Origin: Ferrithrix thermotolerans DSM 19514
GTDB lineage: Bacteria > Actinomycetota > Acidimicrobiia > Acidimicrobiales > Acidimicrobiaceae
Direction: 5' to 3'
NCBI RefSeq assembly: GCF_900128965.1
Contig: NZ_FQUL01000023.1
Coordinates: 1 to 36,453 of the forward strand
Length of the DNA stretch: 36,453 nucleotides
Below the pieces are notes generated by a model that did not search any database, was not told the DNA's origin, and was given only the letters and a program-made list of their open reading frames with translations. The position numbers and the translations under genes are program-made. The first letter of the stretch is position 1. The number at the start of each line of letters is the position of its first letter. Below, one piece after another: positions 1-36,453 of the stretch.

Positions 1-1
1 A

Positions 2-412
2 GCTCAGGTAGGTATCACCATAAACCTATCTCAAGCACCATTCAATCAGGTAATCTCAAACGCTAGCCCCACCTCTACCTCCTGGCAGATGGAGAACTGG
101 GCCGGTGGATGGGTATATGCTCCAGACTACGCTCCAACCGGAGGTGAGATCTTCTCATCTACCGCTGGCTCTAACTTTGGAAGTTACAACGATCCAACGG
201 CGGATAAGTTGATAAACGAGACTCATACAGCTCCAGCATCGCAATTCAACTCGGTGTTCAACCAGTACCAGGACTACATGGTGCAGCAGTTGCCAGTCTT
301 CTATCAGCCAAACCCACCTTTCCAGCTGTCGGAGATCCAAAGCAACCTCAAGGGCGTAACACAAAACCCATATGCTAACATTACGCCTGAGACCTGGTAC
401 TTTGTAAAGTAA
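2..412 (+). CDS. ABC transporter solute-binding protein, family 5 (peptide/nickel type), C-terminal part
   Basis: This is the 3' end of a gene that begins before the window; the frame is open from base 2 and the visible part is 136 residues. The sequence matches the C-terminal lobe of family 5 extracellular solute-binding proteins (OppA/DppA type). It has a GITINLSQAPF strand, a GGWVYAPDYAP segment, the SNFGSYNDPTADKLI segment, and the typical end with QLPVFYQPNPPFQLSEIQSNLKGV followed by a short tail. Such proteins are exported lipoproteins that capture oligopeptides or related ligands and deliver them to an ABC permease. No permease gene is visible because the upstream part is cut off. It converges with the gamma-glutamyltransferase gene. 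The family call is strong, but the substrate cannot be told from this fragment. Confidence 0.85.
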   Translation, partial: AQVGITINLSQAPFNQVISNASPTSTSWQMENWAGGWVYAPDYAPTGGEIFSSTAGSNFGSYNDPTADKLINETHTAPASQFNSVFNQYQDYMVQQLPVFYQPNPPFQLSEIQSNLKGVTQNPYANITPETWYFVK

Positions 413-523
413 ACAACTCAAGCACACGAACATCTACGATCTATCTCCAGATGATGCTCTTCACTGACGACCTCTTGCTGGATCATTTACCTTCTCAAGA
501 CCTCGGCGAGAGATCACTAAAGG

Positions 524-2287
524 CTACCTGCCCACGGTGTAGGCCTGATTCTGACGAGGGTCTGATCCTCCTGTAAGAAGTTCACCCTTCCTAGATACAG
601 CACAGACCCTTCCGAGGGACCAAGGACCTTGAACATAGACGTCGTGCCCCCTCAGCCTAAGGCCTTCGACAGTTGCATCGGAGAACCTTCCTTCAACGTC
701 GATACGACCGACCTTGATCTCTCGCGGGTAGAAAGAAGAGATCATATGATGTGTATGAAAACTCGGTGCGTCAATGGCTTCTTGCAGATCACCACCTTGT
801 CTTCGCATATACCTTAAGAAAAAGGTCAGTGTCCACTGATCTTGCTGATCACCTCCAGGGGTGCCAAAGGCCGCAATCTCTTCGTTATCCCGAATTACAA
901 GAGTAGGGCTAAGAGTCGTTCTAGGGCGTCTGCCTCCTAGATAAGGTGAAGGCGATCTCTCATCTAGCCAGCACATCTGAGCTCGTGTAGAGATAGAAAA
1001 ACCAAGACCCGGAACGCATGGACTGCCATGCAGCCATCCACCCGATGGAGTAGCTGATACTACGTTTCCAAAGCGATCTGTTACGTCTAAGTGACAGGTA
1101 TCCCTACTAATAGGATCCGGTGGCAGTCCCATGGCTGTCTTAGTTCCATCTTCGTACAGGAGATCGCTAGATGGTAACCAGGGCTCCGCTCCACCTGGTG
1201 AACCTGGCCGATGAAGATGAGACGCTGCGTCAGCGATTAACTTTCTCCTCTCATCTGCATAACGAGTAGACAAAAGATCTTGAAGAGGAACGTCTCTAAA
1301 GAGAGGATCTCCATAGAAGGCATCACGGTCTGCTAGGGCAAGTTTTGCCGCCTCGACCACCAAATGAACAAACTCATCGGATAAGACATCTAGGTCATCT
1401 AGGTCGTAGGACTCGAGAAGCTTGAGCTGCTGCAAAAACACTGGCCCTTGACCCCAGGGTCCTGTCTTGTAGACAGTAGCCTCTCGGTATCTAACCGCTA
1501 CTGGATCCTCCAAAGCAGGACTCCACTTTGCAAGGTCATCACCGGTCAAAAATCCCCTGTTAGTCGTCCCACTGTCGTCATAGATGGACTCTTTCGAGAA
1601 GAACTCATCGATCGCCTCAGCGACGAACCCTCGATAAAACACTTCAGATGCTCTTCTTATCTGAGCCGATCGGTCGCCTCCGGCGCCCTTTGCCTCGCGT
1701 AAGATCCGTTCGTAGGTGTTGGCCAAGACCTCATTTCTCCAGACAGAACCTCCTTTCGGAGCCTGTCCACCTATCAGGTAGATCTCAGCTGAGGTTTTCC
1801 AGTGACTTAGGAACAGATCTCTTGAGGCTTCAATAGTTCGGGCGGCTTGGTCGAGAAGCCGGAAACCAGATCTTGCATAAGAGATGGCCGGACTCATCAC
1901 CTCCTCGATAGAGAGAGAACCATACTCATCCAACAGTCGCATCCAAGCTCCAAATGCCCCAGGAACTACTGCCGCTAGCGCTCCAGTTCCAGGGATCTGG
2001 CGTAGCCCTAGACTTACCACCTTCTCGATGCTGGCAGCCTCAGGAGTTACTCCTTGACCACAAAGCACCCTGACCTTGTCACTATCTCCTGTCTTAAAGA
2101 TCACAGGTACGTCACCGCCCGGACCGTTGAGGTGCGGTTCTACTACCTGAAGCACGAGGGCCGCCGCGACAGCGGCGTCGAAGGCGTTACCACCCCGCTC
2201 CAACATACTCATCCCCGTTGCAGCAGAGAGCCAGTGAGTCGAGGACACCACCCCAAAGCTTCCTGCTATCTCTGGCCTTGTCGCCAC
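524..2287 (-). CDS. gamma-glutamyltransferase family protein (YwrD-like, cytoplasmic)
   Basis: The 587-residue product is an N-terminal nucleophile hydrolase of the gamma-glutamyltranspeptidase family. The N-terminal ERGGNAFDAAVAAAL segment and the EPHLNGPGGD loop are family hallmarks. The autoprocessing site is the Thr of DTCHLDV (about residue 397 from the chosen start), which would become the N-terminal nucleophile of the small subunit. RPRTTLSPTLV and GTPGGDQQDQW correspond to the conserved small-subunit substrate-binding loops. No signal peptide is visible, unlike periplasmic E. coli Ggt, so the enzyme is probably cytosolic. I chose the GTG at 2287 because GGAGG lies just upstream (about 2292-2296) and the protein then begins ATRPEIAGSFGVV, as in relatives. 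A GTG at 2302 is possible but has no ribosome binding site. Substrate is unknown; gamma-glutamyl peptides or acyl amides are likely. Confidence 0.85.
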   Translation of the reverse strand: MATRPEIAGSFGVVSSTHWLSAATGMSMLERGGNAFDAAVAAALVLQVVEPHLNGPGGDVPVIFKTGDSDKVRVLCGQGVTPEAASIEKVVSLGLRQIPGTGALAAVVPGAFGAWMRLLDEYGSLSIEEVMSPAISYARSGFRLLDQAARTIEASRDLFLSHWKTSAEIYLIGGQAPKGGSVWRNEVLANTYERILREAKGAGGDRSAQIRRASEVFYRGFVAEAIDEFFSKESIYDDSGTTNRGFLTGDDLAKWSPALEDPVAVRYREATVYKTGPWGQGPVFLQQLKLLESYDLDDLDVLSDEFVHLVVEAAKLALADRDAFYGDPLFRDVPLQDLLSTRYADERRKLIADAASHLHRPGSPGGAEPWLPSSDLLYEDGTKTAMGLPPDPISRDTCHLDVTDRFGNVVSATPSGGWLHGSPCVPGLGFSISTRAQMCWLDERSPSPYLGGRRPRTTLSPTLVIRDNEEIAAFGTPGGDQQDQWTLTFFLRYMRRQGGDLQEAIDAPSFHTHHMISSFYPREIKVGRIDVEGRFSDATVEGLRLRGHDVYVQGPWSLGRVCAVSRKGELLTGGSDPRQNQAYTVGR

Positions 2288-2616
2288 CGATCCTCCAAAC
2301 ACAATCTCTGGATATTGTCCATCTACTCGCTTCGAACTTCGAACCAGCTGGGGCCGTCAAAGCTCAACCGATCCAGCAACGTTCTAAAAGCATCCGTGGC
2401 GGCAGGCCGACTCAAACTGATTGAGTCTACCCGCCAACCCTTGTATATTAAGTATCGTATACTGTATTTCGATAGAGGTTAGCAAAACACCAAATCGACA
2501 TCTCTGATAGGAGTTCAATATCATCCCATTTGCTCCCCTTATGCATTGCTTGCCGATCGCAACTAAATGCTGTACTCAGACCAACTCCAACCCCGATAAA
2601 CCCAAGGCAGGCCCAG
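2288..2616. other. intergenic region between divergent ggt-like and TSUP genes
   Basis: This 329-bp stretch separates two divergently transcribed genes and should carry both promoters. I see no convincing gene in it. An open frame continues upstream of the TSUP start to an ATG at 2530, but those 29 residues are Pro/Arg-rich and do not resemble the family's N-terminus. The most structured part is the AT-rich palindrome at 2451-2463. Confidence 0.5.
2451..2463. promoter_or_regulatory. operator-like palindrome AGTAT-CGT-ATACT
   Basis: A 5-bp inverted repeat with a 3-bp centre lies in an AT-rich patch (about 2441-2472) between two divergent genes. GTATAC-type palindromes of this sort are common operators for GntR-family repressors. 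No regulator gene is adjacent, so the assignment is only a suggestion from position and symmetry. Confidence 0.3.
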
Positions 2617-3363
2617 ATGGATGTTGAGCGATACCTTCTTATCGCACTAGCTGGGGCTGGGGCTGGATTTGTAAACACAGTCGTGGGTTCAGGAACTCTA
2701 ATCACGTTTCCTACCCTTCTCACACTAGGCTACTCTCCTTTGGTTGCCAACGTATCAAATACCCTAGGACTTGTTCCAGGTTCGGCTAGCGGCGCATATG
2801 GATATCGAAAAGAGCTAAAGGGTCAAAGAGAGCGAGGAGTGAGACTCTCATTGGTCGCCCTACTTGGAGGAACCACTGGGGCAGTGCTTCTGGTGATACG
2901 ACCTGGAATATTTCAACAGATCGTACCCTATCTCGTACTATCAGCCGTAGCACTACTGGTGCTTCAACCAAAACTCACAAGATACGTTGCAGCCAAAGAT
3001 AGCGGAAGGTTGAGCAGTGGAATCCTCTACCCGGGCGTTTTTCTAACGGCGATCTACGGAGGATACTTTGGAGCGGCCCAAGGGGTGATCCTAATCGCAG
3101 TTTTAGCCATAGGCATTGAGGAGTCCTTGCAAAGACTCAACGGTCTAAAGAACGTTCTCGCCGGAGTTGTCAACGCTGTAGCCGCCGTCGTCTTTATCTT
3201 CATCACACATATCGCCTATGGCCCTGTGATCACCATCGCTCTTTCATCGATCGTAGGAGCGCAGGTTGGTGCCAAGGTAGGTCGCAAAATTCCCTCCAAC
3301 GTACTTCGAAGCGTCGTCGTGGTCGTTGGACTCTTAGTTGCAACAAAGCTGATCCTAAACTAA
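2617..3363 (+). CDS. TauE/SafE (TSUP) family anion permease
   Basis: This is a 248-residue polytopic membrane protein. The first helix carries the TSUP signature: GAGAGFVNTVVGSGTLITFP, then LGYSPLVANVSNTLGLVPGSASGAYGYRKEL, the first of the two repeated halves. The second half repeats the pattern around ILYPGVFLTAIYGGYFGAAQGV and LNGLKNVLAGVVNAVAAVVF. About eight membrane helices are expected. Family members move small organic or sulfur anions such as sulfite, sulfoacetate or taurine-derived products across the inner membrane. I chose ATG 2617 over the upstream ATG 2530 because AAGGCAGG precedes it and the protein then starts right at the first helix. It is a single gene, divergent from ggt and convergent with the esterase. 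The substrate cannot be inferred. Confidence 0.85.
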   Translation: MDVERYLLIALAGAGAGFVNTVVGSGTLITFPTLLTLGYSPLVANVSNTLGLVPGSASGAYGYRKELKGQRERGVRLSLVALLGGTTGAVLLVIRPGIFQQIVPYLVLSAVALLVLQPKLTRYVAAKDSGRLSSGILYPGVFLTAIYGGYFGAAQGVILIAVLAIGIEESLQRLNGLKNVLAGVVNAVAAVVFIFITHIAYGPVITIALSSIVGAQVGAKVGRKIPSNVLRSVVVVVGLLVATKLILN

Positions 3364-3436
3364 AGGTCTACTATCGTTTCCCGCAATTGACAGAACTTCC
3401 TTACAGAGCATTCCACTCATTCCCAAATTCGTCGTA

Positions 3437-4672
3437 TCAATCTACAAGCGACTGATAGACCAGCTGTGCTAGCTGAGTTCTAATCGGATAGGTGCTCGAC
3501 GGAATAAGCTGGGTCAGGAATACTACAGTTAACTCCTCTTTCGGATCTACCCAAAATGCAGTAGATGCAGCACCTCCCCAGGAGTACTCACCCATAGAAG
3601 CAAAGGTCTTGGACGCTGCGACGTCCCTCACCACGGCAAATCCAAGACCAAAACCTACACCCTTGTAGGAGGACTCTGCAAAGATCGGCCTTCCAAAGGT
3701 CTCAAGATCTTGATCTCCGGGTAGGTGGTTCATTGTCATATAGTCAACACTTCGACTACCAAGCACCCTAAATCCGTCGAGTTCGCCCCTATTTAGGAGC
3801 ATCTGGGTAAAGCGATGGTAGTCGTATAATGTTGAGAGAAGTCCACCGCCTCCCGAGAGGTATCTAGGGGTCTCAGTTGGTACCTCTGCCATCGACCCAA
3901 TCCTCAAAAGGGCCCCATCGTAGGGAGACTTTGTATAAAGCGATGCAACTCTATCACGATCGCCTGAGTTGACAAAAAATCCTGTGTCCGACATTCCAAG
4001 AGGAACCAGAATCTCCTCCTGGAAGAACTCCTCCAGGGACTTTCCCGCAACAACCTCAACTACCCTGCCTAACACGTCTGTTGCGACAGAGTAGTTCCAC
4101 TCGCTTCCTGGTTCAAACAACAGCGGCAGCCCAGCCCAGGCGTCGCAACACTGAGCCAAGTCAAATCCTTCTGGAGCACCCCACTCAAAACCTGCCGACC
4201 TATACATCTGATCCACTGGGTGCGCGTAATGAAAACCATACGTCAAACCAGCTGTATGGGTAAGCAAATGCCAAATCCTCATAGGCTCCTGAGCTGGCAC
4301 GAGAGCGGGTGACTGGGAACTTCCCCTTTGGAATACCTTTACATCTTTGAACGAGGGGATGAACTTATAAACAGGATCGGTTAGTTCAAATAGGCCGCGC
4401 TCAAACAGGATCATCGCAGCAACCGAGGTTATCGGTTTGGTCATTGAGTAAATTCTTACGATAGTGTCGAGTTCCATCGGATGGTTAGAGGCTATGTCTG
4501 CCATTCCCCTTGCGTCGGCGAACACTACCTTGTTGCCCCTGGACACCAACACGGAAAACCCTGGCAGTCTACCATCGTCTACATATCGCTGAAAGTGCGA
4601 GGAGACTCTTTCAAGCCTCTTTGCATCCATACCCACTTCGGCCGGATCGACGTCAACAACTATCTTGGACAT
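3437..4672 (-). CDS. serine hydrolase, class C beta-lactamase/EstB-type esterase
   Basis: The 411-residue product belongs to the beta-lactamase/transpeptidase-like family (family VIII esterases). The SxxK nucleophile motif is S76-M-T-K79 in IVRIYSMTKP. The catalytic Tyr is Y194 in EWNYSVATDVLGRVVE, giving the Y-S-V form typical of EstB-like esterases in place of YxN. A C-terminal YSWGGAAST segment replaces the KTG box, as usual in these esterases. No signal peptide is visible, so the enzyme is probably cytoplasmic and acts on small esters, not peptidoglycan. The start has AGGTGA about 8 nt upstream. It is the last gene of a minus-strand cluster with an acyl-CoA dehydrogenase and an enoyl-CoA hydratase, 82 bp downstream of the latter, so it may supply or clear acyl intermediates in the same pathway. 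That link is inference. Confidence 0.87.
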   Translation of the reverse strand: MSKIVVDVDPAEVGMDAKRLERVSSHFQRYVDDGRLPGFSVLVSRGNKVVFADARGMADIASNHPMELDTIVRIYSMTKPITSVAAMILFERGLFELTDPVYKFIPSFKDVKVFQRGSSQSPALVPAQEPMRIWHLLTHTAGLTYGFHYAHPVDQMYRSAGFEWGAPEGFDLAQCCDAWAGLPLLFEPGSEWNYSVATDVLGRVVEVVAGKSLEEFFQEEILVPLGMSDTGFFVNSGDRDRVASLYTKSPYDGALLRIGSMAEVPTETPRYLSGGGGLLSTLYDYHRFTQMLLNRGELDGFRVLGSRSVDYMTMNHLPGDQDLETFGRPIFAESSYKGVGFGLGFAVVRDVAASKTFASMGEYSWGGAASTAFWVDPKEELTVVFLTQLIPSSTYPIRTQLAQLVYQSLVD

Positions 4673-4754
4673 ATCTCATATCACCTCATTCTCAAGGCTA
4701 GATCAGAACCATTCAAAATACACATCACAGTCATTGCTCTAAGTTCATAATGAG

Positions 4755-5513
4755 CTAACTTCGGTTTCGCCTTAAAAATAGGTCAACTCGTTCTCCTAGC
4801 TCCGACGTCTTGAAAGAGACAGCACGAAGAACGCCAGCGTGTTTAAAAAATCCTTGGTCGTAGCGGGACATAGAAAGGTTATAAAGTTCCAGTCCGCTCT
4901 GCAGAGAGTAAAGAGAGGCCTTTGAAATCTCGGCCGCCAACTCCCTGGCGCGTTCTAGGGAGTCGTCCACGACCTCATCAACGAGTCCGAACTGCTGAGC
5001 CATTGTGCTGTCAAACTCCCTAGAGGTGAGTGCCAGTTCCAGTGCTCGACGTTCTCCCATGTTCTTAGCCAGTAGTGGGAAGATTCCATATGGAAACAGC
5101 CCCAGTCTAAGCTCAGTTAGAGCAAAAGATGTTTTAGTCTCCGTGATGTTGATATGTCCTAGACCAGCTAGACCGACACCGCCGCCACGGCATACCCCTT
5201 TGCTTGCAACTACCAGTGGCTTAGACAACTGAAACGCCAGCTGGAAAAGACTCATTCCTGGGTCCACGGCACGATAGTTTTCTTCTGGGCTGGCCACGTG
5301 TGCCGCATAAAACTCTTCGAGGTCACCGCCAGCACAGAAGTTCCTGCCGTTTGCTCCCAGGATTACAACCTTGACCTCTCTATCGTTTTGGAGGTCTCTC
5401 AACGTCGATACCAGCTCGTCGATCATCTGCTGATTCAGTGCGTTGTGCTTCTCTGGACGATTGAGCAAAACAACCGTAACAGTAGAACGATCCACCTCTA
5501 AATAAGTTGTCAT
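4755..5513 (-). CDS. enoyl-CoA hydratase/isomerase family protein
   Basis: This 252-residue crotonase-fold protein has NRPEKHNALNQQMI at the N-terminus, the oxyanion-hole segment NFCAGGDLEEF and GVCRGGGVGLAGLGHINI. The Glu of the second catalytic position is present (FALTELRLGLFP). The first catalytic Glu of classical hydratases (GGGCELA) is Gly here (GGGVGLA). The GGGVGL/ALTELRLG combination is common in crotonases of branched or isoprenoid acyl-CoA breakdown (LiuC/AtuE-like), so a straight fatty-acid hydratase role is not certain. AGGAG lies 7 nt before the ATG. It sits 26 bp downstream of the acyl-CoA dehydrogenase, consistent with consecutive beta-oxidation-type steps in one operon. Confidence 0.9.
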   Translation of the reverse strand: MTTYLEVDRSTVTVVLLNRPEKHNALNQQMIDELVSTLRDLQNDREVKVVILGANGRNFCAGGDLEEFYAAHVASPEENYRAVDPGMSLFQLAFQLSKPLVVASKGVCRGGGVGLAGLGHINITETKTSFALTELRLGLFPYGIFPLLAKNMGERRALELALTSREFDSTMAQQFGLVDEVVDDSLERARELAAEISKASLYSLQSGLELYNLSMSRYDQGFFKHAGVLRAVSFKTSELGERVDLFLRRNRS

Positions 5514-5539
5514 AGCTTATCTCCTCGCTATTACCCTCT

Positions 5540-6763
5540 CTAGTACGACCTCGGCAGGCCGAGTTCGGTCTCAGCTATATAGTTGAGCACCATCTCGTTG
5601 TTGATGGGGGCAGTCTTTGAAAGACGAGTAGACGCCAGCATCTGGACTATCTCGGTCTCAAGAACAAATCCAGTTCCACCGTGCGCAGCTAAAGATCTGT
5701 CTATCGCCTCAAAGGCAACCTCCGAGGCTAGATACTTAGCCATGTTGGCATAGGTGCCTACCTCCTGGGGTGCCGTTCCCCTGTCAAAGGCCTGAGCAGC
5801 TTCGTATGTGAGCAGTCTTGCTCCTTCCTGGGTTGTTCTGATTCGCGCTAGGGGATGCTGGAGAGACTGATAGTGCGCAATCGAACGTCCGCCAAATACG
5901 ACTCGTTCTTTTGCATACTCAATCGCTTTGTTGACGAAGTAATCAACCGAACCAACTGCCATCGCTGCCGCTACTATTCGCTCGGGGTTTAGCGCTGAAA
6001 ACAATACAGACGCTCCATGATTCACCTCACCCAACACCAGCTCGCTTGAAACTTCAACGTTATCGAAGAAAAGTTGAAACTGGTTGTATCCTTCTACTCC
6101 CACTGTCGACATCTTTACCTTGGACAAGCCAGAAGCGTTAGTAGGAACCAAGAACAACGTGAGACCAAACGACCTCTTCAAGTTGCTCCTTTTTATCTCC
6201 TCTAAAGTGGTCGTCCTGGCTACTACTAACACATAGTCGGCCCGATCAACACCGGTTATCCAAGCCTTCTCACCACTTAGAACATACTCGGTCCCATCAC
6301 TTGCCGCCTTGGCCGACAAAGTTAGTTCGAAAGAGTTGGTTCCCGCTCCAGGCTCGGTAATCGCAAATGCGGTCTTAATCTCTCCGGAAGCGATCTTGGG
6401 GAGGAACCGTCTTCTCATCGATTCACTTGCTCCTGTCAGTATCGCCATCGTGTCCATCGTTATAAGAAGAGCTAACGTATTTCCCAGTCCAAATGCACTA
6501 AAGCGTTCCATCGCAAGCACCATCGACAACAGTCCCGCTTCAGTGCCTCCGTAACAAGCAGGGATCAGGGCTCCAAATAGGCCCAAGGAGACCATTGCGT
6601 CGTTGAGTTCATCAGGGTAGTGATGTTGGTCAAATATCTCCCTGATAAAGCTTCTCTTTTTAGGTCCGAGAGAGTTCAGATAGTAATCTACGGCATCTAC
6701 CACTGCAAGATGCGTCTCGTTGAACCTCTCTGAAGTAACCTTAGCAGACGACCCTCTCACCAT
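5540..6763 (-). CDS. acyl-CoA dehydrogenase family protein
   Basis: The 407-residue product has the full acyl-CoA dehydrogenase fold: an N-terminal helical domain with LGLFGALIPACYGGTEAGLL, a middle beta domain with AFAITEPGAGTNSFEL (FAD/substrate loop) and SGEKAWITGVDRADYVLVVA, and a C-terminal helical domain ending in AAHGGTGFVLETEIVQML. The usual catalytic Glu of short-chain enzymes (YEGTNEI) is not at that position; the segment reads TAPINNEM. Some FadE subfamilies place the base elsewhere, so activity cannot be excluded. It would oxidise an acyl-CoA thioester to the enoyl-CoA, passing electrons to ETF. It is first in a three-gene minus-strand cluster with a crotonase and an esterase. A GGGGGAG sequence precedes the ATG. 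Confidence 0.9.
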   Translation of the reverse strand: MVRGSSAKVTSERFNETHLAVVDAVDYYLNSLGPKKRSFIREIFDQHHYPDELNDAMVSLGLFGALIPACYGGTEAGLLSMVLAMERFSAFGLGNTLALLITMDTMAILTGASESMRRRFLPKIASGEIKTAFAITEPGAGTNSFELTLSAKAASDGTEYVLSGEKAWITGVDRADYVLVVARTTTLEEIKRSNLKRSFGLTLFLVPTNASGLSKVKMSTVGVEGYNQFQLFFDNVEVSSELVLGEVNHGASVLFSALNPERIVAAAMAVGSVDYFVNKAIEYAKERVVFGGRSIAHYQSLQHPLARIRTTQEGARLLTYEAAQAFDRGTAPQEVGTYANMAKYLASEVAFEAIDRSLAAHGGTGFVLETEIVQMLASTRLSKTAPINNEMVLNYIAETELGLPRSY

Positions 6764-6839
6764 TTTTCCGCTCCCCCGCTACAACGATCCTGAACAAAGA
6801 ACTCAAAGGAAAGGCTAGCTGAAAGACAATTAGAGAGGC

Positions 6840-7949
6840 CTAGATACCGCTTGGATTATCGGGCGTCCTATTTCTAACACGAATAGTCTGAATAGTCGGC
6901 TCTCTTCGCCTGCGGACGCCACTCCATGGCGCAGGTACAGCATCGATCTCTTTGGCTAGCCGGTAAGCCAGGCGCTCATAGTTCACCCGCCAACCACGAA
7001 AGTCACGCCATGCCTGTTCGATCCTGACCTCAACTGGGAACCCGACCTCCAAGATTCGCTCAATTCCAACTTGGAACTCTTCAAAGGAAAGGTCTATTGG
7101 ATCGTTAGGTGAGGGATCTTCGTCGAAGTCAAACCTAAGAGTCCTCCCGATAGAGCGAAGAGCCGAAAAGCCCATCCTGAGAAATAGCCTTGCCTCCACC
7201 GGAGCTTCTGACGGAGCTAGAGCAAGAAACAATGCCGCTGAGTCCAAGACCGCCAGCATCGCAACCAACCAAGAGGAGTAGGGGTTGGGAGACCTAAAGC
7301 GAAGCAGTATGGGATAGGTAGAGTGGGACTCTTCAACATCAGCAGCCCACCGTTCCCAGGTATGGTAGTAGTCAGCTAATTCCTTTGATGAGTCGATCAT
7401 ACTGCGAATCCCCACCCTCGTTCTTGCAAGCATCTCAGGTCCCCAAGGAGGCTGCCCTGCTCGAGCCGTCAAAAGTGAGACCTCGGTCTCCCGTCTGGCG
7501 AATGCTGCATAAAGGGTTGGTAAGTAAGAGATCTGAAGTGCGACTATCGTCAGCCCTGTAAAGCCACCTATGAAATCAACGGCAGTGGCCCAGGCGTTGG
7601 GGGTCGATGTAAATCCGAGGGTTAGAAGTGATGCGCCGGCCTCACGTACCGCCTGCTTCAAACTAGACACACCGGGATAGAGGAGGAGTGTAAGCGCTAA
7701 GAGAAGAAGTGTAATCCAAATGAGGAGGTTTACAAATATCACAACCGCCGGCTGACTCGCTCTAAGAGAGTCACGCCTCTCGTAACGGCGAACGGGAAGA
7801 AGTGCAAAGCGATACAGATACTCCACTAGTGCATCAGAGACTCTCCGAATACCACGAATCCTTCCCCTGGGAATGACTAAGGTACGGGCGATGCTACCCA
7901 ACACAAGCAGATACGTTACAGAGCCAGTCAAGACCAAAACGTAGTTCAA
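6840..7949 (-). CDS. membrane protein with ion-channel-like pore loop
   Basis: The 369-residue protein starts with a membrane helix (NYVLVLTGSVTYLLVLGSIA), followed by an Arg-rich loop and a second strong helix (about residues 68-92, VVIFVNLLIWITLLLLALTL). Then comes a short re-entrant-like segment ASLLTLGFTSTP and a third helix (FIGGFTGLTIVALQISYLPTLY). Helix, pore loop, helix is the plan of two-TM potassium channels; TLGFT stands where channels have TVGYG. The rest (about 200 residues) is soluble, rich in Arg and Glu, and would face the cytoplasm. The start is TTG at 7949 (NYVLVLTG follows); an upstream stop leaves no ATG option. Relatives annotated as hypothetical or two-pore channel-like proteins occur in actinobacteria. 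Ion specificity and a real channel role are unproven. It follows the flagellar unit after 100 bp on the same strand. Confidence 0.6.
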   Translation of the reverse strand: MNYVLVLTGSVTYLLVLGSIARTLVIPRGRIRGIRRVSDALVEYLYRFALLPVRRYERRDSLRASQPAVVIFVNLLIWITLLLLALTLLLYPGVSSLKQAVREAGASLLTLGFTSTPNAWATAVDFIGGFTGLTIVALQISYLPTLYAAFARRETEVSLLTARAGQPPWGPEMLARTRVGIRSMIDSSKELADYYHTWERWAADVEESHSTYPILLRFRSPNPYSSWLVAMLAVLDSAALFLALAPSEAPVEARLFLRMGFSALRSIGRTLRFDFDEDPSPNDPIDLSFEEFQVGIERILEVGFPVEVRIEQAWRDFRGWRVNYERLAYRLAKEIDAVPAPWSGVRRRREPTIQTIRVRNRTPDNPSGI

Positions 7950-8049
7950 AGCTTCCCCAGTTCTCTTTATTTAGGAACTATAAACCCTGACCCTGACATC
8001 ACAGTCAGAGCTTAGGCTAGGCCACACCCCGGTGCACTGCGGTCATCTT

Positions 8050-8340
8050 TTACGAAATACCTTCGGGAAGTTCGCGCCCAGCACCTTGGTGGCTAGAGTT
8101 CTGCGCCCCTCCTACAACATAGTCATCCATCTGATGGGACCTTGACTGCTGGATGTTTTGGACCGTAAATAGAGCGACGATAGTCGAAAGGAAGCTCATC
8201 GCTATAACTGAAAACAGTAACGCTATTAGAACATGGGTCAGAAGGTCGCTCAGGACTAAGTAGCCTTTCATGAACTCAAAAAGAGAGGGTGTCGAGCAGA
8301 TCAAGGCGATCAGCATCGTTAGCTTGAATCTACCGGACAA
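8050..8340 (-). CDS. small membrane protein at the end of the flhA unit, unknown function
   Basis: I do not recognise this 96-residue protein. Residues about 7-25 and 31-60 are hydrophobic and suggest two membrane helices (LTMLIALICSTPSLFEF; LTHVLIALLFSVIAMSFLSTIVAL), followed by a polar, Ser/Gln/Gly-rich tail. The start is TTG at 8340, inside the end of the upstream gene (11-bp overlap), supported by AGAGGA about 7 nt before it. Overlap with the FlhF-like gene means it is translated from the flagellar transcript, so a motility-related role is likely but cannot be specified. A membrane partner for the FlhF-like protein is one possibility. Confidence 0.6.
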   Translation of the reverse strand: MSGRFKLTMLIALICSTPSLFEFMKGYLVLSDLLTHVLIALLFSVIAMSFLSTIVALFTVQNIQQSRSHQMDDYVVGGAQNSSHQGAGRELPEGIS

Positions 8341-9553
8341 CGTGGTTCCTCTTGGATGTGATCACATCTAGCCAACTATCAACTGTGGACCGCTGTCCGT
8401 CGACTGCGACTATCGGAAGACCGAGAGAGGTAAGCGACATCGGATCCGCAGATGAGGAAAGATTGACTATTGAGACCGCATCTACCCTTCCAAGATTAGA
8501 GAGTTGGCTCATCGTCTTGGAGAGACTCTGACCAGCATTGATCTCGGCCACAACAAATAATCGTCCTCGAGGAAACACCTCTTTGAAGTGTCTAACTGTT
8601 GAGCTTCTCGCCATCACCAACACAGACTCTCCTGCTCTAAGAGCTGCAAGTATCGCCGTTGGTTCTTCGGACATCGTCGAGTCGAAGGGACCCTGCAGAA
8701 ATATTCGGCGATCCTGTCGAATGGACAGGACGTTGCCGACCACACTAACAGAGCGCCGTGGATCCTTATCTGAACATGAAGTTAGAACTACGAGACTGCC
8801 TTCTTTAACCTTCGGCAACTCATGTAGTCTTCTGATCGCAATCGCACCCTTCGCAGCTTGGCTATCAACACCGTAGAGATCTTCTTCTTTGAAGGCTTCG
8901 TCGCGATCAGCTCTGTATGCGACCCGTCCGCGTGTAAGGTCAATCACCTTGGCTTCGTTGCGACTTTCAATAGCATTTGTCCAGGGCTCGGAGAGAAGTG
9001 GCTGCGTCGTCTCGGCATCGTCTAGCGAAGAACCTTCTACCGCCTCGCCCTGAAGAATCCACTTGGGCTTGGCAACCTCTTCCAAGTACTGGCGCTTGCC
9101 GTTTCTCTTGTAGATGACGGCTCCAAGACCCTTCTTATCTGCTGTTGAATTCTCTTGATCGACATTGTAAGGAGTTAGGTTCTCTCCAACTTTACCGGCA
9201 TCGTTGTCGATAACGTCAAGTCCGTATTCCTGATACCTCCTTAGACCTTCCCCTTTTGATCTTACCCTGAAACGCTCTTCAGCCTTAGACAGTCCCTTGC
9301 CACCATACACACCGACGCTTAGCGCATCTCGCAGTTCTTCTGCGAAGGTTTTGTTATCCACCTCAGTTCTGAGATCAATTGAACTCTTAGGCTCTACAAC
9401 TATCTCGTACTTTGTCTTGGTCAAAAAGCCTAAGGCTCTCTTTGACTTGATTCTCTGTGCAAAGACCACCTTTGCACCTGACCCACAGTGTCGGTTGGCC
9501 TTCTCAATAGCCTCCTGAACAGTCGAACCGTCAAACTTTAGCTGTTGCGTCAA
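8330..9553 (-). CDS. FlhF-position protein with FlhF-like N-terminus, no GTPase P-loop
   Basis: This 407-residue protein lies directly downstream of flhA, where flhF normally sits. Its N-terminus (QLKFDGSTVQEAIEKANRHC, then GAKVVFAQRIKSKRALGF and KYEIVV) looks like the FlhF B domain (a strand and helix, then an ILSTR-like strand and a GFF-like motif). The middle is charged and variable. The C-terminal third (SLVVLTSCSDKDPRRSVSVVG to GLPIVAVDGQ) has alternating strands and helices like a degraded Rossmann/SRP-GTPase domain. I find no GxxxxGK[ST], and the end (DAVSIVNLSSSADPMSLTSLGLPIVAVD) lacks FlhF GTP-binding motifs. The start is TTG at 9553 with GGGGTGG upstream, overlapping flhA by 23 bp. 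It may be a non-GTP-binding polarity or regulatory factor; it could also be a separate family that shares only the N-terminal domain. Confidence 0.6.
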   Translation of the reverse strand: MTQQLKFDGSTVQEAIEKANRHCGSGAKVVFAQRIKSKRALGFLTKTKYEIVVEPKSSIDLRTEVDNKTFAEELRDALSVGVYGGKGLSKAEERFRVRSKGEGLRRYQEYGLDVIDNDAGKVGENLTPYNVDQENSTADKKGLGAVIYKRNGKRQYLEEVAKPKWILQGEAVEGSSLDDAETTQPLLSEPWTNAIESRNEAKVIDLTRGRVAYRADRDEAFKEEDLYGVDSQAAKGAIAIRRLHELPKVKEGSLVVLTSCSDKDPRRSVSVVGNVLSIRQDRRIFLQGPFDSTMSEEPTAILAALRAGESVLVMARSSTVRHFKEVFPRGRLFVVAEINAGQSLSKTMSQLSNLGRVDAVSIVNLSSSADPMSLTSLGLPIVAVDGQRSTVDSWLDVITSKRNHVVR

Positions 9554-11579
9554 CTCGAACCACCCCTACTCTAACTACACGAACAGTACTTGAGACATCC
9601 CTATCTGCTAGAACCGGCACATGACATCCGTAAGAGTCCAGCAACCTTCTAAGAGGTGTCCTGATACGGAAACTCACTACCACAACTGCATCAAAGCCTT
9701 GGCGAGCAGCGTTTTCGTTGAACTCTTCAATCTGTCTGACAAGAGCTGCTGCCTCCTCTGGACTGAGAACCAACACAGAACGGCCCTCGTTGATATGAAT
9801 AGAGCCGTAAAGATAGTGTTCACTTTGTCCATCGATCTCGATCGTTGCCAAAGAGTTATTGACTATATAAGGCAACGCCAACTGGTATCCAAGACCGGCT
9901 CTAGCTGCATCCAAGAGCTGATCTGGATCCCGTGACACCTTTGACCTATCGATAACAGACTCCAAGATGGCGGCCAGATTTCTTATTGAGACACCCTCTT
10001 GCAAAAGATCCTTTATCACACGCTGAACCTCCCCGAGTCCGATCTGGGACTGTGCCATCTCATCAACCACCACCGGCGCGCTCTTCTTCAACTCATCTAG
10101 TAACTCCTTTACCTGTTGCCTGGTCACTAGCTCAGCAGCGTGTGTGCGTACGACTTCGGCCAGATGTGTAATCAATACCGAAACTCGGTCGACTACCGTG
10201 GCACCAATCGCAGTAGCCTGGGCCTTTGCACTAAGTGGAATCCACTTCGCCGGGATCTGAAACACGGGCTCCACCGTAGCTTCGCCTGGAAGGGATGCAA
10301 GGTTATCTCCGATCGCTAAGACTCGGCCCTGGGGAGCAGAACCTCTCGCAACTTCTACCTCGTAGATCTTGACTACATATGTACCTTGAGGAAGCGAGAT
10401 GTTATCTCTTGTTCTAACCGGAGGAAGAGTAATGCCGAGCTCCGTTGCAAGCTTTTTCCTGAGCCCCTTTATCCTCTCTAGCAGATCACCCCCAGCCAAG
10501 GGATCCACTATGTCAAGCAGATCAAGAGCGAGGTCAAGTTCGATAGCCTCGATAGCCGAGTCGCTCACCGCTGGATCTTGCGAGGTTTGAACGGCGGAGA
10601 TATCCGTCGGCAGTGTTATCCCTTGCTCGTCGTCCCTAGCCTGTCCCAGACTAACCCTTCTCCCCAAGGCAAACATGCCAAGTCCTACTAAGATGAAGGG
10701 GAGTTTGGGCAATCCGGGAAGAAGGCCAAGGAACGCAACCACTCCGCCGCCTAACTCCAAGGCCTTGCCCTGCTTGCCAAGTTGTGATAGGAGATCAAGT
10801 CCAAAATCCGCCTGGTTGGATGTTCTTGTTACAACCAAACCAGTCGACAGAGACATGAGCAAAGCAGGGATCTGCGAGACCAGCCCATCTCCCACTGAAA
10901 GTAGGGAGTAGGTATCGATTGCCTGGGTTATTGGTAGATGATTTTGAAGTACGCCTACGATAAAGCCACCAAGTAGGTTGATTAGGGTTATGACAACAGC
11001 AGCGACGGCGTCGCCTTTGACAAACTTAGATGCACCATCCATTGCGCCATAGAAATCAGCTTCGCGGGCTATGTGCTCTCTTCGTCTTCGAGCCTCTGCT
11101 TCATCTATATGACCAGCGTTTAAGTCAGCGTCGATCGCCATCTGTTTTCCGGGCATTGCGTCTAGGGTAAAGCGGGCGCCAACCTCAGCTACTCTGCCCG
11201 CACCGTTAGTTATCACAACGAATTGAATGATGAAAAGTATTAGAAATACCACCAGTCCCACGATCACAGATCCACCAACTACGAAGTGTCCAAAGCTTGA
11301 GATAACACTTCCTGCATATCCGTGAAGAAGCACCAATCGGGTTGCGCTGACGTTTAACGCAAGGCGAAACATCGTTGCAAGGAGCAAGACCGAAGGGAAG
11401 GCGGAGAACTCAAGCGGATCTTTTACTCGTAGAGCTACCGTAAGCACGATCATAGCAAAGGTAATGTTCAAGGTGATGGCAATATCAAGCACTGACGTTG
11501 GCAGCGGTATGACCAACATCACCACTATTAGTACAACACCCAATGGCACAAGTAACGAAGCCCTGTTAAACTTTGGCAT
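9531..11579 (-). CDS. flhA: flagellar export gate protein FlhA
   Basis: The 682-residue product is a full-length FlhA. The first 310 residues are the membrane domain with about eight helices. The FHIPEP signature is at residues 136-155 (RFTLDAMPGKQMAIDADLNAG) and the conserved cytoplasmic loop ends in DGASKFVKGD (181-190). From about residue 330 on is the cytoplasmic nonamer-ring domain (FlhA-C), which docks chaperone-substrate complexes such as FliS-FliC; it ends at DVSSTVRVVRVGVV. FlhA forms the proton-driven gate of the flagellar type III export apparatus. It is separated from flhB by an unusual 373-bp gap and overlaps the FlhF-like gene by 23 bp. The ATG has only a weak GGA upstream. Confidence 0.98.
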   Translation of the reverse strand: MPKFNRASLLVPLGVVLIVVMLVIPLPTSVLDIAITLNITFAMIVLTVALRVKDPLEFSAFPSVLLLATMFRLALNVSATRLVLLHGYAGSVISSFGHFVVGGSVIVGLVVFLILFIIQFVVITNGAGRVAEVGARFTLDAMPGKQMAIDADLNAGHIDEAEARRRREHIAREADFYGAMDGASKFVKGDAVAAVVITLINLLGGFIVGVLQNHLPITQAIDTYSLLSVGDGLVSQIPALLMSLSTGLVVTRTSNQADFGLDLLSQLGKQGKALELGGGVVAFLGLLPGLPKLPFILVGLGMFALGRRVSLGQARDDEQGITLPTDISAVQTSQDPAVSDSAIEAIELDLALDLLDIVDPLAGGDLLERIKGLRKKLATELGITLPPVRTRDNISLPQGTYVVKIYEVEVARGSAPQGRVLAIGDNLASLPGEATVEPVFQIPAKWIPLSAKAQATAIGATVVDRVSVLITHLAEVVRTHAAELVTRQQVKELLDELKKSAPVVVDEMAQSQIGLGEVQRVIKDLLQEGVSIRNLAAILESVIDRSKVSRDPDQLLDAARAGLGYQLALPYIVNNSLATIEIDGQSEHYLYGSIHINEGRSVLVLSPEEAAALVRQIEEFNENAARQGFDAVVVVSFRIRTPLRRLLDSYGCHVPVLADRDVSSTVRVVRVGVVRVDATAKV

Positions 11580-11952
11580 AACTCATTCCAAAATCGAGAG
11601 CCGTCCACTGGCTAGGGTCAACCGTCCTGGTAACAGATGATCGGAGAGAATAGGTCAAAGCTTTACTGATTTTCATAACCGGCTCAAAGATCGTGTCGTA
11701 AAGCCGGCTATAGAATCCTGAGCTTCTACGATCTCATCCAAGGTGTGAACTATAGGTGCAAAGACGTGATCTCTATCGATATTTACAGAGATATCCTAAA
11801 TTACATCCACCGACAACTCGAGGTATCACCAAGGAGGAAATTCAGTCACACCGATCTACCTGAACCTCCAAGGAATCGATACAAATTATCGAAGTTAGGG
11901 TTCGCCTATACAACCATGACGATAGACATCGATATAGCCGAACCGCTTGATC
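11580..11952. other. 373-bp non-coding gap between flhB and flhA
   Basis: This gap interrupts an otherwise overlapping gene string. On the minus strand I find only very short open frames. A plus-strand GTG frame (11745-12020) runs into flhB and looks like a shadow. The DNA is AT-richer than its flanks and has three ATCGAT sites (11775, 11875, 11928) and an inverted repeat TCGATA/TATCGA (11876-11892). It most likely holds a promoter or control region for flhA; see the separate promoter entry. Confidence 0.5.
11885..11913 (-). promoter_or_regulatory. candidate sigma-70-type promoter for flhA
   Basis: On the minus strand TTGTAT (11908-11913) is followed after 17 bp by GATAAT (11885-11890). The -10 matches five of six consensus bases and the -35 three of six. 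It lies about 300 nt upstream of flhA in the only sizeable gap of this unit. The long leader and weak -35 keep confidence low. Confidence 0.25.
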
Positions 11953-13080
11953 TCAGGTCATCTGCGATACCTTCTCTAAGAGGTCCTCTGGAAGATCTCG
12001 GAGTTTTGTGGAGTGGTTAGTCTCATAGTACCTCGCCATCTGAGACAACTGGTAGACGAAGGCGAGCAGCTTTGCTACAGCCACGAAGAGCGTCGCTGGT
12101 ATCTGTGTTCCGACCTTGCACCCCGCATACAGCGTCCTCGCCAAGACGACGTCTCTGACCACGGGAACCGAGGAGCTCTCCGCTACCTCCCTGATCTTTT
12201 GGGCGACGTATCCGGTACCCTTAGCTACGACAACGGGCGCCCCATGGGTTCCAGGTCGATAAGCTATCGCCACTGCGTAATGCGTCGGGTTTACGACCAC
12301 CACATCCGCCTCCGACACCGCAGCCATCATTCTCGATCTGCTGAGCTGACGTTGAAGGCGGCGTATTCTCGCTTTCACCAAGGGATCACCGTCCATCTCT
12401 CTCATCTCGTCTTTTATCTCCTGCTTCGTCATATACAGACTCTGGATAAGTCGATAACGCTGGTGGAAAAAGTCCATTATACCAAGGGCAAGACCGACAA
12501 GAGAGAGAGTACGCACGAGCGCCAAAGATCCATTTACGGTGTTAGTAACGGCTTCGGATAGAGACAGCTGGCCGCTGGCCAAAGTCATAACCTGAGACTT
12601 TACAACCATCCAGCCAACTCCAGCAGTAATGACGAGTTTTAGAATAGACTTGCCAAGTTCAAAAAGTGAGTTAGGGGACACAACTTTTTTCACGTTGCCA
12701 ATAACAGAGAGACGAGACGTCTTCGGCAGTACGTTCTTCCAATTGATGGCGACTCCACTTTGTCCAACAGTGGTGGCGAACGCGACCACAAAACCTACCC
12801 CAGCCACGATGGCAGTACCGTATATAAAAGTTCTGAGACCGTAAAACAGGGCGTTGAGCGCTAGGCCAGCGGTAAGAGATGAAGCTCTTAGATTCTCCCA
12901 TCCATATACCATCTGCAAAAAATAGGGGGTTAGATAGTGAAATATATATGGTCCTACGTACCCTAAGACAAATAGAAGTCCCCATGAGGAGACCTCGGGC
13001 GAGCGCGCAATCTTGCCATCTTTACGTGCCTCTTTTTTGCGTTTGGGTGTGGGTTTCTCTGTTCTGCCGGCCTTTGACAT
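11953..13080 (-). CDS. flhB: flagellar export switch protein FlhB
   Basis: The 375-residue product has the basic N-terminus (KPTPKRKKEARKDGKIARSPEV), four membrane helices, and the cytoplasmic domain with the autocleavage motif N264-P-T-H267 in VVVNPTHYAVAIAY. This is followed by APVVVAKGTGYVAQKIREVA and VVRDVVLARTLY. FlhB sits at the export gate and switches specificity from rod/hook to filament proteins when the NPTH loop is cleaved and FliK signals hook completion; FliK is encoded upstream in this locus. The ATG at 13080 follows the fliR stop by 2 bp, with GGGAG and AAGG upstream. Length and motifs are normal. Confidence 0.98.
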   Translation of the reverse strand: MSKAGRTEKPTPKRKKEARKDGKIARSPEVSSWGLLFVLGYVGPYIFHYLTPYFLQMVYGWENLRASSLTAGLALNALFYGLRTFIYGTAIVAGVGFVVAFATTVGQSGVAINWKNVLPKTSRLSVIGNVKKVVSPNSLFELGKSILKLVITAGVGWMVVKSQVMTLASGQLSLSEAVTNTVNGSLALVRTLSLVGLALGIMDFFHQRYRLIQSLYMTKQEIKDEMREMDGDPLVKARIRRLQRQLSRSRMMAAVSEADVVVVNPTHYAVAIAYRPGTHGAPVVVAKGTGYVAQKIREVAESSSVPVVRDVVLARTLYAGCKVGTQIPATLFVAVAKLLAFVYQLSQMARYYETNHSTKLRDLPEDLLEKVSQMT

Positions 13081-13082
13081 CT

Positions 13083-13844
13083 CTACCTTACTCCCAAAAG
13101 ATCGCCTTCAGCCGAGATCACGTAGTGTAGGGCAGATGCGAGAAACTCAGGCAACAGAGCAAGAGAAAGCATCATCAGCCCCAATGAGAGAAGGATTTGA
13201 AGGGGAAAAGCAAACGTATACGCATTTAGCTGGGGAGATACTTTGACTAAGATACCAACGATTACCTGAGAAAGAAACAAGACAGAGAGGATAGGAGCGG
13301 CGATCTGTATCGACGCGCCCATTAGCACCGAGACGCTTTCTACTATAACAACCATCCCGATCTCTGGATTTGCTAACACCTTTGTGCCGTCGAGGGCAAG
13401 AAGACCTTGGACAACTACTGTGTCGGCTCCTGACATAAAGAACATCGTCATCCACAGAAGTCCATAAAGCTGACCGGTAACTGGAGACTGATTCAAAGAC
13501 AGGGGATCCAAAGACGGGGGCGGTGAAAATCCTCCAAAGAGTCCAACCGCCGAACCTGCAGAGGAACCTAAGTTTATGAAGACGTTAGTTACATAGCCAA
13601 CTATCCAACCCACGACGAGCTGAGCCAGCATCTGGGCGAGCAGCGTAAAGGTCGTAGAAGGGAGTGTCTCTACTTTTGCTATGTGAGGAGCTCCAGCAAC
13701 GGCCAACGCAACTGCAAAAGCGACCTTAACTGCGCGTGGAATAACTGCGAGAGCAAAGGGTTGCGCGACAAATACAAAGCCAAAGGTACGGGCCATCACC
13801 AGCAAAAAACCGGTCAATAAGGCTGGTTGCAAGGATATCTGCAC
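13083..13844 (-). CDS. fliR: flagellar export apparatus protein FliR
   Basis: This 253-residue, very hydrophobic protein has six predicted membrane stretches and the FliR pattern. It includes ALVVARTFGFVFVAQPFA-like N-terminal helices, then QLVVGWIVGYVTNVFINLGSSAGSAVGLFGGFS and DPLSLNQSPVTGQLYGLLWMTMFF. FliR joins FliP and FliQ in the export-gate complex at the centre of the MS ring. The start is GTG at 13844, sharing one base with the fliQ stop (TAGTG), a sign of translational coupling. The neighbours fliQ and flhB are in the standard order. Length is normal for the family. Confidence 0.96.
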   Translation of the reverse strand: MQISLQPALLTGFLLVMARTFGFVFVAQPFALAVIPRAVKVAFAVALAVAGAPHIAKVETLPSTTFTLLAQMLAQLVVGWIVGYVTNVFINLGSSAGSAVGLFGGFSPPPSLDPLSLNQSPVTGQLYGLLWMTMFFMSGADTVVVQGLLALDGTKVLANPEIGMVVIVESVSVLMGASIQIAAPILSVLFLSQVIVGILVKVSPQLNAYTFAFPLQILLSLGLMMLSLALLPEFLASALHYVISAEGDLLGVR

Positions 13845-14119
13845 TAGCCACCGCCCAAAAGCTTGGGAATCTCTCCGTACAGGGTTGTAGTAAAGGTGAT
13901 CAACTGCCCAATCATCCAGTGTCCAGTTATAAATAGCACCAGCGCAATCGCCGCAAGCTTGGGAAGGAACGAAAGGGTCGCTTCCTGGATCTGGGTCAGG
14001 GTCTGAAACAAAGACACAAGAAGCCCGACGGCCAACGCTGCGCCTAGAACCGGACCTGCGAGTTCAAAGGCAAGATAAATAGCCTGCCCAGCAATCTGTA
14101 TTACGGAGCTCTGGCTCAT
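13844..14119 (-). CDS. fliQ: flagellar export apparatus protein FliQ
   Basis: This 91-residue protein has two membrane helices: about 18-38, AGPVLGAALAVGLLVSLFQ, and about 53-75, LAAIALVLFITGHWMIGQL. They are joined by the conserved TLTQIQEATLSFLPK loop that defines FliQ. It forms part of the FliP5Q4R1 export gate. Its ATG overlaps the fliP stop as ATGA, so it is translationally coupled. Size and order are typical. Confidence 0.96.
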   Translation of the reverse strand: MSQSSVIQIAGQAIYLAFELAGPVLGAALAVGLLVSLFQTLTQIQEATLSFLPKLAAIALVLFITGHWMIGQLITFTTTLYGEIPKLLGGG

Positions 14120-14820
14120 CTGTAACTAACCAACAACGTGTGTACGACCAACGTCCATCCGTCAACCAGTACAAATAGGAGGATCTTGAATGGAAGAGAT
14201 ATAAGTGTGGGCGGCAGCATCATCATTCCCATCGACATAAGGACAGAGGCCACCACTAGATCGATGATCAAAAATGGTACGAATATCACAAACCCAATTA
14301 CGAAGGCACTATAAAGTTCTGACAGTACAAAGGCAGGCACCAGAGCCGCCATCGACACGTCTTGCACCTTTGGAGGTTTGTCCCCGGTTACTTGCACAAA
14401 CATAGCCAGTTCAGGGATGCGGGTCTGTTTTAGCATCCAAGTCTTTAGGGGAGTCTGAGCTGCGTCGTAAGCCTGTACCGCAGATATCTTGCCAGCCATA
14501 TATGGCTTTACCGCCACCCGCTCTACCGTGGAGAGAGTTGGTGCCATAACATAAAGAGATATAAACAGTGCTAGGCCAGCAAGCACCTGATTTGGAGGCA
14601 CGGCCGAGAGGCCGAGGGCGTTACGAGTCAGAGATAGAACAACAACGGAGCGGACAAATCCTGTCATCATGATAAGAAGTGATGGTGCCACAGCCAGCAA
14701 AGAGAGGACGATGATGATAACTACCGACTCAGTCGGCTTGGCAAAAGAGCCCGAAAGATTTACGTTTACAGACGGCAAAGCGCCAGCGTTTCCAATGATA
14801 TCGGACATAGTTGGTGCCAT
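14116..14820 (-). CDS. fliP: flagellar export apparatus protein FliP
   Basis: The 234-residue protein carries the FliP core: LLIMMTGFVRSVVVLSLTRNALGLSAVPPNQVLAGLALFISLYVM and, near the C-terminus, FVLSELYSAFVIGFVIFVPFLIIDLVVASVLMSMGMMMLPPTLISLPFKI. Five copies form most of the export gate. Many FliP proteins have a cleavable signal peptide; here the first 30 residues are polar (MSDIIGNAGALPSVNVNL) and no obvious cleavage site precedes the first helix. ATG 14820 has GGGAGG about 12 nt upstream; Met5 (14808) is an alternative. It overlaps fliQ by 4 bp and follows fliO by 28 bp. Confidence 0.97.
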   Translation of the reverse strand: MAPTMSDIIGNAGALPSVNVNLSGSFAKPTESVVIIIVLSLLAVAPSLLIMMTGFVRSVVVLSLTRNALGLSAVPPNQVLAGLALFISLYVMAPTLSTVERVAVKPYMAGKISAVQAYDAAQTPLKTWMLKQTRIPELAMFVQVTGDKPPKVQDVSMAALVPAFVLSELYSAFVIGFVIFVPFLIIDLVVASVLMSMGMMMLPPTLISLPFKILLFVLVDGWTLVVHTLLVSYR

Positions 14821-14848
14821 GGATGGCTTTTCCTCCCCGAGGAAGTTC

Positions 14849-15301
14849 TTACTTCCTATTTGAATTAGATCTTCTAACCTCCGTCATCGCCATCCATGAG
14901 TTCAACGGATTTCTACCAAACAAAGGGGATCTCCGATCCCCCCATTTTGAGACCAAAGCGGTCTCTGGATCTTCAATCTCTCGAAGATCGATAGTTTCAA
15001 CCTCTTCGTCGAGCAACTCAGCGTTCGACTCTAAGACCTCCTGTTCGTCGAGCTTGGTGATTGAGCCTTGGGAGACGCCTATGAGCAGACGCCTTTCTCC
15101 GAATCGGACTACACAGAGCGACTGGCCCTTTCCTATCTGAGTCCGGCTCTCAACAAGCACATTTACGCGTTGTTTTGTAAGACCGTTTCGCTTCTCAAGC
15201 CTGATTGAGCCCTTTGTTATTACTCTGGCAAGTACCAACACTATGGCTACCACAACAGCTAAAGAGAGCAAAGACCTAAGCAGCAGAGCAAGCTCCGACA
15301 C
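14849..15301 (-). CDS. fliO: flagellar biosynthesis protein FliO
   Basis: The 150-residue product has one N-terminal membrane helix (about 5-26, LLLRSLLSLAVVVAIVLVLARVI). A short basic stretch and the FliO beta domain follow: VNVLVESRTQIGKGQSLCVVRFGERRLLIGVSQGSITKL. FliO assists assembly of the FliP ring. The C-terminal 60 residues are acidic and then basic and are not conserved. The GTG start at 15301 shares one base with the fliN stop, giving translational coupling. Its place between fliN and fliP matches the standard flagellar order. Confidence 0.9.
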   Translation of the reverse strand: MSELALLLRSLLSLAVVVAIVLVLARVITKGSIRLEKRNGLTKQRVNVLVESRTQIGKGQSLCVVRFGERRLLIGVSQGSITKLDEQEVLESNAELLDEEVETIDLREIEDPETALVSKWGDRRSPLFGRNPLNSWMAMTEVRRSNSNRK

Positions 15302-15642
15302 TACTGGCCCTCCTGTGCGGATGTGACCATATCTTCTCTAGCCACAACCTCGGTTATCCGCACTCCAAACTCATCGTCGACGACGACAACCTCACCTTTG
15401 GCGACAAGTGTTCCATTTACCAAAACATCCACTGCCGCATTCGCAGACCTATCTAGTTCTATAACGTCACCTGCCGCTAGAGCTAATAGCGCTCCAACTG
15501 TCATCTTCGCTCGTCCAAGTTCCACCGCTACCTGCATCTCGACGTTTTTGAGAACCGAGAGAGGCAGGTTTCGATCGGCTCCAAAACGCCTCTCGGCAGC
15601 TTCCCTTTGAGCTTGGTCGGTCATCTCTAAAGCTTCTTCCAC
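15301..15642 (-). CDS. fliN: flagellar motor switch protein FliN
   Basis: The 113-residue protein is a SpoA (surface presentation of antigens) domain preceded by about 30 acidic/charged residues. The domain reads LSVLKNVEMQVAVELGRAKMTVGALLALAAGDVIELDRSANAAVDVLVNGTLVAKGEVVVVDDEFGVRITEV, a clear FliN match. It forms the base of the C ring and helps dock FliH. It is not a FliY: no CheC phosphatase domain is present. The GTG start at 15642 follows a strong GGAGGAG inside the fliM stop region; Met7 downstream is a less likely start. Confidence 0.95.
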   Translation of the reverse strand: MEEALEMTDQAQREAAERRFGADRNLPLSVLKNVEMQVAVELGRAKMTVGALLALAAGDVIELDRSANAAVDVLVNGTLVAKGEVVVVDDEFGVRITEVVAREDMVTSAQEGQ

Positions 15643-15644
15643 TT

Positions 15645-16547
15645 CTACTCCTCCACGATTAATACTGCTAATCTGCTGCCGACCCGAGTAGGTCGTCCTT
15701 TGTACAGATGCGCGCCATCGACGATCAAGTCAAGAGGATCTGAGACCCTGTGCCCGAGCGAGACGACGTCGCCAGGCACAAGGCGAATAATCTCTCCACT
15801 TGTTAGTTGAATGGGCTTAAAGAGAACCTCTACGTCAACCTCAACGTCTTGAAGCCTGGTCTTCAACCCCTTGTGAAACTCTTCACTTTGTTTCTCAACG
15901 AGAGCATGACCCCTGCTGCCCAGACTCTCCACCAAGGGTCGCAACGCTGGAAAGGGGAATATCATGGTTATCTCTTCAGCTCCAAGTTCCCCTATAGAGA
16001 CGTTGAAGTTCACGGAGAGACACATCTCATTCAGTGGGATGCCCTGAACAAACTGTAGCGCTTGTTCAGAGTTCAGGCGCTCGAACTTTGTCTCAATGAT
16101 CGGAGAAAAAGCATTTGACAGCTGCGGCAGAACCTCCCCAAGGACACCGAGAATTATACTTTGTTCGATGTCGGTCGGTACTCTAGGCTCGAACTCTTGG
16201 TCACACACTCCTCCAAGCCGTAGATCCACCAGTTTCAAAGCCAAGGAGGCAGGCATAAAGAGCACGACCTTCGAGGGAAGGGGAACGAGATAAAAGACTG
16301 ATACAGAACCGACTCCCGAAAGTTCACCGAGGATCTCCTCCCAGAGTTTTTGCGCTGTCCCTAGTATCTCTATGCGTGAAGCCACCCTCAAGTTGGCTCC
16401 AAGCAAGGTAGATGCTGGACGGGCAAAGCTCTCTAAAAGCATCTCGATAGATCGAACCTGTGTTCTCTCTAACGTCTTAGGCTGCCGAAAGTCAAAAGAC
16501 TTAGTCGGCTTATCCCTTACTATCGACTCATCTCCACCCGAACCCAC
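15645..16547 (-). CDS. fliM: flagellar motor switch protein FliM, lacking the CheY-binding N-terminus
   Basis: The 300-residue product has the FliM middle domain (KSFDFRQPKTLERTQVRSIEMLLESFARPASTLLGANLRV onward, with GRP/GREG-type segments) and a C-terminal SpoA domain (VDVEVLFKPIQLTSGEIIRLVPGDVVSLGHRVSDPLDLIVDGAHLYKGRPTRVGSRLAV). Typical FliM has about 30-40 residues before the YDFRRP-like segment, including the LSQxEIDALL peptide that binds phosphorylated CheY. Here only 16 residues precede it. The start is GTG at 16547, and an in-frame TGA lies two codons upstream, so no longer form can be made. The 86-bp gap to fliL does not encode that peptide in any frame I checked. FliM links FliG to FliN in the C ring; this form should still assemble. 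Confidence 0.93.
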   Translation of the reverse strand: MGSGGDESIVRDKPTKSFDFRQPKTLERTQVRSIEMLLESFARPASTLLGANLRVASRIEILGTAQKLWEEILGELSGVGSVSVFYLVPLPSKVVLFMPASLALKLVDLRLGGVCDQEFEPRVPTDIEQSIILGVLGEVLPQLSNAFSPIIETKFERLNSEQALQFVQGIPLNEMCLSVNFNVSIGELGAEEITMIFPFPALRPLVESLGSRGHALVEKQSEEFHKGLKTRLQDVEVDVEVLFKPIQLTSGEIIRLVPGDVVSLGHRVSDPLDLIVDGAHLYKGRPTRVGSRLAVLIVEE

Positions 16548-16633
16548 GCATCATATATCGTCACCAAAGCCGCTCGCTTTAGAGGCTTCGCCGCAAATAA
16601 TCCTCTCTTGCAAAGCGATCAGCTACTTGACCA

Positions 16634-17113
16634 TCACTGCATGATGAAGTTTGTGAAATATATCTGCTGTATCTGCGGCTTGCCAGGATCTTTCTTGAAA
16701 AGCGTATTGAGAGTACTCATAAGTTGAGATGCAAAGGCTGCCTTACCGTTTGCGGGAAGTAGAGCGTTATAAGACCAGCTCGAAAAGGTCTCGATCACAT
16801 CGTTCATGATTTGAGCCTCCTGCGTAGAAATCGGCGTGATTACCGTACCACCTTTGAACTGAAAGGTCATCTGAGCCTGTACGACGTGCCCGTCGTTGAG
16901 ATTCGTGGTGATGGGACCGAAGTTGTAAACGACCGGCGGGAGCGCTGCAGTAGCCTTGGACTTTGACGGAGAAGTTCCCATCAAAAAGTAGTACGCTGCA
17001 CCTGCACCGAGTAGAACAAGAGGCAACATGAAGATAACAAGCTTCTTCTTCCCTCCTTTTTTACTCTCCTCGTCTTTTCCCGCACTCTTTGTTTCCTTAG
17101 CTGTCTTAGCCAT
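16634..17113 (-). CDS. fliL: flagellar basal body-associated protein FliL
   Basis: The 159-residue protein has a Lys/Glu-rich cytoplasmic N-terminus (about 28 residues), one membrane helix (KLVIFMLPLVLLGAGAAYYFLM) and an exported FliL domain: YNFGPITTNLNDGHVVQAQMTFQFKGG, then IMNDVIETFSS and a C-terminal IQQIYFTNFIMQ. FliL rings surround the stator and raise torque. It lies after motB (77 bp) and before fliM (86 bp), as expected. The ATG at 17113 has GGAGG about 11 nt upstream. Confidence 0.95.
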   Translation of the reverse strand: MAKTAKETKSAGKDEESKKGGKKKLVIFMLPLVLLGAGAAYYFLMGTSPSKSKATAALPPVVYNFGPITTNLNDGHVVQAQMTFQFKGGTVITPISTQEAQIMNDVIETFSSWSYNALLPANGKAAFASQLMSTLNTLFKKDPGKPQIQQIYFTNFIMQ

Positions 17114-17190
17114 CTTAGTTTTGCCCTCCTTAGCAAAGTTGATCTAACGGTTAGCCTGTGCAGCTACCCAAGTCACTCTCTAACTTTCAG

Positions 17191-18003
17191 TCAGTTGACC
17201 CCAACTCCGGCCGAGGTAGAAGTAGAGCTGGTGACAACTGTGTTTAGTATCACAACATCCACTCTCCTATTCATCGCCATGTTGGCAGGGCTTGAGTTGG
17301 GAACTATCGGCCTTGTCGCTCCATACCCAGTCGCCGAGAGTCGATCGGGGTTAATTCCATCGGTGCGGACCAGTCGCAACAAAACGTTTACTGCGCGAAC
17401 AGCCGAGAGTTCGAAGTTGGAGCTGTAGGGTCCGCCAAGTATCGGTTGATTGTCTGTATACCCCTCTACCGAGATCTGATTCGGTAACGGAGCAACAACC
17501 TTTGCAATGGTATCTACGACCTCATCTCCTTGAGTTCCAAGTTCAGCGGAGTCCGTAGAGAAGAACGCTTGATCTGACAGAATCCGAACAACCACTCCTC
17601 TTCTCTCAGGGACAACCTGAGCGTCTTGGGACAAGCCCTGCTGCGCCAGCGCCTGACTTACCTGCTGCGCTATCTGCGACTCATTGGGAATCGTTGGGTG
17701 AGTCGGAGATGAGTTGATATTGATACTGGGAATCGGTGGGCCAAGCACGTTACCTGGATGCGAAACTAACGAGTTGTTCTGCAGTAGGCCAGTGTTGCCC
17801 TTCAAGATCGCATTGATAGAGTTGTTAGAAAAGCTCTGGATAAGACCGGTCTTGAACTCCACAAACTTCTTCAGGCTAATCGAGCTCATGGAGAACAAGA
17901 TGATAAAGAGCGCCAGAAGCAGTGTGATCATATCGGAGTAGGTAAGAAGCCACCTCTCCGTGTTTTCAGCCTCTCCACCTTCCTCCTCTTTCCGCTTTGG
18001 CAT
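17191..18003 (-). CDS. motB: flagellar stator protein MotB
   Basis: The 270-residue protein has a charged N-terminus and a single membrane helix carrying the ion-channel Asp: ERWLLTYSDMITLLLALFIIL (Asp24). A Ser/Asn/Pro-rich linker leads to an OmpA-like peptidoglycan-binding domain (about 135-250): AFFSTDSAELGTQGDEVVDTIA, ISVEGYTDNQP, LSAVRAVNVLLRLV and GYGATRPIVPNSSPANMAMNRRVDVVI. With MotA it forms the ion-driven torque generator anchored to the wall. The gene starts one base after the motA stop. Length is in the normal range. The coupling ion cannot be read with certainty, though proton use is the default. Confidence 0.96.
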   Translation of the reverse strand: MPKRKEEEGGEAENTERWLLTYSDMITLLLALFIILFSMSSISLKKFVEFKTGLIQSFSNNSINAILKGNTGLLQNNSLVSHPGNVLGPPIPSININSSPTHPTIPNESQIAQQVSQALAQQGLSQDAQVVPERRGVVVRILSDQAFFSTDSAELGTQGDEVVDTIAKVVAPLPNQISVEGYTDNQPILGGPYSSNFELSAVRAVNVLLRLVRTDGINPDRLSATGYGATRPIVPNSSPANMAMNRRVDVVILNTVVTSSTSTSAGVGVN

Positions 18004-18004
18004 C

Positions 18005-18805
18005 TTAGGCCGCCTTCTTCTTCGAAGACTCTCGCGCAGCTTCTACCACAGCACGCTCTTTCGGAGCTAAATAGGTAAGAAGCTGCTGCTCAAGCAGTCT
18101 TGGACTAGCACCAGCCTGTATAGCAAGTATCCCATCAACGATCAGATACCTAGTTCTAACCTCGATGTCAGAGACCCGATGGAGTTTGTTCTCTATCGGA
18201 AGCCAAAACACGTTTGCTGTAAGAACACCCCATAGAGTTGCCGTAAACGCCCCAGAGATAGCGGGACCCAAGGAGTTAGGGGAAGACAGATTTCCTAGAA
18301 CGTGGATCAAGCCCATGATCGTTCCCAAGATTCCAACGGTCGGTGCGAATCCCCCCATGTCCTTGAAGAACTTTGCGCCAGCTTTGTGACGGGCCTTCAT
18401 CGAGTCAATCTCACCCTCTAATAGCTCTCGAATTCTCTCGCTGTCAACTCCGTCGACAGCCAGCTGGATACCCTTTTTTAGAAAGGGATCTTGGATGCTC
18501 TTAGTGGCTGCCTCAAGCGCTAAGACCCCCTCTTTCCTAGCGATCTCCGCATACTTCACCATCTCTTTTATGCTTTCATCCGGTGATGCAACCTTGGCTA
18601 AGATCGCAGACTTCATGGCGCCAACTATCATCGAGATGTCCTTCAGCCTGTAGCCTGCCAAAGACACCCCAAAGGTGCCACCCAGCACCAAAAGCATCGA
18701 GGACGGAGCGATAAGCGCGGCCGGATTACCACCATCCATGATCATCGACACCAAGATAGCCACGAGTGCCACGCCTATACCTACGGGAGTTGCAAAGTCC
18801 ATCAT
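18005..18805 (-). CDS. motA: flagellar stator protein MotA
   Basis: The 266-residue product has four membrane helices and the MotA/TolQ/ExbB proton-channel pattern. The N-terminal pair includes VGIGVALVAILVSMIMDGGNPAALI and MLLVLGGTFGVSL. The long cytoplasmic loop (about 75-150) holds charged residues that contact FliG. The second pair carries the conserved prolines in FAPTVGILGTIMGLIHVLGNL and WLPIENKL. Five MotA surround two MotB and rotate. The start at 18805 shares one base with the flbD stop (TAATG) and has GGGGAGG upstream; the next codon is also ATG and could be used instead. Confidence 0.97.
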   Translation of the reverse strand: MMDFATPVGIGVALVAILVSMIMDGGNPAALIAPSSMLLVLGGTFGVSLAGYRLKDISMIVGAMKSAILAKVASPDESIKEMVKYAEIARKEGVLALEAATKSIQDPFLKKGIQLAVDGVDSERIRELLEGEIDSMKARHKAGAKFFKDMGGFAPTVGILGTIMGLIHVLGNLSSPNSLGPAISGAFTATLWGVLTANVFWLPIENKLHRVSDIEVRTRYLIVDGILAIQAGASPRLLEQQLLTYLAPKERAVVEAARESSKKKAA

Positions 18806-19065
18806 TAGACCTCCCCGTTGGGATGCGACAGGAGATGTAGGTTCGGCTGACCGCCACCTTCAGCTAGCTCCAACTTGGCAACGGTTCTGAGCACCCGAGC
18901 CTTGAAAGAGATGACTAGCTCAACGATCTCATCTACGGACTCCTTCACCACGAAGTTAGAACCGTTCGTAAGAGCTATGACCGAATCTGGAGTAGCTTCG
19001 ACCTTTTCAATTAGGTCCGAGTTTAGAGTTAGACACTCACCAGAGAGTCGCGTAACCTTTATCAT
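18805..19065 (-). CDS. flbD: FlbD family flagellar protein
   Basis: The 86-residue protein matches the small FlbD (SwrD) family: IKVTRLSGECLTLNSDLIEKVEATPDSVIALTNGSNFVVKES, then an amphipathic helix DEIVELVISFKARVL. This differs from the Caulobacter NtrC-like regulator also named FlbD. In Bacillus, SwrD raises stator torque, which fits its place directly ahead of motA-motB. It is the first gene of the second flagellar unit, 27 nt downstream of a sigma-28-type -10 element and after an intrinsic terminator, so it is the likely start of the motor/export operon. Confidence 0.88.
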   Translation of the reverse strand: MIKVTRLSGECLTLNSDLIEKVEATPDSVIALTNGSNFVVKESVDEIVELVISFKARVLRTVAKLELAEGGGQPNLHLLSHPNGEV

Positions 19066-19092
19066 CCTTGATCACCCATCCTTATGGTTCAG

Positions 19093-19119
19093 TTATCGGC
19101 ACATACGCCGTCACTTTGA
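19093..19119 (-). promoter_or_regulatory. sigma-28 (FliA/WhiG)-type promoter upstream of flbD
   Basis: On the minus strand TCAA (19116-19119) is followed after exactly 15 bp by GCCGATAA (19093-19100). The sigma-28 consensus is TAAA-N15-GCCGATAA, so the -10 is perfect and the -35 matches three of four bases. The first gene, flbD, starts 27 nt below, and the terminator of the preceding unit lies just upstream. Position and sequence together make this the best promoter in the window. No fliA gene is visible here. Confidence 0.72.
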
Positions 19120-19172
19120 GTGAGAACACAGAAAATCTATAGATTCTCTACCCATCACCCCTGGGCACAAAG

Positions 19173-19207
19173 AAAAAAGGCCCTTAGTCTTGGGTCAAGA
19201 CTAAGGG
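19173..19207 (-). terminator. intrinsic terminator after flgE
   Basis: The minus strand has a perfect 11-bp stem (arms 19197-19207 and 19181-19191) with a 5-nt loop. A further GG/CC pair past a one-base bulge extends it. It is followed by six T residues (19178 down to 19173) and then CTTT. It lies 21 bp after the flgE stop and closes the flgB-to-flgE unit. Confidence 0.88.
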
Positions 19208-19228
19208 TCCAGGAAGAGCCGGTTGAGT

Positions 19229-20497
19229 TTATGCCATCTGAACCAGAGACTGTAGAACCGTGGAGGTCGTCGACACTACCTTTGTGTTAGCCTGATAGGC
19301 CGTCTGTGCAACTATGAGGTCGGTAAGCTGAGTACCGAGGTTGACGTTGGAGGTCTCAACGGCTCCACCGACGAGAGTTCCAAGTCCTCCCGATCCTGCC
19401 AGGCCCAGTTGTGGGGCCCCAGAGTTGAGCGTCGCTTGGTAAAGAAGATTTCCTACCTTGGCAAGACCCTGATCGTTTGCAAACTGAGCCAAAGCGATCT
19501 GGCCGAGCGGCTGAGTATTACCGTTGGAGTAGTTTCCAACTATCTCTCCATTAGAGCTGATCGTAAAACCATCCAAGGTCCCCGACGCATTGCCATCTTG
19601 TGATGTAACCTGAATGGTTGAAGTTCCCGAGAACTGAGTTACCGCTTGCGGTGTACCAGCAGCCGGGAAGTCAAGGTTCATGGTATAGCCGGCTGGAAGA
19701 TTGTTGTATCCCGTAAAACCTGACAAGGTAATGGGAGCGGTCGATGTCATCTGGCCTGTCGTTCCATTGAAAGAGATAGTAGTTCCTGCCGGCGTCAGTG
19801 TATCAGTCCCTCCTGCGGGATTAGGAGCCGTGGCCACTACGGACCAGGTGTTAGGGGTCGTTGATGCTGTAAAGGTTAAGGTGATAGGGATCTGCCCACC
19901 CAAAGAGTCAAATGCGGTAACAGTTGCAGTGTAAGAAGGTGCAGTTCCCGAACCGTTCCAAGCCGGTAGATTACCCCCTAGGTTGATGTTCTTTGTGGCG
20001 GTCGGATTAGCAGCCTGACCTTGGGGTATCGTTAGGTTGGTTAGGGGACCTGAGGTGTTTATAACGCCTGCCGCGTTAGGGGTCCAACCCTGAACAATCG
20101 CACCTGATGGAGTAACCAGTTCTCCGGCAGCGTCGAGCTGCAGATTACCCGCTCTTGTGTAGAAGGTATTGCCTCCTTGCTGCACCACCAAGAACCCCTG
20201 CCCCTGAATCGCAAGGTCAGTCTGCACACCGGTCTGAGACAATGTGCCTTGAGTAAAGTTAATTCCCGTAGAGGCGACCCTTACCCCCGATCCAATCTCG
20301 ATCGGGTTGGTACCTCCATTTACCCCCACCTGAGGAGCCCCGGCACTCTGTTGTTGTTGATAGAGAAGGTCTGCAAACTGGATATCCGTTGACTGGTATC
20401 CTACAGTATCAACGTTGGCTATGTTATTTCCTATATTGTCGAGCCATGCTTGGCTAGCATCGATTCCAGAGATGGCTGCAGATAGTGATCTAGTCAT
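19229..20497 (-). CDS. flgE: flagellar hook protein FlgE
   Basis: The 422-residue protein starts with the rod/hook heptad region and the ANVDTVGYQ signature (SLSAAISGIDASQAWLDNIGNNIANVDTVGYQSTDIQF). It contains the FlgE/F/G motif TDLAIQGQGFLVVQQGGNTFYTRAGNLQLDAAGELVTPSG. The middle is Thr/Gly/Asn-rich beta domain, and it ends with NVNLGTQLTDLIVAQTAYQANTKVVSTTSTVLQSLVQM. The length is that of a hook protein (over 400) and not of the rod protein FlgG (about 260). The neighbours flgD (hook cap) and fliK (hook length) support this. The AGGAGAG site is about 13 nt from the ATG, a little far. It ends just before a strong terminator. Confidence 0.95.
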   Translation of the reverse strand: MTRSLSAAISGIDASQAWLDNIGNNIANVDTVGYQSTDIQFADLLYQQQQSAGAPQVGVNGGTNPIEIGSGVRVASTGINFTQGTLSQTGVQTDLAIQGQGFLVVQQGGNTFYTRAGNLQLDAAGELVTPSGAIVQGWTPNAAGVINTSGPLTNLTIPQGQAANPTATKNINLGGNLPAWNGSGTAPSYTATVTAFDSLGGQIPITLTFTASTTPNTWSVVATAPNPAGGTDTLTPAGTTISFNGTTGQMTSTAPITLSGFTGYNNLPAGYTMNLDFPAAGTPQAVTQFSGTSTIQVTSQDGNASGTLDGFTISSNGEIVGNYSNGNTQPLGQIALAQFANDQGLAKVGNLLYQATLNSGAPQLGLAGSGGLGTLVGGAVETSNVNLGTQLTDLIVAQTAYQANTKVVSTTSTVLQSLVQMA

Positions 20498-20609
20498 TAT
20501 GTATTCAACTCTCCTTGATTAGAAGTCCATTAGTTCTTGTAGTTTCAAGGCGCTATATCCGGTGGACCTCGCCAACACGACATCAAGTTATGCCTCGAAA
20601 GTTCGACGA

Positions 20610-21086
20610 TTATGAGATCTGAGTCACTTGTGACAGTGGAACCTGGGCACCTCCTATGTTGAGAAGCGGACCGCTTGGACCTACAGATACTGAGCTAACT
20701 AGACCACTTTGGGAGTTTCCCGATGAGTCTTGATATGTGACCTGTTGGGAGATCAAAGCGCTTGCCTGAGCGACAGCCTGAGACTGTTGAAGCTGTGCCA
20801 CCGACTGTTGCAAGGACTGTAGATCTTGAACCATCGTCAAGGTAGCGGTCTGGGCGATCATCTGCGTTGGATCGACAGGATTGGATGGATCCTGATTCGT
20901 TAGCTGTGTAACAAGTAGCTGAAGAAAGTCGTTTGAGGTTAGCGAACCAAGTCCGCTCGACGACTGTGAAGACGTGGAAGACGCTGATTGAGGAACCCCA
21001 GCCGCTGAAGTGGTCTGAGATATTGACGGACTGGTTATGGCGTTTGAGCCAAAAAAGGTCGACGGTAAAGGCAGTACCTGAGTCAA
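20610..21086 (-). CDS. flgD: flagellar hook assembly (cap) protein FlgD
   Basis: The 158-residue protein has a Ser/Thr-rich N-terminal tail and the FlgD core (residues about 49-105): LTSNDFLQLLVTQLTNQDPSNPVDPTQMIAQTATLTMVQDLQSL. A short beta segment (QQVTYQDSSGNSQSGLVSSVSV... VPLSQVTQI) ends it. It is shorter than E. coli FlgD (about 230) because the Ig-like domain is missing, leaving only the SH3-like end; this is common in Gram-positive bacteria. The start is TTG at 21086 after a purine-rich run; no ATG is available in frame. FlgD caps the growing hook, consistent with flgE next to it. Confidence 0.92.
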   Translation of the reverse strand: MTQVLPLPSTFFGSNAITSPSISQTTSAAGVPQSASSTSSQSSSGLGSLTSNDFLQLLVTQLTNQDPSNPVDPTQMIAQTATLTMVQDLQSLQQSVAQLQQSQAVAQASALISQQVTYQDSSGNSQSGLVSSVSVGPSGPLLNIGGAQVPLSQVTQIS

Positions 21087-21163
21087 CTTTCTCTCTCTTT
21101 CTTCTCTTCGCTCTTATCATTCAACGACAACATCTTTCCCTTTCTCCTAAACAAGCATTCTCT

Positions 21164-22546
21164 CTAAGCGTGCAGATCCACAAGGTGGGTACCTTTTTGT
21201 GCGTAAACTCCATCGGTGCCACCAGATCTGTGAGCAAGGCCATTTAAAGAGACTGTGCCTACAGAGATAAGCTCGTGGCTATTTAGCTCAGCCCCAGGTC
21301 CGCTATGACCAAAGGATCCGAGGTTTAGAGATATCTTTACCGACAAAGACTCCTGTAGCTCCTTGGCCAGTTCACCCATGTGGGAACTAAGTTGGCTACC
21401 AAGCTCTGACGACGATCCGTCCATCTTCACCGTCAAGGAGCCATCGACTCCACTGATATGTATGTTGAGCACACCTAAATCCTTTGGAAAGATCCGCAGA
21501 TGCAACGTGGAAGGGAGTTCTGGAGTCTCAGCTATATGAGCTGAAATCACAGTGGCCAACTGTTCAAGGGGCACGTGCGTGGCGAATCCTGCTTGCGCCT
21601 CGACGTTGGATACCACTACCGACAAAGTTGAAGGCACGGGCTGAATCGTTGGGAGAATCGTCACGGAGCCTGCGCCAGGTCCATAGGCACTTTCGTCACC
21701 CTTACTCACCTGGCGAGCATGGATAGAAGCGCTGCTCTGACCTATCCGATCGCTCTGGGGAGCACCAACGGCGTCGCTGAGTTTGGTTGCAACACTTAGG
21801 AGAACGTCGGACTGCTGCAACGTCTGCTTAGCACTGGAGCCCTCCGCAGTAAGTGCGATTGGGGGCAGAGCTCTTGGAGTAACACTCGCAGTTTTGCTAC
21901 CTGGTAACTCCGCTGAAGCCATGGGCCTAAGAGACGCGTTCTGCTTCACTGTCTCAGAGCAAAGGGTACTCCCCTCATCCGACGCAGAGTTCAAAGACGT
22001 CAAATAAGGAAACTGTGATTCCGAAGCCTTAGGCGATAAAGGGGTCTTAGTTGTGGCCTCATCATAAGCCGGAGTGACTTCGCTGGTAACTAGAGATCCA
22101 TCGAGCTGTTTGATCGACGCTATTGGTTGTCCTTGATACCTTCCTGTGGATACCGTCTCTTTTTTACCCGCACCACTTTGCGACTGAAGCAATACGGTAC
22201 TTTGATCGGAAGGTGAATCAGTAGAGATAGGTGCTTTAGACTCCAAAGCCGCTGCATCTAATAAGACTTGAACTCTCGCCGAAGGTGTGGATTCTCCTTG
22301 GGGTGATCCAGTTGCAATATGTTCCATTTCTCTTCGACCCCTGCTTAGTGCATCTGATGCAGAGGCTCCAACGGTGGCCTTAGCTGAACCTAGGGGTAAA
22401 GCAGCCGTTGAAGAAGGCAACACCTGCGCAACTATCTCAAGAAGCGCATTAAAGCCACCTTCAGTGTTGGAACTGTGCCCCTTTGACGTTTGTGTATCTA
22501 TGGAAGCAGAGGGACTTACGCTCTTAGAACTGGGAGAGATGGGCAC
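21164..22546 (-). CDS. fliK: flagellar hook-length control protein FliK
   Basis: The 460-residue protein has a long, low-complexity Ser/Ala/Thr/Gln-rich N-terminal part (about 1-320), as expected for the ruler, and a conserved C-terminal Flg_hook domain. That domain (about 340-425) reads LPSTLHLRIFPKDLGVLNIHISGVDGSLTVKMDGSSSELGSQLSSHMGELAKELQESL. FliK measures hook length and flips FlhB specificity. The GTG start at 22546 has AGGAGG 8 nt upstream. It begins one base after the peptidoglycan-hydrolase gene and precedes flgD and flgE, the usual hook block. Only the C-terminal domain gives the identity. Confidence 0.9.
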   Translation of the reverse strand: MPISPSSKSVSPSASIDTQTSKGHSSNTEGGFNALLEIVAQVLPSSTAALPLGSAKATVGASASDALSRGRREMEHIATGSPQGESTPSARVQVLLDAAALESKAPISTDSPSDQSTVLLQSQSGAGKKETVSTGRYQGQPIASIKQLDGSLVTSEVTPAYDEATTKTPLSPKASESQFPYLTSLNSASDEGSTLCSETVKQNASLRPMASAELPGSKTASVTPRALPPIALTAEGSSAKQTLQQSDVLLSVATKLSDAVGAPQSDRIGQSSASIHARQVSKGDESAYGPGAGSVTILPTIQPVPSTLSVVVSNVEAQAGFATHVPLEQLATVISAHIAETPELPSTLHLRIFPKDLGVLNIHISGVDGSLTVKMDGSSSELGSQLSSHMGELAKELQESLSVKISLNLGSFGHSGPGAELNSHELISVGTVSLNGLAHRSGGTDGVYAQKGTHLVDLHA

Positions 22547-22547
22547 G

Positions 22548-23648
22548 TTATGCGCCTCCTTGCATGATCGAAAGTACCGACTTTACGTAGTTCTGTGTCT
22601 CTGGATAGGGAGGAACTCCTCCGTAGTGAGCTACCGCTCCATCCCCTGCGTTGTAGGCGGCGAGAGCCAGGGGCACCGACCCAAAGGTCTGCAGCTTCTG
22701 AGCTAGCAGGTATGCGGCTCCGTAGATTGCTTGAGTAGTATTCATCGGGTCGACCCCAATTGAACTGGCCGTCTGAGGCATGATCTGCATAATTCCTTCC
22801 GCTCCTGCAATTGAGACCGCAGAGGGATTAAAGTTCGACTCAACCTTTGCTACCGCCTCAAGCATGCCAGGTGGAAGTCCATATACCGCCTCGGCGCTGT
22901 CGAACACCTGAGCAAGGCAAGACGGAGTTGCCGCAGTTTCCTGGAAACTCCCCGAAGGCAACACCTGGACTATGGAGGTTGGTTGTCCGACATCTGTGAT
23001 CGAGACGCTCTGACCCGCGGTCGGAGCGTCGATCATCTTTCCACTGCCTATATAGATTCCAACGTGGTACGCAGGTGATCCATAAAATACGAGATCACCT
23101 GGTTGTGCTTGCGCTAAAGAGGATACCGGAGTACCTATCTGACTTTGTTCCGCTGCGGTTCTGGGAATCGAAACACCAAGATCCGCAAAGACGTGTTGGG
23201 TAAATCCAGAGCAGTCGAACCCGGTAACCGGTGACGTTCCACCCCACCTATAAGGAACACCTAGATACTTCTCAGCATCTGTCACGACGCTCTCTCCAAA
23301 TGAGTCGACACCATCAACAGACCGACTAGTCATCCCAATCTGCGACTCGCCAGGGCTACTTACCGAAGGTACCGTTGATGGCACAACAGCAGGAGCGGCT
23401 ACTACCTGTCCGAAGTAAGAGGAGGCGTTTGTCGCCGTCGAGTTCCCGGTGGAAGTCGCACTTTGGGCCGAAGGCGCAGGCGTGAGAGAAGCTAACTGGG
23501 AGATCTCAGTTTGAATCTGCGACAGAACAGATGTAAAGGTGCCCACGTTTCCCAGCTGTCCCGAGCCAAAGGGTTGCGGTTGAGCAAGTTCAGAAAAACC
23601 CTGAGATATGGCCTGAAAGGTATCTAGAACCGAACTAATCGAGGTCAT
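22548..23648 (-). CDS. NlpC/P60 endopeptidase-lytic transglycosylase fusion in the flagellar operon
   Basis: The 366-residue product has three parts. Residues 1-115 are a Ser/Gln-rich tail whose start (SVLDTFQAISQGFSELAQP) is FliJ/FlgJ-like in position. Residues about 116-235 are an NlpC/P60 domain: EKYLGVPYRWGGTSPVTGFDCSGFTQHVF, with Cys146, His195 in YHVGIYIG and Asp207 in MIDAPTAG. Residues about 240-360 are a transglycosylase SLT domain with catalytic Glu270 in AVAKVESNFNPSA, GIMQIMPQTA and ALAAYNAGDGAVAHYGG. Together they would cut both the peptide and the glycan of the wall. No Sec signal is present, so export through the flagellar apparatus is likely. It overlaps fliJ by 14 bp and lies where rod-cap/wall-opening proteins (FlgJ-like) are needed. 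Confidence 0.9.
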   Translation of the reverse strand: MTSISSVLDTFQAISQGFSELAQPQPFGSGQLGNVGTFTSVLSQIQTEISQLASLTPAPSAQSATSTGNSTATNASSYFGQVVAAPAVVPSTVPSVSSPGESQIGMTSRSVDGVDSFGESVVTDAEKYLGVPYRWGGTSPVTGFDCSGFTQHVFADLGVSIPRTAAEQSQIGTPVSSLAQAQPGDLVFYGSPAYHVGIYIGSGKMIDAPTAGQSVSITDVGQPTSIVQVLPSGSFQETAATPSCLAQVFDSAEAVYGLPPGMLEAVAKVESNFNPSAVSIAGAEGIMQIMPQTASSIGVDPMNTTQAIYGAAYLLAQKLQTFGSVPLALAAYNAGDGAVAHYGGVPPYPETQNYVKSVLSIMQGGA

Positions 23649-24090
23649 GGGTCAGCTCCTTGGTCTCCGATATGGCCTGGAAGGTCTCTATCATTGAGTT
23701 CATCTCTTTACGCTCGATCCGCCGGCGTTCTAAGTTAGTCCTTCTTTGAAGCACTCGTCGTAGCGACTGCTCCGCCTGGGCCTTCTCCTTGTAAAGCACT
23801 TGGGCCTCCAAGCACCGCTGAACTGCGCTCTCGTACATACGACCTAAGTGATCTTCGTAGCTGTAAAGCATGTCAAGATGCAAGGAAACGCCATAAGACG
23901 ATCCAAACTGTAGCGCTAGATCTTTCGTTGCAACCACTTTGCTCTCTGCATCCTCAAGAGATGAAAGTGCCTGATACTCAGTGGATACCGCATTTGCAAG
24001 AGCGATCTTCGCCTCCTCAGCCTCAAGACTCGCCAGCATAAGTAGCACCTTTTCGCCTCGTTTTCCCTTAGACACCGCTCTGTCCTCCAT
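23635..24090 (-). CDS. fliJ: flagellar export chaperone/stalk protein FliJ
   Basis: This 151-residue, almost wholly helical protein is rich in Glu, Gln, Arg and Leu and is a two-helix coiled coil. The segments LASLEAEEAKIALANAVSTEYQALSSLEDAESKV and YEDHLGRMYESAVQRCLEAQVLYKEKAQAEQSLRRVLQRRTNLERRRIERKEMN have the FliJ pattern. FliJ is the stalk of the FliI ATPase ring and contacts FlhA. It overlaps fliI by 23 bp. The ATG at 24090 has GAGG upstream. A GTG at 24075 with GGAGG 8 nt before it is an equally good start and would shorten the overlap. Identity rests on position and coiled-coil character. Confidence 0.85.
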   Translation of the reverse strand: MEDRAVSKGKRGEKVLLMLASLEAEEAKIALANAVSTEYQALSSLEDAESKVVATKDLALQFGSSYGVSLHLDMLYSYEDHLGRMYESAVQRCLEAQVLYKEKAQAEQSLRRVLQRRTNLERRRIERKEMNSMIETFQAISETKELTHDLD

Positions 24091-25384
24091 GCAACGCTTC
24101 CTCGAGGCGTCTCCATGATTCAGCCGCCGTTACAGTGACCTTTACATCTTGACAAAAGACTTCTTCTATGCGGGGTATGATACTGAGGGCTCGGTCCAGA
24201 CGTAGATTTGTTCCTGGCCTATAGGCGCCAACCTCCACCAAGTCCTTCGAGGCGGCATAGGTAGCGAGGTGAGACCTCGCTTCACGTACCAGAGCCATCT
24301 GACTATCGCTTAGGATTGATGACTCCAGTCTCGATATCGACTCGAGAACCTCAACTGCGGGGAACTTTGCCATCTGAGCTCGCTCCCGAGACAAGGTGAT
24401 GTGCCCATCCAAGATTGACCTAGCTGCGTCTGCTACGGGGTCCATGAGGTCGTCTCCATCGACAAGGATCGAATACAAAGCAGTAATCGACCCAGACTCA
24501 TTACGTCCGGCACGCTCCAATAACCTGGCCATGAGCGAGTTGACTGAAGGTGGATAACCCCTTTGTGACGGAGGTTCACCGCTTGAGAGACCGACCTCGC
24601 GCTGCGCCATAGCCAGGCGAGTTAGAGAGTCCATAATCAGAAGTACATCGTTACCCAAATCCCTAAAGTACTCCGCTATTCGGGTGGCCACCAATGCAGC
24701 CCTAATCCTTAGAAGTGCCGGTTGATCCGATGTTGCGACAACCACCACCGCACTGGTCAGACCCATGGCACTCAAGTCGTTTTCGATAAACTCCCTAACC
24801 TCCCGTCCCCTCTCGCCAACGAGCGCCAGTACCTTTACATCGGCCTCTGTTCCTCTAATAATCATGGAGAGCAAGGAAGACTTTCCAACTCCGGCTCCGG
24901 CAAATATGCCCAACCTCTGCCCCTTCCCACATGGGACCATAGTGTCAAGTACGGAGGTCCCAAGAGAAAGCGCACTATCGATAAGAGGACGCGACATAGG
25001 CGGCGGTGCAAGCTGAGTAGCTATCACAAAGCTCTCAGCCTCTATCGGACCTCGACCGTCAAGAGGCACGCCTTCAGCATCTATAACCCTTCCAAGTAGA
25101 GCGGGACCTACAGCTAGCCTCGGCGGTCTTCGCATCGGCACCGCTACAGATCCAAAACGTACGCCTTCAAGATCTCCGTAAGGCATACAGATAAGTCGAC
25201 CATCTCTTATGGCCACAACTTCAGCAGAGACCTTTCGGTCATCGAGTTGAACATAAAGGCCCTCGCCGATAGCTGCATCAACACCCTCGACCTCTAGATG
25301 GAGCCCAACCATACGGCACACTCGACCGATCGGACGAGGACGAGCAGCATCGAGAATCATCTCTCTCCAGGGCCATGGAATCAC
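24068..25384 (-). CDS. fliI: flagellum-specific ATPase FliI
   Basis: The 438-residue protein has an N-terminal beta domain and the ATPase core. Walker A is at residues 163-170 (GAGVGKSS), followed by the LVGERGREVREFIENDL signature. The Walker B region reads NDVLLIMDSLTRLAMAQREVGL, followed by GYPPSVNSLMARLLERAGR. The C-terminal helical domain ends LEEALHGGQSGV. FliI forms a hexamer that unfolds and delivers substrates to the export gate, with FliH as regulator and FliJ as stalk, both encoded adjacent. The start is GTG at 25384, overlapping the fliH stop by 4 bp. Length is normal. Confidence 0.98.
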   Translation of the reverse strand: MIPWPWREMILDAARPRPIGRVCRMVGLHLEVEGVDAAIGEGLYVQLDDRKVSAEVVAIRDGRLICMPYGDLEGVRFGSVAVPMRRPPRLAVGPALLGRVIDAEGVPLDGRGPIEAESFVIATQLAPPPMSRPLIDSALSLGTSVLDTMVPCGKGQRLGIFAGAGVGKSSLLSMIIRGTEADVKVLALVGERGREVREFIENDLSAMGLTSAVVVVATSDQPALLRIRAALVATRIAEYFRDLGNDVLLIMDSLTRLAMAQREVGLSSGEPPSQRGYPPSVNSLMARLLERAGRNESGSITALYSILVDGDDLMDPVADAARSILDGHITLSRERAQMAKFPAVEVLESISRLESSILSDSQMALVREARSHLATYAASKDLVEVGAYRPGTNLRLDRALSIIPRIEEVFCQDVKVTVTAAESWRRLEEALHGGQSGV

Positions 25385-26067
25385 TCTCTAACTCCTCGCA
25401 GCTCATTTAGGACCTCTCGCACCCGAGCTATAGCGGTTCTAAGCTGTAAGTCCAAGGTGGTAGCCCCCTCCTCCACGACGGCACCAACAGGATCTACTGA
25501 GTCGTCTTCCACAACTTTTATATCGTGGTAACTGCCTCGTTGATATTGATCAATTATCTCCTTGACAAATAAAAACATCGAGGAATGAACCCTAACAACC
25601 AGTGTTCTTCCAGGTGGTATCTCCTTGAAGACATCCCTTAGGACTATCTCAAGCCTGCGCTGCTCAAGGTCAGGAGTCATGTGCATCACACTCTCGGCAA
25701 TTTCGAGGGCAAATTGCGCTATCTCACCCACTCTCTCCTCAAACCCATGTGCAACCAGACTCTCAAGTCGGGAGATAGCGCCGTTTAGCAGCAAAATCTT
25801 TTGGCTTAAACTCTCTTTTACCTGAGCCATCTCGGCTTGTGCTTGCGTCTCTCCTTGTCTTACACCGTCTTCGTAGCCGTTCTGATAGGCCCGCTTAAGA
25901 CGGTCTTCCATAAGCTCCTCGACCGTCTTTGGGGTCACATCCCTTGACATATCTGCTACGAGTCTCTCCACCGGCAAAAGCTCAAGCCGCACCGGCTCAG
26001 CAGAGCTCACCTGAGACTGGTGGCCTTCTAGTTCGCCAAAAACCGCCTCAACCCACGACTTTATCAT
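25381..26067 (-). CDS. fliH: flagellar assembly protein FliH
   Basis: The 228-residue protein fits FliH by its place between fliG and fliI and by its plan. It has a variable N-terminus, a helical rod with a YQNGYEDGVRQGETQAQAEMAQVKESL segment (small residues at i+4 spacing), and a C-terminal V/A-ATPase E-subunit-like domain: RVGEIAQFALEIAESVMHMTP, ILRDVFKEIPPG (observed as IVLRDVFKEIPPG), LVVRVHSSMF and VEDDSVDPVGAVVEEGATTLDLQL. The DPVGAVVEEGATTLD motif is characteristic. FliH regulates FliI and docks it to FliN. It shares one base with the fliG stop (TGATG) and ends in a 4-bp overlap with fliI. Confidence 0.93.
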   Translation of the reverse strand: MIKSWVEAVFGELEGHQSQVSSAEPVRLELLPVERLVADMSRDVTPKTVEELMEDRLKRAYQNGYEDGVRQGETQAQAEMAQVKESLSQKILLLNGAISRLESLVAHGFEERVGEIAQFALEIAESVMHMTPDLEQRRLEIVLRDVFKEIPPGRTLVVRVHSSMFLFVKEIIDQYQRGSYHDIKVVEDDSVDPVGAVVEEGATTLDLQLRTAIARVREVLNELRGVRE

Positions 26068-27074
26068 CAGTTCACCATCTCCTCGCTGGAGCGAGACAGC
26101 GTAATTTCACCGGATGCTTCCAGCTCTCTAACGACACGCACAACAGCCGCTTGAGCTGCTTCAACGGTGGACAGACGCACTGGCCCTAGAGTCTCAATCT
26201 CATCGACAAGGTCCTCCGCCGCTCGTTCTGAGAGGTTGCGCAGCACCACATCTCTCTCTTGTTCAGACACACCCTTTAGAGCCACAGCAAGATCCTTTGG
26301 AGCAATCTGTCTGAGTACCCTTTGAAGAGTTCGGTCATCAAGAGAGAGAACGTCTTCGAAGACGAACATCTGGCTACGGACCCTATCAGCCAACTCAGGA
26401 TCGACGACGTCGAGGTCAGAAAGAATACGTTTTTCTGTGCCTTGATCGACGTTGTTGAGTATCTCGACGAGCGACTGCAGGCCTGAGCGAGCCGCAGTCG
26501 GGCCAGCCTTCGACACGCCTGCCAGCTTGCGTTGCAATATCTGTGCTGTAGTCTCGATCACAACAGGATCAACCCGCTCTAGCATCGCAATCCTTCTAGC
26601 GATCTGAGCCCTCATCTCCTCTGGAAGAGCAGCCACGATCTCTGCAGATGTGTCCGACGCCAAGTACGATAGGATCACTGCTACTGTCTGAGGATGTTCA
26701 TCTTGAAGAAAAGAAGCGACCTGATAAGGTTCGACATGTGAAAGAAATCCAAGAGGATTTCCGCTGCTTCCTCCGGCAAACTGTTCAAGTATCTCATCGG
26801 CCTCTTTGGGAGAGAGCCTGGCAGCAAGTATCTCTCTAGCAGCATCGACCCCGCCTTGACCCACGCTCTGGACCGCTACTACAGAGTCGACAAACTCCCC
26901 CATAATCTCGGAGATCTGCTCTTTGTCCAAGTTCGGAAGATTGGCGATCTCCAAGGTCAAAGCAACCGCCTCGGTCTCCGTCATAGCTCTAAGTACCCTC
27001 GCTGCGAGGTCTTTGCCGAGCTGTACAAGGACTGCGGCGGCCTTCTGAGGACCCGTTAGCTCCTGCTTTTTCAT
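26067..27074 (-). CDS. fliG: flagellar motor switch protein FliG
   Basis: The 335-residue protein shows all three FliG domains. The N-terminal one starts LTGPQKAAAVLVQLGKDLAARVLRAMTETEAVAL and binds FliF. The middle one contains HVEPYQVASFLQDEHPQTVAVILSYLASDTSAEIVAALPEEMRAQIARRIAMLERVDP, including the EHPQT motif. The C-terminal torque domain reads FEDVLSLDDRTLQRVLRQIAPKDLAVALKGVSEQERDVVLRNLSERAAEDL. The charged residues of the torque helix are present. FliG bridges the MS ring and C ring and receives force from MotA. It overlaps fliF by 4 bp (ATGA) and fliH by 1 bp. Confidence 0.98.
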   Translation of the reverse strand: MKKQELTGPQKAAAVLVQLGKDLAARVLRAMTETEAVALTLEIANLPNLDKEQISEIMGEFVDSVVAVQSVGQGGVDAAREILAARLSPKEADEILEQFAGGSSGNPLGFLSHVEPYQVASFLQDEHPQTVAVILSYLASDTSAEIVAALPEEMRAQIARRIAMLERVDPVVIETTAQILQRKLAGVSKAGPTAARSGLQSLVEILNNVDQGTEKRILSDLDVVDPELADRVRSQMFVFEDVLSLDDRTLQRVLRQIAPKDLAVALKGVSEQERDVVLRNLSERAAEDLVDEIETLGPVRLSTVEAAQAAVVRVVRELEASGEITLSRSSEEMVN

Positions 27075-28618
27075 CTGGACCTCGTGTTCATCCAGATTCG
27101 AAGCAGCTTTGCAACATCTTCGGGCTGTTGATCTATGAAGTCGAAGACTTCTTCGGCTATGAACTGTTCGTTTTTGGGCATCGATATCGCAGGAACGCTC
27201 GGTGCAGCGTTTAGCGCAGCAAGATTGAGGGGTTCTGTGTCAATCTCTCTCATAAAAAGATCCTCTCGCTCCTCCCCACTCGAAGACCGAAGTAGCAGAA
27301 AGATGACCACGAGAATTGCGATAGCAAGGGCGATCGTCTTTGCAAGCGATAGAAGAGATGGAAGCTGTGAAACACCCCCTGCTGTCGATGAAAGAGCTTG
27401 ATTTTGAGTAGCAAAGGGCATCTTTACCACCGAGATCGTATCTCCTCTGGCAGCAACAAGTCCTGCTGCGGCGCTCACTAACGACTTTATCGATGCCACT
27501 GAGACCCCCTTGACCTTCGAGTCCACAAGAACCGCCACAGATAGTCTCTGTATCTGCCCCGGTGCCTGCTTAACCGTCTGGTTGACCTGACCGATCGCAT
27601 AGGAGTTTTGCGTCTGCGTCTGTGTATAGTTTGAGTTTTGGTTTCCTCCGGTGACCGGCTGTGTAATAGTACCAAGGACTCCTCCCGGAGCAGTTCCCGT
27701 GCCTGTATAGGTCTGCTTCGTAGTAGAACTCTGCGTAGGAGCAGTAACGGGAGTTCCTTTAGGAGTCGTCTGTATAGTCTGAGAGTTGGTCGTGGTCTGA
27801 TTGAAGTTCAGCTGCGCCGCTACCTTCACCGCCACGTGATTGGGTCCAAGAACATTTTGCAACATGGAAGTAAGCGACGCCCCCAGTTGGGTATCGAACT
27901 GCGTTGTAGCATCGGAGTTGGTAGATGCGGTGTTGTTAAATCCCGGAGCGGCCAAGACGTCACCGTACTGATCGACAACAGTTACGTCCGAGGCAGACAT
28001 ATTAGGTATGGAACTTGCTACCAAGTGCACTATAGCCTGGGTCTGGGTTGGGGAAAGGCTTACCCCGGAGGCCAGTGTCACTAGCACAGAAGCCGAGGGG
28101 TTCTGGTTTTGAGAGATGGCGAAGACGTCTGTAGGTGGAAGGGCCAGATTCACCTGAGCCGAGGTCACACCCTGGATCGCCTCTATAGTGGTCGCCAACT
28201 CCCCTTGCAAGGCTTGTTGATACTCCGCCTGTTGGGTAATTTGAGAGGAGGTGATGCCAACCTTGTCAAGCAAGGACAGTCCCACCGTAGAGTTCTGAGG
28301 GAGTCCGGCCTGTGCCATGTCTATTCGCTCCTGATACACCTGGCTTTGCGGAACCATAATTGTCGACCCGCCGTTTTCAAGCTGATAGGGAACGTTCGCT
28401 GCCGTCAGCTTCTGCGTGATAGACGCCGCATCAGAGGCCGATAGGTTGGTAAACAGGGGAGCATAGCTTGGTGTGGAGGTTACACGCATGAGAAATATTG
28501 ATCCCACCACAACGGCCGCAACTCCAATAAGAGTTAAAACCTTTTGTCCCGAGGTGAACCCTGAGAGAAACTTGCTAACTGATCTTTGGATATCTACGAC
28601 AGACTTAGATAGAGCCAT
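27071..28618 (-). CDS. fliF: flagellar MS-ring protein FliF
   Basis: The 515-residue protein has two membrane helices (about 24-46 and 424-444) flanking a large periplasm-side domain with YscJ-like ring-building motifs. These include FTNLSASDAASITQKLTAANVPYQLENGGSTIMVP, GVTSAQVNLALPP and SASVLVTLASGVSLSPTQTQAIVHLVASSIPNM. The middle is Thr/Gln/Gly-rich. The cytoplasmic tail ends with the FliG-binding helix DQQPEDVAKLLRIWMNTRSR. FliF is the first ring assembled. The ATG has AAGGAG 6 nt upstream. It follows fliE by 34 bp and overlaps fliG by 4 bp. Confidence 0.98.
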   Translation of the reverse strand: MALSKSVVDIQRSVSKFLSGFTSGQKVLTLIGVAAVVVGSIFLMRVTSTPSYAPLFTNLSASDAASITQKLTAANVPYQLENGGSTIMVPQSQVYQERIDMAQAGLPQNSTVGLSLLDKVGITSSQITQQAEYQQALQGELATTIEAIQGVTSAQVNLALPPTDVFAISQNQNPSASVLVTLASGVSLSPTQTQAIVHLVASSIPNMSASDVTVVDQYGDVLAAPGFNNTASTNSDATTQFDTQLGASLTSMLQNVLGPNHVAVKVAAQLNFNQTTTNSQTIQTTPKGTPVTAPTQSSTTKQTYTGTGTAPGGVLGTITQPVTGGNQNSNYTQTQTQNSYAIGQVNQTVKQAPGQIQRLSVAVLVDSKVKGVSVASIKSLVSAAAGLVAARGDTISVVKMPFATQNQALSSTAGGVSQLPSLLSLAKTIALAIAILVVIFLLLRSSSGEEREDLFMREIDTEPLNLAALNAAPSVPAISMPKNEQFIAEEVFDFIDQQPEDVAKLLRIWMNTRSR

Positions 28619-28652
28619 ATTTCTCCTTATCGAAAATAGCTACGGAGGCTGG

Positions 28653-28985
28653 CTAAAAAGGCGTCGCCATCACTTGGTTGAGTGCAGAGGTAACTGCGTT
28701 TCTAAGCGAGACAGCTAACTCAGTCTCAAGCGTTGCTTGGGTCGCTGCAATGGTTGCGGAGGTAACATTTCCGCCTCCGGCAGCTACCTGAACAGCCTGG
28801 CTCTGTGCGTTTACTTGAGAGGTCTGCATCTGATCCACAGCCTGTGCCAAGATACTTCCGAATGAGCTCTGTGGCGACGGCTGTGTCGCTGCACTCTGTG
28901 CGGCCGGAGTCTGCGTCGACAGAGCTTGGGCGATGCTCGACACTCCTGATATAGATGAACTTATCGGGGGTATAGCAGGAATCAC
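28653..28985 (-). CDS. fliE: flagellar rod/MS-ring junction protein FliE
   Basis: The 110-residue protein has a Ser/Gln-rich N-terminus and the FliE core: FGSILAQAVDQMQTSQVNAQSQAVQVAAGGG, then ATIAATQATLETELAVSLRNAVTSALNQVM. FliE joins the MS ring to the rod. I chose the GTG at 28985, which follows the flgC stop by one base and has TTGGAG 6 nt upstream. A TTG at 28997 overlapping flgC is open but has no ribosome binding site. The flgB-flgC-fliE-fliF order is standard. Confidence 0.93.
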   Translation of the reverse strand: MIPAIPPISSSISGVSSIAQALSTQTPAAQSAATQPSPQSSFGSILAQAVDQMQTSQVNAQSQAVQVAAGGGNVTSATIAATQATLETELAVSLRNAVTSALNQVMATPF

Positions 28986-28986
28986 C

Positions 28987-29424
28987 TTAGGCTCCAATCT
29001 GTAGAGCTGACATATACGCCGCCTTGGCGTGATTTATAACCGAAACGTTCGCTTGATAAGAAGCCTGTGCTGTGACTAGGTTTCCGAGTTCTTCAGCCAG
29101 ATTTACGCCAGCTTGACGAACATAACCTTGGGCGTTCGCTAAGGGATTTTGGGGATCGTACACCAAGATCCCGTTCTTTGAGTAGGTAGTCACCCCGACC
29201 GCAGCTACTCCCTGACCCAAAGCGTAGTCGGTTGTGTTTGGAGATACCAGTGATCCCGGAATCTCTGAAATAGGTGCCACCACTATCTCTTGTGGTTGAT
29301 ATACCTGCTGATTGGGAGACACCTGATCGTTCATGTTAGCGACATTGGATGCGGTTGCATCTAGCCACGTCTGATCGACGTTAACTCCGGTGCCGGCTAT
29401 GGATATGCTCGGGAACAGTGACAT
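28987..29424 (-). CDS. flgC: flagellar proximal rod protein FlgC
   Basis: The 145-residue protein has the rod signature near the N-terminus (ISIAGTGVNVDQTWLDATASNVANMNDQV, in which the usual ANxxT asparagine is kept). It continues with a beta region (QQVYQPQEIVVAPISEIPG, TYSKNGILVYDPQNPLANAQGYV) and ends with the conserved helix GVNLAEELGNLVTAQASYQANVSVINHAKAAYMSALQIG. The PLANAQGYV motif is typical of FlgC. The ATG shares one base with the flgB stop (TAATG) and has GGAGG in the flgB end. Length is normal. Confidence 0.96.
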   Translation of the reverse strand: MSLFPSISIAGTGVNVDQTWLDATASNVANMNDQVSPNQQVYQPQEIVVAPISEIPGSLVSPNTTDYALGQGVAAVGVTTYSKNGILVYDPQNPLANAQGYVRQAGVNLAEELGNLVTAQASYQANVSVINHAKAAYMSALQIGA

Positions 29425-29771
29425 TAGAACTGACCTCCCATTGACCCAGAGAGAAGTTTGAACTGATCTTCGATCAGATTGACATCAGACTGATAACCCA
29501 AAGATGCCTGCTCCATCTTTACCAGCTCGGAGGACAAAGAGACGTTGTTTCCGTTGATACCCGGCGGGTTAGTCGAAGGTGACAAAGTTACAGCTGCCGT
29601 CGCTGAGGGTTGGCTGGAGTTAAGTGCATTTGCCAAAGACTGTTCAAAGCTCACATCTGTGGCCGTGAAGTTTGGAGTGTTGTTGTTGGCAACGTTGTTT
29701 GCCACAACACTTTGCTCGACACCAAGACCGCTCAAAGCGTAAGATAAGGTGGACACAGCTAAGTTGGACAT
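29424..29771 (-). CDS. flgB: flagellar proximal rod protein FlgB
   Basis: The 115-residue protein has STLSYALSGLGVEQSVVANNVANNNTPNFTATDVSFEQSL, a FlgB N-terminus, and ends with VSLSSELVKMEQASLGYQSDVNLIEDQFKLLSGSMG. I chose the ATG at 29771, with GAGGA 5 nt upstream, over an ATG 75 bp further up that adds 25 residues unlike any rod protein. It is the first gene of the rod/hook unit. Confidence 0.94.
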   Translation of the reverse strand: MSNLAVSTLSYALSGLGVEQSVVANNVANNNTPNFTATDVSFEQSLANALNSSQPSATAAVTLSPSTNPPGINGNNVSLSSELVKMEQASLGYQSDVNLIEDQFKLLSGSMGGQF

Positions 29772-30426
29772 ACATTCCTCTCGAATGAAAGACCTAAACA
29801 CATATGGCCCTCTCCCTGGCCAGTCATTCGAGCTATCCATGCTCAAAAGGTTCTTCGACTCTCCCTAGTACAACCTTGAGAAATTATTTAGAGCAAGCGT
29901 TGTCGATCTCAAATCTCATAAGTCTTCGGTCTTGTTTATGACTACAGCGCCGCAACGGAAGATGCTGACAGCGCTATAGGTCGCCATATATGGATAGTCA
30001 TCCAAGTAGATCTCGCCGTTTCTAAATAAAGAGTTCTCACTCTGGTTACGGACAATCGAAAGGAATCCACCCTTTGGAACAGAAGGCCGGTCGGTGTCAT
30101 AGATTCAAGAGCTTGCACTCTATCCCTTGTTTCCGATAAACCAAAAGATCATCTTCTCCCCAACGTTCATTCGATTCCCGCAAAGATTAGGCAATCTGCA
30201 GTGTCTACAACGACCCCTGGTACCTTGAATGAGCATGCCGATAAGAGCCCTCCTCAAATTAGGCTACGCCCAATAGACATGTCACTGCTTTTAGTCAACT
30301 ACTTGGAAACTACAACCTTCATCTAAAATGGAACTCTCGTCATCCTCGCAATTGAGTTCCAATGAGAGAAGAACTTACATAAGTCGATATCGTGACTACC
30401 TGATCTACACCTAAGTAAGGAGAGTT
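29772..30426. other. 655-bp intergenic region between flgB and the divergent MFS gene
   Basis: I see no gene in it. It holds the candidate flgB promoter near its left end and the leader of the MFS gene at its right end (AAGGAG directly before the GTG start). The middle is featureless except for a GCCGATAA on the plus strand at 30237-30244, which lacks a matching -35. A degraded gene is possible but I cannot recognise one. Confidence 0.5.
29883..29912 (-). promoter_or_regulatory. candidate sigma-70-type promoter for the flgB unit
   Basis: On the minus strand TTGAGA (29907-29912) is followed after 18 bp by AATAAT (29883-29888), about 112 nt above flgB. The -35 matches four of six bases and the -10 five of six. 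No sigma-28-type element is seen here. It is the best candidate in the leader. Confidence 0.35.
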
Positions 30427-31617
30427 GTGCCCGAAGAGAGTGTTTCACTCAAAAAGTCAACCATCTACCTAATGGCCTTTGCATGTGGAGCCATAGTAGC
30501 CAACCTCTACTACGCCCAGCCACTTCTTGTTACCATATCGAGATCCCTGCACCGCACCGCATCTTCAACGTCACTAGTAGTCGCAATCACGCAGGGCGGA
30601 TATGCTCTTGGACTATTTTTTATCGTTCCACTAGGCGATATCTTGAACCGAAAAAGACTGATCTCTGGAACTTTAATATTTACAGCCGCCGCCCTGACCT
30701 TAGTAGCTTTATCAAGGTCCATCGATGTTTTTATGGTTGGATCGTTTTTAGTGGGCATCTCCGCAGTAGTTGCTCAGGTAATCGTTCCCTACGCATCCCT
30801 CCTTGCGCCACCACAGCAAAGGGGCAAGGTAGTTGGTATCGTTATGAGTGGACTCCTCCTTGGCATACTTCTCGCTAGAACCTTATCAGGAGTCATGGCA
30901 CAGCTATTTGGATGGCAAAGCGTCTATATAGTCGCTGCAACGGTAACGGTCGTATTAGCCATTACGCTCTATAGGTTCTTGCCGGAATCTAAGGTACGTT
31001 CAAATCTTAGCTATCCAGAGCTTATAAAGTCATTGTTTAGCTACATGAAAACCGAGCGACAACTACAAATCCGATCAATCTATGGCTTCTTGGGATTCGG
31101 AATGTTTTCAGTCTTTTGGGCATCTGCGTCACTTTTTCTCTCAAGACCGCCTTACTCTTACAACAACGCAGTAATCGGCCTCTTCGGCCTCGTCGGCGTT
31201 GCAGGAGCGCTCGCTGCAAACATCGCCGGAAAGCAGTCAGACAAAGGGCGTTCCAGGAGCGCCACCTTGTACTTCGTTCTCGCATGCCTGGTCGCCTACC
31301 TTGCCCTTACCTTAGACCCCTATAGCCTTCCCGTCTTATTGGCCGGTACCGTACTTTTAGACCTTGGTGTGCAAGGAACGCACATTACAAATCAAGCCAT
31401 CGTCTTCTCTTTGCATCCAGAGGCTCGAAGCAGACTTTCTTCTGCGTATATGACCTCTTATTTCATAGGGGGATCCCTCTCCTCCGCTGCGTCTTCCGTC
31501 GCGTTCGCCTACGGAGGATGGAGGTACGTCGGCTCACTTGGCGCAATCTTGGCACTAGCTTCGCTGTTGTTGTGGAGTCTTGAAAGACCAAAACGCTCCA
31601 CTACAGTCTCGCTTTGA
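30427..31617 (+). CDS. MFS transporter
   Basis: The 396-residue protein has about 12 membrane helices. It starts with IYLMAFACGAIVANLYYAQPLL, a pattern common in the YnfM/NepI-like branch of drug-proton antiporters. The MFS motif A between helices 2 and 3 appears as PLGDILNRKRL. The second half starts after the charged loop (about 195-215, YPELIKSLFSYMKTERQLQIRS). The start is GTG with AAGGAG 5-6 nt upstream. It stands alone, divergent from flgB and convergent with the fliS side. Substrate unknown; efflux of small molecules is likely. Nothing ties it to motility. Confidence 0.88.
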   Translation: MPEESVSLKKSTIYLMAFACGAIVANLYYAQPLLVTISRSLHRTASSTSLVVAITQGGYALGLFFIVPLGDILNRKRLISGTLIFTAAALTLVALSRSIDVFMVGSFLVGISAVVAQVIVPYASLLAPPQQRGKVVGIVMSGLLLGILLARTLSGVMAQLFGWQSVYIVAATVTVVLAITLYRFLPESKVRSNLSYPELIKSLFSYMKTERQLQIRSIYGFLGFGMFSVFWASASLFLSRPPYSYNNAVIGLFGLVGVAGALAANIAGKQSDKGRSRSATLYFVLACLVAYLALTLDPYSLPVLLAGTVLLDLGVQGTHITNQAIVFSLHPEARSRLSSAYMTSYFIGGSLSSAASSVAFAYGGWRYVGSLGAILALASLLLWSLERPKRSTTVSL

Positions 31618-31689
31618 ACGTAAACGCAAATTCACTCGCAAAGCCAGAAGGATTCGTAGTTTCATCAGAACGCTCCGCAACAACGACCC

Positions 31690-31989
31690 TTAGGCCTTCA
31701 CATCAACTAAAACGACCCTTCCATCTGGAGATCGCTGCTTAGACTGTTCAAGCACCTGACGACACACCGCCATCTTCTCTCGCAAGGCGACAGAGAGTTC
31801 CGCTGTCCGATTCATAAGATCCTCAGCATAAGAGCGTAGAGACGTGGGCATCTGAGTATTGGGCGCCGGTACGTCAAATGGGCCTGGCCATACCCTCTTA
31901 CCCTCTATCGCATCTTGAACCTGTTCAAGATGTTTGTCGTAGGTCTGCAAAAGCTCAAGCCACTCCACTTGCCGCAGCTTCTTCAGCAT
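31690..31989 (-). CDS. small helical protein downstream of fliS, FliT/FlgN-like candidate
   Basis: The 99-residue protein is mostly helical and charged, with WLELLQTYDKHLEQVQDAIEG at the start and YAEDLMNRTAELSVALREKMAVCRQVLEQSKQR in the second half. A Pro-rich middle (WPGPFDVPAPNTQMPTSL) joins them. FliT-type chaperones of FliD are small helical proteins that often follow fliS. The sequence does not show a clear FliT motif, so the call rests on position and shape. It overlaps fliS by 35 bp from the ATG at 31989; a GTG at 31968 would reduce the overlap. Confidence 0.55.
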   Translation of the reverse strand: MLKKLRQVEWLELLQTYDKHLEQVQDAIEGKRVWPGPFDVPAPNTQMPTSLRSYAEDLMNRTAELSVALREKMAVCRQVLEQSKQRSPDGRVVLVDVKA

Positions 31990-32359
31990 CTAGAGCCTTA
32001 TCCGCCTGGGCCCAAGCTTCACCTAGAGGTCTAAGGACGTTTTCTGCCTCCCTGAGGTATTTGATGTCCTTGTAAAGATTGGCTTGGATCAGTTGAGAGA
32101 GCGCGTAACCATAGAGTTCTTTTAGATTCCTTGCTCCGTCCCAAAGGTCCAGCCTCAATGAGCTCATGACCAGGTGTAATATGTCTTGGGCATGCCTGAG
32201 CGCCTCATGTATGCCATAGAGGTCCCTAACCCTAAAGGCCATTTCGGCTCTATCAAGATCGACAATAAGGTTGTCATATAACATTATGAACTGCTTACGA
32301 GGCGAGGAAGACAAGACGGAGTCCTCCTTATAGATGCGCCTCACCTTTGCCTGATGCAT
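31955..32359 (-). CDS. fliS: flagellin export chaperone FliS
   Basis: The 134-residue protein has the FliS pattern: VLSSSPRKQFIMLYDNLIVDLDRAEMAFRVRD with the LYDNL core, then HAQDILHLVMSSLRLDLWDGARNLKELYGYALSQLIQANLYKDIKYLREAENVLRPLGEAWAQA. It binds the C-terminal helix of flagellin and brings it to FlhA. The ATG at 32359 has GAAAGGA upstream. It lies 29 bp downstream of fliD, the usual arrangement. The C-terminal tail is Ala/Glu-rich. Confidence 0.95.
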   Translation of the reverse strand: MHQAKVRRIYKEDSVLSSSPRKQFIMLYDNLIVDLDRAEMAFRVRDLYGIHEALRHAQDILHLVMSSLRLDLWDGARNLKELYGYALSQLIQANLYKDIKYLREAENVLRPLGEAWAQADKALDAEEAAASGVA

Positions 32360-32388
32360 CTGATCCTTTCCATCTAATAAGCACTGAA

Positions 32389-34947
32389 TTAGGGAAGTTT
32401 TGCGATCTGACTGCTAACCGCCTGAGAGGTGTTCTGCAGCCCACCAAGGGTGGCTTCCATAGCAGAGAACTCTTGTTCCAACATGGTCTGCTCCGCCTGA
32501 ATCATGGGTGTATAGTTGTTGTACTGTGTCTGCAGTCCACTTATCTGTTGTTGCAAAGACGCAATGGTATAGGTAAGGGAACCATTTATCGGTGACGCAG
32601 CGGCATTACCCACATACGCAAGCCCGCCTGCGATACCCTGCGTATAGTTTATGGTCCCTATGTTTGTAGAAGACGTAATACCAGGTGCCGTAACAGTAAC
32701 TGAAAATCCAGGGATGGTTGAGCTTGATAAAGGCACAGCTAGAGTTTGACCGGTTCCTGTAGCAGCTATGCCGTCGATGGAACCCGCCACATCTGTGCCT
32801 GCAAACGATGCGCTACCAGTGCTCCCAGCCAAGCCCGTCTGTCCTACCCCAGTCGCCGTTGAGGTCACAGAGAACGACTGAGCTGAGCCGTAGTTGACCG
32901 AGTTGACAACCAAAGTCGTGCCACCAGTCACTGTCGCCACAGAAGCATTGAGACTTAGACCAGCGCTCGAAAAGGCTTGATTCAACCCTGAAGCTATAGC
33001 TGAAAGGCTCTCGCCAGCAGTCGCAGAGTACGATGCGGTTGAGCCACCTTGAGAAAACGTCAAGGTTTCAGCACCAACGATTGTACCGGTAAGGGAGGTA
33101 GATCCTGTATCCACGGCTTGGGTCGCTGAGTGCGTTACGTTGATCGCATAGCTCCCAGCGGGTGTTGTGTCGGGCGCATAAAGTAACGATGCTCCTGATG
33201 CGTAAGTGCTTGAGGAAGGTGTGAAGTTACCCTGTTGCGTGAAGATCTGAGCAACCCCTGAGGGGTTGGCGGCATACGCAGACAGGAAGGTACTTTGGTT
33301 GAAGTCTATTGTGCCGGCACCGGTTACAGAAACACCGACTGCCTGAGCACCATCTAAAGAGCCGGATCCAATTGTCTGTGCTATGACTCCCAGAATCTGT
33401 TGCGTTAGAGAGTTCAGGTTCGAGTCACCCATAAGGGGACCGCCTGTGTTGGTGGAGTAGTTGTATCCCGCATACTTGTTTATGTCAGAGAGTGCCTGAT
33501 TGGCGGCGTTTACAAGGTTCTGAACCTGCTGCGCCATCGCTTGACCATCTCCGGAAACCGACACGGTAACTGGAGTAGAACCGGGCGCTTGAGCGGACTG
33601 TAAGTTAATCGCAACATCTGGCAACAGTCCAGTAACGCTGTTGGATGCAGAGTCCAAAATGTATCCCTGCGACCCTCCGACCTGTAGCTTTGCATCTTGT
33701 GCTTGAGTTACTGTGTTGAATCCCCCAAGGTAAGAGGTGAAGGGGGTTTGATCCATCACAATCGCACCATTTACGCCTGTGGTGTTCGACGCTAGCTGAA
33801 GAATGTAGGAACCAGATGCCACTTGAACAGCAGATGCCGTAACTCCTGCGCCGGAGTTGTTGATGTTTGAGACGACGTTCGAAAGACTACCGTTTCCAGT
33901 AGAGACGTTCTGGGCGGTAAAGGTTCCCTGCGACAGTCCAAAATCTCCAACTCCAGCGGTAATCGTACCTCCGGTTCCATCGCTAAGAGTGACGGTGGAA
34001 CCAGCACTTACATTGTTTATTGAGTTGGAAGTTCCATCCAAGGTGACCGTACCCGCAGTACCATTAGACACGGTCGCTTGGGCGGTCATGCCAAGGGAAC
34101 TGAGAGCATTTCCTCCTGTCACCTGCAACGATGCTGAAGAACCTAGCAACGTAGTGCCTATTTTCAAGGTACCTTGAGGTGTCACCGTTGCCTGGAGAAG
34201 TTGGCTACCGGCCACGGTGGAGGCTGAGTCGATCGCTGCTGCTAGTTGGTTAGGGGTATACGTTCCCGAAGCAATCATGAAGTTGTAGGCCGTGCCGTTC
34301 ACGGTTGCTGAAAGCACATCATTCGTTCCAGTTGAGATTGTAACAGAAGGCGCTAGTGCGGATGATCCTTGAGCTACACCGCCAGTTAGAGCCTGTGTGA
34401 CATCGAAAGTGTGGGTTCCAAGAGCCAAAGACGATCCGGTAAGGGTGGTAACTCCGTTGGCGGTCGCTGATGTAGAGAGAAGAAACGGGGAAGAGCTGGC
34501 GACGGTCGCTGAGGTCGATGAGACGCTTTGGGAACTGGCAATCACATCCGCCTGAGCAAGCTGGTTTACATTGAAAGAGATACTGCCTGGTGACGCTCCT
34601 GGACTGGCGGTTGCGGTAGCGACAGCAGAGTTTGACGAGGTAGCTGTCATGGCGTTCCATAGAGATGCTTGTGAGATAGCATCCGCAGCGCTTTGCAGCT
34701 GCGTGAGATCCCCGGAGAGCTGCTGATAGTCTCCCATATTTGCATTGAGTTGGTTTATTTGATTCTGAATATCGGTCTGAGGCAACTTATACGCCGTCAT
34801 CAAAGCTTGTATGATCTGCTGCGTATTTATACCCGAGATTAGCCCATTGAACGAAAGAACAGGTCCATTACCAGAGGTATTGAGCGTGTAGTTCGAATAG
34901 GGCAATGTTGAGTTAGATGCGGAAGAGGTGCCACTGACTGTACTCAT
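32389..34947 (-). CDS. fliD: flagellar filament cap protein FliD (oversized)
   Basis: The 852-residue product has a FliD N-terminal domain (LSFNGLISGINTQQIIQALMTAYKLPQTDIQNQINQLNANMGDYQQLSGDLTQL) and a C-terminal domain ending in SLQQQISGLQTQYNNYTPMIQAEQTMLEQEFSAMEATLGGLQNTSQ. Between them lie several Ser/Thr/Gly-rich beta modules, with SGAQAVGVSVTGAGTIDFNQSTF and LSDINKYAGYNYSTNTGGPLMGDSNLNSL in the usual FliD middle section. FliD is usually 450-600 residues; the extra length is mainly in the outer beta domains, including two blocks with the AGESLSAIASGLNQAFSSAG-type repeat form. A hairpin lies between it and fliC. GGAG is 11 nt before the ATG. The identity is firm; the insertions could be surface-exposed adhesive modules. 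Confidence 0.95.
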   Translation of the reverse strand: MSTVSGTSSASNSTLPYSNYTLNTSGNGPVLSFNGLISGINTQQIIQALMTAYKLPQTDIQNQINQLNANMGDYQQLSGDLTQLQSAADAISQASLWNAMTATSSNSAVATATASPGASPGSISFNVNQLAQADVIASSQSVSSTSATVASSSPFLLSTSATANGVTTLTGSSLALGTHTFDVTQALTGGVAQGSSALAPSVTISTGTNDVLSATVNGTAYNFMIASGTYTPNQLAAAIDSASTVAGSQLLQATVTPQGTLKIGTTLLGSSASLQVTGGNALSSLGMTAQATVSNGTAGTVTLDGTSNSINNVSAGSTVTLSDGTGGTITAGVGDFGLSQGTFTAQNVSTGNGSLSNVVSNINNSGAGVTASAVQVASGSYILQLASNTTGVNGAIVMDQTPFTSYLGGFNTVTQAQDAKLQVGGSQGYILDSASNSVTGLLPDVAINLQSAQAPGSTPVTVSVSGDGQAMAQQVQNLVNAANQALSDINKYAGYNYSTNTGGPLMGDSNLNSLTQQILGVIAQTIGSGSLDGAQAVGVSVTGAGTIDFNQSTFLSAYAANPSGVAQIFTQQGNFTPSSSTYASGASLLYAPDTTPAGSYAINVTHSATQAVDTGSTSLTGTIVGAETLTFSQGGSTASYSATAGESLSAIASGLNQAFSSAGLSLNASVATVTGGTTLVVNSVNYGSAQSFSVTSTATGVGQTGLAGSTGSASFAGTDVAGSIDGIAATGTGQTLAVPLSSSTIPGFSVTVTAPGITSSTNIGTINYTQGIAGGLAYVGNAAASPINGSLTYTIASLQQQISGLQTQYNNYTPMIQAEQTMLEQEFSAMEATLGGLQNTSQAVSSQIAKLP

Positions 34948-34990
34948 CTAATCGTGTACTCCTATGTCAATTGAAACGAACCGGGTGACG

Positions 34991-35028
34991 ACCAAACGAA
35001 GATGACAGATACGCCATCTTCGTTTGGT
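34991..35028 (-). terminator. strong hairpin between fliC and fliD
   Basis: A perfect 14-bp inverted repeat (34991-35004 and 35015-35028) with a 10-nt loop begins 10 bp after the fliC stop. There is no T-run after it on the minus strand, so it is either a partial, U-tract-less terminator or an mRNA-stabilising 3' end of fliC. Either would let flagellin be expressed far above fliD. Confidence 0.6.
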
Positions 35029-35038
35029 TTGCTGGTAC

Positions 35039-35872
35039 CTAGGGAATCAGCTTGAGTAGGAGCTGTGGTAGGGACTGTGCTTGAGATAGCATGGCTATGC
35101 CTGACTGCATCAGAACCTGTTGAGACGAGAACTTAGTCATTGCTTGGGCAACGTTAGTGTCGACCAAAGTCGAGTAAGCAGACTGAACGTTTTGCTGCCC
35201 CACCGTATCATTAGCTATAATTGCCTGAATCTGGTTCTGAGTAGCTCCGACGGTAGCTTCAGTAGACGCCACGTATTGAATAGCGCTCTGTACCGCTACC
35301 ATAGCAGAAAGTGCGGCTGAAGAAGTACCGATTGATATTGCTGCCGAACTTACGCCCATTGAAGTTGTGTTTAGAGTCGCTATCGAAACTACAACTTGAT
35401 CAAAGCTACTGGCATATGCTCCTATCTGGAAGGACTGATTTGAGTAAGTCCCGTTAAGCAACTGCGTTTGGCCAAACTGCGTACTGTTAGCGATCTGATC
35501 CAGCTGATTTTGAAGAGCTTGGAATTCTTGCTGGTCCGCCGCCAAAGAGCCTGAGTTGGCCGTACCTGCGTTAGCGGCTTGAGTGGCGAGCTCGTTCATC
35601 CTTTGGAGAATGGAGATTTGCTGGTTCATAGCACCGGCTGCAATCTGAAGGACAGAGATGCCGTTCTGACCGTTGTTTATTGCCACTCCAAGTCCATTGG
35701 CCTGAACATCCAGGCCTTGGGAAATCACATAGCCCGAGGCGTTATCCGCAGCTGTTTGGATTTGGAGACCGGAAGACAGCTCCGAGATCGTCTGCTGCAT
35801 GGCGTTGCTAGTAGCGTTCAAGTTATTGTAGGCATCAATTGCCGAAATATTAGTGTTTACCGAAAGGGACAT
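35039..35872 (-). CDS. fliC: flagellin FliC
   Basis: The 277-residue protein is a compact flagellin. The N-terminal D0/D1 region reads SLSVNTNISAIDAYNNLNATSNAMQQTISELSSGLQIQTAADNASGYVISQGL and includes the ILQRMNELATQAAN segment. The C-terminal D1/D0 region ends TNVAQAMTKFSSQQVLMQSGIAMLSQAQSLPQLLLKLIP. Only about 60 residues lie between them, so the exposed D2/D3 domains are essentially absent. I chose ATG 35872, with AAGGAGG 6 nt upstream, over an upstream in-frame start (35905) that would add a non-flagellin peptide. It is the first gene of the filament unit and has its own promoter candidate. Confidence 0.97.
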   Translation of the reverse strand: MSLSVNTNISAIDAYNNLNATSNAMQQTISELSSGLQIQTAADNASGYVISQGLDVQANGLGVAINNGQNGISVLQIAAGAMNQQISILQRMNELATQAANAGTANSGSLAADQQEFQALQNQLDQIANSTQFGQTQLLNGTYSNQSFQIGAYASSFDQVVVSIATLNTTSMGVSSAAISIGTSSAALSAMVAVQSAIQYVASTEATVGATQNQIQAIIANDTVGQQNVQSAYSTLVDTNVAQAMTKFSSQQVLMQSGIAMLSQAQSLPQLLLKLIP

Positions 35873-35931
35873 TAATTTCCTCCTTGAGTTCCCTGTCCTT
35901 ACCAATCGAGATGCTCTGCATCACGAGCCAC

Positions 35932-35960
35932 CTTTTAGGTCGCACCAAATCCTTCGTCAA
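35932..35960 (-). promoter_or_regulatory. candidate sigma-70-type promoter for fliC
   Basis: On the minus strand TTGACG (35955-35960) is followed after 17 bp by TAAAAG (35932-35937). The -35 matches five of six bases and the -10 four of six, with optimal spacing. The start of transcription would lie near 35925, giving a leader of about 50 nt. No GCCGATAA-type sigma-28 element is visible within 200 bp. Confidence 0.45.
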
Positions 35961-36160
35961 CCAGATCTTTATCCTTTAGCAAATTCTCGCTTACTCAGAC
36001 TTTGACAATGAATGCCTCCAATTTGGACGTCTATGCCACGGCTGGATGACGTCAGAGAGATACCGTAATTATCTCATAGTCTCTGCTATCTACTTCCCGT
36101 TTCGCATGGCACCTTTGCATGCATCTTCGCTAACCCAACTTTCGATTGACCCCCCGAAAT

Positions 36161-36198
36161 CGGCCCAAAACAGGCCCCATGCGGGGCTGATTTGGCCG
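36161..36198. repeat. imperfect inverted repeat near the presumed left end of the IS
   Basis: The arms CGGCCCAAAACAGGCCCC and GGGGCTGATTTGGCCG pair with small gaps around an ATGC loop. A further TTTGGCC copy lies at 36202-36208. It lies about 140 bp upstream of the transposase start and could be the subterminal structure of the element or a hairpin that shields it from outside transcription. The true terminal repeat cannot be set without the right end. Confidence 0.4.
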
Positions 36199-36294
36199 TA
36201 ATTTGGCCCTCGTAGAGGGGTGATTGGAGAGGATTCCCTGGTCAGGGGGTTGGGGGTTTTGGATGTAGTGCCCCAAGGACTGGTGCTAGTGCTA

Positions 36295-36300
36295 TATAAT
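36295..36300 (+). promoter_or_regulatory. -10 element (TATAAT) upstream of the transposase
   Basis: A perfect TATAAT lies 38 bp before the transposase ATG. No good -35 is seen at 16-18 bp upstream. It fits a weak promoter of the IS transposase. Confidence 0.35.
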
Positions 36301-36337
36301 CCTTAACAGGGTATAACAGCTGGTATGCTTGGAGCTA

Positions 36338-36453
36338 ATGTTCATCCGGGCCAAGGAGACCAAGAACCGGACAACCGGTACTACCTATGTAAAGCATCAG
36401 TTAGTACGCTCGGTTCGTTACGGGGACAAGGTACGCCAAGAGATCGTCATGGA
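36338..36453 (+). mobile_element. IS1634-like (IS4 group) transposase, N-terminal fragment
   Basis: The frame is open from ATG 36338 (GGAG just upstream) to the window edge, 38 codons. The peptide starts MFIRAKETKNRTTGTTYV and continues with HQLVRSVRYGDKVRQEIV. This resembles the start of IS1634-family DDE transposases, with a basic FIR(K)-type start followed by a RLVESYR-GDKVRQR-like strand. The catalytic DDE core is outside the window, so intactness is unknown. It lies 465 bp upstream of fliC on the opposite strand and marks the right boundary of the flagellar locus here. Confidence 0.6.

Follow-up and report, generated by a model that had tools for sequence, protein, structure and literature searches.

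A P-loop-less protein that is very probably derived from FlhF follows flhA in Ferrithrix thermotolerans and across its class

FlhF (TIGR03499), the third SRP GTPase, is known for its GTP cycle, which is driven by FlhG. According to the available text of a study in Shewanella, the first 44 residues of FlhF, comprising three strands and a helix, form a FliG-interaction domain (FID). This domain binds FliG, and FlhF-bound FliG cannot join FliM/FliN (PMC11236974). The same text reports that the NG domain binds HubP whatever its nucleotide state, and proposes that stimulation of the GTPase by FlhG starts the next round. For actinobacteria, the available text of a 2023 survey of flagella, which used BLASTP/PSI-BLAST (1e-5) and checked results with SMART and HHpred, states that classes without FlgFG (Acidimicrobiia, Nitriliruptoria, and Actinomycetia) lack FlhF (PMC10746217). 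These FlhF-less classes are probably the classes studied here. The string “actino” does not occur in the available text of a 2025 review of FlhF and FlhG, and the literature that we searched, by titles and the openings of abstracts, held no description of a P-loop-less FlhF.

Here, we describe such a protein from Ferrithrix thermotolerans DSM 19514, encoded within a window (the whole stretch of DNA that was analyzed) of 36,453 nucleotides. Its gene lies at 8330..9553 on the minus strand; frame 1 of the plus strand is full of stops across this interval. The open reading frame encodes 407 amino acids from a TTG start at 9553 and overlaps the end of flhA (9531..11579, minus strand; PF00771, E = 5.5e-235) by 23 nt. 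The initial annotation, which had put the gene directly after flhA, was thus correct on this point. It was equally right that the protein has an FlhF-like N-terminal domain and lacks GTP-binding motifs. A scan of NCBIfam up to E = 1 returned a sole match, TIGR03499 (FlhF), at residues 6-66 (E = 8e-4). The score of 19.4 bits falls far short of the curated cut-off of 174.15, and the protein is therefore not an FlhF equivalog by this measure. A Pfam scan up to E = 1 returned no match. Pattern searches found no GxxxxGK[ST] P-loop in the 407-residue protein, and no relaxed P-loop, GK[ST], TKxD, or D[ST][AP]G beyond residue 90.

Residues 1-55 (9389..9553, minus strand), predicted to form a beta-alpha-beta-beta unit, correspond to the FID of FlhF as judged by profile comparison. 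Profiles were built for the N- and C-terminal parts and compared, using hhalign, with P-loop FlhF of the phylum. The N-terminal profile of the window family matched canonical FlhF at 94.7% (E = 6e-8, 51 columns), and those of the three other sets at 94.4 to 98.3%, against 0.05 and 0.19% for two reversed controls. All 14 FID segments of P-loop-less proteins that were scanned, which include both types distinguished below, matched TIGR03499 with E values up to 0.1 (best 6.6e-8); three non-FlhF families matched one member each. The window's own segment matched TIGR03499 at E = 1.5e-4 and no other family.

Structural comparison of this domain is less selective. A model of residues 1-60 has a strand-helix-strand-strand order (pLDDT 83.6) and superposes on the FID structure 9EN1 with Z = 6.0 (1.8 Å, 45 of 47 residues). 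Dodecins, which share this beta-alpha-beta-beta arrangement, score up to Z = 6.6, so fold alone is indecisive. When the FID model was submitted to Foldseek, no match fell under E = 0.001, and 9en1 ranked 45th, after dodecins, Alba, and other proteins. A sequence search of the PDB with the FID profile placed 9en1 seventh (E = 0.078), in register and below unrelated chains, a match that is not evidence alone. Ambiguous by fold, the N-terminal FID, or B domain, of FlhF is kept in the window protein by the profile evidence.

The FID is followed by a variable linker (residues 56-228; 8870..9388, minus strand). In a whole-protein model based on five sequences (mean pLDDT 54.9), confidence drops below 50 at residues 55-235, and the helical bundle of the FlhF N domain is not recognizable. 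In sequence, the lowest identity between congeners falls at residues 81-236. Model confidence is better at about residues 240-402, where blocks of ten residues range from 49 to 88 and mostly exceed 68. Structural alignments begin at residue 228. Structure modeling covered the window protein alone.

The remaining part (residues 229-407; 8333..8869, minus strand) appears to be a degenerate SRP-type G domain without G1, G3, and G4 patterns. With the whole-protein model, the top Foldseek match was FtsY (E = 3.5e-5), followed by Shewanella putrefaciens FlhF (8r9r, E = 1.1e-4). All nine matches under 0.001 were FtsY, FlhF, or SRP-receptor complex, with modest TM-scores of 0.36-0.46 on the target; HypB and guanylate kinases came next, from 0.003. 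In the VIA comparison, all 50 matches listed were SRP GTPases (Z = 9.7-12.7, within residues 228-407), including FtsY 6fqd (Z = 12.7) and FlhF 8r9r (Z = 11.5, 3.7 Å over 168 residues). Residues 228-404 are thus predicted to keep the SRP-type G domain fold. The window protein resembles the NG domains of FtsY and Ffh in this predicted fold, but differs from them in lacking nucleotide motifs, and its genome has two strong SRP54-family genes besides.

Direct comparison of the window-family C-terminal profile with canonical NG gave no link (hhalign, 0.2%). The same profile matched order- and phylum-level relatives at 97.3% (E = 2.5e-11). These relatives in turn matched P-loop FlhF at 76.7 to 80% with first segments and, with longer segments, at 94.6% in local (E = 6.6e-8) and 95.9% in global alignment; reversed controls along this chain reached at most 0.53%. 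The window G domain is thereby connected to P-loop FlhF through its relatives as well as by fold. In the profile alignments, the P-loop segment and the DTAGR and TKLDE positions are replaced, and the closing C-terminal segment is kept (LGLPIVAVDGQ in the window protein). A 14-row full-length profile did not find FlhF among PDB sequences. Its best match there, RfaG (E = 5.7e-4 for the whole chain), consisted of two weak stretches (best E = 0.3) and was taken as chance; all other PDB matches stood at 0.12 or worse.

The F. thermotolerans genome is a draft of 95 contigs, 98.8% complete. It has SRP54-family matches in four places. Two are strong and lie side by side on one contig, and are taken to be FtsY and Ffh; the other two are weak and ArsA-like by look. 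None of the 46 candidates, all of which were scored, exceeded the TIGR03499 cut-off, so no canonical FlhF was found. No FlhG was seen among the scanned genes of the window, as the initial annotation had noted, and none was found in the genome at E = 1e-50 with an FlhG profile (6 of 14 first-look candidates scored). The DQAxxLR motif was absent from the MinD-like loci examined (12 of 17 places, with all candidates there scored), which resemble ParA, Mrp-like, ArsA-like, and other proteins. This 95-contig draft thus yielded no FlhG partner ATPase. A canonical FlhF elsewhere in the genome, combined with a lack of structural similarity to FlhF, had been named at the outset as grounds for giving up an FlhF origin; we find neither.

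The P-loop-less state extends well beyond this genome. Among 60 genomes of relatives, 32 have FlhA, and the window protein finds a match in 22, all of them FlhA-bearing. Of the 10 FlhA-bearing relatives without a match, nine slots after flhA were examined (one genome, G035, was left out); each has, by eye, an FlhF-like N terminus, and none has a P-loop. At class level, FlhA is present in 55 of 335 genomes, and none of the 335 passed the FlhF cut-off among the candidates listed and scored, at most seven per genome. Nine of the 55 slots were already among those examined, 38 more were then examined, and eight were left out. We detected the FID in 37 of the 38 (E = 1.9e-8 or better). Two of these genes are cut by contig ends, and the 35 complete ones have frames of 291-818 codons. 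A P-loop pattern is absent from 34 of the 35 and occurs in the G domain of none; the single match, in G599, falls within the linker (residue 89). The P-loop-less FlhF state is therefore clade-wide in the class, and its recurrence in these slots is more than chance. The expectation that an FlhF fold without a P-loop would be conserved across the clade is supported for the P-loop-less state, with the fold as predicted for the window protein. In the one class slot without a detectable FID (G645), the protein has a type B-like C-terminal part. In G038 and G540, most of the G domain appears, by eye, to be lost and the FID retained.

Phylum-level comparison reveals graded states. FlhA is present in 52 of 296 genomes. 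Thirteen slots hold a P-loop FlhF with FlhG next to it, 11 a P-loop FlhF without FlhG, seven a P-loop-less protein of type A, and 11 one of type B; five have no FlhF-like gene, and five are cut or split (G347, G208, G228, G165, and G334). The G334 slot gene is broken up across three reading frames, which points to a pseudogene or a sequencing error. FlhF over its cut-off and FlhG at 1e-50 mark an identical set of 14 of the 296 genomes, with the FlhG profile built from six of those 14 and some candidates per genome scored. The P-loop occurs in 13/13 P-loop FlhF proteins with FlhG and 11/11 without, and in 0/29 type A and 0/11 type B proteins. Across the same four groups, TKxD occurs in 13/13, 3/11, 0/29, and 0/11, and D[ST][AP]G in 13/13, 3/11, 1/29, and 1/11; the lone type A match (residue 182) and the lone type B match (residue 166) both precede the G domain. 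For the less strict DT[AP], the counts are 13/13, 8/11, 4/29, and 3/11. P-loop FlhF without FlhG, found at 11 loci in six other families of the phylum and missing the simple G3 and G4 patterns in 8 of 11 cases each, is thus an intermediate state. It resembles the window protein in its slot, its FID, the absence of a detected FlhG, and the rarity of simple G3 and G4 patterns, and differs in its P-loop and in mostly keeping the looser DT[AP].

The two P-loop-less types are not equivalent. The six type B families (f31, f42, f64, f66, f71, and f7) have the FID and lack the P-loop, and their C-terminal part gave no link to the NG domain (hhalign, 0.2-1.4%); retention of the G fold is therefore claimed for type A and not for type B. 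When the B and A sets were enlarged, a high score between them emerged later; it was discarded, as sorting by regular expression had probably left B-like rows in A. Within type A, subset A3 matched A1 at 97.0% and A2 weakly, at 9.0%.

To place these states in a history, an unrooted FastTree phylogeny was computed from 61 FlhA sequences (G245 dropped). Every tip that lacks the P-loop falls in a single clade with support of 1.000, which also takes in four cut tips and G142, a genome without FlhF. The P-loop state changes once on this tree (51 tips, 24 with and 27 without, absent and cut ones being left out), whereas 1000 shuffles needed at least 10 changes and 17.3 on average. Given that FlhF occurs elsewhere, we infer that this change was a loss. 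The same tree has two changes in the presence of FlhG in the slot (56 tips) and two in the absence of an FlhF-like gene. The long-branch FlhA of G244 (family f7) groups with type B genomes, though G244 is of the window's order; its placement possibly reflects transfer.

We consider it very probable that the window protein is FlhF-derived and P-loop-less. That it is an unrelated protein, placed after flhA by chance, is suggested by the lack of a Pfam match and the low NCBIfam score, and is extremely improbable in light of its FlhF-like N terminus, predicted SRP-type fold, constant slot, and the graded intermediates. Another possibility is that it is a decaying, functionless relic kept by operon position. 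Conservation data bear on this question. At 60-70% FlhA identity, C-terminal identity is 0.55 for P-loop proteins, 0.23 for type A, and 0.41 for type B, and FID identity is 0.56, 0.37, and 0.48, respectively. At 45-60% FlhA identity, the corresponding values are 0.26, 0.19, and 0.29 (C-terminal) and 0.35, 0.32, and 0.37 (FID); these lie close together, and the contrast between P-loop and type A proteins thus shrinks with distance. The FID is better conserved than the C-terminal part in 210 of 276 P-loop pairs and 369 of 378 type A pairs. The low C-terminal identity in type A would fit decay, as would the five of 52 FlhA genomes whose slot holds no FlhF-like gene and the split gene of G334. Against this stand the long unbroken frames in 18 phylum and 35 class slots, and the apparent loss of the P-loop on one ancient occasion, after which the protein was long retained. 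Further, between the congeners G003 and G002, dN/dS (Nei-Gojobori; one pair, dS near 1, the second pair being saturated) is 0.108 for the whole gene, 0.051 for the FID, 0.085 for the G remnant, and 0.031 for flhA. A ratio of 0.11, from one pair, speaks against a relic, which we regard as very improbable.

The constraint on the G remnant, together with its predicted fold and the recurrence of its closing C-terminal segment in type A, could also mean that the domain still binds a nucleotide or other ligand at a non-canonical site. We regard this as improbable, because the window protein has none of the G1, G3, and G4 patterns, and the P-loop segment is free to vary from genus to genus. To judge from these motifs, the window protein presumably binds no nucleotide. 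A further alternative casts the protein as a positional landmark adaptor whose main partner is the small membrane protein encoded directly downstream (8050..8340, minus strand; 96 amino acids), which the initial annotation had suggested as a partner. Such a pairing has a precedent in FlhF and FipA of gamma-proteobacteria, as described in the available text of PMC11620751, and tblastn placed the small membrane protein close to flhA at 15 of 16 loci in relatives (the exception is in G050). The neighbor resembles FipA in being a small membrane protein downstream of an flhF-type gene. It differs in lacking DUF2802, and no Pfam family exceeds its cut-off (four families at E = 0.02-0.17 have unrelated names). 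Hydropathy predicts one helix in the window copy and two, forming a hairpin, in relatives. Two-helix proteins were predicted by hydropathy at 13/13 slots with P-loop FlhF and FlhG, 7/11 with P-loop FlhF only, 3/6 of type A, 4/11 of type B, and 3/5 without FlhF, with a few more by eye. In the slots without FlhF, such a protein directly follows flhA in G288, G349, and G142 by hydropathy and in G299 and G105 by alignment; no FlhG was found at these five loci at 1e-50. Across the phylum, many flagellated genomes have such a hairpin protein after flhA or after flhF/flhG, whether or not FlhF is present; the nine loci noted include three of these FlhF-less ones. Comparisons between small-protein groups scored 0.3 to 80% (hhalign; reversed, at most 0.9%), making homology among them suggestive. 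Since similar proteins occur where FlhF is absent, the small protein tracks flhA rather than P-loop-less FlhF. It could serve as a membrane anchor, but is a weak partner candidate; its special partnership is not established, and a landmark adaptor that depends on it is unlikely.

The protein should not be filed as an FlhF GTPase, since motifs, score, and partner all point away from one. It shares with FlhF the N-terminal FID, the predicted C-terminal SRP-type G fold, and the slot after flhA, and differs in lacking P-loop, G3, G4, a recognizable N-domain bundle, and a detected FlhG. It is better described as a variant derived from FlhF, whose function is probably that of FlhF's assembly half. 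We favor, as reasonably likely, a vertically inherited FlhF with a dead GTPase, which has kept its FID, a predicted G fold without motifs, and the flhF slot under purifying selection, and which acts as a GTP-independent, FliG-binding assembly factor. A protein that pairs an FID with a dead G domain, encoded where the search for FlhG came up empty, fits best with a FliG adaptor that works without GTP; we give this proposed mechanism slightly better than even chances.

Under the adaptor mechanism, the FID would hold FliG (26067..27074, minus strand; N, M, and C domains, PF14842, PF14841, and PF01706), the proposed binding partner, perhaps stabilizing it, while FliF assembles. The protein would thus nucleate the MS/C-ring in the manner of the FlhF B domain of Pseudomonas and Shewanella. 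Its dead G domain might offer a partner in the membrane or cell envelope a surface on which to dock, whatever the nucleotide. With no FlhG-triggered GTP switch, FliG would pass to FliM/FliN passively or by competition. The assembly half of FlhF would be kept and the timer gone. In Pseudomonas aeruginosa, the available text of one study reports that B+N without G gives flagella in about 65% of cells, away from the pole, that constructs without B, N, or G do not restore motility, and that the interaction between FlhF and FliG is regulated by GTP binding (PMC12713375). Given these motility and GTP-regulation results, this side of FlhF biology cannot be transferred as it stands. The retention of a C-terminal part without an FID in G645 is also contrary to an FID-first view. 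The stronger conservation of the FID likewise counts for less, since the P-loop group shows it too and the most distant pairs of the two groups hardly differ.

On balance, we think it likely that, at the origin of a large actinobacterial clade, the third SRP GTPase became, on a single occasion, an assembly factor with a dead GTPase. The steps would still be visible: loss of FlhG, wearing of G3 and G4, loss of the P-loop, and, in some lineages, loss of most of the G domain, with the FliG-binding domain kept. The published absence of FlhF would then be an artefact produced by similarity thresholds, and our result corrects the statement, in the available text of the 2023 survey, that later actinobacterial classes lack FlhF (PMC10746217). 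These lineages also illustrate, step by step, how a GTPase turns into a pseudoGTPase. A clade that keeps the FID and drops the cycle would reveal which half of FlhF is required for flagellar assembly, and suggests that flagella may start without a GTP molecular switch. If this is true, such bacteria are a natural experiment that splits flagellar nucleation from GTP-timed placement.
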